From: Algoriphagus aquimarinus | Lineage (GTDB): Bacteria > Bacteroidota > Bacteroidia > Cytophagales > Cyclobacteriaceae | DNA: 64,000 nt | NCBI RefSeq assembly: GCF_900112005.1 | Contig: NZ_FOKK01000003.1 | Location: forward strand, 186,001 to 250,000 | Reading direction: 5' to 3' | Part shown: one piece after another, positions 1-64,000 of the stretch | Position numbering within the stretch: position 1 is the stretch's first letter | Layout: each line of letters starts with the position of its first letter | The notes under the pieces: model-generated | What the model was told of the DNA's origin: nothing | What the model saw: the letters and a program-made list of their open reading frames with translations, nothing else | Databases searched by the model: none | Made by a program: the position numbers and the translations under genes

Positions 1-269
1 TACACTTCCACCATGATGTGTATACTAGAACTTCCTGTATAAATCACAGAGCAATCTACCTTGATTACCTCACCAATATTGATGGGTTTGTAGAACCGAA
101 TACCACCCACATAGACAGTCACGCAGTAGCTTTCCGACCATGTTCTGGCGCAAGTGTAAGCAGCCTGATCTATCCATTTCATCACGACTCCTCCGTGTAC
201 TTTGCCACCGAAATTGATGTCCGATGGTTCGCTGATAAACTGAAAGGAGGTTTTGTGTGAGGTATCCAT
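1..269 (-). CDS. Acyl-CoA thioesterase, hotdog fold (3' end outside window)
   Basis: The reverse strand encodes the first 89 residues of a hotdog-fold thioesterase; the stop lies beyond the left edge. Visible family signs are Asn19, the Gly21-Gly22 pair, the HGG motif at residues 25-27 and Asp34 (in MKWIDQAA), which form the active-site helix and its entry in YciA/BFIT-type acyl-CoA hydrolases. These enzymes hydrolyse acyl-CoA to free acid and CoA in the cytoplasm. The ATG at 269 is the only ATG in frame after an upstream TAG, so the start is secure. The chain-length preference cannot be told from this fragment. The 130 bases between it and the next gene hold nothing recognised. Confidence 0.85.
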   Translation of the reverse strand, partial: MDTSHKTSFQFISEPSDINFGGKVHGGVVMKWIDQAAYTCARTWSESYCVTVYVGGIRFYKPINIGEVIKVDCSVIYTGSSSIHIMVEV

Positions 270-402
270 AGGTTTGAGTGGTTTTATAGCTTTGCTAAGC
301 TAAGAGATATTTAGTGTTTTCGGTGGATTCAGGCTGGTCTATTAATCTTGCGGGGAATTTTGTAAGCAAAAGGTTTCTGGCGGTTGTGCAACTCATATTT
401 GT

Positions 403-2682
403 CTACTTCCTACCACTTGCAGTCAAAGCAAATGTCTTATTTGTTAGCCCATCGATTAACTCGTTGAGTACCCAGGTATTCTTCTTTTCGCCTTCATTCA
501 ACTTCCAGTTTTTCTTTGGGTCAGCTAACATTTTTTTCACACTTAGAGGAAAGGCATCAGCGGCACGTGCATCCTCCCAAATTCTTATTGTTTTGAAAAT
601 GGCATCTTTCTCAGGGCAGTTTTCCACATCTTTTTGGTTCAGGACTAGACTGTATGTGGTTCCAAGTCCAACAGATATAGCTTGTATGTGCTCATACTGC
701 TCTACTGTTGAGTTTGCGTTTATTGGAAAATTGCCTCCCATCCCTATAGGGAAAAAATTGGCGTAGGTAACATCCCGAAGATCTTTCCCCTGGCTTGTAG
801 TGCTGCCCCATTCCCTCGTTTCCACATCATATAGGTTTTTCCCTCCGCCTACATTCCAGATGCTTTGGTAATGCCATGATCCTTCTGATAAGGTGGCACC
901 AGTAAAACGAATAGTAGGAATGCCTAGGACTTCAGCCCTTTCAAACATTTTGCGGAAAAATCGCTTAGCAGAGTAATAGCCGTGTCCATTGTTAAATAGA
1001 AATTCTTGTCCATCAAAATCATAGTAGCCTAAGCCGTTTATAAAACAGACATCAGCATAGTATTCAGCAATTTTATCCTGGAGCTGCATATTGGGAATCA
1101 ACCCATCATAGCCATAATTCAGCGTAACCTGGAGCTTATAAATAGTGTCATTGGATTGATGTTCGGTTGCTGTAGTTTCCCAATATCCACGTTTTACATT
1201 CAAAAGTCGGTAGGGCTTTTCTTGAGAGACTCCAAGATAATAGATCAGCTCTTTGCCGATTTTTATCATGTTGAGGTTCTCGGCATGTCCTTCCCAACTG
1301 GCGATTTCCTCAAGATGGGTTGGGTCATCCACGATAAGAATGGTGTCAGTTTGACTAATGTTGTTCACCAATAAACGTTTCTGCTGATAACACAAACTGT
1401 CATTTGGTAGGGGGCTAGCATCTTTTGTTCCGGGAGCTAGTGCATTGGTTATCGGCGTTCTTCCTATGCTGATTCCATGTTTTGCTGCCATCTCCGAAAA
1501 CTCCTTATGGGATTTGTTTCCAGACGTTAACTGAATGGGCTTTTTCTCAAATTGTTTTCCGTCTAGGTAGCCTTCATTTCCACGATCGGGCTTTATAAAC
1601 CCTTGGTCGTACAAACTGATTGCCTTAAAACCCATTCTTGATGTATAAGAAATGATACTATCATTCAAGCTTCCATTTGTCATCGCATCAGGCACAAAAG
1701 CGCTCGGATCTTTCACCCATTTGCCATCAATTGTTGGATAAGGCAAGCCCTCTTTCAAAACAATGTCCTGAATCACATCCAGTAAGGCGGAACTGTCTGG
1801 GCTACCCCATAAAGCAATAGAAGAACCTATAAAATCCACACCTGCCAAGGGTTGAATTTCCAGATGGTTTGGTGTATTGGCTGGCATATTGGGAATAAGT
1901 GAATAATAAACTTCTCTCTCAAATGTCCTGTCTCTGGAGTGGTAATTAATAGAGATCTGGCCTTTTTCGTCGACTAAGGCAGAGTTACCATACATGATTC
2001 TGTAGTAGGGCTCTTTATGTGCGTAAAAGGCTACATCACTAATTCCATCTCCGCCAAGGGTGAAAATTTGCCCCTCATGCAAGGAGTCAGGAAGTGGGTA
2101 GATTTCCGGGTCAGGCGAATGAATTATGTACTGAAAAGGTGCTGCATCAGCTATAGTTTCAGAAGTGCCTCCAATCGTATTGTCATCCAGTGCAAGCATA
2201 CCAATAGCATAATTGACTACCGCACTTGTGTCTCGTGCAACTCCTATGATTTCTCCAAATAGGTTTGTGATATTCGTATGGTATGGTCCCCATTGGATAC
2301 CATCGATTTCATTTCGTGGACTAAGAGACTCTAGGGTGAATTTCAGGTATTTCTCTTGCGTCGATAAGAGGACTTGAGCAACTGAACCGTTGGAATAGCT
2401 TAGTGTAATGGAGCGATCTGCTTGATTGAACTTCGCATCAACAGGTTGATAATACATTTTCTTTTTGCCATCGTAGAGCTGAAGTAATGGTGATGGTTTT
2501 TCGAGAGGACTGAATTCCCGATATGGATTTTTTGAGATATTGACCATGCTGGTGATATAGCCCTTGGGGTTGATTTCAATTTTAAAATAGTCAGTAGAAA
2601 AACTGCCCTTATCGTCGTTTGAGCAATTGAAAAGTAAAATTGTGAAAAGTAGCATTAGTATATTTCTTGCTACTTTTTTCAT
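403..2682 (-). CDS. Large exported lipoprotein of unknown function, possibly a glycoside hydrolase
   Basis: About 759 residues. An in-frame ATG lies 21 bases further upstream (2703), but the ATG at 2682 gives a textbook lipoprotein signal: MKK, a hydrophobic stretch and Cys20 in LLFNC. The mature protein would sit in the outer membrane or periplasm. I do not recognise a named family. The N-terminal third looks like beta-sandwich sequence, and the middle and C-terminal parts look like a TIM barrel of a carbohydrate-active enzyme. A conserved-looking acidic stretch, YYDFDGQEF near residue 553, resembles barrel-strand catalytic motifs of glycosidases acting on complex glycans, but this is inference. 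It stands alone, with no SusC/SusD pair beside it in the window. Confidence 0.75.
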   Translation of the reverse strand: MKKVARNILMLLFTILLFNCSNDDKGSFSTDYFKIEINPKGYITSMVNISKNPYREFSPLEKPSPLLQLYDGKKKMYYQPVDAKFNQADRSITLSYSNGSVAQVLLSTQEKYLKFTLESLSPRNEIDGIQWGPYHTNITNLFGEIIGVARDTSAVVNYAIGMLALDDNTIGGTSETIADAAPFQYIIHSPDPEIYPLPDSLHEGQIFTLGGDGISDVAFYAHKEPYYRIMYGNSALVDEKGQISINYHSRDRTFEREVYYSLIPNMPANTPNHLEIQPLAGVDFIGSSIALWGSPDSSALLDVIQDIVLKEGLPYPTIDGKWVKDPSAFVPDAMTNGSLNDSIISYTSRMGFKAISLYDQGFIKPDRGNEGYLDGKQFEKKPIQLTSGNKSHKEFSEMAAKHGISIGRTPITNALAPGTKDASPLPNDSLCYQQKRLLVNNISQTDTILIVDDPTHLEEIASWEGHAENLNMIKIGKELIYYLGVSQEKPYRLLNVKRGYWETTATEHQSNDTIYKLQVTLNYGYDGLIPNMQLQDKIAEYYADVCFINGLGYYDFDGQEFLFNNGHGYYSAKRFFRKMFERAEVLGIPTIRFTGATLSEGSWHYQSIWNVGGGKNLYDVETREWGSTTSQGKDLRDVTYANFFPIGMGGNFPINANSTVEQYEHIQAISVGLGTTYSLVLNQKDVENCPEKDAIFKTIRIWEDARAADAFPLSVKKMLADPKKNWKLNEGEKKNTWVLNELIDGLTNKTFALTASGRK

Positions 2683-2895
2683 GAATAAGGGGGTGAAAAT
2701 CATGGTATTGAGAAGGGTGTTTTGTAATGTTTTATAATACCTCTACAGGTGCTCAATCAGACTTAAAAATTACTTTAAACTATAATAGGCGCTTAGTACA
2801 AGGGTTTTTGACTTCGTAAAGTAACCAAAATGAAAATAAAAAAAAGAGTCTACCAATCAGATGTTTTCATTGAAAACGATAGCTGAGTTGATGTC

Positions 2896-3179
2896 GATCC
2901 TGCCGTTGGCACTCTGGGTTAGCTTGTTGATTTTGAATCCCCGAATTTCGCTGCGCTGTATTCGGGGTTAGGACTGGGAATGCCGTTGGCATTCGAGGGT
3001 GATATTATGAGAGAAAAATTGGACTTGCTGGGACTTGATGTTCGCTTGCGGAGTGGTAAATATCTTGCCAACGGCAAGACCAATACTTGCCCAGAATGCA
3101 ATTCTGGGTTGATTAGGGGTTATATTTATTTGAGTGCCAAAGGCACGATCGGTAGTTCGAATTCTAATTTTTCTCTGCT
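2896..3179. repeat. Composite hairpin repeat, copy A (full length plus 29-bp tail)
   Basis: A 255-bp unit runs from GATC at 2896 to GATC at 3150, followed by a 29-bp tail (3151-3179) that copy B also has just before the transposase ATG. Six short stem-loops are visible: TGCC-GTT-GGCA (2901-2911), an 8-bp stem CCCCGAAT/ATTCGGGG (2939-2967), GAATGCC-GTT-GGCATTC (2978-2994), CTTGCC-AAC-GGCAAG (3064-3078), CCCAGAAT-GCA-ATTCTGGG (3090-3108) and GTGCC-AAA-GGCAC (3134-3146). The two ends are imperfect inverted repeats of each other. Likely a REP/BIME-like element mobilised by the transposase at 4196. Confidence 0.85.
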
Positions 3180-3209
3180 TTGAAACTTTTAAATAAAGTA
3201 CGATTCAAT

Positions 3210-3620
3210 CTACTTTTTCAGATACATTTCTGGAGTTAATACTGCCAGTTCACTTTTCTTATAATCTTTCATATTTCTTGTCAAGATGATTGGAATATCA
3301 CCTTGATTTAGCGCAGCGCAGTATTGTAAAGCATCTTCAAAATCTTTGAATTCTGAGTTTAAAGCAGCCATAACAACCTTCTTGTCCATAGCTGTTATCT
3401 CTATAATTCTTAAAAGTTGTTTTAGCTTTTCTATGATTACCTCATGCTTGGCGGTTTTGCTCAGAAGGTAATAGACATTGCTGATGATGACAGGTGTGGT
3501 GTAACCTAATAGTTGCTTTGACTCACAGCGAAGAAAAACCTCTGTTGCAAATTGAGCGAAGGGTTCTCGGTCAAAGAAAAAATCAAGAATAACATCCGAG
3601 TCTATCAGTACCTTGTCCAT
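3210..3620 (-). CDS. PIN-domain RNase toxin (VapC-like)
   Basis: 136 residues spanning a whole PIN domain. Acidic residues expected to bind Mg/Mn are in place: Asp7 and Asp9 in LIDSDVILD, Asp93 and Asp96 in DFEDALQ, and Asp119 after TRNMK. PIN toxins cleave RNA, usually specific tRNA or rRNA sites. The start ATG at 3620 abuts the stop of the upstream antitoxin gene without a gap, so the two are co-transcribed and probably translationally coupled. The pair lies between two copies of the hairpin repeat, which suggests accessory DNA. The RNA target cannot be predicted. It could be a solitary PIN nuclease, but the partner gene makes a toxin-antitoxin module much more likely. Confidence 0.85.
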   Translation of the reverse strand: MDKVLIDSDVILDFFFDREPFAQFATEVFLRCESKQLLGYTTPVIISNVYYLLSKTAKHEVIIEKLKQLLRIIEITAMDKKVVMAALNSEFKDFEDALQYCAALNQGDIPIILTRNMKDYKKSELAVLTPEMYLKK

Positions 3621-3872
3621 TTACAAATGCTTTTCTTCGAGGACTTTTTTTAGCTCTTCCTTGTAATCCAAGTCTTCGGGCATTTTAAAAGAGCCCTTCA
3701 ACGATTTGACGATAGGGGTAAGCTTAGGTTTATTATCTACGCTATTCTCCTGAGTCAGGCTTTTTAGGTAATTTTCAATGATATCAGAAAGGCTACGGTT
3801 TTTATCTTTTGCGTAATCCTTAGCTTTTTGAATCACATCCTGTTCTATGGTTAAGGTGAGTTTAGTATTCAT
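3621..3872 (-). CDS. Antitoxin, ribbon-helix-helix type (DUF6364-like)
   Basis: 83 residues. The N-terminal 45 residues fit a ribbon-helix-helix DNA-binding fold: a beta strand (KLTLTIEQ) followed by helices rich in Lys, with a SLSDIIENYL segment typical of DUF6364 antitoxins of the Bacteroidota. The Lys/Glu-rich tail (about residues 46-83) would wrap the PIN toxin and block its active site. It is the first gene of the pair and ends exactly where the toxin begins. An inverted repeat carrying two ACACGTGT sites lies about 28 bases upstream, as expected for an autoregulated module. Confidence 0.8.
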   Translation of the reverse strand: MNTKLTLTIEQDVIQKAKDYAKDKNRSLSDIIENYLKSLTQENSVDNKPKLTPIVKSLKGSFKMPEDLDYKEELKKVLEEKHL

Positions 3873-3900
3873 AAGCTGTTTTTTACAAATTTAACAAGAA

Positions 3901-3947
3901 AATATTACACGTGTGTACTATTGTATTCTTACACGTGTTATAATATT
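3901..3947. promoter_or_regulatory. Probable autoregulatory operator of the toxin-antitoxin pair
   Basis: Two copies of the 8-bp palindrome ACACGTGT lie at 3907-3914 and 3931-3938, 24 bases apart start to start. The flanks extend the symmetry: AATATT before the left copy and AATATT a few bases after the right copy (with a 3-base insertion). The site ends 28 bases before the antitoxin ATG (3872), so a bound ribbon-helix-helix protein would cover the promoter. Seen directly; the binding is inferred. Confidence 0.65.
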
Positions 3948-3957
3948 CATGGTTTTA

Positions 3958-4195
3958 GATCTCCAAATTTCGCTTCGCTGTATTAGGGGTTGGGAATGCC
4001 GTTGGCATTCAATGGTGATATTATGAGAGAAAAATTGAACTTGCTGGGATTTGATGTTTGCTTGTAGAGTGGTAAATATCTTGCCAACGGCAAGACCAAT
4101 ACTTGCCCAGAATGCAATTCTGGGTTGATTAGGTGTTATATTTATTAAAGTGCCAAAGGCACGATCGGTATTTCAAATTCTAATTTTTCTCTGCT
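3958..4195. repeat. Composite hairpin repeat, copy B (left end degraded), leader of the transposase
   Basis: Related to copy A from about 3958 to GATC at 4163-4166, then the shared 29-bp tail 4167-4195 that ends one base before the transposase ATG. The left terminal hairpin is missing and the 8-bp CCCCGAAT stem is broken (its two arms read CTCCAAAT and ATTAGGGG), while the GAATGCC/GGCATTC, CTTGCC/GGCAAG, CCAGAAT and GTGCC/GGCAC hairpins are intact. The tail differs from copy A at only two positions, so copy A looks like the same leader without its transposase gene. Confidence 0.85.
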
Positions 4196-4642
4196 ATGCC
4201 ACAGTCCCTATCCAAAGTGTATTTACACATAGTTTTTTCTACTAAGTATAGAAAACCACTTATTACCCCAGGTGCCCAGCCAATTCTTCATGCTTACATC
4301 GTCACATTGGGGGCAAATCTAGGCTCATTTACAGAAGATATTTATGCTAATCCAGATCACTTACATTGGCTTTGTACATTGTCACGGACTGTCACAATTG
4401 CTGATTTGATTCAAAAAATTAAAATATCAAGTTCTAATAAAATGTCTGAGATTGGCTTAAAAGGATTTCATTGGCAAAAAGGTTATGGTGCCTTTTCGGT
4501 CAGTCAGTCCAAAGTTGGTATTGTTAAAAACTATATCCAAAACCAGGAAGAACATCATCGGAAGCAATCATTCCAAGAAGAATATATCCAGTTTTTGGAG
4601 GAGTATAAGTTGGATTATGATCCGAAATATGTTTGGGATTGA
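4196..4642 (+). CDS. Small HUH/Y1 transposase (IS200-like, REP-associated)
   Basis: 148 residues, a single Y1_Tnp domain. The start is typical (SLSKVYLHIVFSTKYR), the metal-binding HUH motif is His55-Leu-His57 in PDHLHWL, and the catalytic tyrosine is Tyr113 in VKNYIQNQEEHH. Such enzymes cut and join single-stranded DNA next to hairpins through a 5' phosphotyrosine. Hairpin repeat copies lie immediately upstream (B) and downstream (C and D), which is the layout of a REP-associated tyrosine transposase or of an IS200-type element with hairpin ends. No accessory TnpB gene is present. The frame is intact, so the enzyme may be active. Confidence 0.9.
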   Translation: MPQSLSKVYLHIVFSTKYRKPLITPGAQPILHAYIVTLGANLGSFTEDIYANPDHLHWLCTLSRTVTIADLIQKIKISSSNKMSEIGLKGFHWQKGYGAFSVSQSKVGIVKNYIQNQEEHHRKQSFQEEYIQFLEEYKLDYDPKYVWD

Positions 4643-4661
4643 CCACTGCCAGTTTATTACT

Positions 4662-4766
4662 GATCGTGCCGTTGGCACTCTGGGTTAGCTTGTTGATTTT
4701 GAATCCCCGAATTTCGCTTCGCTGTATTCGGGGTTAGGACTGGGAATGCCGTTGGCATTCGAGGGA
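4662..4766. repeat. Composite hairpin repeat, copy C (left half only)
   Basis: Begins with GATC and the perfect GTGCC-GTT-GGCAC hairpin, continues through the CCCCGAAT/ATTCGGGG stem and the GAATGCC/GGCATTC hairpin, then stops matching after about 4766. It starts 20 bases after the transposase stop. The stretch TTTATTACTGATCGT just before and at its left end is shared, with one gap-free alignment, by copy D, so the pair probably arose by local duplication or by transposition into similar targets. Confidence 0.8.
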
Positions 4767-4823
4767 TTCGATATCTGATATTCTATGGTAGGTTAATAAC
4801 CATGTTTTGGCCACTTTATTACT

Positions 4824-5078
4824 GATCGTTCCGTTGGCACTCTGGGTTAGCTTGTTGATTTTGAATCCCCGAATTTCGCTGCGCTGTATTCGGGGTTAGG
4901 ACTGGGAATGCCGTTGGCATTCGAGGGTGATATTATGAGAGAAAAATTGAACTTGCTGGGAGTTGATGTTCGCTTGTAGAGTGGTAAATATCTTGCCAAC
5001 GGCAAGACCAATACTTGCCCAGAATGCAATTCTGGGTCTAAAAGAAGCGTGTTTTTTTAGAGTGTCAAAGGCACGATC
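4824..5078. repeat. Composite hairpin repeat, copy D (full length)
   Basis: A full 255-bp unit from GATC at 4824 to GATC at 5075-5078, the same length as the core of copy A. All internal hairpins are present; the right terminal hairpin carries a change (GTGTCAAAGGCAC). It lacks the 29-bp tail seen after copies A and B. It ends 20 bases before the stop codon of the next gene, so it also lies in the 3' region of that operon and could act as a transcript 3' structure. Confidence 0.85.
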
Positions 5079-5097
5079 TGTAAGAATCAATCATCAC

Positions 5098-5931
5098 TCA
5101 CCCCAAAATCTTATCAAACAACTGATGTGCTTGTTTCTCGGCTTGGGAAGAAAGAATCTTCTTTTCTGCTTTGAGCTCTTTTACCCAGTCTAGGTACTTC
5201 TTAGATACTTCCTGTTTGGTGCCTAGGAAATGTGTCAAAGACTGTAGCGACAGGTGATTGGAGTACCAAGGTTTGAGGTTGTTCTTCAGGATTCCGATTT
5301 CCTCATGTATTCCAGTGATGAAAATAGAGTTGAAACCCATCTGGATCAAGGTGTTTTCCAACATGATGATGGTTCGCAAACCTTCAAAAGTATCCTTCAA
5401 GGCTTTGCTGTCCATAGCGCCTTTATGGTCTTGATTGAAAAACTCCAGTTCTTCCTGAATGATCTGATTCACCGCGGTATGGATAGCCAGAGGTTTAATA
5501 CCTCGGCTGGCGGTCATGGCTTTTTGATGAAACTCATCCCAGCTTTTCAGTGTGCTGCCTACTATCAGATCAAAGGCATCGGTGTAAAGTTTTTTCTTAT
5601 ACTTATCCAGATGTATTCGATATCCCCCGTATTTGAAACCTAATTCTTCTTCGCGATCATTCAGGCTTTTTTCTGCGAGTTTGAAATGATGTATTTTCCG
5701 CAGGCTTCTCTTCATCTCTTTGAAATCCGAGAAGATATTAAAATTCAAGCCTTCGATTTCAAAGTGAACCTTTGCCATCAAATCTGCATAGAGTTCCAGG
5801 AACTCCATTTTCCCTAGAAGTTCTATTGCTTTCTTGGACTTGATCTGCTTTCCCAAAGCCAAAAACAGTGCTTTAGCCTCTTGGTGCTGCGATTCAAAAA
5901 GCTGAAAGACAGGGGATACTTTTGCCTGCAT
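5098..5931 (-). CDS. All-helical protein, possibly CHAD-like
   Basis: 277 residues, predicted cytoplasmic, almost wholly helical and rich in Lys and Glu, with no signal peptide. The segment from about residue 180 (KDTFEGLRTIIMLEN, then a second helix with conserved Glu and Lys) resembles the C-terminal half of CHAD domains, which bind polyphosphate, but the Arg/His clusters normally seen are weak here. The call is therefore tentative. It is the last gene of an operon with the Smr-domain protein (3-base gap) and the photolyase. Repeat copy D lies right after its stop. Confidence 0.45.
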   Translation of the reverse strand: MQAKVSPVFQLFESQHQEAKALFLALGKQIKSKKAIELLGKMEFLELYADLMAKVHFEIEGLNFNIFSDFKEMKRSLRKIHHFKLAEKSLNDREEELGFKYGGYRIHLDKYKKKLYTDAFDLIVGSTLKSWDEFHQKAMTASRGIKPLAIHTAVNQIIQEELEFFNQDHKGAMDSKALKDTFEGLRTIIMLENTLIQMGFNSIFITGIHEEIGILKNNLKPWYSNHLSLQSLTHFLGTKQEVSKKYLDWVKELKAEKKILSSQAEKQAHQLFDKILG

Positions 5932-5934
5932 AGA

Positions 5935-6885
5935 TTAGGAGATTCTGACCAAGGTAGCACCGTAGCCCCATTGATCTTTTTGCGTATCCTGAAAGTACTT
6001 AATATTTTGGAGTTGACTGAGGCGCTTGTGAATTTCTTTGCGAAGCACGCCATTTCCTATGCCATGGATAAATGTGATTTCATCCATTCCTGAAGCCATC
6101 GCCTGATCCAGATTTCTGTCAAAAGACTCCAGTTGCACACGAAGCATCTCGGAATTGCTCATTCCTTTGGGATCTGTCGCTAGCTTTTCAATATGCAAAT
6201 CAATAGATCTGGCAGGTTTAGGAGTTTTTGGAGTTTCAGATTTTGGCCTGATTTCATCCAGTTCCTGATTGAGCGCACGTATATCGAGTTCCTTGGTAGT
6301 TTGCTCTAGGGGAAAAATGTAAGCAGTTTTATCCAAGCGAGGTGCTTTGCTTAGATGCTTAAAAAACTGAGTTGCTTTCATTTTCAGCTGACGCTCAAAA
6401 GCAGGAATTGCTTTCTCCAAAGTGTTGTGAATCGGGATAAAGCGAAGTAAAAATGCTGGCCACTCATCCATTTCCTTCAGCAATCTATCATCAAATTTCT
6501 TCGCCTCACCAGGATTCAGTGTTGCTGCAAGCAGTGTGCGCTGATTAGTACCGAACACTTCCGATGCATGTGCCAAATAAGCCTGACGGCTGTCGTTGAT
6601 CAGATATAGGCTGAGACTTTGATCGTTGATAGGAACGAAAGCAAGGTAAAGTCCCTGATCTTTTGGGCCTGAAATGGGAAGAGGCGTGTCGATTTCTTTC
6701 TCTTCCACTGGCTTATCTCCAAAATGTTGCTTTTCAGCTGCATTGATTAAAACCAATTCTGATTTCAAAGCAGGAATGATGAATCCGTCCTCGATTTCTA
6801 TCTGCATTCTTCCACTAGAGGAAATTTTGCGGATTATTCCTTCTTCGTTTCCGTGAAGTAGTCTTACTCGGTCTCCGATATTCAT
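5935..6885 (-). CDS. Smr-domain (MutS2 C-terminal-like) protein with DUF2027 region
   Basis: 316 residues. The N-terminus is a small KOW/SH3-like barrel (NIGDRVRLLHGNEEGIIRK), then a DUF2027-type beta-rich region, a Lys/Pro-rich linker near residues 210-225, and a C-terminal Smr domain from about residue 225. The Smr hallmarks are DLHIEKL and FIHGIGNGVLRKEI. Smr domains bind or nick nucleic acids, and recent work links some to rescue of collided ribosomes, so the substrate here may be DNA or RNA. The start overlaps the photolyase stop by 4 bases, showing tight coupling. No MutS ATPase is attached. Confidence 0.85.
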   Translation of the reverse strand: MNIGDRVRLLHGNEEGIIRKISSSGRMQIEIEDGFIIPALKSELVLINAAEKQHFGDKPVEEKEIDTPLPISGPKDQGLYLAFVPINDQSLSLYLINDSRQAYLAHASEVFGTNQRTLLAATLNPGEAKKFDDRLLKEMDEWPAFLLRFIPIHNTLEKAIPAFERQLKMKATQFFKHLSKAPRLDKTAYIFPLEQTTKELDIRALNQELDEIRPKSETPKTPKPARSIDLHIEKLATDPKGMSNSEMLRVQLESFDRNLDQAMASGMDEITFIHGIGNGVLRKEIHKRLSQLQNIKYFQDTQKDQWGYGATLVRIS

Positions 6886-8180
6886 TGATTCAGGGCTGAT
6901 TTGTAGGTGTCGATTGCACGTTGCCTTGCAAATTTATGATCTACTATCGGTTTTGGGTACTTATCTGAGTTTATTTCAGGAATCCATTTTTTGATGTACT
7001 TCCAATTCTTGTCAAACTTCTCTTGCTGGGAGGTAGGATTGAATACCCGAAAGTAAGGTTGAGCGTCTGTGCCAGTGCCTGCTGCCCATTGCCAGCCACC
7101 ATTATTTGAGGCTAATTCGTAGTCGAGTAATTTCTCCGCGAAGTAGGTTTCACCCCATCGCCAATCGATCAAGAGATGCTTGGTGAGAAAGGAAGCCACC
7201 ACCATACGCACGCGATTGTGCATGTAGCCAGTAGTATTGAGCTCTCTCATGCCGGCATCTACGATAGGATATCCAGTTTTTCCTTCACACCAAGCAGCAA
7301 ACTCTTCTTCATTATTTCTCCAGGGAATTCGATCGTAAGCTGGCTTGAAAGCCTGATCTACCACCTGAGGATTGTATGCCAAGATCATCATGTAGAATTC
7401 CCTCCAGATCAATTCATTGAGAAAAGTAGCATTGAGTTTGGAGGCTTTTAGCGCAAGCTTTCTTATAGAAATAGTGCCAAAGCGTAAATGAATTCCTAGT
7501 CTTGAAGTTCCATTCTTGGCCGGGAAATCTCTGGTTTGACTGTAGTGTGAGATGATTTCCTCATCTGCAGTTTTAGAAGGAATGGATATTTCACTTTTTT
7601 CAAAACCGATTTCCTCCAAGGAGGGAACCTCCAAAGCCGAAGTCTGCATTAGATTTTTCCAATGCATGGGTTTGAACTCTTCCGGTATGGAAGCATTAAA
7701 CTTACTTAGCCAAACCTTGCTGAAAGGAGTGAAGACCTTGTAGAATTCTCCAGCTCCATTTAAGATCTCTCCTGGCTCGAAGATCATCTGGTCTTTATAT
7801 CGATGCAATCGAATATCCTGCTGATTTAGCAGTTTAGCGACCTTTTCATCGCGACTGGTCGCATACGGCTCATAATCTCGATTGGTGTAAACTGCGTCAA
7901 TAGAATACTCTCTAAGTAGCTCATTGAAAATGTCATCCGGATCTCCATATTTGACTAAAATCGAAGCTCCTTTTTTTTCTAATTCCTGATGAATGTGTCT
8001 GATTTGATAATGGATAAACTCCACTCTGGCATCGGCTTTATTATCTAGCTCATCGAGTATATTTTTGTCGAAAATGAAAAGGGGTAGGACATTTTCATTT
8101 TCTTTCAAAGCTTGGTATAAGCCGTGATTATCTTCTATTCGGAGATCTCTTCGAAACCAAAAAATGCTGACTTTCTTCAT
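6882..8180 (-). CDS. phrB: Deoxyribodipyrimidine photolyase / cryptochrome family
   Basis: 432 residues, the length of a class I CPD photolyase. The N-terminal Rossmann-like antenna domain opens with SIFWFRRDLRIEDNHGL; the C-terminal FAD-binding half has TSRLGIHLRFGTIS, ELIWREFYMMIL, TGYMHNRVRM near residue 318 and GGWQWAAGTGTDAQP. It repairs UV-induced cyclobutane dimers using blue light and FAD. The conserved Trp residues of the electron-transfer chain are present, which favours photolyase over a non-repair cryptochrome. It leads the operon with the Smr protein, a plausible DNA-repair grouping. The 188 bases upstream, up to the tamB stop, hold no gene. Confidence 0.92.
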   Translation of the reverse strand: MKKVSIFWFRRDLRIEDNHGLYQALKENENVLPLFIFDKNILDELDNKADARVEFIHYQIRHIHQELEKKGASILVKYGDPDDIFNELLREYSIDAVYTNRDYEPYATSRDEKVAKLLNQQDIRLHRYKDQMIFEPGEILNGAGEFYKVFTPFSKVWLSKFNASIPEEFKPMHWKNLMQTSALEVPSLEEIGFEKSEISIPSKTADEEIISHYSQTRDFPAKNGTSRLGIHLRFGTISIRKLALKASKLNATFLNELIWREFYMMILAYNPQVVDQAFKPAYDRIPWRNNEEEFAAWCEGKTGYPIVDAGMRELNTTGYMHNRVRMVVASFLTKHLLIDWRWGETYFAEKLLDYELASNNGGWQWAAGTGTDAQPYFRVFNPTSQQEKFDKNWKYIKKWIPEINSDKYPKPIVDHKFARQRAIDTYKSALNQ

Positions 8181-8368
8181 TTTGATTTTATAGAAGTAAT
8201 CGAGAAAGGAGTGGGATTGTTTAAAATATTTTTGAGCGATGTGATGGTTTCTTGCGGATTTGAGGTAATGATTTCCCGTAGATTATTGCCGATTTTATGT
8301 ACCAATTTCAATAAAAGAATCAGCGCTGATCAGCGATATTTGTCATCGCCTATCTGCGGGATTAATCC

Positions 8369-11300
8369 TTAAAATTTCCCTTCTTCCAGCATTCTGATCT
8401 TTCTTTCCCGATCTAGCGAGTCTAGCCGTTCTTCGATGTTATCCAGTTTGATCGGTTTCCATTCTTCTTTGTTTTCAAACTGATAGCGCAAGAAATCATC
8501 CTGATCATTGATCATCAGTTTCTCTTTTTTCTTTCTTGTTATTTTCTTGAAAAGCTCTGAAAATGAATTGAAGGATACATTTTGAGAAACAGAAACTCCG
8601 TAAGTTGATACGTTTTTGGAGAGAGAGAGAGAGGTGAACGTATTGAAGTTGTTTCGGTTGAAAACCCGCATTCTATAGACTCCATCTTCGGTAAGCATGT
8701 ATTCCGCCTGCCAATCTCCAATGATGGAATTAGCATCGGCATTGCCACGATTATCAGTGAATCCACCATCTCTAGATACACGCAAACGACCATCCAAGAA
8801 TGTATAAGCAACACTTAGCTGGAAGGTTTCCAGGGCATTTTGATCCAACGTGGCAACGTCGAGATCTACCTCTAGATTTTTGTCCACCTGACCCAAGAAG
8901 CTATTGAGCTGGGATGATAGTAATTGTCCCAAACTTGAGGAGATATTGGAAACACCTGAGAACTGTCCTTCTGGAGAAAATGAGCGGGTCATGATGACAG
9001 AGAAAACCTGTCGGTTCATCTCTTGCTCATCATTTGCGATCTTGTTTTGAAAAGAAGAAATAGTTGTCTGCGTTTCCCCGCTGCTTGGGAATTCGGTGAA
9101 ATCAAAGCCAAAAGAAATGTCTGGAGACAGCAGTTCCCCATCTAAGTTCAACAATACTTTCACTGGATATCGTCGGCTGGAAGTTGAACTTTCAGTTTGA
9201 GAGGTTACCGTGGAGGCAAGTAGAGGTTGTAGTGATACTGTCTCTGTGTATTCTGCTGAGATATCCATGATGCCGGCGTATGGATCTCCATACCAGGTGA
9301 TACGTCCGCCAGGCTTGATGTTGAATTGCTTTTTCACCACGTTATAGAGTGAGAAGTTGTACTTGCCTTCCGTGATCTCGTAGGTACCATTCAGCGTGAA
9401 ATTGCCCTGAGTATCTATGTTCATGGTCAATACACCTCGACCACGACCTGAGATTCCTTCTTCAGTTCTTGGGTCAATAATGATCTCTGCATAAGCATCA
9501 GGAGTGATATCTAGCACGAAATTCATCCGCACATTCTCCAATTCCAGTCTATTCACTTCCTCTGCGATTTGTTTGATTCTTACCGTATCCTGGATGTTGA
9601 TCATATGTATGAAATCCTCCTGAGCTTGAGTACTGCTATTATTCAATGGGATGAAAATCTGCGTATTTGGCTGACTAGTAGCGCGGGCATTGATATCTAG
9701 GTTTTTGGTTGTTCCGATTACCGAAGCCGTTCCTGTGACGAAGGCAGTGCCATAGAAAGTTTCATTATCATTATCGGTGGTATTCATCACCTGCAGATTA
9801 TTGAGGTTGGCTCTTATGTCCAATCTAATGTCGTTAAAACCTCGATGAAACACTCCACCGCTAAGTGTAGCATTATGACCATATAGGTCTTTGAGTTCTA
9901 ATTGTTGGAAACTGACTTGTGTAGGTTTGAAGAGTATATTTCCGTTTAGAAGATAGGTGGTCTTGAGATAGTTTACTGTAAATCTGCCATTGTTTAATTT
10001 ACCTGTTCCATCAATTTGAGGTTCTGCCATGGTGCCTTTCAAATCCATTTTACCTGATACAGTACCGCCCATGCTAGAGAGGTAATTGGATAAAAATGGT
10101 TCTAGTATCACCAAACTTGCATCGTTTAGTGATGCTTTCATGTCCAACTCTTGATTTTCCACCAGCATAAAGCCATTAAGGTCAATCGTCTTTTTCCCTT
10201 GGTTTACATTGGACATGGAGATATTTAGCCTTTCCAAATCCAGGTTAGCTTTTGCACTCATATCGCCAATCGGAAACTTGTTGATAGCAAATTGATCAAG
10301 TGTGAATTCTCCTTCAATCAGTGCCTTGTCAAATAGGTTTTCGAAGGAAATAGATCCGTTTGCAGTGCCATCAAAATCCTGCGGAGACAGCGTATTGAGC
10401 AAGTCAATATTTACATTGTTGATTTTAAGATTTAAGCGATCTTCTTGTTGGCGACTGACTTTTCCTTGAAGAGAAATGTATTGGCTCTCATTGTAGATTT
10501 TTAAGCTATCCACTACTATTTCGGCAGGGGTAATGGTGATTAGATTCAGAGAATCAAATTTCCATTCCCGATCAAGAACTTTTAGAGATGAGGGATCAAA
10601 AGCGAGTTGAGTGTTTTGCGCTGTAAAACGAGCTGAAGCATTGATTCTAGCCGCACTTTGGGTAGAGTCCTGATCCAGCGTCAGGTTGATATCCATTTCA
10701 TCCTTATCCCAGATAGCCTCAAATCCGAAATTGGTAAACTGTATGGATTTTCCTATTTCCTGTGTTTTGGAGTACACGTAGAATGAGGCTAGAATATCCG
10801 GGCTATTGATAAGCTTGGAAGTGTTAAAGTCAATATTGATGTTCTGGGCTGAGTTATTTTTATATTTAAGTGTGTCAATGCTGGTGAAGAAGTTGAAGAT
10901 GGTATTTTCTTGGGTTTGATAGAAAGCACCTTCCAAAACCATGTTTTTTGAAAGACTTAGATCTGGTTCAAAAAGTTGAACAATAGGATTGATATTAATT
11001 AAACGCAGGTTAAGATCGAGGTTGTAGATTTCAGAGAAATCCCTTTCGAGATCAGCAATCGGTTGCTCTTCATTTAAGATAATGGCTATGTATTGCTGGA
11101 CCAAAATATCTAGATCCCGGCCCATTTGCTCCAGGTTAAATTGCCCCGAGGCAGCTGCAACTAAGTAGTCAGAATTAAGTGACATGGTTCGTGTGCCTCC
11201 AGCAAAAAGAGATTGGAAATTGAAATCACCAATATGTAAGTACCGGTCTAGGTAGCCGACTTCAATATTTCTGAACCTTGCAATGCCTTGAATATCATCA

Positions 11301-12976
11301 AGCTTAATTCCTTTGGTATCAATGATTAGATTTCCACTGATGAACGTAGCTTTTTCTGTGAAATTCAATCGATCTAGAAAAGCTGTATCGATCTGTAGAT
11401 TCATCTGCACTGAGTCAGTTGATTCTCGGAGATTTACCAGACCATTTGCGGCAATCTTCAGATTTGGATCTGTGACTTTGATGTTTCCTTTGAAGAGATC
11501 CCGTCCATAGGTTGCATCCGTTTTAATGTTGGTGTAGTCGTAGTTATTGAAACCAAATCTTGTGACATCTGCATCCACGTCGAGTAGGAGGTTGTCTATT
11601 GAATTACCTTTGGTGTTTACATGGCCTTTAAGACTGACTTTCTGAAAGGACTCTCTGTCTCCCACAATAACTCCCAAATCGAGATTTTTTGTTGTGATAT
11701 TAGAAACAGTGGTAGGCAAACCTTCTACTAAATCAAAATTCACTCGGCCTACAATGTCTCCAATGGAGGTTTTAAATTCTCCATTGGTATCGAAGCGATG
11801 TAAATAGCCCGCGAAATCTGCAGTTAGGCGGACGGTGTTGAATTTGTTGATTTGTGCAGATACATTGCTAGGCAGATAAGGAGCAAGGTCTCTGGAAAAG
11901 ATGGTTGAGTTTTTAAGCGAAAGATTGATGTAGGTATCATCGATATTCGGCAAGCCATCCAATCTGAAAGCTCCAAAAATCGCTGTCTTTTCACCTATTC
12001 TGATCAGTAGTTCTTCTGAGCGGATATCTGATACAGGACCGGATACTTTTCCTGAAAGGTAAATTTCATCATCAATGTCTGGCAAAGAAGAAGCGAATAG
12101 TTTCAAGTCTCCCAGGTGCAATTTGGTTTCATCCATATTGGTGATGATGACAACCTCTTCTACGAAATTAGAAAACGCTGCAGGTGTGGCATATTCAAAT
12201 CGAAGGAAATTTTTGATGTGACTGTTATCAGATTTCAAGCTGAGCTTATCAAATTCCAAGAATTCAGGCCCGTACTTCATGTCCGTTTTGAGCTCTTTGA
12301 TCTCAAAGCCTGAAGTCAGTTCTGTTCCAGTCAACATTTTAATGTCAGCTCCAATCTCAGGCCCTTCCAGATAAAAGTTTTCTGCATTTAGTGTTATATC
12401 TGAAAATCGTAGCTTGTTGTAATCCAGTCCTTTGGTGATTGCATCAGTGATTACATTGACGAGAAATATTTCAGATTTTCTGAGTTCAACAGTGTTAATT
12501 TTGAACTGAGTTGGCCCACTTGAAGTAGCGCTAGTACTGAACATATCAGCTAACTCTTCTATCCAGATATTGATATTCATTGCAGAATCCCCTTCATGCG
12601 TAAGCATGTGCAGCTTAGCATTTTCCATCCGGACGGCATTGATGGTGGTGATGCCAGGAGGAATCAGCGATAACAGTTCAAAGTCAGCATTAATCTTTTT
12701 GGCGCCGATCATCAAGCTATCCCGATGATCTCGGATCACTACATTCTCTAAGACTAGCGCATCCCACCAGGTAATTCGAATTTTTCCTATTTCTGTATGA
12801 AAAGTTGAATTTTTATTGAGAATACCTGTTACAGTGTCGATTGCTTTATTCTGAACCCAAGTGATCTGTAGTGTAAGAGCTACTATTATAAGTAGCATGA
12901 CAAGCGAAAAGACGATCCATAGTAGGATCCGAAACGCTTTGTGCAAAAAATCCGTAACTTTCGCGTTCTTTTCCAA
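8369..12976 (-). CDS. tamB: TamB-family translocation/assembly module protein
   Basis: 1535 residues. There is one N-terminal transmembrane helix (about residues 14-36), then a very long run of amphipathic beta strands, and a C-terminal TamB (DUF490) domain over roughly the last 450 residues. TamB-like proteins span the periplasm and move lipids or help assemble outer-membrane proteins. The start codon is TTG at 12974-12976: a TAA stands two codons upstream and the next Met would cut into the membrane helix. Its first base position, 12976, is also the first base of the divergent tsaD ATG. A short Lys/Glu-rich tail follows the domain. Confidence 0.9.
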   Translation of the reverse strand: MEKNAKVTDFLHKAFRILLWIVFSLVMLLIIVALTLQITWVQNKAIDTVTGILNKNSTFHTEIGKIRITWWDALVLENVVIRDHRDSLMIGAKKINADFELLSLIPPGITTINAVRMENAKLHMLTHEGDSAMNINIWIEELADMFSTSATSSGPTQFKINTVELRKSEIFLVNVITDAITKGLDYNKLRFSDITLNAENFYLEGPEIGADIKMLTGTELTSGFEIKELKTDMKYGPEFLEFDKLSLKSDNSHIKNFLRFEYATPAAFSNFVEEVVIITNMDETKLHLGDLKLFASSLPDIDDEIYLSGKVSGPVSDIRSEELLIRIGEKTAIFGAFRLDGLPNIDDTYINLSLKNSTIFSRDLAPYLPSNVSAQINKFNTVRLTADFAGYLHRFDTNGEFKTSIGDIVGRVNFDLVEGLPTTVSNITTKNLDLGVIVGDRESFQKVSLKGHVNTKGNSIDNLLLDVDADVTRFGFNNYDYTNIKTDATYGRDLFKGNIKVTDPNLKIAANGLVNLRESTDSVQMNLQIDTAFLDRLNFTEKATFISGNLIIDTKGIKLDDIQGIARFRNIEVGYLDRYLHIGDFNFQSLFAGGTRTMSLNSDYLVAAASGQFNLEQMGRDLDILVQQYIAIILNEEQPIADLERDFSEIYNLDLNLRLININPIVQLFEPDLSLSKNMVLEGAFYQTQENTIFNFFTSIDTLKYKNNSAQNINIDFNTSKLINSPDILASFYVYSKTQEIGKSIQFTNFGFEAIWDKDEMDINLTLDQDSTQSAARINASARFTAQNTQLAFDPSSLKVLDREWKFDSLNLITITPAEIVVDSLKIYNESQYISLQGKVSRQQEDRLNLKINNVNIDLLNTLSPQDFDGTANGSISFENLFDKALIEGEFTLDQFAINKFPIGDMSAKANLDLERLNISMSNVNQGKKTIDLNGFMLVENQELDMKASLNDASLVILEPFLSNYLSSMGGTVSGKMDLKGTMAEPQIDGTGKLNNGRFTVNYLKTTYLLNGNILFKPTQVSFQQLELKDLYGHNATLSGGVFHRGFNDIRLDIRANLNNLQVMNTTDNDNETFYGTAFVTGTASVIGTTKNLDINARATSQPNTQIFIPLNNSSTQAQEDFIHMINIQDTVRIKQIAEEVNRLELENVRMNFVLDITPDAYAEIIIDPRTEEGISGRGRGVLTMNIDTQGNFTLNGTYEITEGKYNFSLYNVVKKQFNIKPGGRITWYGDPYAGIMDISAEYTETVSLQPLLASTVTSQTESSTSSRRYPVKVLLNLDGELLSPDISFGFDFTEFPSSGETQTTISSFQNKIANDEQEMNRQVFSVIMTRSFSPEGQFSGVSNISSSLGQLLSSQLNSFLGQVDKNLEVDLDVATLDQNALETFQLSVAYTFLDGRLRVSRDGGFTDNRGNADANSIIGDWQAEYMLTEDGVYRMRVFNRNNFNTFTSLSLSKNVSTYGVSVSQNVSFNSFSELFKKITRKKKEKLMINDQDDFLRYQFENKEEWKPIKLDNIEERLDSLDRERKIRMLEEGKF

Positions 12977-13989
12977 TGGTTACCAACGATATCTTTATTC
13001 TAGCAATTGAATCCTCGTGTGACGAGACCTCTGCCTCTGTAATAGCTGACGGCAAAGTACTTAATAATATTGTCGCCACACAATCTGTACACGAAAAATA
13101 TGGGGGTGTAGTTCCGGAGCTCGCATCGCGCGCGCATCAGGAAAACCTTATCCCTGTTGTTCAGGAGGCTATTTTGACCTCGGGGATTTCTAAGTCTCAA
13201 CTTTCAGCAATCGCTTTCACACGTGGACCAGGTCTAATGGGATCCTTGCTTGTAGGAGTGAGTTTTGCCAAGGCATTTGCCTATTCCTTAAATATTCCAC
13301 TGATAGAAGTGAATCATATGAATGCGCACATTTTGGCACATTTTATTGAGGATCCAAAGCCAAATTTTCCTTTCATTTGCTTGACAGTGAGCGGTGGACA
13401 CACGCAGTTAGTTTTGGTCAAAGATCCTTTGACTATGGAGGTGATCGGTGAGACACAAGATGATGCGGTGGGAGAGGCATTTGACAAAACAGCAAAATTG
13501 CTAGGCTTACCTTATCCTGGTGGTCCGCTTATTGATAAATATGCCAAGCTTGGTAATCCTAAAGCTTTTCAATTTCCAATCACCAGAATGCCGGAGTTGA
13601 ATTATTCCTTTAGCGGGATCAAGACGGCAGTACTTTATTTTCTTCGTGATCAGTTGAAGGAAAACCCGAAATTTATTGAAGAGAATTTAGCTGATCTTTG
13701 CGCCAGTGTACAATATTCGCTTGTGGAAATGTTGCTGATCAAATTGAAGTTGGCGGTGAAGGAGTATGGGGTGAAAGAGGTCGCCATTGCTGGAGGCGTA
13801 TCTGCCAACTCAGGATTGAGAGATACGTTGACTAAGCTGGCTAAGGAAAGAGGCTGGAACCTGTACATTCCAAAATTCGAATACTGTACAGACAACGCCG
13901 CCATGATTGCCATGGCAGCGCATTTTAAATACCTAAAAGGAGAATTCTCATCTATGGATGTGACTCCTCTCGCAAAAATGAAAATCTAA
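12976..13989 (+). CDS. tsaD: tRNA N6-adenosine threonylcarbamoyltransferase
   Basis: 337 residues, the usual length. It opens with ILAIESSCDETSASVI, and carries the metal ligands His114 and His118 in NHMNAH, the SGGHTQL loop and the C-terminal AGGVSANSGLR and DNAAMIAMA segments. It transfers the threonylcarbamoyl group to A37 of ANN-decoding tRNAs with TsaB and TsaE. The ATG at 12976 is the only sensible start and shares its A with the tamB TTG start on the other strand, so the promoter must lie inside tamB. smpB follows after 2 bases, forming an operon. Confidence 0.96.
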   Translation: MVTNDIFILAIESSCDETSASVIADGKVLNNIVATQSVHEKYGGVVPELASRAHQENLIPVVQEAILTSGISKSQLSAIAFTRGPGLMGSLLVGVSFAKAFAYSLNIPLIEVNHMNAHILAHFIEDPKPNFPFICLTVSGGHTQLVLVKDPLTMEVIGETQDDAVGEAFDKTAKLLGLPYPGGPLIDKYAKLGNPKAFQFPITRMPELNYSFSGIKTAVLYFLRDQLKENPKFIEENLADLCASVQYSLVEMLLIKLKLAVKEYGVKEVAIAGGVSANSGLRDTLTKLAKERGWNLYIPKFEYCTDNAAMIAMAAHFKYLKGEFSSMDVTPLAKMKI

Positions 13990-13991
13990 GC

Positions 13992-14459
13992 ATGGCTAAG
14001 GATAATAAGTTTGACAAAGTCATCAACATAAAGAATAGAAAGGCAAGTTTTCAGTTTGAATTCGTGGATACCTATGTGGCAGGTATGGTGCTGAAAGGCA
14101 CTGAGATCAAGTCTATCCGCGAAGCAAAAGTGTCGTTGACTGAAGCGTTCTGCATTTTTCTGGACGGAGAGCTTTACGTTCGGCAGATGCACATATCACC
14201 ATACTCCATGGCAGCTAGCTACAATCACGTAGCGATACGTGATAGAAAGCTGCTTCTGAATAAGAAAGAACTTGATAAACTCGAAACTAAGTCACAGGAA
14301 AAAGGGCTGACTATCATTCCTGTTCGTATATTTATCAATGACCGAGGGATGGCGAAAATGGAAATTGCGCTTGGACGAGGTAAGAAAACTCAAGATAAAA
14401 GACAGGACCTGAAAGAAAAAGATGCAAAAAGAGAAATCCAGCGAATGGCCTTTGATTGA
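13992..14459 (+). CDS. smpB: SsrA-binding protein SmpB
   Basis: 155 residues with the full SmpB fold: NRKASFQFEFVDTYVAG, then GTEIKSIREAKVSL, and YNHVAIRDRKLLL, ending in the basic tail rich in Lys, Arg and Asp that enters the mRNA channel. It brings tmRNA to stalled ribosomes for trans-translation. It begins 2 bases after tsaD and its last 38 bases overlap the start given for the next gene. The tmRNA gene itself is not in the window. Confidence 0.96.
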   Translation: MAKDNKFDKVINIKNRKASFQFEFVDTYVAGMVLKGTEIKSIREAKVSLTEAFCIFLDGELYVRQMHISPYSMAASYNHVAIRDRKLLLNKKELDKLETKSQEKGLTIIPVRIFINDRGMAKMEIALGRGKKTQDKRQDLKEKDAKREIQRMAFD

Positions 14460-15219
14460 CGCTTTTGGGATCTGCAGGCAAACAATTTTACCCCTTTATC
14501 GCAGACCCACTTTTGATTCCGCACTGGTTACGCAGTTACTTTTTGGCGAATGCTATCAGACGATAGCAATGACCTCGGATCAGCAATGGTTCAAAATACT
14601 TCATGAAGACACGGGAAACCAGGGCTGGATTACTACGCAGTCACTCAAGGAAATCCCGAAGAACGACTATTACAAATTTCTCAATAATGATTTTCAAGTT
14701 GTCACCAGTCCGATCGCAGCTATAGAATATCTTGGCTCCAACCTTTATTTGCTTCCGGGCAGTAGGCTCCATTTCTCCGACTTGGAGCTTTTTAATTGGC
14801 AGGATCACTTAGGGTTTACAGGCTCGATACGTAGTCATTCGGTAAAAGCCAAAAGAGAGGAGTTGATAGATATTGCACTTAAGTATGTCAATTCACCCTA
14901 TCAGGCAGGAGGAAGGAGTATTTTTGGACTCGATGAGCATCAGGCATTTGAGTTGATTTTTAATATTGCTGGCTATTCGTGGAAGTCTGGAAAAATTCCT
15001 GGTGGAAAAATTGATCCCGAACTCGTTTTGCCAGGTGATTTATTTATTTTCAGGGAGTTAGAGAAAAAGCAAGTCAAATATGCCTTGTATCTTGGAGCGG
15101 AAGAAGTATTTTGGATGGACAATCGAATAAAAGTTTCTGACTTGAGTGAATGGGAAGCCTTCTTACGGAATAGTAAGGATAAACTCATTGAGTTAGAAAC
15201 TCGATCAATAATTAGTTAA
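14422..15219 (+). CDS. SH3 + NlpC/P60-like protein with lost catalytic residues
   Basis: 265 residues from ATG 14422. An alternative TTG at 14452 would cut the overlap with smpB to 8 bases and begin just before AFGICRQTILPLYRRP, where relatives start; both are possible. The N-terminal half is a bacterial SH3 pair of strands (QLLFGECYQTI, WFKILHED), and the C-terminal half has the NlpC/P60 frame (YVNSPYQAGGRSIFGLD, then PGDLFIF). In active enzymes the Asp is followed by Cys-Ser-Gly; here Asp171 is followed by Glu-His-Gln. The usual His before GIYLG is also absent (Lys219 by eye). It is therefore probably a pseudoenzyme that binds peptide without cutting. No clear signal peptide. Confidence 0.8.
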   Translation: MQKEKSSEWPLIDAFGICRQTILPLYRRPTFDSALVTQLLFGECYQTIAMTSDQQWFKILHEDTGNQGWITTQSLKEIPKNDYYKFLNNDFQVVTSPIAAIEYLGSNLYLLPGSRLHFSDLELFNWQDHLGFTGSIRSHSVKAKREELIDIALKYVNSPYQAGGRSIFGLDEHQAFELIFNIAGYSWKSGKIPGGKIDPELVLPGDLFIFRELEKKQVKYALYLGAEEVFWMDNRIKVSDLSEWEAFLRNSKDKLIELETRSIIS

Positions 15220-15222
15220 CAC

Positions 15223-15732
15223 ATGGAAAAACGGGTATTGGTATTGAATTTAGATCATTCTCCCGTGGCGGTAGTCTCTCCACAAAAAGCCATCGTGTTG
15301 CTAATGTTGGAAAAGGCAAATTGCTTATCCGTCTATGAACTTCTGCAGATCCGTACAGTAAGTCGTAGTTTCGAATATCCTGCTGTGATTTGTTTGAATA
15401 ATTACAAAAACATCCCTTTCCGAGGAGTACTTCTTAATCGTGTTAATCTATTTCGAAGAGATCGTGGTGAATGCCAGTATTGCGGGAGCAGAAGACAACT
15501 CACCATTGATCATGTGATCCCACGATCCAAAGGAGGGAAGTCCAACTGGACGAACTTGACAACAGCCTGTCATAGATGCAATGTGTTGAAGGGCGACAAA
15601 AGTCCTGAGCAAGCTGGTCTAACTATACAAACGCAGCCGTTTAAACCTACATTAGCTCATTTTTTATCTGAATATGCAGAAAGACAAGCAGAGGAATGGT
15701 TGCCTTTTTTGAATTCTAGATTAGTGCAGTAA
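15223..15732 (+). CDS. HNH endonuclease family protein
   Basis: 169 residues. The zinc-bound HNH core spans about residues 80-125: Cys84-x-x-Cys87 (ECQYCG), LTIDHVIPRSKGG with His97, WTNLTTAC and a second pair CHRC. The N-terminal part (VLVLNLDHSPVAVV) is the one found in a widespread, chromosomally encoded Bacteroidota and cyanobacterial HNH family whose role is unknown. It begins 3 bases after the previous gene and so ends the tsaD-smpB operon. There is no sign of an associated phage or intron. Confidence 0.88.
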   Translation: MEKRVLVLNLDHSPVAVVSPQKAIVLLMLEKANCLSVYELLQIRTVSRSFEYPAVICLNNYKNIPFRGVLLNRVNLFRRDRGECQYCGSRRQLTIDHVIPRSKGGKSNWTNLTTACHRCNVLKGDKSPEQAGLTIQTQPFKPTLAHFLSEYAERQAEEWLPFLNSRLVQ

Positions 15733-15807
15733 GAAGTCAGCGCTAACTTTTGATTTCAAATTTCAAAGGCTTTCCTTTTGTGGCAAAATAATTGCCTTTC
15801 TTTGAAT

Positions 15808-16242
15808 ATGTATCTTTCGATTATCCCCACTCTTTTATTGGCGTTTGTGCTTCAAACCAGCCAAATCAAATTCGAGCAACTTATTGGTACTTGGCAATTG
15901 GTTCACTTTGAGGCTATGGATGACCTTAGAAATTCACCTCAATACAAGAATTCTAATGCAGCTATGCGAGGAGGTATCGAGTATAAAATTAAAAATAGAC
16001 TTGAAAATACCGTCTATGAATTTATCCCCGGAGATACATTGAAATATACAGACTACGTGAAACAAGAAGTAGTGCAGAAGGAAGCCAAAGTAGAAATCAG
16101 CAGCGATAATATGTTGATAATTCATACAGGAGCAGAGACCAGAAAAGCCAAAATTGTAGAATTTGATAACGCCCGAATGGTGTTGGAACCAGTCAGTAAT
16201 AATCCTGGATCCGGTAAACTGGTTTTCGAAAGAATTAAATAA
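15808..16242 (+). CDS. Secreted lipocalin-like protein
   Basis: 144 residues. An upstream TTG at 15778 is open, but the ATG at 15808 directly starts a signal peptide (MYLSIIPTLLLAFVLQTSQ) and is preferred. The mature part has the pattern of small lipocalin-like beta barrels of the Bacteroidota: LIGTWQLVHFEA near the start, followed by regular strands and a C-terminal LVFERIK. Ligand and role are unknown. It stands 75 bases after the HNH gene. Confidence 0.65.
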   Translation: MYLSIIPTLLLAFVLQTSQIKFEQLIGTWQLVHFEAMDDLRNSPQYKNSNAAMRGGIEYKIKNRLENTVYEFIPGDTLKYTDYVKQEVVQKEAKVEISSDNMLIIHTGAETRKAKIVEFDNARMVLEPVSNNPGSGKLVFERIK

Positions 16243-16659
16243 TATTTTTTATCCGCAATTTGCACAGAGTTTTCGCCGAAATCACAAGTGTATTTGTTAG
16301 CTCTTCTTTAATTTCATCCTAGTCACAGTTCGTGTATTTAGAATGGCTAGTATATGCTCCAATTTTTAACTTCGAGCGTTAGTTAGTGTCGCAGAAACAG
16401 CTAGATAATTTTCTTTTCTAAAATTATTAGATATTATACCTACGTTTTTAACACGTTCATTAAATGAGCTGGAATGGAGAATAGTTATCTCTAATTCCTC
16501 CTTTTACTGAGCAATCGATTTGCTGATTTTGGGGCTTGTATTCCCCAAGCTAATTCCTTAAAACCACGATGTTAGAGTCAAAAATAGCCTTGCGAGGCGA
16601 TTTAGGCTATTGGTATGGTTTTGAACTTAATTTGATCGAACCATTAACCAATAAAAATT
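16243..16659. other. Intergenic region with two short hairpins
   Basis: No gene recognised in 417 bases. Two inverted repeats are visible: ATAATTTT/AAAATTAT at 16405-16427 (7-base loop) and TTGGGG/CCCCAA at 16529-16548 (8-base loop). The first could end transcription of the upstream gene; the promoter of the small membrane protein at 16660 must lie further right. Confidence 0.4.
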
Positions 16660-16824
16660 ATGTTACGCTGGATTTTAATTTTCTTAGTAATCGCATTGAT
16701 TGCAGCCGTTTTAGGATTTGGAGGAATAGCAGCTGGTGCAGCTTCTATCGCTCAAATCATCTTTTACATCTTCTTGGTTTTGCTTGTCATTTCCTTGATT
16801 ATGCATTTGGTGAGAAAAACCTAA
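16660..16824 (+). CDS. Small DUF1328 membrane protein (YtjA-like)
   Basis: 54 residues. The sequence begins [20 protein letters not shown] and continues [12 protein letters not shown], then a second hydrophobic stretch and a basic end (LVRKT). This is the DUF1328/UPF0391 pattern: two transmembrane helices with a Gly/Ala turn. These proteins are often produced under stress; the function is unknown. Another frame over the same bases is longer (16569-16862) but has no family features. A 416-base untranslated region precedes it and the next membrane gene follows after 105 bases. Confidence 0.85.
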
Positions 16825-16929
16825 CTACCTGGTTTGACAATCAAAAAACCACTAACCACTAACCAACCAACGGTCGCACGATTCCTGAAAAAATGGATTC
16901 GTGCGACTTTAGGAATCTCAACTTGAACC

Positions 16930-17649
16930 ATGAACTCTGAGCCCAACTCCCCTTTAATTATTGAAAAAAAAACTACAAGAGGGTTTATTTTAGATAGCCT
17001 GCTACAAGGGTTTTTAATCCTTCTTCCGCTCACTATTATTCTTATCCTTCTATCTATTGTTTTCAATTTTATTTTTGGGATTGTTTCACCATTGAGTGCG
17101 GCTTTGGATCCAGGTTCTGACGATCCACACTGGCTTGTCAATGTGTTTTCACTCGCAATTTTCTGCGCTTTTATTTTTATCATTGGTGTCCTAGTTCGAA
17201 ACAAAGTAGGTAAGGTCTATTTCAAAAGTTTTGAAAAAAAATACCTAACAAAAATCCCCCTATATAATCTTATTCACCAAACTGTGTATCAGTTTGTCGG
17301 ACTGAAAAAACTGCCTTTCTCAGAAGTAGTACTCTTAGATCCTTTCAGATCAGGTACTATGATGACCGGGTTTGTCACAGATCAGATTCATGATGATCTC
17401 TATACCATTTTTGTTCCTACAGCTCCAAATCCTACCAATGGTAATATTTATCATGTACCGAAGGAGCTTATTACTTTTCTAGATACTACAACCCAAGATG
17501 CAATGCGTACAATCATGGGCATGGGAACAGGAACAGGCAATATGTTAGCTGGAATGGACTTGAAGGAAATACTAACCAAGGGAAGCAAGCAGCAAATCAA
17601 AAAAAGTCAAATCATCGATGATAGCTTGGATGCTGTGCTACCTTCTTAG
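16930..17649 (+). CDS. DUF502 family membrane protein
   Basis: 239 residues with two transmembrane segments (about residues 25-52 and 70-92) followed by a long soluble domain. Family signs are KIPLYNLIHQTVYQ, the PFSEVVLLDPFRSG stretch and the TIFVPTAPNPTNGNIYHVP segment near residue 170. The function of DUF502 proteins is not established. It follows the DUF1328 gene on the same strand, so the two small envelope genes may be co-expressed. The start ATG gives a short, polar cytoplasmic tail as in relatives. Confidence 0.88.
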   Translation: MNSEPNSPLIIEKKTTRGFILDSLLQGFLILLPLTIILILLSIVFNFIFGIVSPLSAALDPGSDDPHWLVNVFSLAIFCAFIFIIGVLVRNKVGKVYFKSFEKKYLTKIPLYNLIHQTVYQFVGLKKLPFSEVVLLDPFRSGTMMTGFVTDQIHDDLYTIFVPTAPNPTNGNIYHVPKELITFLDTTTQDAMRTIMGMGTGTGNMLAGMDLKEILTKGSKQQIKKSQIIDDSLDAVLPS

Positions 17650-17669
17650 AGAAACGAAGTACTTATTCT

Positions 17670-17695
17670 TGATCATTGAATTTTACCAATGATCA
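17670..17695. terminator. Possible two-way terminator hairpin
   Basis: A 9-bp perfect stem, TGATCATTG/CAATGATCA, with an 8-base loop lies between the convergent DUF502 and sugE genes. The T-run is short on both sides, so it may be a weak terminator. Confidence 0.4.
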
Positions 17696-17704
17696 TTTGC
17701 TCCT

Positions 17705-18034
17705 CTAATGGGAAGAAACGAATTTCAATCCGATGAGGGATCCAATTAGCGTTGCGAGGAAGAAAATTCTCCAGAATTCTGCTGATTCTTTGAATACAAA
17801 AATACCCACCAATACCGTTCCGACAGCCCCAATTCCTGTCCATACTGCATAAGCAGTGCCTATTGGTAGCGTTTGGGTTGCTTTGATCAGCAATAACATG
17901 CTTATGGTTAGGCATACTACAAATCCACCGTACCAGCCATATACCGCCATTCCCGTGGCTTCTTTTGCTTTTCCTAGGCATGACGCAAATCCTACCTCAA
18001 ATAGACCGCCGATTATAAGTAGTATCCAGTTCAT
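17705..18034 (-). CDS. sugE: SMR-family exporter, SugE/Gdx-like
   Basis: 109 residues, four transmembrane helices. The proton- and substrate-binding Glu13 is present in GGLFEVGFA, and TLPIGTAYAVWTGIGAVGT is the conserved SMR loop and helix. The sequence is nearer to SugE/Gdx, which export guanidinium with proton antiport, than to the multidrug pump EmrE. No guanidine riboswitch is apparent upstream. A single-gene unit; many relatives come as paired subunits, but no partner lies next to it. Confidence 0.88.
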   Translation of the reverse strand: MNWILLIIGGLFEVGFASCLGKAKEATGMAVYGWYGGFVVCLTISMLLLIKATQTLPIGTAYAVWTGIGAVGTVLVGIFVFKESAEFWRIFFLATLIGSLIGLKFVSSH

Positions 18035-18096
18035 AGTGTGTTTTATTAATGGGCGAATATCACAAAGCTTTCTTAAAGATCACAGCTTGAGGTTAA

Positions 18097-18228
18097 AGTT
18101 TAGTTATCAGTTGGAACGAATTAATATTTGATCAGCAACTGGCAGGATATCAAGGGAAAGGTGTGACTTTAAAAGTTAGCAATCCTGAAAAGCTAGCTGA
18201 CGCAATGAACCTAGAATTTTGTAGATAA
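18097..18228 (+). pseudogene. Possible gene remnant (C-terminal coding-like stretch)
   Basis: The plus-strand frame is open from after a TAA at 18094 to a TAA at 18228 without an ATG near its start. It reads ...FDQQLAGYQGKGVTLKV then SNPEKLADAMN to a short tail, with codon use like neighbouring genes. This looks like the C-terminal end of a lost gene rather than random sequence, but I do not recognise the family. Confidence 0.3.
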
Positions 18229-18265
18229 AAAGAGTAGTCATAGACTACACTGGGCTAGTAATCAC

Positions 18266-19003
18266 TTACTTTTTCCAGTTTTGAAGTCTATCGAGGTAAA
18301 GGTAAGACTCTACAAATTTTCTATGCTCCACACTAGTCATCTTCTCTACCAATTCTAAAGCTGATATGTAGCTGGCCAGATTTCCGTTAGAAGAAAGGAA
18401 TTTACCATCTTCTACGTAGCTAACGGTGTTTTCGTCTTGAACGAGGAGATTGGGATAGTCTTTTTGAAGCTGTTCACCTCCGCCTATCCAAGTCACGATT
18501 TTTTTACCGTCTGCAATACCCGAAGCTCCAATCAATTGCGCACCAGCACAATTACTTACCGTGTAAGTAGTTTCCTTATTTCTTTCTCGAATGAAGGTTA
18601 CTATTTTGTCGTTGTGCACTTGTGAGTACATATCGTAGGCACTTGGTACAAAAAGCACATCTAGCTTGGGTGCGTTATCAAAAGTAAAATCAGGTACTAT
18701 TTTCAAACCTTCTTCAGAGACAATTGGAGCGCTGGTTTCGGCTATTGTGATTACATTGAAAAGTTGTTTGCCATTCTCAGTTGGCTTCGTAAACACATCT
18801 GAGGAGGCAGTCACTTCTGTGATAAGTACTCCATTGTATATCAATAAGCCTATCGTCGGCAAATCATTTTTAAAGGGCTTCAAATGCGTAGTTAGCGTAT
18901 CAATGTGAGTTTCTGTCGTACCTCCGGTATTGTTGGAATTATTGGCATTGCAACCGAAAAGGAATGCAACTACTACAAGGATAATGAATGAAGTGTTTTT
19001 CAT
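18266..19003 (-). CDS. DJ-1/PfpI-family lipoprotein
   Basis: 245 residues. The signal peptide ends in a lipobox (FLFGC), so the protein is lipid-anchored. The rest is a DJ-1/PfpI domain: TIGLLIYNGVLITEVT at the N-terminus, KLDVLFVPSAYDM in the centre, and the nucleophile-elbow Cys in TVSNCAGAQLIGA. Members are glutamine-amidotransferase-like proteins that act as chaperones, deglycases or transcriptional regulators; an exported form suggests a stress role. No AraC helix-turn-helix is attached. The substrate is unknown. Confidence 0.8.
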   Translation of the reverse strand: MKNTSFIILVVVAFLFGCNANNSNNTGGTTETHIDTLTTHLKPFKNDLPTIGLLIYNGVLITEVTASSDVFTKPTENGKQLFNVITIAETSAPIVSEEGLKIVPDFTFDNAPKLDVLFVPSAYDMYSQVHNDKIVTFIRERNKETTYTVSNCAGAQLIGASGIADGKKIVTWIGGGEQLQKDYPNLLVQDENTVSYVEDGKFLSSNGNLASYISALELVEKMTSVEHRKFVESYLYLDRLQNWKK

Positions 19004-19157
19004 AGCTGATAGAGTTTCTCCGACATGATGTGATTATGGAAGAGTAAGGAGGGAGTTTGTTGATCAAGATAAAGGCTGAATTACCCTTAAGATGACTCAA
19101 CACTAGAAATCAAGTGTTTTTCAAAATGTTCGTAAGGCACATAGCAAAGGTTAGCAG

Positions 19158-19760
19158 TTAAAGTTCTAACATTATTTGCTCCTTTAGCAATCGAAAGCTT
19201 GTTCTATGCCAAATGCAGGCTCCATGAGTTTCTATTCCGCTACGGTGCGCTTTGGTAGGATAGCCAGCATTTCTTTCCCATGCGTAGTGCGGGAACTCTT
19301 CGGCCAGGGTTTCCATGAATTTATCTCTATGCACTTTAGCGAGGATGGATGCCGCAGCGATGTTGGCATATTTGCCATCACCTTTAATTATACAGGTAAA
19401 TGGAATAGTTAAAGCGGATTTAAAACGATTGCCATCGATCAACAAATGCTCGGGAAGAAGGCCAAGACCTTGAACGGCCCGAGTCATAGCTAGAAAAGAA
19501 GCGTTGAGTATGTTGATTTTGTCAATTTCAGCTACACTTGCTTCGGCGATTTGCCAGGCCAGTGATTTATCTTTTATCTCTTCGATAAGATCTTCCCGTT
19601 GCTTTTTGCCTAGTTTTTTGGAATCATTGATCCAAGGATTAGAATAGTCGGCGGGCAAAATCACCGCCGCCGCTACTACTGGGCCTGCCAGACATCCCCG
19701 ACCGACCTCATCACATCCTGCCTCTATTCGATTAGCTTCTAAAAAGGGTTTTAGAATCAT
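19158..19760 (-). CDS. rnhB: Ribonuclease HII
   Basis: 200 residues, full length. The first catalytic pair Asp18-Glu19 lies in EAGCDEVGRGCLAGPV, a third acid in LLIDGNRF and the last in the AKVHRDKFM region. The enzyme cuts RNA in RNA-DNA hybrids, including single ribonucleotides. Its ATG lies 29 bases inside the end of the upstream MGH1-like gene, so the two are co-transcribed although functionally unrelated. Confidence 0.95.
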   Translation of the reverse strand: MILKPFLEANRIEAGCDEVGRGCLAGPVVAAAVILPADYSNPWINDSKKLGKKQREDLIEEIKDKSLAWQIAEASVAEIDKINILNASFLAMTRAVQGLGLLPEHLLIDGNRFKSALTIPFTCIIKGDGKYANIAAASILAKVHRDKFMETLAEEFPHYAWERNAGYPTKAHRSGIETHGACIWHRTSFRLLKEQIMLEL

Positions 19761-22404
19761 GATCTTTATCTTCTCTGATTTTGTAATACTTGTGAATCAT
19801 CTCTGCTACTAATCCCGTCCAGCCTGTCTGATGAGATGCTCCTAATCCTAGGCCGGTGTCTCCATGGAAATATTCATAAAACAGAATGTGATCCTTGAAA
19901 TGTGGATCAGTCTGGAATTTAGAGTTTTTACCAAATACCGGGCGCTCTCCATTTTTATCCTTCATGAAAATGCGCATGCAGCGCATAGAGAGCTCTTTTG
20001 CGATAATGTCCATGGTCATGTATTTGCCAGAACCCGTCGGGTATTCTATGGAGAAATCCCCACCATAATAGAAGTCAAATTTCTTAAGTGACTCTATAAG
20101 AAGGAAGTTGATTGGGAACCAAATCGGCCCTCTCCAGTTGGAGTTGCCTCCGAACATGACGGTGTCCGACTCACCTGGAGTATATTTCACAGTAAGAGTT
20201 TCTCCCCCGATTTTCATGGAGTATGGATTCTCCTCATGGTATTTGGAAAGGGATCTGATGCCATAGTCACTTAGGAATTCATCAGAATCCAACATTTTCT
20301 GTAAGACGCTTTTCATTCTATGCCCTCTCAATAGGGAGAACAACCTGCGCTTATCATAGCCAGGTTGAATCCAACTAGAGACTAATGATGCTAATTTTGG
20401 TTTTTCTCTAAGGAAAAAATCCAGACGTTTTTTGAACTCAGGGAGATTTGCAAAAAGATCCTCTCGAATCGGCTCCACGGCGAAAAGTGGAATCAGACCA
20501 ACGATAGACCGGACTTTCATTTTTCTTGGCTCCTTTCCAGGGATATGGAATACGTCATAGAAGAAATTATCCTCATCATCCCACAGTGAAATGTGCTCGT
20601 TGGAGATATTACTCATAGCCCCGGCGATGTAGAGAAAATGTTCTAAGAATTTGGTAGCAGTGAATTGATAAACCTTGTTGAACTCACAGAGATCTAGAGA
20701 GATTCTCAGCAGGTTCAGAGAAAACATAGCCATCCAAGAGGTAGCATCTGCTTGCTCTAGTTTTCCATGGTATTTCTGGGCATGACTTCTGTCAAATACT
20801 GAAATGTTATCCAGGCCAAGGAAGCCGCCTTCAAAGATGTTTTTGCCATCGCTATCTTTTTGATTGACCCACCAGGTGAAGTTGAGCATCAGTTTGTGCA
20901 GGCATCTTTCTAGGAACTCGTGATCACCAACACCATTATTCGCTTTTTTATCTATTTGGTATACTCGCTGAACTGCGTAGGCATGCACTGGTGGATTTAC
21001 ATCTGAGAAATTCCATTCGTACGCAGGGATCTGTCCGTTAGGATGCATATACCACTCATTTAGCATGATGATCAGTTGGTTTTTGGCAAATTCCGGATCT
21101 AATCTAGCAATTGGAATGGTGTGAAAAGCGAGGTCCCATGCTGCATACCAAGGGTATTCCCACTTGTCAGGCATGGAGATAATGTCATAATTCTGCAAAT
21201 GTCTCCAATTGCTATTTCTGCCTTTTTTTCTTTCTACTGGAGGGACAAACCTGCCAGGATCACCTTCCAGCCATCGTTCTACATCGTAATAGTAAAACTG
21301 CTTAGACCACATCATTCCGGCATAAGCCTGACGCTGGATGTTTGCTAGATCAGGATCTGTTACTCTTTCTTGGAGGTTATCGTAGAATTCATCCGCTTCT
21401 TTTTTACGCTGCTCTAGGCAGGTATCGCATATTTCAAGTGGATTCTCTTCTGTCTGGTGCTGCAGTCTTAGTTTAACCTGCCTGCTTTCACCAGCTGGAA
21501 TGGTGATCTCATAGATGGCTGCTGCTTTAGTCCCTTTATTAGCTGGGTTGAGGTGTTTTGTATCGCCTTGTACGACGAAGTCATTAATAGCATCCTTGAG
21601 AAATTTCTTCTCATTACCGATGTTATAGATTCGTTCGCGATTGGTTTCGTTATCGCAGAATCTTAAGTCAGGATTGCCATCAAAGGTGATGGAATAATTA
21701 CCAGACTTTGGATTAAAAGCTTTGATGCTGTTGTCTCCAGCTTTGGAAAGCTTGGGCATAAAAGGCTCGTGCCCAGTATACCAAGTTTTACGAAACCAAA
21801 GAGTAGGCATTACCCATATTTTTGATTCCTCAGGTCCTCTGTTATGAATTGTCGCTACCGCAATAATGTCCTCGACGTCTTGTTTGGCATATTCGATGAA
21901 GATGTCAAAATACTTGTCCTCGTCGAATAGCCCTGTATCTATCAATTCATACTCACCATCAGTTTTCCCTCTTTTGATATTTTCTTCTAAAAGTTCCTGG
22001 TAGGGAAATTCGGCTTGAGGATACTTATAAAGCATCTTCATGTAGCTATGAGTAGGCGTAGAGTCTAGGTAATAATAAATTTCTTTTACGTCCTCTCCAT
22101 GATTTCCCTGATTTCCAGTCAAGCCGTATAAGCGTTCTTTTATGTATGGATCTTTTCCATTCCAAAATGCCCATGCCAGACAGAACTTCTGTTTGTGATC
22201 TGAAATTCCACCTATTCCTTCTTCACCCCATCGGTAAGACTTACTTCTGGCATCGTCATGGGTGACATTTTCCCAAGCCGATCCATCCGGGCTATAGTCC
22301 TCACGCACAGTTCCCCATTGTCTTTCGGTGAGGTATGGCCCCCATTTCTTCCAATGCTTCGTGAAGTTCCTATCTTCTTGTAATCTTATATTTTCAGCTG
22401 ACAT
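19732..22404 (-). CDS. MGH1-like glycoside hydrolase (GH63-related glucosidase)
   Basis: About 890 residues. An ATG at 22440 would add 12 residues, but MSAENIRLQEDR at 22404 matches the usual start of the family, followed by HWKKWGPYLTERQWGTVRED. Further signs of the alpha/alpha-barrel family are YAAWDLAFHTIPIARLDP, GGFLGLDNISVFDRS, RGPIWFPINFLLIESL and the late HQTGWTGLVAEMI. Relatives hydrolyse alpha-glucosides such as glucosyl- or mannosylglycerate or trim glucose from glycans. No signal peptide, so it acts in the cytoplasm. The 308 bases to the divergent BlaI gene hold that gene's operators. Confidence 0.85.
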   Translation of the reverse strand: MSAENIRLQEDRNFTKHWKKWGPYLTERQWGTVREDYSPDGSAWENVTHDDARSKSYRWGEEGIGGISDHKQKFCLAWAFWNGKDPYIKERLYGLTGNQGNHGEDVKEIYYYLDSTPTHSYMKMLYKYPQAEFPYQELLEENIKRGKTDGEYELIDTGLFDEDKYFDIFIEYAKQDVEDIIAVATIHNRGPEESKIWVMPTLWFRKTWYTGHEPFMPKLSKAGDNSIKAFNPKSGNYSITFDGNPDLRFCDNETNRERIYNIGNEKKFLKDAINDFVVQGDTKHLNPANKGTKAAAIYEITIPAGESRQVKLRLQHQTEENPLEICDTCLEQRKKEADEFYDNLQERVTDPDLANIQRQAYAGMMWSKQFYYYDVERWLEGDPGRFVPPVERKKGRNSNWRHLQNYDIISMPDKWEYPWYAAWDLAFHTIPIARLDPEFAKNQLIIMLNEWYMHPNGQIPAYEWNFSDVNPPVHAYAVQRVYQIDKKANNGVGDHEFLERCLHKLMLNFTWWVNQKDSDGKNIFEGGFLGLDNISVFDRSHAQKYHGKLEQADATSWMAMFSLNLLRISLDLCEFNKVYQFTATKFLEHFLYIAGAMSNISNEHISLWDDEDNFFYDVFHIPGKEPRKMKVRSIVGLIPLFAVEPIREDLFANLPEFKKRLDFFLREKPKLASLVSSWIQPGYDKRRLFSLLRGHRMKSVLQKMLDSDEFLSDYGIRSLSKYHEENPYSMKIGGETLTVKYTPGESDTVMFGGNSNWRGPIWFPINFLLIESLKKFDFYYGGDFSIEYPTGSGKYMTMDIIAKELSMRCMRIFMKDKNGERPVFGKNSKFQTDPHFKDHILFYEYFHGDTGLGLGASHQTGWTGLVAEMIHKYYKIREDKDHDSKTLFRS

Positions 22405-22653
22405 GTAATTTCTAAAAGGAGGATTGTCCTTAATTATCAATTTCTATTAATTATAGCCTTATAACTGGACTTTCATTTAATAGATTGGTGATTATTTTAT
22501 GATTTGATAATAAATCAAGCAATTGCTCAATTTATGAACAATAGGGGAGTTTGGGTCTATTCTCAGTCAGGTTTGTTTACTGACCGCGTAAAACTACGAA
22601 TTGTAAGTAGGATGCGGAAAATGTATTAACACAAATTATTTCATGTATTTTTC

Positions 22654-22695
22654 ATCTACACTTGTAGATTTCAATAATTGCTCTACATTTGTAGA
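22654..22695. promoter_or_regulatory. Two BlaI-type operators
   Basis: Two palindromes with the BlaI/MecI core TACA-N2-TGTA: ATCTACA-CT-TGTAGAT (22654-22669) and TCTACA-TT-TGTAGA (22682-22695), 28 bases apart centre to centre. The second ends 17 bases before the blaI-like ATG, so repressor binding would block transcription of the pair. Confidence 0.85.
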
Positions 22696-22712
22696 TGTAA
22701 TTTAATTCTAAT

Positions 22713-23084
22713 ATGATGAAACTATCTAGAGCTGAGGAAGAACTGATGAATCATTTGTGGAGGCTGAAGCGAGCTTTTATGAAGGATCTGATAGAATCAT
22801 ATCCTGATCCAAAACCAGCTTCTACGACTATCTCTACGCTTTTGAAGCGCATGCAGGATAAAGATTTTGTGGGGTATGAAGCCAGTGGGAAGCTGAGGGA
22901 GTATTATCCGATGGTGACCAAAGAAAATTACTTTTCCAAGCATCTGAAGGGCTTGATCAAGAACTTCTTTAATGATTCGCCAGCACAGTTTGCGTCTTTT
23001 TTTACTAAAAAGACAGAACTCTCCGAAGAGGAGTTACTACATCTGAAAAGTATAATTGATGACCAGTTAAATCAGAAGAAATGA
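22713..23084 (+). CDS. BlaI/MecI-family repressor
   Basis: 123 residues. A winged helix-turn-helix fills the N-terminal 75 residues (LSRAEEELMNHLW, then STTISTLLKRMQDKDFVGYE), and the C-terminal helices form the dimer and the site that M56 peptidases cleave. It represses its own operon until a BlaR1-like partner cuts it. Two operators with the expected TACA-N2-TGTA core stand just upstream, and the M56 gene overlaps its stop by 4 bases. No beta-lactamase gene is near, so the regulon is probably not antibiotic resistance. Confidence 0.93.
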   Translation: MMKLSRAEEELMNHLWRLKRAFMKDLIESYPDPKPASTTISTLLKRMQDKDFVGYEASGKLREYYPMVTKENYFSKHLKGLIKNFFNDSPAQFASFFTKKTELSEEELLHLKSIIDDQLNQKK

Positions 23085-25519
23085 TCACCTATCTACTCAA
23101 ATCCATAGCCTGCTTGCTAATTCTGCTTCTTGTGCATCGACTGCTCTTGCAGAGAGAAGCTATGCATAGATTCAACCGATTCTTCCTGCTGTTTTCGGTG
23201 GTTGCGTCCTTTCTGATTCCACTTTACACGATTGAAGTTCCTGTGGAAATAGCAACCGCTGCAGTCGAAGTAAATTCTGAGCCTGTTTACTTTGAAGCTG
23301 ACCCATCCGAGGTGATTTCTGAGCCTGTTTACTTTGAAGCGGCAAGTCAGGATTCTAATCTGGAGAAGGTTTTTACGGCGGTTCCTGAATCTCAATTTAA
23401 TTGGGAATACCTTCTTTTTGGGTTTTATGGCTTGATTTCCCTTGTTTTCTTGTATCGATTTGTGAGGAATATCAAAATCCTGGTGAATCAGATTCAGCGA
23501 AATGTTAAAGTTAATTATCGTGGCCAAACGCTGGTTTTACTCCAGGTAGATTCCCTTCCTTTTTCCTTTCTCAAATACATTTTCGTGGCGGAAGCAGATC
23601 TGGAAAATGGGAAATTTACCGATGCTGTTTTTGCACATGAGTGCACACATATAGAAGAGAAACATAGTTGGGACAATCTATTTATTGAGGCATTGCTTGT
23701 GCCGCTTTGGTTTCATCCGGGATTGCATTGGGCAAAGGCAAGTATCAAGCTCAATCATGAATTTATTGCAGATGCAGTGGCTTTGCGCAGCACTCCTTTG
23801 GAAAAATACGAGAGTCAATTACTAGCGATGATGCTTTCTAACCAAAAGTATGGATTGGTCAGTAGTTTGAATTTTTCATTAACCAAAAAACGATTTGAAA
23901 TGATGAAGAAAAAATCAATGAGTGCAAATGGCTGGATCAAACTTTTGGTCTTGGTGCCAGTAGTAGGAGCGTTGGTGTACTTTTTCAGTGAGAGAGTAGC
24001 AGCTAAAGCCGATGATACTTTACAGGATAGTGAAGTGTATGTAAACACTGCAAGTCAAAAATATCTCGAGCCTATGGATTTTGATTTGACTTTCACGCTG
24101 AACCCAGACGGAGTAATTCAATATGAAAATGAGATTTATGACTTGGACGCTGTTAAGGAGTTGATTAGCGAGACTAAAAAATCCCTAAATGCAGTAAAGA
24201 TTAATTTGATCACTGAATCAGAACTTTCTATGGGAGAGTTGAGTGATTTCCAGGCATTATTAAGAGATGTTGATATCCGGAGGATTCATTATGTTTCTTA
24301 TGATCAAAATGTAAATGATAGTACAAATAAAAAGTTTGGTGAAGTAGATAAGTATACGATTGAAAGCCAAGATCAATTACCTAAGCTTACTGCCGAACAA
24401 ATTGAAGAGAAAGAAAAGTATTACAGAAATGCATCAATTTTTGTGGAGAATGAAGCGGGAGAATTAATTGCTAAAACTTATAGTGAGCTATCTGAACCAG
24501 TAAAAGCTTCTTTGATGCCTCCTTTGAAGACACCAGCTAAAAAGCAACTAAGCAGAAGTGATTTTGAATCTTGGAAGAAATCTGAAGATTTTGCCCTTTG
24601 GTTGGACGGTAAGGTTATTCCTAATTCTCAATTACAGAATATGAGCCCTACAGATATCGTTTATTACACTAGCAGTTTTGTTCATCTAAATGCCCGTTCG
24701 GAGCGTTTCCCGCAGGAGCATCAAGTTAGTTTATATACCCTAGAAGCATATGAAACAACGTATGGTTCGAAATCTAATTTTGGGAAACCTCTCAATGAGG
24801 CTAACAAACTATATATCTATCCAAAAGACAAAAGAATAAATCATGGCAAACCTTGGGTAAAAAAAGAAAAGTATCCAGTGACCGAACAGAAAGAAGATAC
24901 TTCAGAAAAATGGCCTCCAGCAGTGAAAACAGCCCAGGTACAGAATGATCTTCAAGAATACATAGATGCCTATGCAGCCTACGAAAAACTTCGAAAGCAA
25001 GCTCCGCATTTTGTAGAGAGAAGTAAAGCTGAGCAAGAGAAGTTAATTGAAATGTATACTGAACTCAGAAGTATGTACTTCCAGGTTGCATTCCATGACA
25101 AGCCAAAGGTCAGGCGCGCAGTGTTACCTTATGTTCCTTACTATAAATTGACATCCAAAGGCGAAGTTTATTACAAAAAGGCAATTGATTTCACTGCTGA
25201 AGAGCGTAGTATATTGGGACCACCACCTCCTCCACCAACTCCTGCAGAACTCTTAGAGTCCTACAAAAAGGTCTCTTACCAATATGAATTAATGCGTAAT
25301 AAAGGCAGAAATGATGCTTCCTTATCCATGGAGGAGCGAAATAATTTGTTTCTTATGTACAATGAGCTTCAAATTATATTCCTGAATATGGGTGCTCCTG
25401 AGAGAAGACAAGTCAAAATGGTCAATTTCCCTTATTATCGAGTAGTAGAAAATGGCAAAACAGTGTTCAAAGCCATATCCGAACTCACTCCAGAGCAAAG
25501 AGCTTTGAATAACTGCTAG
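23081..25519 (+). CDS. M56-family BlaR1-like membrane metallopeptidase
   Basis: 812 residues. The N-terminal membrane part holds several helices and the zinc site His186-Glu-Cys-Thr-His190, with the second acidic motif in NHEFIADAVAL. A further helix (about residues 287-305) leads into a large extracytoplasmic region. About residues 325-410 (LNPDGVIQYENEIYDL) look ExbD-like, and the C-terminus has two related segments of about 90 residues, each with a helical pair followed by a PYY(K/R) strand motif and a TAEERS/TPEQRA end. No penicillin-binding domain is seen, so the signal is unlikely to be a beta-lactam. The peptidase is expected to inactivate the BlaI-like repressor. A perfect 24-bp repeat at 23275-23340 duplicates 14 residues. 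Confidence 0.85.
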   Translation: MITYLLKSIACLLILLLVHRLLLQREAMHRFNRFFLLFSVVASFLIPLYTIEVPVEIATAAVEVNSEPVYFEADPSEVISEPVYFEAASQDSNLEKVFTAVPESQFNWEYLLFGFYGLISLVFLYRFVRNIKILVNQIQRNVKVNYRGQTLVLLQVDSLPFSFLKYIFVAEADLENGKFTDAVFAHECTHIEEKHSWDNLFIEALLVPLWFHPGLHWAKASIKLNHEFIADAVALRSTPLEKYESQLLAMMLSNQKYGLVSSLNFSLTKKRFEMMKKKSMSANGWIKLLVLVPVVGALVYFFSERVAAKADDTLQDSEVYVNTASQKYLEPMDFDLTFTLNPDGVIQYENEIYDLDAVKELISETKKSLNAVKINLITESELSMGELSDFQALLRDVDIRRIHYVSYDQNVNDSTNKKFGEVDKYTIESQDQLPKLTAEQIEEKEKYYRNASIFVENEAGELIAKTYSELSEPVKASLMPPLKTPAKKQLSRSDFESWKKSEDFALWLDGKVIPNSQLQNMSPTDIVYYTSSFVHLNARSERFPQEHQVSLYTLEAYETTYGSKSNFGKPLNEANKLYIYPKDKRINHGKPWVKKEKYPVTEQKEDTSEKWPPAVKTAQVQNDLQEYIDAYAAYEKLRKQAPHFVERSKAEQEKLIEMYTELRSMYFQVAFHDKPKVRRAVLPYVPYYKLTSKGEVYYKKAIDFTAEERSILGPPPPPPTPAELLESYKKVSYQYELMRNKGRNDASLSMEERNNLFLMYNELQIIFLNMGAPERRQVKMVNFPYYRVVENGKTVFKAISELTPEQRALNNC
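23275..23340 (+). repeat. In-frame 42-bp duplication in the M56 gene
   Basis: A perfect 24-base direct repeat (23275-23298 and 23317-23340) with a period of 42 bases encodes SEPVYFEA twice in the extracytoplasmic loop before the third membrane segment. The reading frame is kept. It could change length by slippage. Confidence 0.8.
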
Positions 25520-25686
25520 TTTGAAATAACAAATATGTATATCCGCTTTTTTACCAGTAAAGAGGCAAAAGCATTACCAGCTTTGACTAACACTAAAATT
25601 TAGGCCGCTTCGGTCATCGGTCTTCTGGCCCGGTGAGCAAAGAAATATTGGTTACTGGCATCATTCCATATAACCATGTTAATAAA

Positions 25687-26802
25687 TTATGAAAATGACT
25701 GAGTCAGGATGAAATCTGGTTCAGTCATTTTTGTTTCTGGGAGAATTTGGCTGAATGTTTTTGGCCAAGTGCTTACCCAATCTTGGAAAGTATTCTCCGA
25801 TATTTCTCGTGATTGAATGACATGCTCAAGTTTGGCAAAATCAAAGTTGTCTGAGGCTATTCCTGCTCCAGCATGAATCGTGTCCAGCGCATTGCACGCC
25901 TGCTCGTATTGACCTTTCACAGGGATGACCATCACTGGCTTGCCTAGATACATCGCTTCGCAAATTGATTCAAATCCAGCAGTGCTCACCAGTCCTTTGC
26001 AAGCCGCCATATCCCGAAGGAAATTTTTGTCATGGACTCTATGGAAACTCAGGTTTGACAAAGGTTGTTCGGTTTCTGCAGCATCTTTTTTATCCCAGTA
26101 AGCGCGTATTTTTAAGTTAGGATTTGCTTTAGCAAAACAGATTACTTCGTGTCCGTAGCCTGCATTGACCATGTAGGTGAGGAAAAAGTCGCCTTTGGTC
26201 GGGGTGAGTTTCTTCACATCTTCTCTCAGCAGTGGAGGGACTACAGTGATATTATCCGTAGACTCCAATTCATAAAAGGAAAGTGCGAGTTTTTCAGATG
26301 CTCCGATAGCTGTCATTCTAGTGTTGAACTTGAAAAAGAACTTGTTCAAACCTTTTGATGGAGCAAATTTGAAGTTGGGATGATAAATCAAATACTGATG
26401 ACCTATCACCCAGTACAGAGCTTTTGGTCTAAAAATTCCATTGTATATCCCGCCCAATAAATCGTAAAAATTCAGAATGATATCGGGCTGTTCAGCTTCT
26501 ACAACTTCATGAATTTGCTTGAGACTTCTCCAGAAAATGGCAGCTTTTACTATATTTTGACGAATTGTTTTTCCAATCAAAATCTGCTTTTCGTCTTTGT
26601 CACAAGCGAAATTGGGACTTTCTACCAAATGAATCGGAGCTGAGATTTCTCTCGTGAAAAACTCTGGAATAGCTCTGCGCTTGCTTTTACCTAGGATTAC
26701 TCCTGTCAATTCATGCCCTTGATTTTGCAGCATGTGTGAGAAAGCGATGGCTTGGGTCATGTGCCCGCGACCTTCACCCTGGACTATAAAAATGAACTTC
26801 AT
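25687..26802 (-). CDS. Glycosyltransferase (GT-B fold, GT28/MGT-like)
   Basis: 371 residues, no signal peptide. The N-terminus IFIVQGEGRGHMTQAIAFSH is the acceptor-side loop of MurG/MGT-like transferases, and the C-terminal half has the nucleotide-sugar site (STAGFESICEAMYLGKPVMV, then GQYEQACNA). A membrane-associated glycolipid or polysaccharide acceptor is likely. Its start overlaps the stop of the metallophosphoesterase gene by 4 bases; pairing with an LpxH-like enzyme suggests envelope lipid synthesis. A 10-bp inverted repeat at 25693-25730 covers the last codons and may form the transcript 3' end. Confidence 0.82.
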   Translation of the reverse strand: MKFIFIVQGEGRGHMTQAIAFSHMLQNQGHELTGVILGKSKRRAIPEFFTREISAPIHLVESPNFACDKDEKQILIGKTIRQNIVKAAIFWRSLKQIHEVVEAEQPDIILNFYDLLGGIYNGIFRPKALYWVIGHQYLIYHPNFKFAPSKGLNKFFFKFNTRMTAIGASEKLALSFYELESTDNITVVPPLLREDVKKLTPTKGDFFLTYMVNAGYGHEVICFAKANPNLKIRAYWDKKDAAETEQPLSNLSFHRVHDKNFLRDMAACKGLVSTAGFESICEAMYLGKPVMVIPVKGQYEQACNALDTIHAGAGIASDNFDFAKLEHVIQSREISENTFQDWVSTWPKTFSQILPETKMTEPDFILTQSFS

Positions 26803-27674
26803 AGGATGGAAGTAAATGCTGGTGGTTCTAGATCATCTTTTAGAGCTTCAAATGAAACCTCACGCATCGGTATTACCGGAGCTTCTGCTTTGCCTATGAA
26901 GAATTGATTTAGGCTGTCGTCTTTGGCTTCTTTAAAGTTGATTTCATTGTAATAGATCAACTGCCAGTTGCCTTCATGATCCTCTGCCAAAGCGCTCATC
27001 GTTTCTACCCAATCGCCTGAATTCATGTATTCTATTCCGTCGATTATTCGGTTTTCAGGCTTGTGAATATGCCCACAGATGATTCCATCGCAGCCTTTTG
27101 CCCTAGCCATTTTGGAAAGCTCTTCCTCATACTGATCGATGTAGGAAACGGCTGATTTTACCTTGCCTTTCACATACTGCGAAAGCGAGAAATAGGGTAG
27201 CCCGCGTTTGATTCGGTAGTGATTGACCACGCTATTCAGCCAAAGCAAAAAAGTGTAACCAATATCGCCCAAATAGGCGATCCAGCGGAGATTGGTTGTG
27301 ATGCTGTCAAATACGTCACCGTGCGTGATGAAGTACTTTTTACCATGACTTTCGTAGATCATATCTTTCTGGATGGATAGATTTCCCATTTGAAAAGGGA
27401 GAATCTGATCCAGAAAGTCGTCATGATTTCCACGCAAGTAATAGACCTTGGTGTTATGGTTCTCAATCATTTTCAGAATTCTGTTGAAGAAGCGGGTGTG
27501 CTTCCTTTTCCAGGAACCTGATTTTTTGAGTTGCCAGCCGTCAATGATATCCCCATTGAGAATGAGGTTTTCGCAGTTGTACTGCTTGAGGAATCGGGCG
27601 ATTTCCTTGGCTTTCGAACCTTTAGTGCCCAGATGTACGTCTGAAACGACGATAGTTTTGAATTGGGTTTTCAC
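26799..27674 (-). CDS. LpxH-like metallophosphoesterase
   Basis: 291 residues with a calcineurin-like fold: VSDVHLGTKGS, LNGDIIDGW, YLRGNHDD, THGDVFD and CGHIHKPENR provide the two-metal site. The arrangement and the insertion with long helices resemble UDP-2,3-diacylglucosamine pyrophosphatase (LpxH) and its paralogues, which act on lipid A precursors or related phospholipid headgroups at the inner membrane. In the Bacteroidota this paralogue is commonly coupled to a glycosyltransferase, as here (4-base overlap), so it may not be the housekeeping LpxH. Confidence 0.82.
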   Translation of the reverse strand: MKTQFKTIVVSDVHLGTKGSKAKEIARFLKQYNCENLILNGDIIDGWQLKKSGSWKRKHTRFFNRILKMIENHNTKVYYLRGNHDDFLDQILPFQMGNLSIQKDMIYESHGKKYFITHGDVFDSITTNLRWIAYLGDIGYTFLLWLNSVVNHYRIKRGLPYFSLSQYVKGKVKSAVSYIDQYEEELSKMARAKGCDGIICGHIHKPENRIIDGIEYMNSGDWVETMSALAEDHEGNWQLIYYNEINFKEAKDDSLNQFFIGKAEAPVIPMREVSFEALKDDLEPPAFTSIL

Positions 27675-27938
27675 TCTATTGGTTTTGGTTGAAAGGTATA
27701 ACCTCCAATTGAACTCAGTGTCAGCACATTATTAAAAAATTAGTAACATTGATTGGGCTTTACGTGCTAATGTAATCCCAGTGTTAATTTGATGTGAAAA
27801 ATCCCGTTCTATCAGTCTAAAGGAGAAAATCAGCCAGCATTTTCAATGAAATTGAAGTAATGGGCTAGTGATTTTATACTAGTGGTTATTCCAGAAGGTG
27901 AAGTTTATTCTAGATTCGTTTTCCCAAATAGAACAACT

Positions 27939-30416
27939 ATGAAGCACACGTTACTCGCATTTGCATTTCTTTTGATTTTTCAGAATGGCTACTCGCAGGA
28001 GCAGGTTTATTCTGGTAATTATGAGCTTGCAGCACGATTCTCTCCTGAGAAAATGAAAAAACTGGTTTTCTCTACCCGAGTTGACCCACATTGGTTGAAG
28101 AAATCAGATCGCTTTTGGTATGAATTCGAAACTAGCAATGGCAAAAACTGGTATTTGGTAGATCCAGTTAGAAAAACCAAAAATCAACTTTTTGACAAGG
28201 ATAAGCTGGCCATGGAAATCACCAAAATCACTAAAGATCCAGTCGATGGACAGCATTTGAAGCTGGATGATTTGAAGTTTCTCGAAGATGAAAACACGAT
28301 CAAGTTCAAGGTAAAAGGAACTGAAGATGTGCTGAAAAAGGACTGGGCTGAGATCAAAGAAAAAGATAAGAGCAAGAAGGATTCTATGGAAAAGAAGACT
28401 TTTGTTTTTCACTATAACATAGGGAATCAGCAACTGACAGAAATCACGGATGCTGTGAAGGATCCTTCACGTATGTCTTGGGCGAATATTGCTCCTGATT
28501 CTTCCAAGGTGCTTTTTGCAAAGAAAAGTAATCTCTATTGGATGGATAAGGCAAACTTCCTGAAGGCAGTAAAGGATGAGAAAGACAGTACCATCGTTGA
28601 ACATCAGTTGACTGAGGATGGAGAGGAAGATTTCGAATATGGCTTCAGTGGAAGGGGAGAAGACAACGAGGAGACTGAGAAAAATAAGGAGAAGCGCCAG
28701 AGAGTTGGTGCTTATTGGAGTATAGATTCCAAGCAGTTTGTGATGACTAGAACGGATCAGCGCAAGGTGAAAGACCTTTGGGTGATTCACAGCACCAAGA
28801 GTCCACGTCCAACGCTAGAGAGTTATAAGTATGCCATGCCAGGCGATAAGGAGCAGCCGATTTCCTATTTGTTGCACTATTCTTTTGACTCGGAAGAGCT
28901 TTCCAGTCTTCCTGTGGCTACATATAAAGATCAGTCACTGAATGTGTATAATACCAGCGCTACTGAAAGTTCAAGAGACGATGATTTCCGACCTGCGACA
29001 TGGTTAGGCGACATGGATGAGTTTTACTTCTCAGTAGCATCCAGAGATTTGAAAAAGGTGGATATCTATAGATGGAACCTTACTACTAACGCAAAGGAAT
29101 TGGTGATCGAGGAACGTAGCAATACCTATGTTGACTTTTTGAAACCTGAGATTTTGGACAATGAAATCGTCTGGTGGTCTGAGCGAGACGGCTGGGGACA
29201 TTTCTATTTGTATGGAAAAGATGGCACGCTGAAGCGTCAATTGACTTCGGGCGCATTTCACTCAGATCGGGTAGCAAGGATAGACGAAAAAGGCCGAAAG
29301 TTGTATTTCGTAGCAAATGGTCGTGAGAAAGGTGAAGATCCTTATTACGAACACCTTTATAGCGTGAGCTTGGATGGTGGTGCGATTGCGCTATTGAACT
29401 CAGGTGATTTCAACCACTCCAGCGAGATCAATGATAACGCAAGCTTCTTTGTGAATAATTACTCCAGAGTGAATACTGCACCGGTTGCCGTATTAAAAGA
29501 CAAAGCTGGCAACAAAGTGATGGATTTGGAGACGGTTGATTTATCACAGCTTTTTGCCACAGGCTATCAATTCCCTGAGCCTTTCACTTTCAAAGCCGAT
29601 GATGGAATCACGGATCTATATGGTGTAATCTACAAGCCATTTGATTTTGACTCTACGCGCAAGTATCCAATCATCGAGTATGTGTATCCTGGCCCTCAGA
29701 CGGAAGCTGTAGATAAAGCTTTCTCAGCAAGATTAGACCGAACTGACCGGTTGGCTCAGTTTGGTTTTGTGGTGATCACGCTCGGTAATAGAGGTGGACA
29801 TCCAGGCCGCTCTAAGTGGTATCATAACTATGGTTATGGAGATTTGAGAGATTATGGTTTGGCGGATAAGAAAGCTGCGGTAGAGCAGTTGGCAGACAGA
29901 TACGATTTCATTGATAGATCTAAGGTTGGTATTCACGGACATTCAGGTGGAGGATTTATGTCCACTGCAGCGATGTTGGTTTATCCAGACTTCTTCAAAG
30001 TGGCTGTTTCCTCTGCAGGAAATCATGACAATAGTGTGTACAATCGCTGGTGGTCTGAGAAGCACCACGGCGTAAAAGAGCAAATCAATGCCAAAGGAGA
30101 TACCACTTTCATCTATCAAATCGATAAGAATCCTGACTTGGCTAAAAATCTAAAAGGACATTTGATGCTCTCTCATGGAGACGTAGACAATAATGTGCAT
30201 CCTGCCAACACTATCCGCATGGCAAACACTTTGATGAAAGCTGGAAAGCGTTTTGAGTTAGTACTACTTCCTGGTCAGCGTCACGGTTTTGGAGATATGA
30301 CTGAGTATTTCTTCTGGAAAATGGGTGATTATTTCGTGCAGCATCTGTTGGGAGACAATACTCCTCCTCCAGTGGATATGGTACAAATGCAGCGAGATAA
30401 GCCGCTGACGAAATAG
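27939..30416 (+). CDS. Secreted S9 dipeptidyl peptidase (DPP IV-like)
   Basis: 825 residues. The frame opens earlier, but ATG 27939 directly begins a signal peptide (MKHTLLAFAFLLIFQNGYSQ) and is chosen. A DPP IV-type beta propeller fills residues to about 560, then the alpha/beta-hydrolase domain with Ser669 in GHSGGG, Asp750 in DVDNNVH and His782 in RHGFG as the catalytic triad. It removes dipeptides from peptide N-termini in the periplasm or outside. It is monocistronic and is followed by a strong terminator. Confidence 0.93.
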   Translation: MKHTLLAFAFLLIFQNGYSQEQVYSGNYELAARFSPEKMKKLVFSTRVDPHWLKKSDRFWYEFETSNGKNWYLVDPVRKTKNQLFDKDKLAMEITKITKDPVDGQHLKLDDLKFLEDENTIKFKVKGTEDVLKKDWAEIKEKDKSKKDSMEKKTFVFHYNIGNQQLTEITDAVKDPSRMSWANIAPDSSKVLFAKKSNLYWMDKANFLKAVKDEKDSTIVEHQLTEDGEEDFEYGFSGRGEDNEETEKNKEKRQRVGAYWSIDSKQFVMTRTDQRKVKDLWVIHSTKSPRPTLESYKYAMPGDKEQPISYLLHYSFDSEELSSLPVATYKDQSLNVYNTSATESSRDDDFRPATWLGDMDEFYFSVASRDLKKVDIYRWNLTTNAKELVIEERSNTYVDFLKPEILDNEIVWWSERDGWGHFYLYGKDGTLKRQLTSGAFHSDRVARIDEKGRKLYFVANGREKGEDPYYEHLYSVSLDGGAIALLNSGDFNHSSEINDNASFFVNNYSRVNTAPVAVLKDKAGNKVMDLETVDLSQLFATGYQFPEPFTFKADDGITDLYGVIYKPFDFDSTRKYPIIEYVYPGPQTEAVDKAFSARLDRTDRLAQFGFVVITLGNRGGHPGRSKWYHNYGYGDLRDYGLADKKAAVEQLADRYDFIDRSKVGIHGHSGGGFMSTAAMLVYPDFFKVAVSSAGNHDNSVYNRWWSEKHHGVKEQINAKGDTTFIYQIDKNPDLAKNLKGHLMLSHGDVDNNVHPANTIRMANTLMKAGKRFELVLLPGQRHGFGDMTEYFFWKMGDYFVQHLLGDNTPPPVDMVQMQRDKPLTK

Positions 30417-30447
30417 TGAATTTGAAATTTGAATTTCCGAAATAAAC

Positions 30448-30481
30448 AAAAGCCCGATTCAGAGAAAGGATCGGGCTTTTT
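30448..30481 (+). terminator. Intrinsic terminator of the dipeptidyl peptidase gene
   Basis: AAAAGCCCGAT and ATCGGGCTTTT pair over 11 bases with an 11-base loop, followed by T. It lies 32 bases after the stop codon. Confidence 0.9.
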
Positions 30482-30642
30482 AGGTTTTGACGCAGCCCTG
30501 GACTTTCTATAAAATCGAGAGGATTTGCTCTAATCTGGAGAATTTAGCTTTCCTACCTGCCTTGAATATATTACTTGAACTTCAGCTGGCAGTTTTTATC
30601 TTGTAGAATCAACCACCCATTTATCAAGCAACCCAAAACCAC

Positions 30643-31293
30643 ATGGAAACTTCAACTTCAATTTTTTGGAAACGCTATAAGGAAGCGCCAATTGTAGGGA
30701 TTATACGCGGGCAGTCCCTAGAAGCAGTGCTGAAAATAGCTCATGCTTATGAAGATGCTGGACTTACTACTTTGGAGATCACCATGAACACTCCTGGAGC
30801 AGCGATAATGATTTCAACTTTACGAAGTGAATTTCCCTCACTGAATATCGGCGCTGGAACGGTGTGCAAGTTGGACGACCTCCGGGAGGCAATTGATGCC
30901 GGAGCGCAGTTTATCGTGACGCCTATCATAGATGAGACAGTCATCGAGCATGCCGTAGACGAAAACATCCCGATTTTCCCTGGTGCATTTTCTCCTTCGG
31001 AAATTTATAAAGCCTGGTCTTTGGGAGCTTCTGCTGTCAAGCTTTTCCCCGCGACTCAATTAGGCCCACAGTTTATCAAAGATGTGCTTGGACCTTTGGA
31101 TCAAGTTAAATTGCTTCCTACAGGCGGAGTTTCTAAGGATAATATTAAATCATTCTTTCAAGCGGGAGCTTACGGAGTTGGTATGGGGAGTTCGCTGATT
31201 GACAAAAAGCTGGTCAGTGATGAAGATTTTGAGAGCTTGAAAAAGCACTTTGAAAGCATTAAAGCTGAGATTGCTGAATTTATAAAAGTCTGA
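30643..31293 (+). CDS. eda: KDPG / 4-hydroxy-2-oxoglutarate aldolase
   Basis: 216 residues, a class I aldolase TIM barrel. The active-site Glu45 (TTLEITMNT) and Schiff-base Lys133 (SAVKLFPA) fall at the same positions as in the E. coli enzyme; GAGTV, PGAFSPSEI and LPTGGV motifs are also present. It splits 2-keto-3-deoxy-6-phosphogluconate to pyruvate and glyceraldehyde 3-phosphate. No edd or KDG kinase gene lies next to it; a gluconokinase is 4 kb away. Terminators stand on both sides, so it is a single-gene unit. Confidence 0.94.
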   Translation: METSTSIFWKRYKEAPIVGIIRGQSLEAVLKIAHAYEDAGLTTLEITMNTPGAAIMISTLRSEFPSLNIGAGTVCKLDDLREAIDAGAQFIVTPIIDETVIEHAVDENIPIFPGAFSPSEIYKAWSLGASAVKLFPATQLGPQFIKDVLGPLDQVKLLPTGGVSKDNIKSFFQAGAYGVGMGSSLIDKKLVSDEDFESLKKHFESIKAEIAEFIKV

Positions 31294-31390
31294 GTTTTCA
31301 TGAATTTTAGACCGTGGTAGTTTCAATCCAAACACTATATCCCGCTCCAATATTTCCGAAAAATCGGGCTATGTATATATTGGTTATAAA

Positions 31391-31424
31391 CGAAAAAAAG
31401 TGGCTTTATGAAAGCCACCTTTTT
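31391..31424. terminator. Two-way terminator between eda and the ROK gene
   Basis: GTGGCTTT/AAAGCCAC stem with a 3-base loop, an A-run of seven before it and CTTTTTT after it. It can end transcription from both convergent genes. Confidence 0.9.
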
Positions 31425-31445
31425 TAACCACAAACCAATTTACAT

Positions 31446-32306
31446 CTAACTATTAACTACTACATCTTCCAATTCCACCAGAGCCACAGCTCCGTGAATG
31501 GCGGTTTCATCCATTTCAGATGGTAAAATCTGTAGTCTTTCAATGACTGTAGGATAATTGAATGTAGATAATGACTTTAAAAGTGATTTCTTGAATAGGG
31601 GATAGGTCTTCCTGATCGATCCACCCAATATGATTGCTTCTGGTGCTAAGGCATATAGGATGTGCTTTATAAGTTCTCCTAGATGGTGACCATACTCTTC
31701 AAAGGCTTTGATAGCGACAGGATCTCCAGTCAATGCCAATTTGGCAAGGGCCTTTGGTTTGCTATGGTAGTATTTATCAAAAAACTTACCGCTGCAATAG
31801 TGCTCGAAATCATGATCGAGATAAGTCGCACTGCACCATTCTCCGGCGGCTGAATTAACGCCACTATAAAGATGACCGTTGATCACGATACCTCCGCCTA
31901 TGCCAGTACCAAGTGTAAGTCCAACCAGATGATTGAACTTGCGACCTACGCCGAACTTATGCACGCCTGATGCAAAACAATTCGCATCATTATTTATGAA
32001 AACAGGCTTTGAAAAACGCTCTGTTAAAAACTTTTTTAATTCCACATGCTGAAACGCTGGGATATTTGAAAGCCCTAAAACTATGCCTTCGCGAACATCT
32101 ACCAGACCCGGTATACCAACCCCAATTCCAACCAAGTCATAGGCTGTATAAGTTTCTATAAATTCAGCGATTGTCTCTAGAATGAACTGCTTACTTTCTC
32201 TTGCAGGAGTAGCAATGGATCGAATATCTTCAAGATGTCCATTTATTAGTACGCCACCTTTAATGCCGGTGCCTCCTATGTCTAATCCTAAAATGGCTTT
32301 TTCCAT
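31446..32306 (-). CDS. ROK-family sugar kinase
   Basis: 286 residues. The ATP-binding loop is LGLDIGGTGIKGG; the sugar site includes INNDANCFA and GLTLGTGIGGGIV, with the catalytic Asp in NNDA. The usual zinc motif CxCGxxGCxE of ROK kinases is absent: after GEWCSATYLDHDFEHYCSG only isolated Cys residues remain. Substrates of ROK kinases include glucose and N-acetyl-hexosamines; the upstream NagB-deacetylase fusion points to an amino sugar or glucose, but this is inference. A strong hairpin lies between the two genes. Confidence 0.85.
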   Translation of the reverse strand: MEKAILGLDIGGTGIKGGVLINGHLEDIRSIATPARESKQFILETIAEFIETYTAYDLVGIGVGIPGLVDVREGIVLGLSNIPAFQHVELKKFLTERFSKPVFINNDANCFASGVHKFGVGRKFNHLVGLTLGTGIGGGIVINGHLYSGVNSAAGEWCSATYLDHDFEHYCSGKFFDKYYHSKPKALAKLALTGDPVAIKAFEEYGHHLGELIKHILYALAPEAIILGGSIRKTYPLFKKSLLKSLSTFNYPTVIERLQILPSEMDETAIHGAVALVELEDVVVNS

Positions 32307-32340
32307 TCGCTACAAATAATAAGGTTGTTAGGTTTATTAC

Positions 32341-32378
32341 AAAAGCTGTGACTGATCAGCTTATCTATCAGTCACAGC
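32341..32378 (-). terminator. Strong terminator or attenuator between the NagB fusion and the ROK gene
   Basis: A 12-bp perfect stem, GCTGTGACTGAT/ATCAGTCACAGC, with a 10-base loop. Read on the minus strand it is followed by TTTT, right between the stop at 32397 and the next start at 32306. Confidence 0.8.
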
Positions 32379-32396
32379 TCGGTTTGATCTTTACTC

Positions 32397-34724
32397 TTAA
32401 AGCATTCCTTCAATAGACTTTTCTAGCTCTCTCGCAGTAGCTAGGAATTCTTCCACATTCATGTCGCGGAAGAAAATCAGTCCATGGCTGGATCTTACTT
32501 TTGCACGCTCGTGCTGGTAAAAGTAGTTTTTACCAAGCAATAATTGAATTGCATCTAGTTGATCCACCCAGATTCTCTTGGCAACGGTACTGAATTTACC
32601 ATTATGTGAATAGCTCGGGAACGAAGCATTTACTTGGCTCATGTAGCAATTGGCGAAAGAATCCTCCATCACAGACATGTCTCCAAGAGAAACAGGAACG
32701 ATTACATTCGCTTCATGCGGTTCAAATTTAAACCAAACGTTTCTGTAACCAATGATTCTCAATTTACTGATATCCTTTTCTTCTCCCCACTTTTTCACAG
32801 CAGCGGCAGTTGCCTGAAGCACTTTGTAGTGAGTATCTGGTCCCGAACCTTCCGGATCGAGCGTTAAACTAATCTTTGTAGGATTTACTTTTCTGAACAT
32901 TTCCACGATCGGTTCTACATCGCGATCTTTGTCTGGCTGCTCAGTGAAAATATCTCCAGTATAGAAGCCAAGTCTTAGGTGATGGACATTTTTCACTTGT
33001 ACTCCGAAGTGAGCCCATACTAGTTCCTCTTCAAACTCACGAATCATGCCTTTAAGCTTCTGTACTTTGGATGAGTTTTTCTCTCCATCGTAGCTATTCT
33101 TCAGAATGCTGATGACATCATTGATCGTTTCTCTGAGTTGTGTTTTATTCTTGATGTCATACACGATCACCAATGCTCTCACTACTCGGTGACAAAGACC
33201 TCTCAATCGCTGATCTGCATTTTCAGATGCTACATTGGTCAGGTAGTGGTAAACGTCTTTATCTGTTTTAAGATTGTAGCCTACTTCAAAAAAGTCCTCA
33301 AAGTGAACCATTTGAATCTTACCATCATCCAAAAGTTTCTTGGTTGATTGTAGAGTGTCAATTACAAACGTATTCGTCACGGCAGTGAAACCAGAAGTCA
33401 ACACTGAGAAGTGTGCTTCGTTTGTAGGCTCGTGAAGTTGATTTGTGATATGTGGCAAAATGCCCAATGATATGTCGTCGTGGTGCGGGCCAGTATGAAG
33501 TAGAACTTCGTCTCGCTCTTGCTCTAAACCTTTGGAAAGCTTATTCTCAATACTTGCCATAACCTGATTTACTGTCTCTTCAGACAAATCAGGAATTAAT
33601 CTGGTGTATTTATCGGCCTTCAGGTCAGATAATTTGATTCTATGACCGTATTTACCTAGTTTTTTACACAGGTCAATCACAGATCTCTCCGTCTTTTCCC
33701 AAGTCCATTCGCCTTTTTCGTAATAAGCGTCTATAGAGTCAGTAAGTTTTACTCCAGCACCTTTGGTGACGTAGAATCTACCGTTCTTTAGTTTTTGAAG
33801 TACTGTTCCTGGGAAGACATTATTTAGTGGAGTTTCAAGAGAATCTCTTACGATTCCCGCTTTAGCTTCTCCTGCTGCGATGATAATGGCTACTGCATCT
33901 GGATTGTATACAATTGTATCTAATCCAATAGTGATTACTAGTCGGTTTGAAGAAATTTCTATTCCGCCAAGATCTCCGGCAGCTACCGCTTGAGTTTCAA
34001 AATTAGTTTCTGTTAATCTAGTAACAGAGAACAAATGTGAACCTCTAGTATTAAATGCGATGTGACCATCTGGGCCAATTCCTCCTAAGAAGAAACCTAT
34101 TCCCCCTGCATCTCTGATTTTTTGCTCGTACTCACCACACCATTGATCTATGAGGTAGATAGATTGCTGCTGTAATTTTTCCAGCTCGTTCTTTGGATCG
34201 CGGAATCTTAAGGAAAGATCAACTTTCAAGTCTGGAAAAACCTTACTGAAATGAAGACCATCTGCCAAAGGAATATCATCAGAATTGATTAGGATCGCCT
34301 TTTCTTTAGATAGACCAAAACCATTGATGTAGAACTTATTTACATAATCGAAAAAGCTATTGTTCTGTTTGGAAGAAATCGGATAAAATTCATCGATTTG
34401 TACGAATGTCAAATCTTTTAAAATTGGCTTTTTGGTATCACCCAAGCCATATTTTTCTCTGACATCTTTTCCTTTTTTATTGTCCCAGTTTTCTAGCAGG
34501 AACTGAGTCCATTTGATGAAGAATTCAGGAGTTTTACCTGTTGGCAAACTGATTACACCTTCTGGATTTGCTGCTGCCCATTCCAAAAATCGGCAAGCCG
34601 TAAGCAAGCCAAGTTTAGGAAAATTGTCAACTTGAAGGTAAGGAATTAGAGTGCTGATTTTCTCAACACCAGATTCTTTAAGAAAACTTTTTTCGACTTC
34701 TGAAAGCGGATACTTACTTAGCAT
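32397..34724 (-). CDS. Glucosamine-6-phosphate deaminase fused to a PIG-L deacetylase-like domain
   Basis: 775 residues against about 260 for a plain NagB. The N-terminal part (to about residue 370) is an isomerase/deaminase domain: LPTGKTPEFF, FVQIDEFYPI and GGIGPDGHIAFNTRGS. The C-terminal 370 residues start near HTGPHHDDISLG (about residue 412), which matches the PHPDDE-type metal motif of LmbE/PIG-L deacetylases with His for Pro and Ile for Glu. A protein that both removes an acetyl group and deaminates could turn N-acetylglucosamine 6-phosphate into fructose 6-phosphate, but the altered motif makes deacetylase activity uncertain. The same fused architecture is known in the phylum. Confidence 0.82.
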   Translation of the reverse strand: MLSKYPLSEVEKSFLKESGVEKISTLIPYLQVDNFPKLGLLTACRFLEWAAANPEGVISLPTGKTPEFFIKWTQFLLENWDNKKGKDVREKYGLGDTKKPILKDLTFVQIDEFYPISSKQNNSFFDYVNKFYINGFGLSKEKAILINSDDIPLADGLHFSKVFPDLKVDLSLRFRDPKNELEKLQQQSIYLIDQWCGEYEQKIRDAGGIGFFLGGIGPDGHIAFNTRGSHLFSVTRLTETNFETQAVAAGDLGGIEISSNRLVITIGLDTIVYNPDAVAIIIAAGEAKAGIVRDSLETPLNNVFPGTVLQKLKNGRFYVTKGAGVKLTDSIDAYYEKGEWTWEKTERSVIDLCKKLGKYGHRIKLSDLKADKYTRLIPDLSEETVNQVMASIENKLSKGLEQERDEVLLHTGPHHDDISLGILPHITNQLHEPTNEAHFSVLTSGFTAVTNTFVIDTLQSTKKLLDDGKIQMVHFEDFFEVGYNLKTDKDVYHYLTNVASENADQRLRGLCHRVVRALVIVYDIKNKTQLRETINDVISILKNSYDGEKNSSKVQKLKGMIREFEEELVWAHFGVQVKNVHHLRLGFYTGDIFTEQPDKDRDVEPIVEMFRKVNPTKISLTLDPEGSGPDTHYKVLQATAAAVKKWGEEKDISKLRIIGYRNVWFKFEPHEANVIVPVSLGDMSVMEDSFANCYMSQVNASFPSYSHNGKFSTVAKRIWVDQLDAIQLLLGKNYFYQHERAKVRSSHGLIFFRDMNVEEFLATARELEKSIEGML

Positions 34725-35149
34725 ACTGTTCGGATAGGTTTATTTATAGGGACTGTTTAACGAAAAACTATTTTTAATTAGTTGTTAATCAATAAGTTGA
34801 GTTTGTTTTAGCTCTTCATGTATTTACTTACTTATTCAGATGAATAGTACAATATGAACATAATTTACTTTGACTCTTCACTTAAGCAAATCTAAAAAAT
34901 GTTTTTTAATAAAACGAACTTTAACAAAATTTTTATAAAAGTTTTATGAATATTATTTTTCGGCCCTAGGATATGGTCTTGGATTTTGATTTCGACGGGT
35001 AGTTCGAAAGAGAAATTTCAATTTTTTAGTACTTTACAAAAAAATATAGCTCGTTTCGGTAGGGGAGTTTGGTTTGCTTCAATTCCTTCTTGTTCGTTTC
35101 TGTATGATTATTAAGAACTAAAAACATATTTTACATTTAACTTGCATAC
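34725..35149. other. AT-rich divergent promoter region
   Basis: No gene in 425 bases between the divergent NagB-fusion and gluconokinase genes. It is very AT-rich around 34860-34960. It must hold both promoters; I see no clear operator palindrome. Confidence 0.5.
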
Positions 35150-35647
35150 ATGCTAATTGTAATAACAGGAGTCTCAGGAACAGGAAAAACCACTGTTGGA
35201 TCCGACATAGCAGATACTTTGGGTTTACCATTTTACGACGCTGACAATTTCCATCCAGCAGAGAATATCGAAAAAATGAGCCTTGGATTTCCCTTAAATG
35301 ATGAAGATAGATTGCCATGGCTTCAAACTTTGGCAGATCTTTTAACAAAATCTGAGCAAACTGACGGAGCGGTTCTAGCATGTTCAGCATTGAAAGAAAG
35401 CTATCGAGAGTTGTTAAAAGTGCAGGAGAATATCTTTTGGATACACCTAAAAGGAGATCGAGAATTGATCTGGAGGCGTATGCTTGCACGTAAGAACCAT
35501 TACATGAAGGCATCCATGTTGGATTCGCAATTTGCAACTTGGGAAGAGCCCAACTACGGATTGAAACTTAATATCTGTAAAACACCTGAGGAGATGCTTG
35601 CTGAAGCCCTTAAATATTTGGGAGTCCCGATGAGGAGTGACAAATAA
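35150..35647 (+). CDS. gntK: Gluconokinase
   Basis: 165 residues, the usual size. P-loop GVSGTGKTT at residues 7-15, then YDADNFHPAENIEKM with the gluconate-contacting Asp/His, LACSALKESYRELL and RMLARKNHYMKASMLDSQF. It phosphorylates gluconate to 6-phosphogluconate for the pentose phosphate or Entner-Doudoroff route. The last residues GVPMRSDK are variable. It is followed 128 bases later by a secreted amidohydrolase, probably a separate unit. Confidence 0.94.
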   Translation: MLIVITGVSGTGKTTVGSDIADTLGLPFYDADNFHPAENIEKMSLGFPLNDEDRLPWLQTLADLLTKSEQTDGAVLACSALKESYRELLKVQENIFWIHLKGDRELIWRRMLARKNHYMKASMLDSQFATWEEPNYGLKLNICKTPEEMLAEALKYLGVPMRSDK

Positions 35648-35775
35648 TTAGTAGATAATTTTTATTGAGGTAGACGGATGGCACCTTCTTGTCATTCTCC
35701 GTATTTTTTTTCCAAAGGATTGCATTAAGGCTCTTTAAAGTCGAAATTGAATTCTTCTCGTCTTCAATAGCTTAC

Positions 35776-37143
35776 ATGAAAAAGATACTCTTCTCTTTTG
35801 TCTTTTTATTCTTACTTGTTTTCAGCCCTGGATTTTCACAGAGCTACCTTATTTCCAATGTGAATATTATTACCATGGAAAATGATAAGGTTCTTAAAGA
35901 TCATTCAATACTGATCGTTGATGGCAAGATTCGAAAAATAGCCCCTATGAACGAGCCAATTGATTTGAAAGTCAATCAAGTATTAGATGGAAATGGATCA
36001 TACGTATATCCAGGTCTGGCAGAGTTTCATTCCCATATTCCAGTAGCACAAAATAGTGACACACAACTTCAGGAGGAGGCTATGTGGATGTATTTGGCAA
36101 ATGGAGTTTTGCGAGTGAGAGGAATGATAGGACATGCATCACATTTACCGTTGAAAGCTAAGATAGATGCCGGAGAATTGGATGGGCCACGTTTGTTTCT
36201 GTCTGGCCCCTCATTTAGTGGAGGTTCAGTGTCTTCTCCTGAGCAAGCTGCACAAATGGTCAGAGATGAATATGCTGCGGGGTTTGATCATCTAAAGTTA
36301 CACCCCGGATTGGAGATGGACGAATTTTGGGCGATAGCTAAAACAGCCCAAGAACTCGGAATTCCTTTTGGAGGACATGTCTCTTTGAATGTTGGTTTGG
36401 AAGCTAGTTTAAAAGGAGGTTATAAATCCATTGAGCATATGGATGGGTATATTGAAGCTCTGATTCCAGATTATTCCAGAGTTTTGAATTCCAAAATCGC
36501 TGGACCGTTTACCATGCTTTTGGTCCACGAGGCAGATCTGAGTAGGCTTCCTGCCTTGGTGGATTTGACCTTGGAAACAAAAGCATGGATTGCACCTACA
36601 TTGACGCTTTTTGATCGGTATTTTGGATCAAAACCAGCTGAAGAATATCGTAATGTTCCAGAAATGAAATACATGTCTGCTGAGCAAGTACAGAGTTGGA
36701 TCAACGCAAAGACTCCTTATGAGCAATCTGGAGTATTGACTGAGGCACATGTGAAACCTTACCTGGAATTTCGAAATACGCTTTTTATGACTTTGCACCA
36801 AGCCGGAGTTCCTATGTTGATGACCTCAGATTCTCCACAAGTATTTAATGTTCCCGGGTTTTCCATTCATCACGAGATAGAATTGATGTCAAAGGCAGGA
36901 ATGTCAAACTATGAGATATTGAAATCTGGTTCAGTCAATCCAGCCAGATATTTTGATCAGGAAGGGGAGTGGGGAGTGATAAAAGAAGGAGCTTCTGCGG
37001 ATTTTGTATTGGTACAGAAAAACCCTTTGGAAGATCTGAATACTTTGAGAATGCCATTTATGGTAGTGATGAAAGGAAATGTTTATGATAGGAGCGAGCT
37101 GAAAAAACAATTGGATAGCATAGAGGCAAATCACAAACGATAA
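35776..37143 (+). CDS. Secreted amidohydrolase (imidazolonepropionase-like)
   Basis: 455 residues. An earlier in-frame start exists at 35689, but ATG 35776 opens a clear signal peptide (MKKILFSFVFLFLLVFSPGFSQ). The metal-dependent hydrolase barrel shows HSH in LAEFHSHIPV, a Lys in FDHLKLHPG as the likely carboxylated bridge, GGHVS, SIEHMDGY and the catalytic Asp in MTSDSPQ. The substrate is probably a cyclic amide, dipeptide or prolidase-type compound in the periplasm. The C-terminus returns to the small beta domain (ADFVLVQKNPLED). Confidence 0.87.
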   Translation: MKKILFSFVFLFLLVFSPGFSQSYLISNVNIITMENDKVLKDHSILIVDGKIRKIAPMNEPIDLKVNQVLDGNGSYVYPGLAEFHSHIPVAQNSDTQLQEEAMWMYLANGVLRVRGMIGHASHLPLKAKIDAGELDGPRLFLSGPSFSGGSVSSPEQAAQMVRDEYAAGFDHLKLHPGLEMDEFWAIAKTAQELGIPFGGHVSLNVGLEASLKGGYKSIEHMDGYIEALIPDYSRVLNSKIAGPFTMLLVHEADLSRLPALVDLTLETKAWIAPTLTLFDRYFGSKPAEEYRNVPEMKYMSAEQVQSWINAKTPYEQSGVLTEAHVKPYLEFRNTLFMTLHQAGVPMLMTSDSPQVFNVPGFSIHHEIELMSKAGMSNYEILKSGSVNPARYFDQEGEWGVIKEGASADFVLVQKNPLEDLNTLRMPFMVVMKGNVYDRSELKKQLDSIEANHKR

Positions 37144-37268
37144 ATTGTTAACAGAATCTAGGAGACAGAAGGGATGAGTGGACTTTAAATTATCTTGGGC
37201 TACCTTATTACTCTCCATCTAGCAGGCATTTTAATTCTTAAAAGATTATAATTTTTAAAACCACCCCC

Positions 37269-38405
37269 ATGAATCTAAAACTGAAAATCGTACTATTAGC
37301 TATACTTATTTCAGGCACTGCCTGTCAATCTCAAACCAAATCAACAGTGATTCAAGAAGAAGTTAGCTTAACTATCAAAGGAGAAAAAGTAGACACTTGG
37401 GAAGGGCAAGATGTTCTTCATTATACCCTTGACAATGGTGCCATGCAGGTTGAAATGACCAATTATGGTGGAATCATTTCTAGGATAATTACTCCAGACA
37501 AAGAAGGAAAGCTTGAAAATGTTGTTTTGGCACTTGAAAATATTTCAGATTACTTCACCAAAAACGGGCCTTATCTAGGAGCTGCAGTGGGAAGGTATGC
37601 CAATAGAATTGGGACAGCCTCCTTTACTTTGGATGGAGAAACCTTTGCTATCACCAAAAACAACGGAGAAAACACCTTACATGGAGGTTCCAAAGGCTTT
37701 GGAGTGAAAGTATGGACTCCAGAGGTTTATAAGACTGACAATTCCGTGGGAGTGAAAATGACTTACTTCAGTAAGGATGGTGAAGAAGGTTTTCCGGGAA
37801 ACTTGGAGACTACCCTTTGGATGGAATTGACAAGTAGCAATGAACTGAAACTTCGATTTGAATCCACCACAGATAAGAAAACTGTAGTAAGCCTTACCAA
37901 TCACTCTTATTTTAACCTGAGCGGAATTACTGGTGATATTCGGGATCATGAGCTACAGATTTTTGCAGATGCTATTACCCCCGGTGGACCAGGGCAAATT
38001 CCTACTGGAGAAATTAAATTAATTGCGGGAACTCCTTTTGATTTTCAAACCCCAAAAAACCTAGGCGCTCAGTTGGATGCTTTGGGTGAAGGTTTTGATC
38101 ATAATTACGTCACCAAAAGAGAGAATTCATCAGAACTTAAGAAAATAGCGATTGTAAAGCATCCTGAAAGTGGACGTGTGATGGAAGTTTATTCCACTGC
38201 TCCGGGTGTTCAGCTTTATACGGCTAACCATGTGAGGAATTTTGCTGGCGCCGATGGCAAGACCTATCAGCCGCATTACGCATTTTGCTTAGAGCCAGAA
38301 GCGTGGCCAGATAGTCCAAATAAGAAGAACTTTCCATCTGCAAGCTTATCTCCTGGAGAAAAATACGTACATGAGATAGTTTATAGTTTTGGGGTGGAGA
38401 AATAG
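37269..38405 (+). CDS. galM: Aldose 1-epimerase, lipoprotein form
   Basis: 378 residues. A lipobox (ISGTAC) places it on the periplasmic side of a membrane. The mutarotase fold shows VGRYANRIGTASF, NTLHGGSKGFGVKVW, the His in TNHSYFNLSG and the catalytic Glu in CLEPEAWPDSPN. It interconverts alpha and beta anomers of glucose or galactose before uptake. It sits 125 bases after the amidohydrolase gene on the same strand. Confidence 0.92.
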   Translation: MNLKLKIVLLAILISGTACQSQTKSTVIQEEVSLTIKGEKVDTWEGQDVLHYTLDNGAMQVEMTNYGGIISRIITPDKEGKLENVVLALENISDYFTKNGPYLGAAVGRYANRIGTASFTLDGETFAITKNNGENTLHGGSKGFGVKVWTPEVYKTDNSVGVKMTYFSKDGEEGFPGNLETTLWMELTSSNELKLRFESTTDKKTVVSLTNHSYFNLSGITGDIRDHELQIFADAITPGGPGQIPTGEIKLIAGTPFDFQTPKNLGAQLDALGEGFDHNYVTKRENSSELKKIAIVKHPESGRVMEVYSTAPGVQLYTANHVRNFAGADGKTYQPHYAFCLEPEAWPDSPNKKNFPSASLSPGEKYVHEIVYSFGVEK

Positions 38406-38646
38406 GCTATTTATTTTACCATTTTCCATTAAAAAGTTAAATGGCTGACATGTGCAGATATTAAAGTTCTCATCTCTAATTAGCTTGATGGGATAAAATC
38501 TTGATCAGCTAAAAGTGGATTTCATTCAACAGACTGCGTAAGCATTACACAGGGAAATTTGACGGAATAGCTCTAATTGGCGTTAAACCTCATCGGAATG
38601 GTACTTGTAAGTATAGTCGGAGAACACTAAACCAACTAAAATTCTT

Positions 38647-39237
38647 ATGAGAACAAGTAATGTAAACCAACCCGCAACAAACACTTACAGCAGAAAAGCA
38701 AAAATCACTGGAGCTGTACTACTTTCATCATTTTGTCTGGTAGGCATGACTTCTTGCGAAAATGAAGACGATGAGCCAATCGTAGATACAATAAGTCAGC
38801 AGGATAAAAATTTCGCTTTGTCCTCCTCAGCCTTCGTGAATGCTCAGATTAGCTTAGGTGAATTAGCCTTGGCTAATGGAGAAGATGATTCCATTTTGGA
38901 ATACTCAAGGGCACTTGTAGATGATAATATGCTAAGTAAAGCTGAGCTAGAAGGTATCGTTGAAGGAAAGGATGTAGAACTTTCTGCTGGCATTAATGCA
39001 GATATGCAAGCTAAATACGACGAACTCGCAGCCCTATCTGGAGTAGCATTTGACAAAGCTTTTATCAGAATTCAAATCGAGGTCTTGGATGATTCTAAGT
39101 CTATGTTTGAAAATGAAATTGATAACGGCGAGAACTTTACAATTAAGGGATATGCTGATAAGACATTAAATCAAGTGAAAGACCATAAAGCTGAAGCCAT
39201 CAAAGTAAAAGCTGAGGTGGATTTAGAAAATCTATAA
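38647..39237 (+). CDS. DUF4142 lipoprotein
   Basis: 196 residues. A long N-region precedes the signal helix and the lipobox Cys in MTSCEN. The rest is a ferritin-like four-helix DUF4142 domain (DKNFALSSSAFVNAQISLGELA, with conserved spacing of acidic residues). Such proteins are often induced under stress; the function is unknown. A terminator follows about 60 bases downstream. The upstream 240 bases hold its promoter and no gene. Confidence 0.82.
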   Translation: MRTSNVNQPATNTYSRKAKITGAVLLSSFCLVGMTSCENEDDEPIVDTISQQDKNFALSSSAFVNAQISLGELALANGEDDSILEYSRALVDDNMLSKAELEGIVEGKDVELSAGINADMQAKYDELAALSGVAFDKAFIRIQIEVLDDSKSMFENEIDNGENFTIKGYADKTLNQVKDHKAEAIKVKAEVDLENL

Positions 39238-39297
39238 GAAGTCAAAATGTAATTGTCGCTGATTAACCCAGCTGTAAATGCATGATGATTTCTTTAG

Positions 39298-39328
39298 AGC
39301 CGGTTTCTCGTAAGAGAGCCGGCTTTTT
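39298..39328 (+). terminator. Terminator of the DUF4142 gene
   Basis: AGCCGG/CCGGCT outer stem with an inner CTC/GAG pair around a GTAA loop, followed by TTTTT. Confidence 0.85.
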
Positions 39329-39424
39329 CTGTTTTTGAAACACCTAGTTCACAGAGTCCAAATAGCTATATGGATACGCAGAGAGCATCGCATTAGAGTT
39401 GATCTGCTTCTCCAGAAGCAGGAC

Positions 39425-40939
39425 TTATTTTAGGAATAAATCTGCGGCCGCTTCCTGAGCTTCCTCAAAACTCTGATACCCACAAATCACCGCTTCAAAA
39501 TCCTCTAGATTGCCTAGATGCTTTAAAGCAAGTGGATTTCCAAAATGAACTAGGATACAGGATTTAGCTTGTGCGAGTAGTTTGATTTCTGCTAAGGTCT
39601 CTTCATACATTCCAAATTGATTCAGTGGCTTGTGCGACGGAACGAAAACTGAAATGATCACTTTTTCGGCTTTATCGATTGAGGTGTTGCCTAAATCTAA
39701 ATCGAATTTCTGATTCAGTTTTTTCGAAAAGATTGTGTCATTATTTCCAAAAAAGAACTGATGTGAAAGCTTCCCTTCATTTGCCAGTCTATTCAACTCC
39801 GCAGAATCTGTTTTCCCAGAAACAATCGATACATATTCTTTTGCAAGTCTAGATTGAAGTTCTGAATGACTATTCCAATCAAATTGAGGAACCTCCAATT
39901 TCTTAAAATCAAACACTCCCAGCTTATCTTTTAGTGCCCAAATTTTTTCGAAAACGATATCTATTTCTTCCTTTGTAGCATTTTTAGAAATGGCTGAAAT
40001 CCCTTCTTTCACATGATCCGAAAAGCACAATATGTCATTTCCGGCATGAAAAGCTTCCCATTCGAGTAGGCCAGGTTCTGGAAATAAGTCCGCCACAGCC
40101 TTCATATTCAGTGCATCTGAGATGACGATTCCATCAAATCCCATCTCGGTCTTCAGCAAGTCTGTAGTAATATCACGTGAGATGCTTGCAGCGATTTCCT
40201 TTCCTCCAGACAGTGCTGGAGCAGCCAAATGCCCAACCATGATCATTTCTACACCGTGGTCAATGCCATATTGAAATGGTATAAGTTCTTCTTTTTTCAG
40301 TTCTTCCTTGGTTTTTTGGATCACAGGTAAACCCAAATGTGAGTCCGTCTGCGTGTCTCCATGACCAGGAAAGTGTTTCAAACAAGCGCCGATTCCGGCT
40401 CTCTTCATTCCTAAATACATTTCCAGCGACAGCCTGGCTACTTTATCCGGATTTGTCCCAAAAGACCTGTAACCAATTACTGGATTGTTTGGGTTAGTGT
40501 TTACATCTGCACAAGGGGCAAGGTTCAGATGGATTCCAGCCTTTTTCATATCCAAACCCATTCTATAACCTACTTCCTCGATAAGTTCTGGGGCTTTATC
40601 TGCGATCGCTCCTAGCGTAATAGCGAATGGATACTGAGGAGTTTTTTCAATCCTCATAGCCAAACCATATTCCCCGTCTATACTGATGAGCAAAGGTGTT
40701 TTTGAAATTGCCTGATATCGATTGATCAATCCAATCATTTTTTCCAATGTCCCACTTACATCTAACACTTCTGCCCGCTTTTCGAAGTTGGCAGCAGCAG
40801 AATGGCGACTATGGAAAAAGGTCAATCCACCTATTTCCTGCTCTTGAATTAGCTTTTCTATGGCTTGGTAATTTTCCTCTGTATCATGTATAAATGCAGC
40901 AGGAGAAAAGCATTGGGCTATTTTTTGGATTGAATTCAT
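39425..40939 (-). CDS. nagZ: Glycoside hydrolase family 3 beta-N-acetylhexosaminidase (NagZ-like)
   Basis: 504 residues, no clear signal peptide. The NagZ signature KHFPGHGDTQTDSHLGLP carries the catalytic His-Asp dyad and FDGIVISDALNMKAV the catalytic nucleophile Asp. NagZ removes GlcNAc from 1,6-anhydroMurNAc peptides in the cytoplasm. The C-terminal 130 residues form an extra Rossmann-like domain seen in many Bacteroidota homologues. It ends an operon with an AmpG-like permease, which would import its substrate, so a cytoplasmic recycling role fits. Confidence 0.92.
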   Translation of the reverse strand: MNSIQKIAQCFSPAAFIHDTEENYQAIEKLIQEQEIGGLTFFHSRHSAAANFEKRAEVLDVSGTLEKMIGLINRYQAISKTPLLISIDGEYGLAMRIEKTPQYPFAITLGAIADKAPELIEEVGYRMGLDMKKAGIHLNLAPCADVNTNPNNPVIGYRSFGTNPDKVARLSLEMYLGMKRAGIGACLKHFPGHGDTQTDSHLGLPVIQKTKEELKKEELIPFQYGIDHGVEMIMVGHLAAPALSGGKEIAASISRDITTDLLKTEMGFDGIVISDALNMKAVADLFPEPGLLEWEAFHAGNDILCFSDHVKEGISAISKNATKEEIDIVFEKIWALKDKLGVFDFKKLEVPQFDWNSHSELQSRLAKEYVSIVSGKTDSAELNRLANEGKLSHQFFFGNNDTIFSKKLNQKFDLDLGNTSIDKAEKVIISVFVPSHKPLNQFGMYEETLAEIKLLAQAKSCILVHFGNPLALKHLGNLEDFEAVICGYQSFEEAQEAAADLFLK

Positions 40940-41107
40940 GGTTTACTAAGTTAGACTGGAGTAATCAAACTTCGACATTCAACATTCTGAGTTCACCATT
41001 TGAGATTTAAATAACGAATGATGAATGATGAATTTCGAATAATGAAGTAATGAGAGTTTGAAAGTGGAAATTGGATCGGAGTACCTGAGAGCCTCGTAAA
41101 TCTGAAA

Positions 41108-42373
41108 TCAATCCGTTTTCTTCCCAAACTCCCTCGGATACTTCACACTTGCAGCAATTGCCATCGCAGGAATCATGGCAATTCCCACCCAGATAAAGAA
41201 TCCTGTGTAGCCGAGCCACTCTTGGATATAGCCCGAAAGCATTCCCGGAAGCATCATTCCCAGAGCCATAAAGCCGGTTGCCAATGCGTAATGGGAAGTT
41301 TTGAAAAGCCCTTCGGCTAAGTAGATCAGAAAGATCATGTAGGCAGCGAAGCCAAACCCATAGCCGAATTGCTCGATCACTACGACTGTACCTGCGAAGA
41401 AAATATTGTCGGGCTGAAAGTACGCCAAGGCGATGTAAAGTAAATTTGGAAGGTTAAGGGAAAGTGCCATTGGGATCATCCATTTGCCTAGTCCATGGCG
41501 GGAAATGGCGATTCCACCCAAAATACCGCCAAGAAGTAATGCGATTACTCCAATCGTTCCGTACATAAAACCAACTTCAGAGGTGCTTAAACCCAATCCG
41601 CCTGTCTGTCTTTCTTCCAGTAAAAATGGCGAGGCCATTTTTACCAATTGAGATTCGCCCAATCGATAGAGGAGTACAAAAGCCAATGAGATTCCGATGT
41701 TTTTCTTGGTGAAAAAGGTGCTAAATACCTTTCCAAAGCTCGCTTCACGGGATGTCTTTTCGCTTGATTCTTCCTCTACTTTTGGTGTAGAAAAGAAGTT
41801 AATGGCAGTCATAGTGAGCATCAAAAGGGCCACAATGATCATGGTATAGGACCAAGCCTTGTTGTTGTCTCCTAAAGTAGTTTCGAGATAACCTGCGACC
41901 ATGACGATCAGACCTTGTCCGGTGATCATTCCGATTCTATAGAATGTTCCTCTCAAACCAACGAAGAACGATTGCTGTTCTGGCTTCAGAGCTATCAAAT
42001 ACATGCCGTCAGAAGCAATATCATTCGTAGCAGAAGCAAAAGCTCCCATCCAGAAAAAAGCTAAGGTCATAAAGAAAAAGTTGCTACCTGAAGTAGTCAA
42101 TCCAACTCCAATAAAGACAAGCGATAAGACCAATTGCATGCTGAGAAACCACTTTCTCTTTGTGCCAAAAAGATCTACAATAGGGCTCCAGATCGGTTTG
42201 ATCACCCAAGGTAGATAGAGCAAACTTGTGTATAAACCAATGTCAGAATTGGAAACTCCTAGCTTTTTGTACATGATCACCGACACGACGATGATGACTA
42301 TATATGGAATTCCCTCCGACATATATAGCGATGGGATCCATACCCATGGGGTTCTTTGGGGTGATTTGCTCAT
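41108..42373 (-). CDS. MFS permease, AmpG-like muropeptide transporter
   Basis: 421 residues with 12 predicted membrane helices. The N-terminal SEGIPYIVIIVVSVIM and DIGLYTSLLYLPWVIKPIWSP, and the loop ASDGMYLIAL, are typical of the AmpG family, which brings anhydro-muropeptides into the cytoplasm by proton motive force. Its start overlaps the stop of the acetyltransferase gene by 4 bases. Gene order (amidase, GHL10, GNAT, permease, NagZ) supports a sugar or muropeptide cargo. Relatives in the Bacteroidota may carry MurNAc or GlcNAc-anhydroMurNAc instead. Confidence 0.86.
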   Translation of the reverse strand: MSKSPQRTPWVWIPSLYMSEGIPYIVIIVVSVIMYKKLGVSNSDIGLYTSLLYLPWVIKPIWSPIVDLFGTKRKWFLSMQLVLSLVFIGVGLTTSGSNFFFMTLAFFWMGAFASATNDIASDGMYLIALKPEQQSFFVGLRGTFYRIGMITGQGLIVMVAGYLETTLGDNNKAWSYTMIIVALLMLTMTAINFFSTPKVEEESSEKTSREASFGKVFSTFFTKKNIGISLAFVLLYRLGESQLVKMASPFLLEERQTGGLGLSTSEVGFMYGTIGVIALLLGGILGGIAISRHGLGKWMIPMALSLNLPNLLYIALAYFQPDNIFFAGTVVVIEQFGYGFGFAAYMIFLIYLAEGLFKTSHYALATGFMALGMMLPGMLSGYIQEWLGYTGFFIWVGIAMIPAMAIAASVKYPREFGKKTD

Positions 42374-42849
42374 GATTTTCGGATCAGATTTTCGTAGATA
42401 CTAACTTCTGACCCATCTATATTTTTAGCATTTACAGCTTTTTCATAAAACTCTGCAGGACCGACTCCGCCGATGATTGCATAAGCATAACCCATTTCCC
42501 TCATGGACTCGAGAGATTTTATCAATAGAATTTTCCCAATTCCTTTTCCACGTTCGGACTCCATCGTGCCAGTTGGCCCAAAGAAATTTCTGGCTGTGCT
42601 TTCATAGCAGGCAAAGCCTAGAATATCGTTTCCTCTTTGCGCGAGCCAGCATGCTACAGGTTGCCTGCTGAAAGCTACTTCCACTTCAGACTGCCAATAC
42701 TCACCGAAATGCTTCAATACCCAATTGCTGATTAAGTGTTTTTCAGGTGCAATTGCTCTTCGAAAGACAACTTTCTCCTTTTTCAATAGTCGTGCTTCTT
42801 CGAGAGAAGCATCCGGCAAACCGATCAATCGGACAAGCATGTCTTTCAT
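42370..42849 (-). CDS. GNAT-family N-acetyltransferase
   Basis: 159 residues, a single GNAT domain. The acetyl-CoA loop is seen in ESERGKGIGKILLIKSLESM and the later YAIIGGVGPAEFYEKAV is the usual C-terminal motif with the catalytic Tyr. It lies inside the peptidoglycan operon, overlapping the permease by 4 bases and starting 11 bases after the GHL10 gene. The acceptor is unknown; an amino sugar or a muropeptide amine is the natural guess from context. Confidence 0.82.
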   Translation of the reverse strand: MKDMLVRLIGLPDASLEEARLLKKEKVVFRRAIAPEKHLISNWVLKHFGEYWQSEVEVAFSRQPVACWLAQRGNDILGFACYESTARNFFGPTGTMESERGKGIGKILLIKSLESMREMGYAYAIIGGVGPAEFYEKAVNAKNIDGSEVSIYENLIRKS

Positions 42850-42859
42850 ATTTAGCTAT

Positions 42860-44491
42860 TTAAGGGATTTGGTACACTTGAGTTTGGACGATTCTCCCAT
42901 AATGGTCAATCCATCGAATGGCGAGGTATTTAGTATTCAGACTTTTTACTTCCAAAGTACGCGCACGCTGACCACCCACCCAAACTGGATGAATTTTGGC
43001 ATTCGCAAGTTGATTTAATTCGTTTGCCCCTTGAATCAATGCGTAGCGAATAGCCGGGTCAAGTGGATTTGCCATGCGGATCGAAGTCAATGCTGAGTTA
43101 GCTTCTACGCTAAATACAACGGGAGTATCTATGATCGATGGGCTTTTCGGTTGAAATGCAGGAGGCAAAGTAGGCTCATTGTACAGTTCGCTTTTCAGTA
43201 ACTGTGCAACATCCTGATTCTTGAGCTTCATGGATTTGGCCGAGAAAAAGGCATTACCCTGTATAGTAGGAAGCGTACGCGTGTAGGAGATTTGTGAATT
43301 GATTTCGCGGGGATTGTTCCAAGCTACATCTGAATCTTCACGGATTTTATAAGGTCCGTTGCCTATGTAGACATTGGTATTATAATGATTTTTTGCCCAC
43401 CAGTCATTGAGAACTTTATGAGAAGCAAGCTTGTGATCCATACTCCAATAAAGTTGTGGTAGCATATAATCCACCCAGCCATTTTTCATCCAAAGTAGTA
43501 CATCTGCATAGAGGTCATCATAATTTGTCTGTCCAGCTCGAGTAGGAGAGCCTTTTGGATCCATGTTTTGATTTCTCCATACTCCGAATGGCGAAATCCC
43601 AAACTGCACCCAAGGTTTACTTTGCTTGATTGTCTGGTTGAGCGCAAGAATCAACTGATTTACATTTTCTCTTCTCCAGTCATCTTGAGACTGGCCCGGC
43701 TTCTTGTATTTGTCGTAGGTAGATTTATCAGGGAAATCCTGTTTGGCAATTTTGTATGGATAAAAGTAGTCATCAAAGTGTATAGCGTCAATGTCATAAT
43801 TGTCTACTATTTCCTTGATCACAGAAAGTAAATGTGCTTTAACTTCAGGTAAACCAGGGTTGAAATAATACTGGGTGCCATATTTCAGCATCCAATTTCG
43901 GTGAAGATTGTAGGCGTGATCAGGGCTAAGTCCCTCTGTGGTGAGGTTCATCGTAGCACGGTAAGGATTTAGCCAAGCATGAAATTCTAATCCACGCGCA
44001 TGGGATTCCTTGATCATCCAAGAAAGTGGATTCTCGTCTGTTTTTGGTGCTTGGCCTTGCTTTCCGGTGAGATATTTAGACCATGGAGCGAGATTACTTG
44101 GGTAAAAAGCATCCCCTGCAGTTCTGATCTGCACGATTACAGCGTTGAAATTGAGGTTTTTGTAATAGTCCAACAGTTCCAGGAAATCCCTTTTTTGTTT
44201 TTCATAAGGATCTGTGGAGGAAATAGGCCAATCAATATTCGCTACTGTAGCGATCCAAACTCCACGAAATTCACGGGGCATTTCTGGCATTTGGAAGGTG
44301 AGTGGCTGCAAAGCTACCGGAGCCATCGGTAAGTTTTTTACAGGAAGATTTCCACCATTATTAGGATTGGGTGATGTGATCACCGGCCCAGATGGTCTGC
44401 CGGAAGTTGGAGTGTTTTTTTGAGATTTACAGGCGGAGAATAGTAGGCCGAAGACCAAAATAACAAAGAGATGCCTAGAAAAGGATTTCAT
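42860..44491 (-). CDS. GHL10 (DUF187) glycosidase lipoprotein, DigH-like
   Basis: 543 residues. Signal peptide with lipobox Cys21 (LLFSACKS), then a Pro/Asn-rich linker and a GHL10 TIM barrel: EFRGVWIATVANIDWP, NAVIVQIRTAGDAFYPS, HAWLNPYRA, DAIHFDDYFYPY with the probable catalytic acids, and MLPQLYWSMDHK. A C-terminal beta domain follows from about residue 440. The E. coli member DigH (YddW) cleaves peptide-free glycan strands. With a muramoyl-alanine amidase as its neighbour, the same job is likely here. It starts 10 bases from the amidase gene end. Confidence 0.86.
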   Translation of the reverse strand: MKSFSRHLFVILVFGLLFSACKSQKNTPTSGRPSGPVITSPNPNNGGNLPVKNLPMAPVALQPLTFQMPEMPREFRGVWIATVANIDWPISSTDPYEKQKRDFLELLDYYKNLNFNAVIVQIRTAGDAFYPSNLAPWSKYLTGKQGQAPKTDENPLSWMIKESHARGLEFHAWLNPYRATMNLTTEGLSPDHAYNLHRNWMLKYGTQYYFNPGLPEVKAHLLSVIKEIVDNYDIDAIHFDDYFYPYKIAKQDFPDKSTYDKYKKPGQSQDDWRRENVNQLILALNQTIKQSKPWVQFGISPFGVWRNQNMDPKGSPTRAGQTNYDDLYADVLLWMKNGWVDYMLPQLYWSMDHKLASHKVLNDWWAKNHYNTNVYIGNGPYKIREDSDVAWNNPREINSQISYTRTLPTIQGNAFFSAKSMKLKNQDVAQLLKSELYNEPTLPPAFQPKSPSIIDTPVVFSVEANSALTSIRMANPLDPAIRYALIQGANELNQLANAKIHPVWVGGQRARTLEVKSLNTKYLAIRWIDHYGRIVQTQVYQIP

Positions 44492-44501
44492 AAATGGGTA
44501 A

Positions 44502-45185
44502 TCAGAGCGTTGGTACAGGTTTCAAATTTAAGTCAGCCAAGTTTTTTCGGAGTTTCTTCATAAAGGCCTCTCCCGGATCAGTTTTGACGGTGCGATAGTC
44601 TGGATCAGCTTCTTTCCAAAGGTCAGTTGTCTGGAAGTTTTGATATTCATGATGACCAATTACGTAGTCAATTTCATATTTTCTTTCCAGGTATCTGATC
44701 AATTCTTCATTGGCTTTCAGTTGTTCTTTAGTCAACGGCATGTCATCACCACCTATGTTTTCCACTCCAATGGCCAGGTAATTTAAACCGATGGTATGTC
44801 TGGCAAAAGTAGTGTCTGGCAATAGTCTAAAAATCGTGCCGTCTCGGTCAATTAAAAACTGACTCGAAACATTAAGGTTACTTGCTCCTGTCAAATCAGC
44901 TCTTCCTGCTAGCGTAGTTGGATTGAAAACATCAAAAGTGACTTCTATCGTGTTGATTGCAGTCCAATGAACCACTACCATTCTGGGGTCAATGGTGGCA
45001 GTGTTTTGATCCAGACCATGTCGGTCTTTTAAGTAGCTGAGTGAAAGTGCTTCACGCTCCTGATTCCAGGTAATAGGTTTGTCGATTATTCTGAAAGTGG
45101 ATTTGGAGCTGCAGGAAACTTGAAAGAATGAAAAAAGGCTGATTCCGAAAAACAAAAGTATAGTAGTTAAGGAATTGATTTTCAT
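44502..45185 (-). CDS. N-acetylmuramoyl-L-alanine amidase lipoprotein (Amidase_2)
   Basis: 227 residues. Lipobox Cys25 (FQVSCSS) anchors it to a membrane. The zinc site of Amidase_2/AmiD enzymes is visible: His73 in VVVHWTA, a second region FARHTIG, GHHEYQ and the late KTDPGEAF with the Asp ligand. It removes stem peptides from the glycan by cutting the MurNAc-L-Ala bond. First gene of the operon; a DeoR regulator is divergent and may control it. Confidence 0.9.
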   Translation of the reverse strand: MKINSLTTILLFFGISLFSFFQVSCSSKSTFRIIDKPITWNQEREALSLSYLKDRHGLDQNTATIDPRMVVVHWTAINTIEVTFDVFNPTTLAGRADLTGASNLNVSSQFLIDRDGTIFRLLPDTTFARHTIGLNYLAIGVENIGGDDMPLTKEQLKANEELIRYLERKYEIDYVIGHHEYQNFQTTDLWKEADPDYRTVKTDPGEAFMKKLRKNLADLNLKPVPTL

Positions 45186-45317
45186 GGCTTTTCAGGTATG
45201 TTTGATCTTCAAATTCAATGAGTTGAAAGTTGCTTTTCACAGCTAAACTACCTAGAATATGGCAGGATAGGTAAGAATTTCCAGCAATTTTTTGCCAGAA
45301 ATTTCAATTCAAGAATA

Positions 45318-45352
45318 TTTTTGCAAGTTTTTGCTGTTTTCGTTAGTTTCCC
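45318..45352. promoter_or_regulatory. Phased T-tract site, possible DeoR operator
   Basis: Four T-runs with a following GC base (TTTTTGC, TTTTTGC, TTTTCG, TTTCCC) start at 45318, 45328, 45337 and 45347, one per helical turn. Several DeoR-family regulators bind direct repeats of this kind. It lies between the divergent amidase and deoR genes. Confidence 0.45.
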
Positions 45353-45373
45353 GAGTTCATAGAATATTATCTC

Positions 45374-46123
45374 ATGCTGAAGGAAGAAAGACAGAAGTAT
45401 ATATTGGATCAGGTGCACTTGCATCATAGAGTTTTGCTTAATGATTTATCCGATTCTCTAAATGTGTCAATAGATACTGTGAGACGCGATGTGAAGGAAT
45501 TGGACAAAGAAAAAAAGCTCAAGAAAGTACATGGTGGGGCGACTTCTTTCGGCTTTATGACCTTCACAAAGGATGATGGGAATATCTATCTGAAGTCAAA
45601 GAAAATTTCTATTGGGGAGAAAACTGTTTCCTTGCTCACCGATGGGCAAGTAATACTCATGAGTGGAGGCACGACGAATATGGAAGTTGCCAAGCTGATT
45701 CCAAAGAAATTGGTTCTAACGGTGTTTACGCCAAGTCTTCATGTAGCGATGGCCTTACTTGAGCATGAGAATGTGGAGGTTATTTTCTTGGGTGGCAAGC
45801 TTTTGCACGATGCTAAATTCGCTATAGGAGGGACAGTGGTCAATGCACTTTCACAGCTTCGAGTGGATATGTGTATACTAGGAACAGGATATCTGGATGC
45901 GCAGTTTGGTCTTACAGAGTTCGATTGGGAAGTGATCCAAGTGAAGCAGGCCATGATCAGAGCGGCGAAAAAGACGGTAATTTTAACTGTGTCAGATAAA
46001 TTGCATTCAGTCCAAAAATATAAGACCTGCGATATGACAGCAGTTCATACTTTAGTGACAGAACTTGATCCTTCAGATCCACTGTTGGATGCCTTCCGAC
46101 CGTTTGACTTGGTGCTGGTGTGA
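45374..46123 (+). CDS. DeoR/GlpR-family transcriptional regulator
   Basis: 249 residues. N-terminal helix-turn-helix (LNDLSDSLNVSIDTVRRDVKELD) and the sugar-phosphate sensing domain from about residue 75, with VILMSGGTTNMEVAKL, VIFLGGKLLHD and the CILGTGYLDAQFGLTEFDWE stretch near residue 165. Effectors are phosphorylated sugars; for the divergent operon GlcNAc-6-P or MurNAc-6-P would fit. The 188 bases between the two genes hold the phased T-tracts. Confidence 0.9.
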   Translation: MLKEERQKYILDQVHLHHRVLLNDLSDSLNVSIDTVRRDVKELDKEKKLKKVHGGATSFGFMTFTKDDGNIYLKSKKISIGEKTVSLLTDGQVILMSGGTTNMEVAKLIPKKLVLTVFTPSLHVAMALLEHENVEVIFLGGKLLHDAKFAIGGTVVNALSQLRVDMCILGTGYLDAQFGLTEFDWEVIQVKQAMIRAAKKTVILTVSDKLHSVQKYKTCDMTAVHTLVTELDPSDPLLDAFRPFDLVLV

Positions 46124-46317
46124 TCGTAATGATTTTGTAGCAGCGTGTGAAATACTGGTATACTTATAATAGATGGGTTAGTGTTTTTTCACCAAATAAA
46201 CGTGCTAAAAGTAAGGGAGAAATAATACCATCCTTGTAGGGTTTCCCGAAATTTATTAACTGCTTATTCTATACTTATGTCATCCATTTGGGATTGGTTT
46301 TTATTTTAAAAAAAGAA

Positions 46318-46384
46318 CCTCGAAGAGGGGATAATATTGTAGCCAGTAATGATCCAAAAACTCGATTGAAAACCCTGAAAGGGT
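46318..46384. repeat. Pair of GAA-loop mini hairpins in a 419-base gap
   Basis: CCTC-GAA-GAGG (46318-46328) and ACCCT-GAA-AGGGT (46372-46384), loops 55 bases apart, in the gap between the DeoR gene and the HMA gene. The sequence between (AATATTGTAGCC) resembles dispersed intergenic repeats common in Bacteroidota genomes. No gene is seen in 46124-46542. Confidence 0.5.
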
Positions 46385-46507
46385 GATATCATTCTGCACC
46401 ATTTAACTATTGCTTACTGGCTTTTATGTATTCTGACTTCGTTCCAGTTTCTAGACATGCTAAAACTAGAACTATGACCCCTGCGAACTGAGTGAATTTA
46501 AAAACAA

Positions 46508-46535
46508 AAAAGCTTCCCATTTCTGAGAAGCTTTT
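46508..46535 (-). terminator. Terminator of the HMA protein gene
   Basis: AAAAGCTTC/GAAGCTTTT, 9-bp stem with a 10-base loop; on the minus strand a T-run follows (TTTTTTGTTTT). It lies just after the stop codon at 46543. Confidence 0.8.
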
Positions 46536-46542
46536 CGGATAG

Positions 46543-46902
46543 TTAGTTGTCCTTTTTCTTAGGAAGTTCGTCATCATCATGTGCGCCATCCTTGCAGCAT
46601 TCGTCAAGCTTTGCATAAGCTTTTGGATCGCGTTTTAGTGAATCTGCATGATAGCCAACCATGGTTACTCGCTTTCGGAGTTTGTCTGGATCAGTTTTAG
46701 AATCTAGGTATGCAATATTCAGAACTTTGGTTTCCAAGTCTAGATTAACAGATTTCACTCCTTTTTCGAAGGTGAGATCTTTTTCCAATGTTGCCTTACA
46801 CATCTCGCAGATAGCTGATGTTTTAATTCCTATTGTTTTTACTTGGGCTTGCGCAGCAAAGGCAAAAGCCGCAATAAAGAAGGTTAAGATTAATTTTTTC
46901 AT
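46543..46902 (-). CDS. Secreted heavy-metal-associated (HMA) domain protein
   Basis: 119 residues. Signal peptide (MKKLILTFFIAAFAFAAQAQ), then an HMA ferredoxin-like domain with the metal-binding Cys pair in SAICEMCKATLEKD. A second Cys pair (DECCKDG) and a His/Asp/Lys-rich tail (AHDDDELPKKKDN) follow and could also bind metal. It would hold Cu(I) or a similar ion in the periplasm. It lies 163 bases from the TonB-dependent receptor gene, on the same strand, consistent with a metal uptake or handling module. Confidence 0.86.
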   Translation of the reverse strand: MKKLILTFFIAAFAFAAQAQVKTIGIKTSAICEMCKATLEKDLTFEKGVKSVNLDLETKVLNIAYLDSKTDPDKLRKRVTMVGYHADSLKRDPKAYAKLDECCKDGAHDDDELPKKKDN

Positions 46903-47065
46903 TATTTCGTTAGTTTATTTTATACGTATTTTAGCTTTTACCAGAAAGGAGATGAAAGCATTTTTAGATTTGGCAAACTCTCCATTGAGGCTACATCGGT
47001 CACCCGTCTTCGGTCTTCCGTCCACTAGATCAAGAGATAATAGCTACAGTCATAATTGCGAATGG

Positions 47066-49279
47066 TTATTTGATTTTATATCTGATCCCGGTGTAAATAA
47101 CTCTTCCGGCGATCGGACCCCAGGTCATGGAAGCATCGAAATTCGAGCCAAAAGGATTTTCAGGATCAATGATAGGATTTGATTGTTTGAAGTTTAAAAT
47201 ATTTTCTCCGCCTAAGTAAATGCTTCCCCATCGAAATCCTCGACTCACCTGCGCATTTAGCATAAAGAAATCAGGCGACTCACTTGGCTGACGAAATTCC
47301 ACTGGACTTTCGCTGGTATTAGGAATACGCATTGGACCATTCCAGTTCAATGTCATATCTGCTTTCCACTTATCGTACTTCGTAGCATAGGCCACATTCA
47401 TAAAGAATCGATCTTGACTCTGAAGGGGAATCTGCTGAAGAACTCCATTCGTGGTCATCATCATCTCATAATGCTTGTAAGCTGCTTTAGCATCTAGGCG
47501 TTCGGTGATAGGATAGCTAGCTTCTATTTGAAAACTATTCGCATAAGATCCATTAGATAGATTGTTTACTACTAGTAATTCTGAACTTACATCCATATCG
47601 TATACCAATTGATTTGTGAAATCCGTAAAGAAATAATCTGCTACCACACTAAGAGGGCGGTCATCCAAAGTTAAACTTCCAGCAATACTGACTCCCGTAT
47701 TCCAGGACACCTCAGGTTTCAGTTCTGCATTGAAAACTAGTTCTCTGGCAGAAATCCATACAGAGCTATTTTCCATCAAGGCATTTGGGGTTCGGTAGCC
47801 TTTTCCAATAGATCCTCTCACGGTCCAGCTTGGAATAAATTCCCATCTGGCATGAACTCTAGGCGTGAAATAGGTGCCAAATAGATTGTGAAAATCAGTT
47901 CTGGCTCCTGCAACTACTGTAATTCTTTCATTTGGAATGAAGTTATATTCGAAGAAAAGCCCTGGTACTTTTTCCGTTCTATACATGGCTGTATCTAGGC
48001 CAGTCGGAGTATTGGAATTAAAGGTTTCTTCAAAATCATCATAAAGAAAACTTGCCCCTGTTTTGTACTGGTGAAAGCTTGATCCCAAAACATTTTGATA
48101 AATAAAATTACCATAAGCAGTCTTTTCTATTCCTTGGTAAATTCTTCTTCCAGCTCCTCCATTAAAGTCCTGATAGGAGAGGGAATACTGAAATCCCCAG
48201 CTTTGTGTAGGTTTTTCGGGATAGATCATACCTAGCTTACCAAATACTTCTGCTTTTCGAGTATCCATTTCATAGCCATACATGCTACTTGTGGAAAGAT
48301 CACTATTGAAACCAAACCCTTTTTGCCCGCCAGCATTGTCAGACATAAATAGATTTACACCTATTTGTGCCATCAGTCGATCTCCTTCATATTTATAACG
48401 ATTGAGGAAATTTAGCTGTCTAGCTTTGGGTAGATCCATAAATCCATCATCATTCCCGTCGATTTCAGTGCTCATTTGACTGGCATGAAATAACACACCA
48501 GAACTCCATTTTTCACTGATTGGAACCTGATGATTTGCATTGATTTCCATTCTGCCAAAGGAATTAAGGTAGCCATTGAGGTACCAGGTGTCCATGCTTT
48601 CAGGTTTGAAAAGATCTACATTGATCTGGCCAGTCATAGACTCATAACCATTAATGACAGTTCCGGCCCCTTTTCCCACATCAATAGACTGAATCCAAGT
48701 GCCAGGAACAAATGTTATTCCTAGTCTGGAATTTAATCCTCGAATGTTCGGAATACCTTCTCTACTGATCAAAACATATCGACCATCCAGTCCCATCATC
48801 TGGATCATTTTGGTCCCAGTGACAGCATCTGCATAAGATACATCCACAGAGGCATTGGTTTCAAAACTCTCTGATAGATTACAGCAAGCGGCTTTTTGAA
48901 GCTCATTTTCGCTGATGAGTATGTTTAGAAAGGGAGCCTCGTCTACGACAGACTGAGATCTTCCCCTAATGGTAACTTCCTCCATTGCCTCACCACTTTC
49001 ATGCAAGGTGATTAGCATAGCTTTGTCAAAAACAGGAGCCAATGTGTCTGGCTCATATCCAAGGTAGTTCACTACCAATCGATCAGTTTTTTGCACATTC
49101 TCTAACTCAAAGTATCCATCTAGATTGGTGATTACACCTTGATCCTTGCCTTGAAGTTTGATGCTAGCCCCAATAAGAGGCTCTTTAGAAGCTGATTGTA
49201 CCTTGCCATTTATGCTGTTTTGAGCAAATACTAGTGCTGGCGCAAATAAACATGCTACTAATAAAATTGTTGATTTCAT
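47066..49279 (-). CDS. TonB-dependent receptor, metal-related by context
   Basis: 737 residues. Signal peptide, a carboxypeptidase-D-like regulatory domain (about 20-105: GKVQSASKEPLIGASIKLQG), a plug domain (VDEAPFLNILI to about 230) and a 22-strand outer-membrane barrel. The plug contains an unusual Cys pair (KAACCNLSESF), seen in receptors of the Bacteroidota found next to HMA and HYC_CC_PP proteins. It imports a ligand across the outer membrane with TonB energy; copper or a metal complex is inferred from the neighbours. The ligand is not proved by sequence. Confidence 0.9.
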   Translation of the reverse strand: MKSTILLVACLFAPALVFAQNSINGKVQSASKEPLIGASIKLQGKDQGVITNLDGYFELENVQKTDRLVVNYLGYEPDTLAPVFDKAMLITLHESGEAMEEVTIRGRSQSVVDEAPFLNILISENELQKAACCNLSESFETNASVDVSYADAVTGTKMIQMMGLDGRYVLISREGIPNIRGLNSRLGITFVPGTWIQSIDVGKGAGTVINGYESMTGQINVDLFKPESMDTWYLNGYLNSFGRMEINANHQVPISEKWSSGVLFHASQMSTEIDGNDDGFMDLPKARQLNFLNRYKYEGDRLMAQIGVNLFMSDNAGGQKGFGFNSDLSTSSMYGYEMDTRKAEVFGKLGMIYPEKPTQSWGFQYSLSYQDFNGGAGRRIYQGIEKTAYGNFIYQNVLGSSFHQYKTGASFLYDDFEETFNSNTPTGLDTAMYRTEKVPGLFFEYNFIPNERITVVAGARTDFHNLFGTYFTPRVHARWEFIPSWTVRGSIGKGYRTPNALMENSSVWISARELVFNAELKPEVSWNTGVSIAGSLTLDDRPLSVVADYFFTDFTNQLVYDMDVSSELLVVNNLSNGSYANSFQIEASYPITERLDAKAAYKHYEMMMTTNGVLQQIPLQSQDRFFMNVAYATKYDKWKADMTLNWNGPMRIPNTSESPVEFRQPSESPDFFMLNAQVSRGFRWGSIYLGGENILNFKQSNPIIDPENPFGSNFDASMTWGPIAGRVIYTGIRYKIK

Positions 49280-49438
49280 GTACTTAAGATTATCCCATTG
49301 CTCTCATGGAATTCGCATTATTCTTAGTCAAACCCTCTTTAAGCTTGAGGAAACTATGCGTCTGCGTATTTCATGAGAAATTGCTTGTGTGTAAATAGAT
49401 TACAATTCGCCAAAAGCGAATAAAAAAACAAGCTGATT

Positions 49439-49822
49439 TTAAATCAAGAAAGATTGATGGAGAATAGTAAGATCGGGAATTGCACGATCTGGAGAAAGAT
49501 ACTCAGGTTTGGAAACCTGTATGTCTTCAAGTAGAATACCTGGAATTGTGAGCACGTAAGCCAACACAAATTCTGGTGAAAGTTGGATTTGAAATTGTGT
49601 TTTTCCGAAAAAATCATCTGAATCTGATGAGGTATATTCATCTGAACAGCAATCTGCCTCAGGGACTTGAACCAAGTCTATTCCGCAGCAATCAGATCTT
49701 TCAGGCATTATAGTCACCTCAGTACTTTTCAATTCCTCTCCACAATAATGTGCTGCCAAAGTCAAATTGACTTGACCCGTCAGAAAAAACAGGAGCATTA
49801 AAGATGAGAAGAGTGATTTCAT
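49439..49822 (-). CDS. HYC_CC_PP-type small secreted Cys protein
   Basis: 127 residues. The open frame runs 219 bases further upstream, but the ATG at 49822 begins a signal peptide (MKSLFSSLMLLFFLTGQVN) and is chosen. The mature part has His-Tyr-Cys-Gly just after cleavage (AAHYCGEEL) and two Cys-Cys pairs (SDCCGIDL, ADCCSDEY), the hallmark of a Bacteroidota family found with TonB-dependent receptors and HMA proteins. Cys/His clusters suggest metal binding in the periplasm. The role is not established. Confidence 0.8.
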   Translation of the reverse strand: MKSLFSSLMLLFFLTGQVNLTLAAHYCGEELKSTEVTIMPERSDCCGIDLVQVPEADCCSDEYTSSDSDDFFGKTQFQIQLSPEFVLAYVLTIPGILLEDIQVSKPEYLSPDRAIPDLTILHQSFLI

Positions 49823-49854
49823 ACTATTAGCAAAAGTCGGTAATTCATATGATA

Positions 49855-49897
49855 AAGAAAAACCTACCTTCTTTACGTTAAGTATGAAGGTAGGTTT
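49855..49897 (-). terminator. Strong terminator of the cytochrome c gene
   Basis: AAACCTACCTTC/GAAGGTAGGTTT, 12-bp perfect stem with a 14-base loop, followed by T-rich sequence on the minus strand. It separates the cytochrome c gene from the HYC_CC_PP-type gene. Confidence 0.9.
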
Positions 49898-49920
49898 GAT
49901 TATTATTTTCAATCCAAAAT

Positions 49921-50913
49921 TTACTCTGAAGTGACTGGAGGAGAAAATTTCACGACTTGATTTGGGATTGGAGTAAGCGTTTTGATGTATGCATAAATTG
50001 CTTTTAAGTCCGATTCTTCCATTCCAGCATACATCACCCAAGGCATGATGGTGTTGAATTCTCCAGGCTGCACTTTAGGTAAATGGTAGCCAGAATCAAG
50101 GTATTGTTTGAATTTCCCTACAAACGTATCTTCGGACCAGCTTCCGATGCCAGTGGAGGCATCCGGCGTGAGGTTGGCAGATCTAACTACAGAACCATCT
50201 GGGAATGAAAACTCCCTGCCTCCAGAATAATCTTTCCCGGGAAGTCGTGTTCCTTGAGCATCGACAGGACTATGGCACTCTCCACATGAAGCAGCATTTA
50301 CCAAGTATCCACCATAGGCTATTTGGTCAGTTTTTGCTGGTTTGGTTTGAGGGTCAGCATCCTTAGGGATAGTTTTTAAAATTAGGCTTACTGGGAAATC
50401 CGCCTTGGAATCAGGGATCTCACTTTCGATGGGATCTAAAGTTCTGATGTAAGCTATGATGTCATAGATGTCTTCTGGATCCATTTTGCCATAATAAGGG
50501 TAAGGCATGATTGGGAACATTGCTCTTCCATCATTGGTAACTCCGGTAGTAATAAGCCGAAATAACTCCCCATCCGAGTAATCTGAAATCCCAGTTGGAG
50601 TGATGTTTTTGGAGTAAAATACACCTGGAAATCCCATGGAGTGATCGAATAATTCTCCACCTTCTCCTATAGTACCAGGTTTGATTGGTCCAGATAATAG
50701 AGAGAAATCACGGGTAGAATGGCAATCCACACATACTACGACATGATTTGCAAGATAGGCCCCTCTTGCTACGCGGTCAGGTCCATGATCTATCGTGAGC
50801 TCAAGGGCGGGGCTGACTTTTGGGTAGGTGAAATTCACAAAAGCAATTCCACAGATTACAAACACTAGGAAAACTCCAATCGCGTATGCTAAAATTTTAA
50901 AAATCTTTTTCAT
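49921..50913 (-). CDS. Membrane-anchored dihaem cytochrome c
   Basis: 330 residues. The frame is open to 50961, but ATG 50913 (MKKIFKILAYAIGVFLVFV) starts a membrane anchor or uncleaved signal. Two c-type haem sites are seen, CVDCH and CGECH, each followed by a long domain with a late Met likely serving as axial ligand (MFPIMPYP, FNTIMPWVMYAG). It moves electrons in the periplasm. Relatives accompany alcohol or sugar dehydrogenases or metal systems; here the partner is unknown. A terminator separates it from the HYC_CC_PP-type gene. Confidence 0.88.
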   Translation of the reverse strand: MKKIFKILAYAIGVFLVFVICGIAFVNFTYPKVSPALELTIDHGPDRVARGAYLANHVVVCVDCHSTRDFSLLSGPIKPGTIGEGGELFDHSMGFPGVFYSKNITPTGISDYSDGELFRLITTGVTNDGRAMFPIMPYPYYGKMDPEDIYDIIAYIRTLDPIESEIPDSKADFPVSLILKTIPKDADPQTKPAKTDQIAYGGYLVNAASCGECHSPVDAQGTRLPGKDYSGGREFSFPDGSVVRSANLTPDASTGIGSWSEDTFVGKFKQYLDSGYHLPKVQPGEFNTIMPWVMYAGMEESDLKAIYAYIKTLTPIPNQVVKFSPPVTSE

Positions 50914-51194
50914 ATTAAAAATGTATTTGGTATATGAAAATTTACACATTATACCAATCACCTGATTATAAAAGACTTAAAAATATTTTTTCACAAAGGA
51001 ATCCTTCAATAAATTCTTGAGATATTTTTAAAAGCAATGTGAATATTCTCAGATACAGGAGCTAAGAATTGAAATAATTGATGCCTCTAGAGGAAATGTG
51101 CTAATCTCATAATTAGGTAAAAATGAGATTGTAAGACTCAGAAAGGATATCGATGAATAGGCTCACGAAATTTTTAAAAAATGTATTGAGATTG

Positions 51195-51233
51195 AAAAAA
51201 TGTCATTGCCCTTCCGTAGAAAGGCAATGACAT
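51195..51233 (-). terminator. Strong terminator of the zinc metalloprotease gene
   Basis: ATGTCATTGCC/GGCAATGACAT, 11-bp stem with a 12-base loop, followed on the minus strand by TTTTTT. The rest of the 325-base gap to 50914 holds no gene. Confidence 0.9.
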
Positions 51234-51239
51234 GTGTGT

Positions 51240-53684
51240 TTATTCGGAGTCTAGTAATGAGTCTACCAGAGCATCAATATCACGAAGGTGATTTTGAACC
51301 ATTCCTGAACTGTATCTAGAGCTTGCAGATCGAACAGTGCTTTGGATAGTTTTCAATTCTGCTCGAACAGCAGCACTGATATCAGAACGGCTTTTTTCAT
51401 CCTGAGTCATTAGAGAAGCAAGACGCTCCACATGCGAACGCTGTAGATTTCTGCGAAATGCATCAATGTCTTTCGAACCAGAAAGTTCAGACCAAATACC
51501 TTTTCTCAAATCACTTAGCATTTGTGTCATCGAATACGCAGTTGATCCATTCAAAGCTTCGTTGTCAATCATGCGCTCCAATCGGTCCTTTCTCAGAACG
51601 TTGCTCAGAATTCTTGATTGCAAACTACCAATAGAAGATACTGCACCACTAGGCTCAATGTTGTTAAGAATTTCTTTTTGAAGTAGCCAATCAGGAGTGG
51701 TGAAAACATGCTCGTTCAAAAACTTCATTGAGTTTACCTGCTCAGCTTTGGAAGTAGGAGTATAGGTGACACCTTCTTGATCGGTCGTTTTATATTGCTC
51801 GTAAACGCCTCCGATGTTGGTGACCACATGATTCGCAAAGCGAGACCATACACCAATCAATTCTCCATACATTTCTTCAAGATCACCATAACCTTCGCCA
51901 GCTGTTGCTGTCCATTTTGCAAGATTTGGCGCTACGATTTTCAAATTGGCCAAGCCATAAGTACTTGCTTTTACAGCATCATCGCCTACAGATTCGGTTT
52001 GAGCACTTGGATCAAAGGAATTACCTCCTGAAAATAGGTATATAGGATCCCCAGCTTTTTCTCTAATCCAATTATTCAACGTTGGCTTTTCAGCTTCCGG
52101 AGACTTTGCATTTGGGATGTATCGATATCCCCAGTTTACTGCATAGCTGTCATACGGTCCGAGCATTCTCACCCAGCGAACTCCTTCATCGCCTGGCTGA
52201 GCGACGTAATTGTAGCGAGTGTAATCCATGATCGTAGTAGCAAGTCCCCATTTTTGGGTGAAAGAAGCTGAGCGTAATGAATCGGTTGGGTAGGCATAAG
52301 AAGCCTTCATGTTGTGTGGAAGTCCGATGGCATGACCGATTTCGTGAGAAATCACTCTTCGCATCATTTCACCGATTTCCTCATCTGGTGTGTTCAACGT
52401 TCTCGCAGAAGGGTTTGCAGCCCCTGTTTCTAGTAAGTAGCGGTTTCGGTACGAGCGTAGGTGGTTGTGGAACCACACAATATCACTTTCTATGATTTCT
52501 CCGGATCGTGGATCAGATACACTTGGCCCCATGGCGTTTCGAGCGGTAGTAGCTACATATCGAACGGTGGAATAACGTGAGTCTTCAGCACTCCAATCTG
52601 GGTCTTCCTCTTTAGTAGGAGCGTCTTTTGCAATGATTGCATTTTTGAAGCCAGCTGCTTCAAAAGCCACTTGCCAGTCTTCAATACCCTGACGGAAATA
52701 CTTTCTCCACTTTTCTGGAGTTGCCGGGTCTAGGTAATAAACTATCGGCTTCACTGGTTCTACCAATTCTCCTCTTGCATAAGCCTCAGGATCTTTTGGC
52801 TCCAACCTCCATCGTCTGATGTATGTTTTTTCATCTGATTTCAGCGCTTCAGAGCCGTAATCAATCTGGCGTGTCGTGAACCAGCCTACACGCTGATCAT
52901 GCAATCTTGCCTGCATTGGTTGCGATGGCAAGAGATACATAGACTGACTTAATTCCATAGAAATAGTCCCAGATCTTGAATTGGAAGGGGGAGTAGCGGC
53001 ATTGTAAGTCATGTCGTGACGTACTTCAATGTTCTCTGGGTAGCTCGCCATTCTGGTGATAAAGCTTCTTTCTTTATCGAGATTTCTCACTTGATACTGC
53101 TTTCTCAGAGATGCAGAAAGTCCACTGAGTGCAGGGATATCAGAAAGAAATAAATCAGTTACCTCGATCAGTGCAGCTGTTGAATCTGAATTGAAAGCTT
53201 CGATTTTGAAGGATGCCAAAATCGGATGGTAGTTATTAGCTTCCACTGATAGGTAGATAGGAAGCGAATCTGCAGCTACATTATCAAATGAAATCGATCG
53301 AAGAAGAATGCTGTTCTGCATTCTAGTCCATTGAACCACTTGTTCATTAGACTTAGAACCTGCTGTAGTATATCCACCTCCAATACCATCGGCTATTTTG
53401 GAAATACGAGAGACCAGCAGCATGTCCTTGCCTAGAAGGTCAAAAGGAACTTCGTAATAATTCTTGTCTCCAATCTTATGAACTACAAATAGTCCTTCGT
53501 CAGAGATGGCTTCTTCAGTTACAATTTCGATGTACTTTTTGAAAGCACTTTTTTTAGCAGGTTTAGCAACCTGGCTTTGCGGAGCAGGAGCTGCCTCAGC
53601 ATTTTTCTTATTCTTCTTTTGCGCAAAGCTTGCTAGGCTTAACATGATAAAGAAGGCTGTGAAAAGAGTAGTAGTTTTTCTCAT
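51240..53684 (-). CDS. Secreted zinc-dependent metalloprotease (DUF5117-type)
   Basis: 814 residues. Signal peptide (MRKTTTLFTAFFIMLSLASF), a Lys-rich linker, then a DUF5117/DUF5118-type N-terminal region and a metzincin-like catalytic domain with HEIGHAIGLPHN at about residues 447-458, giving three His ligands and the catalytic Glu. A long helical C-terminal domain (DUF4953-type) follows. Members are large periplasmic or surface proteases of the Bacteroidota with unknown substrates. It is a single-gene unit with a clear terminator. Confidence 0.9.
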   Translation of the reverse strand: MRKTTTLFTAFFIMLSLASFAQKKNKKNAEAAPAPQSQVAKPAKKSAFKKYIEIVTEEAISDEGLFVVHKIGDKNYYEVPFDLLGKDMLLVSRISKIADGIGGGYTTAGSKSNEQVVQWTRMQNSILLRSISFDNVAADSLPIYLSVEANNYHPILASFKIEAFNSDSTAALIEVTDLFLSDIPALSGLSASLRKQYQVRNLDKERSFITRMASYPENIEVRHDMTYNAATPPSNSRSGTISMELSQSMYLLPSQPMQARLHDQRVGWFTTRQIDYGSEALKSDEKTYIRRWRLEPKDPEAYARGELVEPVKPIVYYLDPATPEKWRKYFRQGIEDWQVAFEAAGFKNAIIAKDAPTKEEDPDWSAEDSRYSTVRYVATTARNAMGPSVSDPRSGEIIESDIVWFHNHLRSYRNRYLLETGAANPSARTLNTPDEEIGEMMRRVISHEIGHAIGLPHNMKASYAYPTDSLRSASFTQKWGLATTIMDYTRYNYVAQPGDEGVRWVRMLGPYDSYAVNWGYRYIPNAKSPEAEKPTLNNWIREKAGDPIYLFSGGNSFDPSAQTESVGDDAVKASTYGLANLKIVAPNLAKWTATAGEGYGDLEEMYGELIGVWSRFANHVVTNIGGVYEQYKTTDQEGVTYTPTSKAEQVNSMKFLNEHVFTTPDWLLQKEILNNIEPSGAVSSIGSLQSRILSNVLRKDRLERMIDNEALNGSTAYSMTQMLSDLRKGIWSELSGSKDIDAFRRNLQRSHVERLASLMTQDEKSRSDISAAVRAELKTIQSTVRSASSRYSSGMVQNHLRDIDALVDSLLDSE

Positions 53685-54159
53685 TTATTCAATGAAGTTG
53701 GTATATAAGTACAAAGTAACTGAAGGGGTTAAAATATAAAAGCAGTCATTTTTGGTGACTCCTTTTTCATAGGATGAAGGGTTTGATAGTTGTTTTAGCT
53801 TGGTTGAAATTGTGCTCAATAGAAGGCAATCCTTCAATTTCCACAGCAGAGAGGTATGGTAATGAGTTATAGGATTAACCTCACTGATGCCAGTGTCCGT
53901 AATTTATTTGCTTTACTGGACAGAAGAAAGAAGACGGGGATCGAATAGTTCTAAAATCTAGGGTTAGTTTATATTGCTTTCATTGCCTTGCAGGTAGAAA
54001 AGCGGAAATAAACAATGAATTATTATTTTAAATCCTAAGTCAAATCTTCAGTTGTTGCTTATTCACACCATTGAATAGTAAGAATGTAAGTGAAAGTATA
54101 ATACTGAAATAATGTACCAGAAAAATAAGAAACGTATTTTTCAAGAAAACTAGCCTAGT
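53685..54159. other. 475-base gap without a secure gene
   Basis: No gene, RNA or clear operator recognised. Two short frames (about 30 codons, beginning near 53774 and 53857) are open but have no supporting features. Confidence 0.4.
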
Positions 54160-54987
54160 ATGAATAGACGCCCCTTTCTCAAAAACTTATCACTTCTCGG
54201 AAGCGGCTTGGTGGCCTTGCCAATAGCAGGCTTTCCAGTTACACTATCCAAAACTTCGGAGGAGGAAGCATTTTTACCTGTGTTTAAATTTATCACCGCT
54301 TCAGACGGTCATTACGGACAAGCAGATACTGATTTTAAGACTTCTCACCAAAACTTAATTCAGGCGATCAAGCGCGAATCTGATGTGGACTTAGTCGTCT
54401 TCAATGGAGATTTGATTCACGATAATCCAGTCTTTATGCCTGAAGTGAAGAAAGTGTACGATCAATTGTTACCCTTGAATTACTATGTAGTGAAAGGTAA
54501 TCACGACAAAATATCCGATGCCAGATGGCTTGAAATCTGGGGCCAAGCTTCCAATACATTTTTTACGGTCAAGGATGATTACGGAATGATTATTCTCAAT
54601 TCATCCAATGAGGCTGGAGATTACCTATGCGTAGATCTGGATTTTTTACAAACAGCTTTGTCTAAAACCCAAAGTCTAAAGCAGGTATTCATCTTTATCC
54701 ATATTTCGCAGAAAGATTGGACAAGACATGGTGTGGATTGTCAAGGAGTACTCGATCTCATTGCCAGCTATCCGAATGTAAAAGCGACTTTTCATGGCCA
54801 TGATCATGATGTGGATGGTATCATTTGGAATCAAAAAAAGCCCTACTTCTGGGCAGGGCACTTCGGTGGGAGTTGGGGCAATCCATTTCCGAGTTATAGG
54901 ATTTGTGAGGTAGATGAACAAGGAAAGACAAGGACTTCTTTGAAAAGGATTTCCGATGGCCTCATTCTAAATTCGCATCAAATTTAA
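54160..54987 (+). CDS. Tat-exported calcineurin-like phosphoesterase
   Basis: 275 residues. The twin-arginine signal begins NRRPFLKNLSLLGSG. The two-metal phosphoesterase motifs are ITASDGHYGQ, VVFNGDLIHD, VKGNHDK and FHGHDHDVDG. It cuts a phosphate ester or diester outside the cytoplasm; the substrate is not predictable. It is a short member without extra domains and stands alone. Confidence 0.87.
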   Translation: MNRRPFLKNLSLLGSGLVALPIAGFPVTLSKTSEEEAFLPVFKFITASDGHYGQADTDFKTSHQNLIQAIKRESDVDLVVFNGDLIHDNPVFMPEVKKVYDQLLPLNYYVVKGNHDKISDARWLEIWGQASNTFFTVKDDYGMIILNSSNEAGDYLCVDLDFLQTALSKTQSLKQVFIFIHISQKDWTRHGVDCQGVLDLIASYPNVKATFHGHDHDVDGIIWNQKKPYFWAGHFGGSWGNPFPSYRICEVDEQGKTRTSLKRISDGLILNSHQI

Positions 54988-55207
54988 AGCCTATGCTTTC
55001 TCGTAAAAGTGCTCTTTTTCTGGTCATTTATCTTTGATCAAGATTAATTAAGTATATGGCAAATGGACATCTTAAAAGTGAATTTGTACTCAAAATGAAA
55101 GCAGATTAGCTAGATTGAATTGCCCTGCGAGGAATGTAGAGTAAGCACTTCTCGATGTATGGACTTAATTTATAAATACAATTTTCCAGTAAAAAAATGT
55201 GTAAAGC

Positions 55208-55801
55208 ATGTGGTGGCAGTATCTCTTAGTATTTTTTGGTGCACTTTTATTTGATATAGTGCCTTTTCCGTTTCCACCAGCATTTACGATAATGATGTTT
55301 TTACAAATCATTTTTCAGCTGAATGTATGGTGGGTAATAGTAATAGGAGTAGCCGGTTCAGTTTTGGGTAGATATATTCTGCTTTTATATACTCCATTTC
55401 TAGCAGGAAAGTATTTGAATACTTCAAAGAATAGTGACATTCAATTTCTAGGCGAGAAAATGAATGAGAATAAATGGAAAGGTCAACTTTTTGTGCTTGC
55501 GTATTCATTATTGCCACTACCTACCACGCCACTTTTTCTTGGTGCAGGAATTTCAAAGTTGAAGGCGAAATATATTATCCCGGCATTTCTCATCGGTAAG
55601 TTTACCAGTGATACGTTGGCATTATTTCTAGGAGAATATGCCGTAGAAAATGCCGAGGCTTTATTGGAGAATGCATTTTCCTTACAATCTATTGCAAGCC
55701 TTCTATTAGCCTTGGTTTTGCTTTTTTGTCTATTTTTCATTGACTGGCGAACTCTTATCCAAACCAAAAAACTCGTGTTTAACTTTAAAATTTTGAAGTA
55801 G
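55208..55801 (+). CDS. VTT/DedA-like membrane protein
   Basis: 197 residues, several membrane helices. The frame shows FGALLFDIVPFPFPPA near the start and a re-entrant-loop-like stretch LLPLPTTPLFLGAGIS, followed by GKFTSDTLALFLG; these resemble the VTT/DedA (SNARE-associated) fold that moves phospholipids or undecaprenyl phosphate. The similarity is partial, so the call is tentative. A 7-bp hairpin (55800-55816) begins at the last base of the sense codon run and may end the transcript. Confidence 0.6.
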   Translation: MWWQYLLVFFGALLFDIVPFPFPPAFTIMMFLQIIFQLNVWWVIVIGVAGSVLGRYILLLYTPFLAGKYLNTSKNSDIQFLGEKMNENKWKGQLFVLAYSLLPLPTTPLFLGAGISKLKAKYIIPAFLIGKFTSDTLALFLGEYAVENAEALLENAFSLQSIASLLLALVLLFCLFFIDWRTLIQTKKLVFNFKILK

Positions 55802-55934
55802 CCAATCTTATTGGCTATGATTAAATAGTAAAATGACCGCGCTTTTCAACTGGAGGAATCTGCAAAACCGTAGTTTTGAAGAATTCTGATAAAAACTTAT
55901 TTCACGTTTCTTTCACTCTAAAACACTTCAAATC

Positions 55935-56822
55935 TTGTTTGTTAAAATCTTAGTAGGATTATTTATTGCCTTAATACTATTCTTACTTTTCCGCCCTAAA
56001 AGCATAAAAAGTGGATTCAACGTCCCTGAGATCTTTCCAGAAAAATGGAGGCTATATCTATTTAAGGAAGTAAACTTCTATGCTTCACTTGATGAAGAGG
56101 ATAAAGTGATCTTTGAAGCTGATGTGAAACGCTTTTTGAAACGAGTGAGAATCACTGGAATCAAAACTACCGTGGATGATGAAGATCGTCTCCTGGTTGC
56201 CAGTAGTGCAGTTATTCCGGTTTTTTCCTTTCCAGAATGGGAGTACAGCAGTTTACATGAAGTGCTTTTGTATCCAGATTTATTTACTGAGAAGTATGAT
56301 TTCAGCGAGCAAGACCGAAATATCTCAGGCATGGTGGGAAGTGGAGGAGTAATGCATCATGTGGTGATCTTTTCCAAGCCTGCTTTACATCAGGGTTTTG
56401 ATAATGCGAGTGACAAAATGAATGTGGGAATTCACGAGTTTGTGCATCTATTTGACAAGCAAGACGGTGAAATCGATGGCATTCCGCAGATGATTATGAA
56501 AAATCAAGCGGTACTACCATGGCTGCATTTGATCTCTGAGAACACCAAAGAAATGCTTGCCGGGAAAAGTGATATTAATATTTACGGAGCGACTAATAAG
56601 CAGGAATTTTTGGCGGTTGCGAGTGAATACTTTTTTGAACGACCAAAGCTTTTCCAAGAAAAACATCCGGAATTATACGAGGTACTTTCCTCGGTATTTC
56701 AAACTGATTTGGCCAATAGTCAGGTCGGCGATAATAAGTTGAAGCGAACCATCGGTAGAAATGCCCCTTGTCCTTGTCGCAGCGGAAAGAAGTTTAAGGA
56801 CTGCTGTATGGGACATGATTGA
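55935..56822 (+). CDS. MtfA-like zinc peptidase with SEC-C tail
   Basis: 295 residues. The start is TTG 55935, as no ATG precedes the N-terminal membrane helix (FVKILVGLFIALILFLLF). The catalytic site is His167-Glu-Phe-Val-His171 in GIHEFVHLFDKQDGE, typical of MtfA (family M90). The C-terminal NAPCPCRSGKKFKDCC is a SEC-C zinc motif, as found at the end of SecA. E. coli MtfA inactivates the repressor Mlc; the SEC-C extension and the membrane anchor are additions. Confidence 0.88.
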   Translation: MFVKILVGLFIALILFLLFRPKSIKSGFNVPEIFPEKWRLYLFKEVNFYASLDEEDKVIFEADVKRFLKRVRITGIKTTVDDEDRLLVASSAVIPVFSFPEWEYSSLHEVLLYPDLFTEKYDFSEQDRNISGMVGSGGVMHHVVIFSKPALHQGFDNASDKMNVGIHEFVHLFDKQDGEIDGIPQMIMKNQAVLPWLHLISENTKEMLAGKSDINIYGATNKQEFLAVASEYFFERPKLFQEKHPELYEVLSSVFQTDLANSQVGDNKLKRTIGRNAPCPCRSGKKFKDCCMGHD

Positions 56823-56957
56823 TTGCTTTGCTGAGTCAATTGTGCATACAATGTGTCCACAATTGAGACTTTGAAATCGAATTGTATTCAGTTTTTAGAA
56901 TACTTAGAAAAATTGGATATTGTATTGATCAATCATCGTTTCTGAAACATCTATCCA

Positions 56958-57983
56958 ATGGAAATTAGAAGAGACTTTTTTTTGAAAATTCAGAGCATTA
57001 TTTCTACTGCACAAGCGAAAGCAATTCGTGCAGTAGATAATGAACGAGTGATCATGTATTGGCAAATTGGTAAAATCATTTTTGAGGAAGAACAAAACGG
57101 TAAAGAGAGGGCCGATTATGGTAGATTCTTAATCAAGTCAATTTCCGATAACTTTCAACCCCAGTTTGGTAGCGGGTTTTCTATTCGACAATTGCAGAGA
57201 TACAGGCAGTTTTACCGCACCTTTCCAATTGCGTCCGCACTGCGGACGCAATTGAGTTGGACGCATTACAAAACCATAATAGGCTTCGATAATCAGGATA
57301 AAAGAGAGTTTTATTTAGCCGAATCAAATAAGAATAGTTGGACAGCAAGGCAGTTAGAAAGACAAGTGAATAGTCAGCTTTTTGAGCGCTTACTTTTAAG
57401 TAACGATGTCAAGGATGTGTTGGCAGTGGCAAGGGAGGAGAAATCACTTTCTGATGCGAAAGAAATCATAAAAGATCCTATGGTATTAGAATTCTTGGGA
57501 CTTAAAAGGGAAGCGGCCTACTACGAAAAAGATTTTGAAGCGGCAATCATTACACATTTGAAAGATTTCCTTTTGGAAATTGGAAATGGATTTTCGTTTG
57601 TCGCTCGTCAGAAACGTATCCATTTGGATGGAGAAGAGTTCTTTATTGATCTTGTTTTTTACAATCGATTACTCCAGTGCTTTGTAATTGTTGAAATCAA
57701 AACTACCAAACTGAAACATGAGCACATTGGACAGTTACAGATGTATGTGAATTATTACGACCGCTTCGAAAAGCAAGGGTTTGAAAATCCAACCATCGGG
57801 ATTTTGCTTTGTGCGGATAAAAATGATGCAGTGGTAAAAATCACATTACCTGAAAACAATAAAACTATCATAGGTAGTAAATACCAGCTTTATTTACCTA
57901 CTGAACAGCAATTGATAGATGAAGTGAAGAAGGAGATTGACAAATTGGACAACAACGATATTGAATCACCTTCAACCAATTAA
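56958..57983 (+). CDS. YhcG-type PDDEXK nuclease (DUF1016)
   Basis: 341 residues. The N-terminal DUF1016 part (about residues 10-160) has the conserved LSWTHYKTI segment; the C-terminal PD-(D/E)xK part shows Asp231 in FFIDLVF and Glu246-x-Lys248 in VEIK. Members are widespread, cytoplasmic and often lie near restriction systems; one role suggested is replication or restriction-linked DNA cutting. Here no restriction genes are close. The coding sequence contains a perfect 29-base palindrome at 57226-57254. Confidence 0.88.
   Translation: MEIRRDFFLKIQSIISTAQAKAIRAVDNERVIMYWQIGKIIFEEEQNGKERADYGRFLIKSISDNFQPQFGSGFSIRQLQRYRQFYRTFPIASALRTQLSWTHYKTIIGFDNQDKREFYLAESNKNSWTARQLERQVNSQLFERLLLSNDVKDVLAVAREEKSLSDAKEIIKDPMVLEFLGLKREAAYYEKDFEAAIITHLKDFLLEIGNGFSFVARQKRIHLDGEEFFIDLVFYNRLLQCFVIVEIKTTKLKHEHIGQLQMYVNYYDRFEKQGFENPTIGILLCADKNDAVVKITLPENNKTIIGSKYQLYLPTEQQLIDEVKKEIDKLDNNDIESPSTN
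57226..57254. repeat. Perfect 29-base palindrome inside the YhcG gene
   Basis: 14-base arms CAATTGCGTCCGCA and TGCGGACGCAATTG flank a single C. The sequence is translated as part of the DUF1016 domain just before LSWTHY. As single strand or RNA it would form a very stable hairpin with a tight turn. Confidence 0.9.
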
Positions 57984-57996
57984 CTTAAATAAAACC

Positions 57997-58452
57997 ATGA
58001 AAAATGTATTTTTAATCCTCGCTCTTTCCATCTGTTTTGATTGTTTTTCACAGCAAACTGAAGAGACGGAAGTAGCTGCAGTAAGGACTGTGGTCAATCA
58101 GTTTTTCGAATCTTTGGAAAAGCAGGACACAGTACTGCTACAGCAAGTGGCTTTTATGGAAGGGCAGATCTGGACAGTAAACAATACCGTAAGCCCGGCA
58201 AAACAGCGCATGCGGTTTTTCAAAGACGATTTGAAATCTTTTCAATCCAAGAATTCCTACCTGGAAACAGGACTAAGCATGGATGTGAAAATCCATGAAG
58301 GAATGGCCATGGCTTGGGTTCCTTATGAATTTAGACTTAATGGGGACTTCTCTCACTGTGGAGTGGATGTCTTTACTTTATTCAAGAAAGATGGGATTTG
58401 GAAGATTATCAACCTGACTTATACTATTGATAAAGAAGGTTGCGGAAAATAA
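57997..58452 (+). CDS. Secreted NTF2-like (SnoaL-type) protein
   Basis: 151 residues. The frame is open from 57937, but ATG 57997 begins a signal peptide (MKNVFLILALSICFDCFSQ). The rest is a cone-shaped NTF2-like domain (VNQFFESLEKQDTVLLQQV, then TLFKKDGIWKIINLTYTI). Such proteins bind small molecules or act as isomerases; no function can be assigned. It starts 13 bases after the nuclease gene and may share its transcript. Confidence 0.78.
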   Translation: MKNVFLILALSICFDCFSQQTEETEVAAVRTVVNQFFESLEKQDTVLLQQVAFMEGQIWTVNNTVSPAKQRMRFFKDDLKSFQSKNSYLETGLSMDVKIHEGMAMAWVPYEFRLNGDFSHCGVDVFTLFKKDGIWKIINLTYTIDKEGCGK

Positions 58453-58488
58453 TTTAGAATTCTTAATTCAGGATTTGAATTCAATTAC

Positions 58489-59010
58489 TCAATCCTTCAG
58501 CTCATACCAGTCAATTCCAGTAAGCGGAATTCTACGTCCATGAGATTCTTCCGGGGCGTAATTCTCTGCCAAGTAATCCAGAATAATAGCTTCATTTCCG
58601 CCAAGATCCCAGAGACCCTGAGTCTCTTGCATCCATACAATCTTGGAATGCCAGCCTTCACGGGTAAATCGATTTTGAAGAATCAGTGCACTAGAGTGAC
58701 AGGCGGTACAGTTGGCCTTGACAAGCTCCAGTCCATTCCCTGCAATCAGTCCCGTTTCCACATCTTTGCCATCTACTACCTCAGTACTAAAATCGGCTAA
58801 TGGTTCAGGGCTAGCTGAGGACAGTTCAGCGCTGGTAGAATTCAGTCGAGTAGAGATTTCTGGTAGAAAAACCAACGAAAGCACAAGACCTGCCAGTAGA
58901 ACTACGACTCCTACCAGTCCAGCTACAGACTTAATCAATCCATTGAAAAGTTGATAGTTTTCCTTGTCTGAAGTCTTGGGATTATTGTTTGGAAGATTAT
59001 TCATGTGCAT
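58489..59010 (-). CDS. Monohaem cytochrome c, sulfite dehydrogenase subunit (SorB-like)
   Basis: 173 residues. One N-terminal membrane helix (about 27-48) anchors a periplasmic domain with a single haem c site, CTACHSS, in a short c-type fold. It would take electrons from the molybdenum subunit. The ATG shares its A with the TAA stop of that gene (TAATG), so the two are translated together. The low-complexity Ser/Glu linker after the helix gives reach. Confidence 0.84.
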   Translation of the reverse strand: MHMNNLPNNNPKTSDKENYQLFNGLIKSVAGLVGVVVLLAGLVLSLVFLPEISTRLNSTSAELSSASPEPLADFSTEVVDGKDVETGLIAGNGLELVKANCTACHSSALILQNRFTREGWHSKIVWMQETQGLWDLGGNEAIILDYLAENYAPEESHGRRIPLTGIDWYELKD

Positions 59011-60275
59011 TAGCTTACTTTCACCGCGATTCTGTGACAGGCATTATTTAGATAGCCTTTAGGATTCCAGCCCGGCATCACCATTGGCTGGGAGATTCCT
59101 TGATCGTCAGTTGCTTTTGCCCAGATCTCATAATATCCTGCTTGAGGGAAATCCAGATCTATAGACCACTGTTGCCAAGCCAGACGATTTGCAGGTTTTT
59201 TCAAGGAACATGTTCGCCAGGTAGCCCCGAAATCTGTGGTCACTTGCATTTCTTTAATTTCCTGTTCACCAGCCCAAGCATGTCCTCGTACGGTTAACTT
59301 TTTTGATTTGTCAAACATCGCCCCGGATTTTGGGTGAGTGATGATCGATTTTACAGGCATGGACTCTATTATTTTCATATCCTCCTCTGGCACCTTATCT
59401 CCTGGAGCTATTGGATACTTTGGAACACGATAGGCGTCACCCATCATTTTCTCACCATCATGCACTTTGTTTCTTACCACTAGTTTATGAAGCCACTTGC
59501 CAGACACGGAAGCTGGCCAGCCGCCGCAAACCAAGCGAAGTGGGAATCCATGTTGAAGAGGAATATCTTTTCCATTAAGCGCCCAAGCCAGTAGTGTTTC
59601 GTCTTGCATTACTTTGGACATAGGAGCACCTCGGGAGATCACCACTTTGTTTGGGTCGCCGTTTAGATGTTTGTCTTTTCCATAATACCCCACATAGACA
59701 GCATCGGATTTGATGCCCACATCAGCCAGTACATCTTTCAATCTTACGCCGGTCCATTCTGAACAATACACGGCTCCTTCTTCCCATTGATTTCCAGATG
59801 CAGGAGGATAAAAGCCAGCTCGGCCATTCCCACCACATTCAAGAACTAGTTGATAAGTATAAGCTTTGAACTTCTTTTTGAGCTCATCGAGCGTGTATGT
59901 TTTTTCCTTGGTGACTGATTCACCACCAATAGTCAAAGTCCAGTTTGCTGCGTCAACATCTTCTGGCATCAGTCCGTTATTTCTGATGAAAATATTGGAA
60001 AATGGAGTTACAGCATCATCTAACAGATGTGGCATAGGCTCTACATTCCAAGGCTTTTCATTACGGATAATCATGTCTTTGCTTTTGCCTTTCATTGGGT
60101 CAAAATCCGCCGGCAAGCCTACAGGAATATAATCTCTAGGCATACTGGCAGCGTGAACTATATCTGCGCCCAAAACCGTCGCCATTGCTGCTAAGGCACT
60201 TTTTTGTAAAAATGCTCGTCTATCTTGAGTATTAGTAGTTTTATTTTTCGAGCTGTTCAAGTCGGATATTGACAT
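59010..60275 (-). CDS. Sulfite dehydrogenase, molybdopterin subunit (SorA-like)
   Basis: 421 residues. A twin-arginine signal starts at DRRAFLQKSAL. The sulfite oxidase fold is clear: the Mo-binding Cys147 lies in VLECGGNGRAGF, and YVGYYGKDKHLNGDP, PLQHGFPLRLVCGGW and the C-terminal dimerisation domain (VRGHAWAGEQEIKEMQVTTDFG) follow. It oxidises sulfite to sulfate in the periplasm and passes electrons to the downstream cytochrome c. Some relatives act on other substrates, but the SorAB gene pair supports sulfite. Confidence 0.9.
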   Translation of the reverse strand: MSISDLNSSKNKTTNTQDRRAFLQKSALAAMATVLGADIVHAASMPRDYIPVGLPADFDPMKGKSKDMIIRNEKPWNVEPMPHLLDDAVTPFSNIFIRNNGLMPEDVDAANWTLTIGGESVTKEKTYTLDELKKKFKAYTYQLVLECGGNGRAGFYPPASGNQWEEGAVYCSEWTGVRLKDVLADVGIKSDAVYVGYYGKDKHLNGDPNKVVISRGAPMSKVMQDETLLAWALNGKDIPLQHGFPLRLVCGGWPASVSGKWLHKLVVRNKVHDGEKMMGDAYRVPKYPIAPGDKVPEEDMKIIESMPVKSIITHPKSGAMFDKSKKLTVRGHAWAGEQEIKEMQVTTDFGATWRTCSLKKPANRLAWQQWSIDLDFPQAGYYEIWAKATDDQGISQPMVMPGWNPKGYLNNACHRIAVKVS

Positions 60276-60539
60276 GTCAGGAATAGGTTACAAAGTTATC
60301 TATAGATAAAGTAAAGGGTCTTAGTGCTCATGTCCTATCTCTTCTCACACTTTTCCATAGGTGGATATAAAAATAATCAAGAAAATCGGAAGGAATCGTG
60401 TTGAGTACTTTCAGTATTCAACATGAGTAGTTTGATATGCAATTCACTGGTTCGCAAAGCGCCTGTACTTTGTCATTATGCTACCCCGTAGAAAAGTAGG
60501 AGAGTATTGATATTTGAGAGGCATATAAAACTCAAAAAC

Positions 60540-60926
60540 ATGGATGTTACAAAAAGAAACACGATCATTTTCTGGTCAGCCACAACTCTTATTTTCCTTT
60601 TCGAGGGAGTAATGCCAGCACTGACTTCACAAACAGAACTTGCAAAAGAAGGTATTCAGCATTTAGGCTACCCCATGTATTTTGGAAATGCTCTCGTGGT
60701 TTTCAAAGTTTGTGGCTCGCTGATCCTAATGATCCCCAAATTCCCAAAACGTGTGAAGGAATGGGCTTATGCGGGTTTTACCTTTGATTTTATTTTTGCC
60801 TGCATTAGCCATTATGCTGTGGATGGTTTAGGGTTTCAGACGATATTTCCATTGATTATTTTGGTGATTTTAATGGTTTCTTATATTTATTACCACAAAC
60901 TTAATTCACCTCTAAAAGCCTGGTAA
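60540..60926 (+). CDS. DoxX-like membrane protein
   Basis: 128 residues, four predicted membrane helices. The TTG at 60507 is open, but ATG 60540 (MDVTKRNTIIFWSATTL) fits the family. Other signs are HLGYPMYFGNALVVFKVCG and PKRVKEWAYAGFTFDFIFA, typical of DoxX_2-type proteins linked loosely to redox or stress. Function unknown. Confidence 0.82.
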   Translation: MDVTKRNTIIFWSATTLIFLFEGVMPALTSQTELAKEGIQHLGYPMYFGNALVVFKVCGSLILMIPKFPKRVKEWAYAGFTFDFIFACISHYAVDGLGFQTIFPLIILVILMVSYIYYHKLNSPLKAW

Positions 60927-60977
60927 TTGGCTCTGCATTTATATCTTTATTCGCAGTCATAACCACGAAAGGCATTG

Positions 60978-61124
60978 ATGCAGCAGCAATTTCTCCGATT
61001 TTTTAAGATTGATAAAGTTCAACTTATACTAATCGACGTCTACTTTCTTGCTTTGGGATGTACAATCGGAATGGCTAAGCAGAGTTCCGAGTCAACTAGC
61101 TATACCTTCTTGAAGGTGAAGTAG
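60978..61124 (+). CDS. Possible 48-residue small ORF or remnant
   Basis: ATG 60978 to TAG 61124. The peptide has a hydrophobic middle (VQLILIDVYFLALGCTIGMA) that could be a membrane segment or lipobox, and ends KQSSESTSYTFLKVK. Its last 46 bases (61079-61124) are about 78 percent identical to 62597-62642, on the other side of the mer operon, and there the frame is kept as well. It may be the end of an old duplicated gene. Confidence 0.25.
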   Translation: MQQQFLRFFKIDKVQLILIDVYFLALGCTIGMAKQSSESTSYTFLKVK

Positions 61125-61165
61125 AGGTAAATGATTTAATTACCGACTGGTCTGTCTGTACTAGT

Positions 61166-61375
61166 TTAAGAACAGCAACTTTTATTCTCTTGCATGGGAG
61201 GGCACTTAACTGTGCCGTAACTACAATAAACGCAGCAGTCTCCCGATATTGGTTTAATTACACTTTTGCAGTTTTCACATTCGTAGAAGAATTGACAAGC
61301 ATCTGTGGGCATTTCTTCTTCCTTTTTATGTCCACAGCTTGGGCAGGTAATAATTGATTTCGTTAGTACGTCCAT
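61166..61375 (-). CDS. GDCCVxC-type small Cys-rich protein of the mer operon
   Basis: 69 residues starting at ATG 61375 (the frame continues upstream, but that part overlaps merTP). It contains TCPSCGHKK, a CENC pair and the diagnostic GDCCVYCSYG, ending in ENKSCCS. The family is regularly found in mercury or other metal resistance operons of the Bacteroidota and probably binds metal in the cytoplasm. It follows merTP with one base between. Confidence 0.84.
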   Translation of the reverse strand: MDVLTKSIITCPSCGHKKEEEMPTDACQFFYECENCKSVIKPISGDCCVYCSYGTVKCPPMQENKSCCS

Positions 61376-61376
61376 T

Positions 61377-61991
61377 TCACTTAATATTTGTCTCAATAAC
61401 TTTATAACCTGTCCCATCAATTGCTTTTTGTATGTCAGCAAGAGACGTTCTAGAATTGTCAAATTCTACAACTGCATTCTTATTGTCGTAAGACGCAGTC
61501 GCTACTATTATTCCAGGAAGCTTATTTACATCGTGTTGGACATGTTCGGCACAACTTGCACAGGTCATTCCGTCAATTTTAAATTCAACTTTTTGAATAT
61601 TTGACTCCTTAACAATTACTACTTCTTTCTCCGGTTTGGGGTAAAAAATGTGGGAGTAATGAGGAAATGAAATCATAGTCGCAGCAAACAATGTCGCTAT
61701 TCCTAAGAATGTTTTGGTTTGAATAAATTTCCTTTTCTCCTCGGTTGCGCATTCACAGTCAATTTCCTTTTCTGTATCTGTTTCTTTCGGGAAAAGTTTT
61801 TGATACCAAGCAAAACCAAGAGCTAAAATTGTCAGCCCAATCAGATAGGGTCTAAGAGGGTCTAGCCAAGAAAATGTTGAAGCAATTCCACTGGTTCCTG
61901 CGATTAGAGCTAATACTGGAGTGATACAGCATAATGAAGCTGTAATTGCAGTTAGCATACCTGCACCAATTATTTTGTTTTCACTTTTCAT
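61377..61991 (-). CDS. merTP: Mercuric transport protein MerTP (MerT-MerP fusion)
   Basis: 204 residues. The N-terminal MerT part has Cys21-Cys22 (SLCCITPVLAL) in the first of three membrane helices and a Cys79-x-Cys81 pair in the cytoplasmic loop. The C-terminal 70 residues are a MerP-like HMA domain with Cys144 and Cys147 in GMTCASCAEH. It would pass Hg(II) from periplasm to cytoplasm. Its start overlaps the ArsR gene stop by 4 bases. No merA (reductase) or merB is in the window. Confidence 0.92.
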   Translation of the reverse strand: MKSENKIIGAGMLTAITASLCCITPVLALIAGTSGIASTFSWLDPLRPYLIGLTILALGFAWYQKLFPKETDTEKEIDCECATEEKRKFIQTKTFLGIATLFAATMISFPHYSHIFYPKPEKEVVIVKESNIQKVEFKIDGMTCASCAEHVQHDVNKLPGIIVATASYDNKNAVVEFDNSRTSLADIQKAIDGTGYKVIETNIK

Positions 61992-62362
61992 CCCGGTATT
62001 AAGGTTTTATTGTTGTCAAGGATCTCAAAAAATGGATTTAGTAACTTTTCATATTCAGGTGTCAGAGAGTAAAAGATCGTTTGGGCTTCTCTCTCAGTTT
62101 CTAAAAGATTTCGATCTTTCATTTTTCTTAAGTGCTGAGAAATAGCGGAAATATTCATTCCCAAAATGTCGCTTAAATCACAGACGCAAAGTCTTTTTTC
62201 CTCAAAGAGTAAATAAAGTATTTTAAGTCTGACACTATTTCCGGCCAATGAAAGTCCATTTGCTAGGTGGTCAAATGAGTCACTTAATCCAGTAACTGTG
62301 TCTTTACAACGATTTATTTGTTCAAAATCAGCCTGCTGCCTTATGCAAGAATTGTTTCCCAT
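61988..62362 (-). CDS. ArsR/SmtB-family metal-sensing repressor
   Basis: 124 residues, winged helix-turn-helix. A Cys59-x-Cys61 pair (RLCVCDLSD) lies in the helix used by ArsR and CadC-type sensors, with further Cys at 6 and 19; DNA reading helix GMNISAISQHLRKMKD. It probably represses the operon until Hg(II) or another soft metal binds. It is the first gene, with merTP and the GDCCVxC gene after it. The upstream 380 bases hold no operator I can define. Confidence 0.9.
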   Translation of the reverse strand: MGNNSCIRQQADFEQINRCKDTVTGLSDSFDHLANGLSLAGNSVRLKILYLLFEEKRLCVCDLSDILGMNISAISQHLRKMKDRNLLETEREAQTIFYSLTPEYEKLLNPFFEILDNNKTLIPG

Positions 62363-62596
62363 AGCACAAGGTTACATTTATTACTTATTTAAGCAAATAC
62401 TTAAATACAAAATTGTGATAAGAACAGAGAGCATTAGGAGTAAGAGGAGATATCCAGTGCCGGATATTTATATCATCCTTTGATTCCTAAGCATATAGGC
62501 TTAGCAGCAAATACAAATTGAAAACACTGCTGAGTTCGATGCTTCCTTTATTTCACAATAGGGTTTTTAACCAAGAGTAGGGTTTAGTGTGGATGT

Positions 62597-62642
62597 GCAA
62601 AGTTCCAAGTCAGCTAGCTATTCAATTTTGAAGGTGGGGTAT
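62597..62642. repeat. Copy 2 of the 46-bp sequence flanking the mer operon
   Basis: Matches 61079-61124 in the same orientation with 36 of 46 bases and no gap. Both read QSS(E/K)S(T/A)SY(T/S) then (F/I)LKV in the same frame. The rest of the 379-base gap 62363-62741 has no gene; an ATATCC/GGATAT hairpin lies at 62450-62467. Confidence 0.6.
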
Positions 62643-62741
62643 GTGAAGTAGGAGTAAAACCTGATTTTCACTTACTCCGCAAGATTCGGGTTTTGCTATT
62701 CTATGAATCAACCTACTTTTGGGTAACCTAGCAGTTAGATC

Positions 62742-63587
62742 ATGAGCGAGAGCCAGTCCATCAATTACCAACGTATTGCCGAAGCGATTGCATATATCCA
62801 AGCCAATTTCAAAAGTCAACCTTCCCTAGAGGAAATTGCGGGACAGGTTCATCTGAGTCCTTTTCATTTTCAGCGGATGTTTAGCGATTGGGCAGGGGTG
62901 AGTCCCAAGAAGTTTATGCAATACCTCAGCGTGGAATATGCCAAGCAGCTGTTGCAAGGTAAGGAAGCGACTCTATTTGAAGCGGCGCAAGAAACCGGAC
63001 TTTCTGGGACGGGAAGGCTTCACGATCTCTTTGTGAGAATTGAAGGGATGACACCAGGTGAATTCAAGAATGGGGGAGAAAACCTCCAGATCAATTACAG
63101 TTTTGCTGAAAGCCCGTTCGGAGAAATCATCGTGGCTTCTACTCCGAAAGGTATTTGTCACCTGGCTTTTTTCTCAAACCAAGAAGAAGGAGAAGTAACT
63201 ATGAAAGCACGCTTTCCAAAAGCGAACTATCATCAGCTTGTGGATAAAATTCAACAGGAAGCCTTGTTTATTTTTCAGCACGATTGGAGCAAACTCAATC
63301 AGATCAAGTTGCACTTGCATGGCACCCCATTTCAATTGAAAGTTTGGGACGCGCTGCTAAAAATCCCAATGGGAAATCTGACTACTTATGGAACAATCGC
63401 AGGCGAAATAGAAAAACCAAAAGCTTCACGAGCTATTGGAACTGCTATCGGTAGTAATCCTGTTGCTTTTCTGATTCCTTGCCATCGTGTGATTCAGTCT
63501 AGCGGTAAACTCGGTGGCTACATGTGGGGGAATACAAGGAAGTCAGCGATAATAGGTTGGGAAGCTGCCCAGCAAACTAGAGAATGA
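62742..63587 (+). CDS. Ada-like AraC regulator fused to O6-alkylguanine-DNA alkyltransferase
   Basis: 281 residues. An AraC-type double helix-turn-helix (about 10-108: SLEEIAGQVHLSPFHFQRMF) is followed by a methyltransferase domain with the acceptor Cys247 in IPCHRVIQSSG. The N-terminal zinc domain that senses methylphosphotriesters in E. coli Ada is missing, so the protein cannot be activated by that route; it may be activated by its own Cys247 or act mainly in repair. An AlkB gene follows after 12 bases. Confidence 0.92.
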   Translation: MSESQSINYQRIAEAIAYIQANFKSQPSLEEIAGQVHLSPFHFQRMFSDWAGVSPKKFMQYLSVEYAKQLLQGKEATLFEAAQETGLSGTGRLHDLFVRIEGMTPGEFKNGGENLQINYSFAESPFGEIIVASTPKGICHLAFFSNQEEGEVTMKARFPKANYHQLVDKIQQEALFIFQHDWSKLNQIKLHLHGTPFQLKVWDALLKIPMGNLTTYGTIAGEIEKPKASRAIGTAIGSNPVAFLIPCHRVIQSSGKLGGYMWGNTRKSAIIGWEAAQQTRE

Positions 63588-63599
63588 TAACACAGTAAC

Positions 63600-64000
63600 A
63601 TGGATTTATTCAATCAGGATTCAGTTGAAAGTTTTAACCTGCTGCCCAAAGACGGCACGGTGAATTACTATGGCAAGATTATGCCTACGGCTAAGGCTTT
63701 GACCTACCTAGACTATTTACTGAACGAGATTCAATGGAAGAATGACGTGGCGATTATTTTTGGAAAACGAATTGAAACCAAGCGTAAAGTGGCTTGGTAT
63801 GCAGAAAATCGGTTTGAATACACTTATTCCAATACTACAAAAACAGCCTTGCCTTGGACTAAGGAATTGCTGGAGCTTAAGGATCTGGTAGAAAAGAAGA
63901 CGGGGGAAACCTTCAATTCCTGCTTGCTGAATCTGTATCATAATGGATCAGAGGGAATGGCTTGGCATAGCGACGGAGAAACGGATCTGAAAAAGAATGG
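63600..64000 (+). CDS. alkB: AlkB-like Fe(II)/2-oxoglutarate dioxygenase (3' end outside window)
   Basis: The first 133 residues of an AlkB homologue, cut by the right edge. Visible motifs are NLLPKDGTVNYYGK, the NLYHNGSEGMAWHSDGE stretch with the iron ligands His and Asp of the HxD motif, and the substrate-loop region KVAWYAENRFEYTYS. It repairs 1-methyladenine and 3-methylcytosine. It starts 12 bases after the Ada-like gene, so the two form an alkylation repair operon. Confidence 0.9.
   Translation, partial: MDLFNQDSVESFNLLPKDGTVNYYGKIMPTAKALTYLDYLLNEIQWKNDVAIIFGKRIETKRKVAWYAENRFEYTYSNTTKTALPWTKELLELKDLVEKKTGETFNSCLLNLYHNGSEGMAWHSDGETDLKKN

Follow-up and report, generated by a model that had tools for sequence, protein, structure and literature searches.

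Among the Y1 HUH transposases, the relevant sections of two published accounts describe class 2 enzymes (TnpA_REP, or RAYT) as having a Y---NP motif, with a GT[AG]G foot at their repeats (PMC6006769, PMC8266576). TnpA_Y1 subclass 1.2, in the portions of Quentin et al. 2018 that treat it, is a low-copy group of the Bacteroidota with a Y---Q--HH signature, a WQ motif, a length of about 148 aa and, in the paper's table, the HuH motif DH[IV]H; it is scored there as having neither REPs nor the properties of insertion sequences (PMC6006769). Subclass 2.6, or RAYT group 5, appears in the same sections as a class 2 protein with the motif YIH[QN]NP and a median length of 179 aa; it shares with the system described here its occurrence in Bacteroidota, atypical secondary structures without GTAG and genomic copies elsewhere, but its protein belongs to another branch (PMC6006769).

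Here we describe a locus within a 64,000-nucleotide stretch of the Algoriphagus aquimarinus genome (G000), hereafter the window, in which half-units of a hairpin repeat frame a transposase gene with the subclass 1.2 signature, so that the published no-REP trait of that subclass fails here. We put at roughly 65% the probability that these units are a non-autonomous, REP/BIME-like family of repeats serving the low-copy TnpA as its cognate substrate. This reading draws on the structure, symmetry, covariation, dispersal and gene framing that we observed, and on differences in presence and copy number at orthologous sites; from these we infer that TnpA drives the movement of the units, and likewise its binding, guide and cut site.

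Four related copies, A to D, had been reported in an earlier note on this sequence, and all were found in their places. Two of them, A (2893..3154, plus strand) and D (4820..5082, plus strand), are full six-hairpin units as proposed, but the 255-bp, GATC-bounded limits originally drawn for them had to be moved to these coordinates because the common end is TAC-n-GATC, not GATC alone. In unit A the left hairpins are H1 (2900-2912), H2 (2939-2967) and H3 (2978-2994) and the right hairpins H4 (3063-3079), H5 (3090-3108) and H6 (3134-3146), followed by the foot GATCGGTA up to 3154; similarity between A and B continues past the end of unit A, to about 3179. Unit B (3958..4170, plus strand) is without H1, and its right half stops 25 bp upstream of the tnpA start codon. 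Unit C (4658..4766, plus strand), which begins 15 bp past the tnpA stop codon, consists of the H1-H2-H3 left half only. Hairpins H1, H3, H4 and H6 are of the TGCC-nnn-GGCA type, and H2 and H5 of the CCC(C/A)GAAT...ATTC(T/G)GGG type. The inverted GTGCC-N3-GGCAC ends are present, albeit with mismatches at the left of A (GATCCTGCC) and the left (GATCGTTCC) and right (GTGTC) of D; the 3-base loops suggested for the hairpins hold for the TGCC-nnn-GGCA type but not for H2, which has a 13-nt loop. Allowing up to two mismatches, TACnGATCGTGCCnTTGGCAC matched five times in the window, compared with 0 expected from shuffles, and units A (z -3.9) and D (z -5.4) both folded better as single-stranded DNA than all 200 shuffles. 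An Rfam search of window positions 2500-5500 returned no match even at E 1.

A full unit consists of two half-units of three hairpins each, in inverted orientation. A strict GATC-foot unit finder recovered just 14 units from 47 sources, and a left-half collector only 4; the covariance model, R1, was built on right halves only, with left halves used as its independent test. On the opposite strand, the minus strand for C, R1 scored 57.5 bits against the left half of A, 69.8 against that of C and 62.7 against that of D, bearing out the near-mirror order of hairpins claimed previously. Two hairpins of each half-unit (H1 and H3 in one, H6 and H4, read on the other strand, in its partner) have in common a 5' foot TACnG(A/G)(T/C), a stem of the TGCC/GGCA type and a 3-nt loop rich in T, and the third (H2 or H5) is without the foot. 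The tail consensus is GATCnGTA at H6 and CCnGTA at H4, with none after H5; GTA followed H6, H4 and H5 in 95, 88 and 18 of 140, respectively. In the model-fitted alignment 95.5% of stem cells were paired, 13 of the 20 stem pairs showed change on both sides, and covariation reached 0.325, compared with 0.117 after shuffling and at most 0.086 after sliding; a MAFFT alignment gave 0.149 versus 0.045. Set beside the REPs, BIMEs and REPINs of the sections cited above, the family is likewise made of dispersed intergenic inverted palindrome pairs that frame a low-copy Y1 transposase, with short stems, 3-nt loops and a foot 5' of the hairpin, whereas its foot is TACnGATC in place of GT[AG]G and its unit, with six hairpins in two triplets, spans about 190-300 bp compared with 20-40 nt or a two-hairpin pair for REP (PMC6006769, PMC8266576). 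The elements are thus larger and more ordered than REPs, as the earlier note had held. GT[AG]G itself occurred once in 150 half-units with five foot positions each, the own-strand 5' side of H4 lying outside the alignment.

The tnpA gene (4196..4642, plus strand) encodes a Y1 HUH transposase of 148 aa with the motifs DHLH, WQ and YIQNQEEHH. We tentatively assign it to subclass 1.2 by its signature, an assignment made from the published motif table and not from clustering or phylogeny; the Y, Q, H and H of Y---Q--HH were invariant in 33 of 33 aligned sequences. The signature, WQ, 148 aa, low copy number and Bacteroidota host all agree with what the cited portions report for that subclass, and the differences lie in the HuH motif, here DHLH, and in the conserved dispersed hairpin units that frame the gene (PMC6006769). 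The protein scored 73.1 bits against Pfam Y1_Tnp and 55.3 bits against NCBIfam IS200 (cut-off 55), but 22.6 bits against NCBIfam REP_Tyr_transpos (cut-off 80). Judged by its sequence, it is not a classical (class 2) REP transposase; it carries Y---Q--HH, in contrast to the Y---NP given for RAYT in the sources above, and belongs to another branch (PMC6006769, PMC8266576). The earlier proposal of a REP-associated tyrosine transposase as the mover is therefore not supported as worded, while the wider idea is: the family is REP/BIME-like, dispersed and for the most part intergenic, and is linked to a Y1 HUH enzyme in a Bacteroidota genus. TnpA aligns with IS608 TnpA across the HUH and Tyr, and its predicted fold resembles the TnpAs of IS608 and ISDra2 (Z about 14) and the REP transposase 4er8 (Z 10.8). 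A one-chain model aligned with most IS608 and ISDra2 chains only to about residue 109 (2fyx reaches 147), and with 4er8 over residues 5-132; these extents hint that the tyrosine helix may lie in cis. The nearest named relatives of TnpA are from Algoriphagus. Among the homologues, that of G033 reads DHIN, the second His of HUH having been lost, and those of G073 and G059 are broken.

With IS200/IS605 elements (IS608, ISDra2) the system thus shares the protein branch, fold and catalytic HUH and Tyr, and hairpin-guided single-strand chemistry would be expected by analogy. It is conceivable, though unlikely, that the locus is an insertion sequence of this type, with the hairpin units as its ends and the scattered units as MITE-like remnants. 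Besides the placement of TnpA by sequence and fold, this would fit the gene neighbourhoods of tnpA, which differ among some lineages, so that the gene has relocated at times, and the TAC at the unit ends, which recalls the IS608 target TTAC. However, there are 1-2 close tnpA homologues per genome, with the same downstream neighbour gene in 13 of 25 locus rows (11 genomes), a low copy number and common location unlike those of a multi-copy, near-identical insertion sequence. The A. aquimarinus genome has one copy of tnpA, the next relatives there being 32-37% identical, and the several near-identical copies typical of IS200/IS605 were not found in it. The framing half-units are inverted; if they correspond to the ends of an element, this would differ from IS608, whose ends have both hairpins on one strand. 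The dispersed, gene-less units are a further difference. Palindromic elements linked to IS200-type transposases are known in Haloquadratum as PATEs, which are archaeal.

Half-units adjoin tnpA in 18 of the 19 genomes of the genus with a homologue of at least 60%. Spacing was compared at 19 loci from 18 genomes, leaving out the second close copies of G035 and G078: the half-unit lies 24-33 bp from the start codon at 17 loci (85 and 94 bp at the other two) and 5-19 bp past the stop codon at 18, overlapping the stop by 3 bp at the remaining one, and the orientation of the inverted half-units is identical at all 19. The repeat was present in every one of the 19 genomes with a homologue and in 16 of 53 without (Fisher 3e-8), and Fisher gave 1e-4 among the 52 genomes at least 90% complete, both counts ignoring phylogeny. 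In Algoriphagus locisalis (L034/G071), the hairpins on either side of tnpA belong to another family, seen only at that locus; just two R1-like matches of ~31 bits lie there, about 500 bp or more away, and R1 units are present elsewhere in that genome. We rejected the idea that these hairpins are dispersed, their five matches all being at their own tnpA locus; the same query had 0 matches in Desulfonema magnum, which is not informative on Desulfonema's own hairpins. Beside 41 other tnpA relatives, hairpin density was 3.49 per kb versus 1.08 in other gaps, a control that relied on simple ORF calls and few gaps (32); the density rule gave none at L044, L051, L111, L112 and L113.

The earlier note had named two observations that would count against it. 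Confinement of the repeat to this locus is excluded: it has 18 matches in the A. aquimarinus genome, 14 of them outside the window locus on six other contigs, and R1 matches 35 of the 72 genomes of the genus, with up to 59 matches per genome. Wide occurrence without the transposase applies in part, to the homologue-free carriers within the genus, and R1 had matches in 0 of 56 genomes outside it. These carriers include two of the four copy-richest genomes (G019, 40 matches; G021, 42), and in the orphan-unit loci searched no remnant of a close tnpA homologue was found. In a non-random sample of 44 loci (38 from G021 and G019, six from A. aquimarinus), 40 lay outside ORFs; L027, one of the four inside, spans a masked stretch. 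The flanking genes were convergent at 18, tandem at 21 and divergent at none of the 39 scorable loci. A structured element serving the host (3' mRNA hairpins, a terminator or a nucleoid-protein site), spread by recombination and with tnpA hitch-hiking in a repeat-rich spot, would account for this lack of units between divergent genes, for the position of the C25 and C37 units, by eye, shortly past an intrinsic terminator, and for the many genomes that retain units without tnpA. We nevertheless regard it as quite unlikely. The halves are strand-symmetric; two-sided compensatory changes (339 cells) far exceed one-sided changes of the G-U type (49), so the constraint looks more DNA- than RNA-like; and constant spacing and orientation around tnpA across several neighbourhoods are not expected of a hitch-hiker.

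Comparison of orthologous sites revealed differences in both the presence and the number of units. The C25 site holds three units in G000 and G062, one in G071, a part-deleted unit in G028 and a right half in G093; the other 7 of the 11 genomes compared with G000 had no R1 match there, although by eye G017 keeps ~13 nt from the left end and a shrunken remnant is left in G076, neither of them R1-matching. At C37, G000 has a unit and its close relative G028 none. The range from none through one to three units at orthologous sites shows gain or loss together with tandem growth, which at C25 duplicates the unit plus its flank. The C11 unit is missing at the sites in G010, G061, G016 and G028 (no R1 match in three, and one weak match of 24 bits in G028), but none of these empty sites gave a clean target-site junction; their flanks vary by other repeats too, and we therefore claim no exact target site. 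The C17 gap had no R1 match in G076 and G062, and the flanks of C5 and C17, used as queries, did not identify a clear pair of conserved neighbours in G028. What is repeated can extend beyond the unit, with homology reaching about 560-590 bp between non-orthologous copies in G021 and G019 and flank sequence common to the C11, C17 and C25 units in G000, so another mechanism may carry units. The units might instead be carried along in a larger mosaic, mobile or recombining, with TnpA not the mover. This would fit these flanks and the copied flank at C25, but is highly improbable, as the flanks of the window, C5 and C37 units in G000 are unlike those of the C11/C17/C25 group and what is shared there amounts roughly to the unit alone.

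Between units A and B lie a PIN-domain toxin-like gene (3210..3620, minus strand; Pfam PIN_3, 57.1 bits) and a DUF6364 antitoxin-like gene (3621..3872, minus strand; Pfam DUF6364, 99.7 bits), a pair previously counted as part of the family's setting. G093, G082 and G019 have the same pair at the same locus without an R1 unit, and no fragment of the TnpA gene was found at these loci. We therefore rejected the pair as cargo of the system; it is probably a bystander outside it. PADLOC had no match for the TnpA, toxin-like or antitoxin-like proteins.

If the repeats are indeed the substrate of TnpA, the half-unit would be a hairpin triplet whose foot, stem and loop could suit strand-specific recognition by a Y1 enzyme, and two inverted half-units would combine into a unit in the way that REP and iREP form a BIME or REPIN. 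When the region becomes single-stranded, for example on the lagging-strand template, TnpA would bind the hairpins on one strand, read the foot as a guide (GATC at H1 and H6), cut close to TAC and then rejoin. Units would in this way be excised, inserted and amplified, mostly 3' of genes, with the tnpA gene itself remaining framed by half-units. Beyond this locus, we see an even chance that REP-like systems have a second origin, within the IS200 branch: the TnpAs of subclass 1.2 overall, in the Bacteroidota and beyond, would be domesticated transposases, every one of them framed by a family of multi-hairpin arrays of its own to which it is cognate, with the six-hairpin mirror unit as the elaborate Algoriphagus form.

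The family offers a likely substrate for a TnpA subclass with open function that was published as repeat-less, and a direct bench test is therefore possible. The covariation of the stems across species makes the recognition rules readable and testable by oligonucleotides. If our reading is true, single-strand transposases would have given rise to domesticated REP-type systems on more than one occasion, and GTAG would not be the only foot that can serve.

The repeat unit is an inverted pair of hairpin triplets. The alignment A1 and the covariance model R1 were both built on right halves alone (H4-H5-H6, 23 copies; two of the 23 rows of A1 carry one mistyped base each), and R1, which contains no left half, matched the left halves in the window (H1-H2-H3) on the opposite strand with 57.5, 69.8 and 62.7 bits, as it did in many fetched units. 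Across 140 distinct half-units, 95.5% of stem cells were paired and 13 of 20 stem pairs showed two-sided changes, with a covariation score of 0.325 in this model-fitted alignment, where shuffles scored 0.117 and slid partners never above 0.086; the unfitted A1 gave 0.149 versus 0.045. One-sided changes, of the G-U type, were rare (49 cells; two-sided, 339), consistent with a constraint acting on DNA. As single-stranded DNA, units A and D each folded better than 200 of 200 shuffles. H6 is followed 3' by the tail GATCnGTA and H4 by CCnGTA, with none such at H5 (GTA tails in 95, 88 and 18 of 140 half-units for H6, H4 and H5); read on the opposite strand, H6 and H4 have a 5' foot TACnG(A/G)(T/C), as do H1 and H3 of the left half. 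Loops of H4 and H6 are predominantly AAA, AAC, GAA or AAG on the right-half strand and hence T-rich on the other, indicating that hairpin polarity is kept. The GT[AG]G foot of REP elements was nearly absent from the units (one case).

At the window locus, which is bordered by genes at 403-2703 and 5098-5931, units A (2893-3154) and D (4820-5082) are full, unit B (3958-4170) lacks H1, and C (4658-4766) is a half-unit. A PIN/DUF6364 toxin-antitoxin pair (3210-3872, minus strand) lies between A and B, and the Y1 transposase gene tnpA (4196-4642), whose closest named relatives are from Algoriphagus, between B and C. The limits of similarity between the PIN/DUF6364 block (3185-3956) and the genome G093 coincide almost exactly with ends of units A and B, placing the units right at the block borders. 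The same site in the genome G062 retains two left halves and a full unit, with tnpA and the toxin-antitoxin pair both absent.

The repeat is dispersed. In the genome holding the window (G000; 5.1 Mb, 39 contigs), 18 DNA-level matches were found, of which 14 are spread over six further contigs, and exact outer hairpins occurred 13 times versus none for a reversed control pattern. R1 matched 35 of 72 Algoriphagus genomes, the richest at least 59 times, all per-genome counts being lower bounds, with no more than 59 candidates scored in each. In an order-level sample of 59 genomes it matched G000 only, with none of the 56 genomes from outside the genus and neither of the two other Algoriphagus matched. 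Most of the unit loci scored for location (40 of 44; 38 from G021 and G019, six from G000) lay outside ORFs of at least 120 aa, between neighbours that were convergent in 18 cases, tandem in 21, divergent in none and undetermined in one.

Orthologous sites differed in their content. We compared the gap on contig C25 of G000 with 11 other genomes: G000 and G062 have three units, G071 one, G028 one with an internal deletion and G093 a right half, while the remaining seven had no R1 match. By eye, we saw a remnant in G076 and about 13 nt in G017, and nothing in G059, G077, G019, G018 or G066. The G000 array at this site repeats the unit together with its flank, indicating tandem growth. On contig C37, G000 has units, its close relative G028 none, G059 no R1 match and G062 one weak match. 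A difference at any single site could represent gain or loss. Near the unit on contig C11, a repeat of about 155-170 bp containing GGTCGGAAGACCGATGACCGAAGACCGAAG (L026:2389-2562), with no Rfam match, is 97-99% identical in G000, G076 and G093, suggesting recent movement. An Rfam Acido-Lenti-1 RNA match (L026:3226-3271; 37.8 bits, gathering score 37) lies about 150 bp from the same unit.

Gene and repeat were paired across the genus. Close tnpA homologues (at least 60% identity) were found in 19 of 72 genomes, including partial (G060, G081), frame-split (G059) and stop-containing (G073) copies. All 19 had R1 matches, compared with 16 of the 53 others (Fisher 3e-8; 1e-4 within the 52 genomes at least 90% complete, both statistics ignoring kinship). 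Half-units adjoin the gene in 18 of the 19, the exception being A. locisalis (G071). In the resulting 19 loci (18 genomes, both G076 copies; G059 approximate because its gene is split), orientation was consistent throughout. The upstream half, on the gene strand, ends 24-33 bp before the start codon in 17 loci (85 bp in G065, 94 bp in G075). In 18 loci, 5-19 bp separate the stop codon from the inverted half, which in G065 overlaps the stop by 3. One downstream neighbour gene is common to 13 of 25 locus rows (11 genomes) and the rest lie elsewhere, suggesting that tnpA was often inherited in place and sometimes relocated.

Some observations count against the units being substrates of this TnpA. 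G019 and G021, among the four most repeat-rich genomes, have no close homologue, and no tnpA remnant was seen in the fetched loci; the dispersed piece in these genomes is longer than the unit (560-590 bp); the C11, C17 and C25 units of G000 have flank sequence in common; and the A. locisalis tnpA is accompanied by a different hairpin family, local to that locus. The G021 and G019 pieces (L177-L216) have conserved arms outside the unit, such as CTTGACTATG and CTCATAG. A CGCGAAGGACGCGAAG-type repeat occurs in the C25 array spacer (L025:2522-3374) and beside the C11 and C17 units.

TnpA matched Pfam Y1_Tnp (73 bits) and, among NCBIfam models, scored barely above the cut-off for IS200 and far under that for REP_Tyr_transpos. 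Its predicted structure (pLDDT 88.8) resembled IS608/ISDra2 TnpA, also a sequence match, at Z about 14, and the REP transposase 4er8 more weakly (Z 10.8). In the classification by Quentin et al. (2018, PMC6006769), subclass 1.2 has the motifs Y---Q--HH, WQ and DH[IV]H, a median of 148 aa and 1.7 copies, occurs in Cyanobacteria and Bacteroidetes, and is listed as REP 'no'. The window TnpA (148 aa; DHLH, WQ, YIQNQEEHH) agrees in length and in Y---Q--HH and WQ, but its HuH motif is DHLH rather than DH[IV]H. Four signature residues were kept in 33 of 33 aligned sequences, a set excluding L036, which has an internal stop. The G033 homologue (L102:1501-1944) reads DHIN where others read DHxH, the second HUH histidine being missing.

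Hairpins also accompany other relatives. In 41 of these (18 named and non-Algoriphagus), the density of stems of at least 7 bp was 3.49 per kb in tnpA-adjacent gaps versus 1.08 in other gaps (named subset 3.45 versus 1.11, p 0.011), and 21 of 66 gaps beside tnpA held two or more, versus none of 32 others. R1 matched 17 of 51 loci without a close homologue at E <=0.01, mostly weakly and with rough E-values. Upstream of subclass 1.2-like tnpA genes we observed 69-bp tandem units in Desulfonema magnum (L050:2635-2963), each with an 8-bp-stem hairpin CCCGGCAATTTATTGCCGGG, and a repeated three-hairpin array in an Ignavibacteria MAG (L038:2587-2945). The stop-containing relative from a Bacteroidales MAG (L036:3001-3444) nevertheless has R1-similar hairpins downstream.

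Among the open-access literature results listed, none described the six-hairpin units, and none reported REP-like sequences in connection with subclass 1.2. Algoriphagus is not mentioned in the available portions of PMC3733652 and PMC12306157, and that of PMC11194056 places Chryseobacterium RayT genes near a resistance gene, with no repeats mentioned. PMC8266576 describes foot, stem and loop as the features by which the enzymes of E. coli, Stenotrophomonas and Marinomonas bind or cleave REPs. The hairpins are polar, their conserved foot could guide cleavage, the halves pair in inverted orientation and the gene is framed by them, together giving the anatomy that a REP-type Y1 enzyme would need. 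We infer that the Algoriphagus TnpA would likewise bind or cut the units via their TACnGATC foot.
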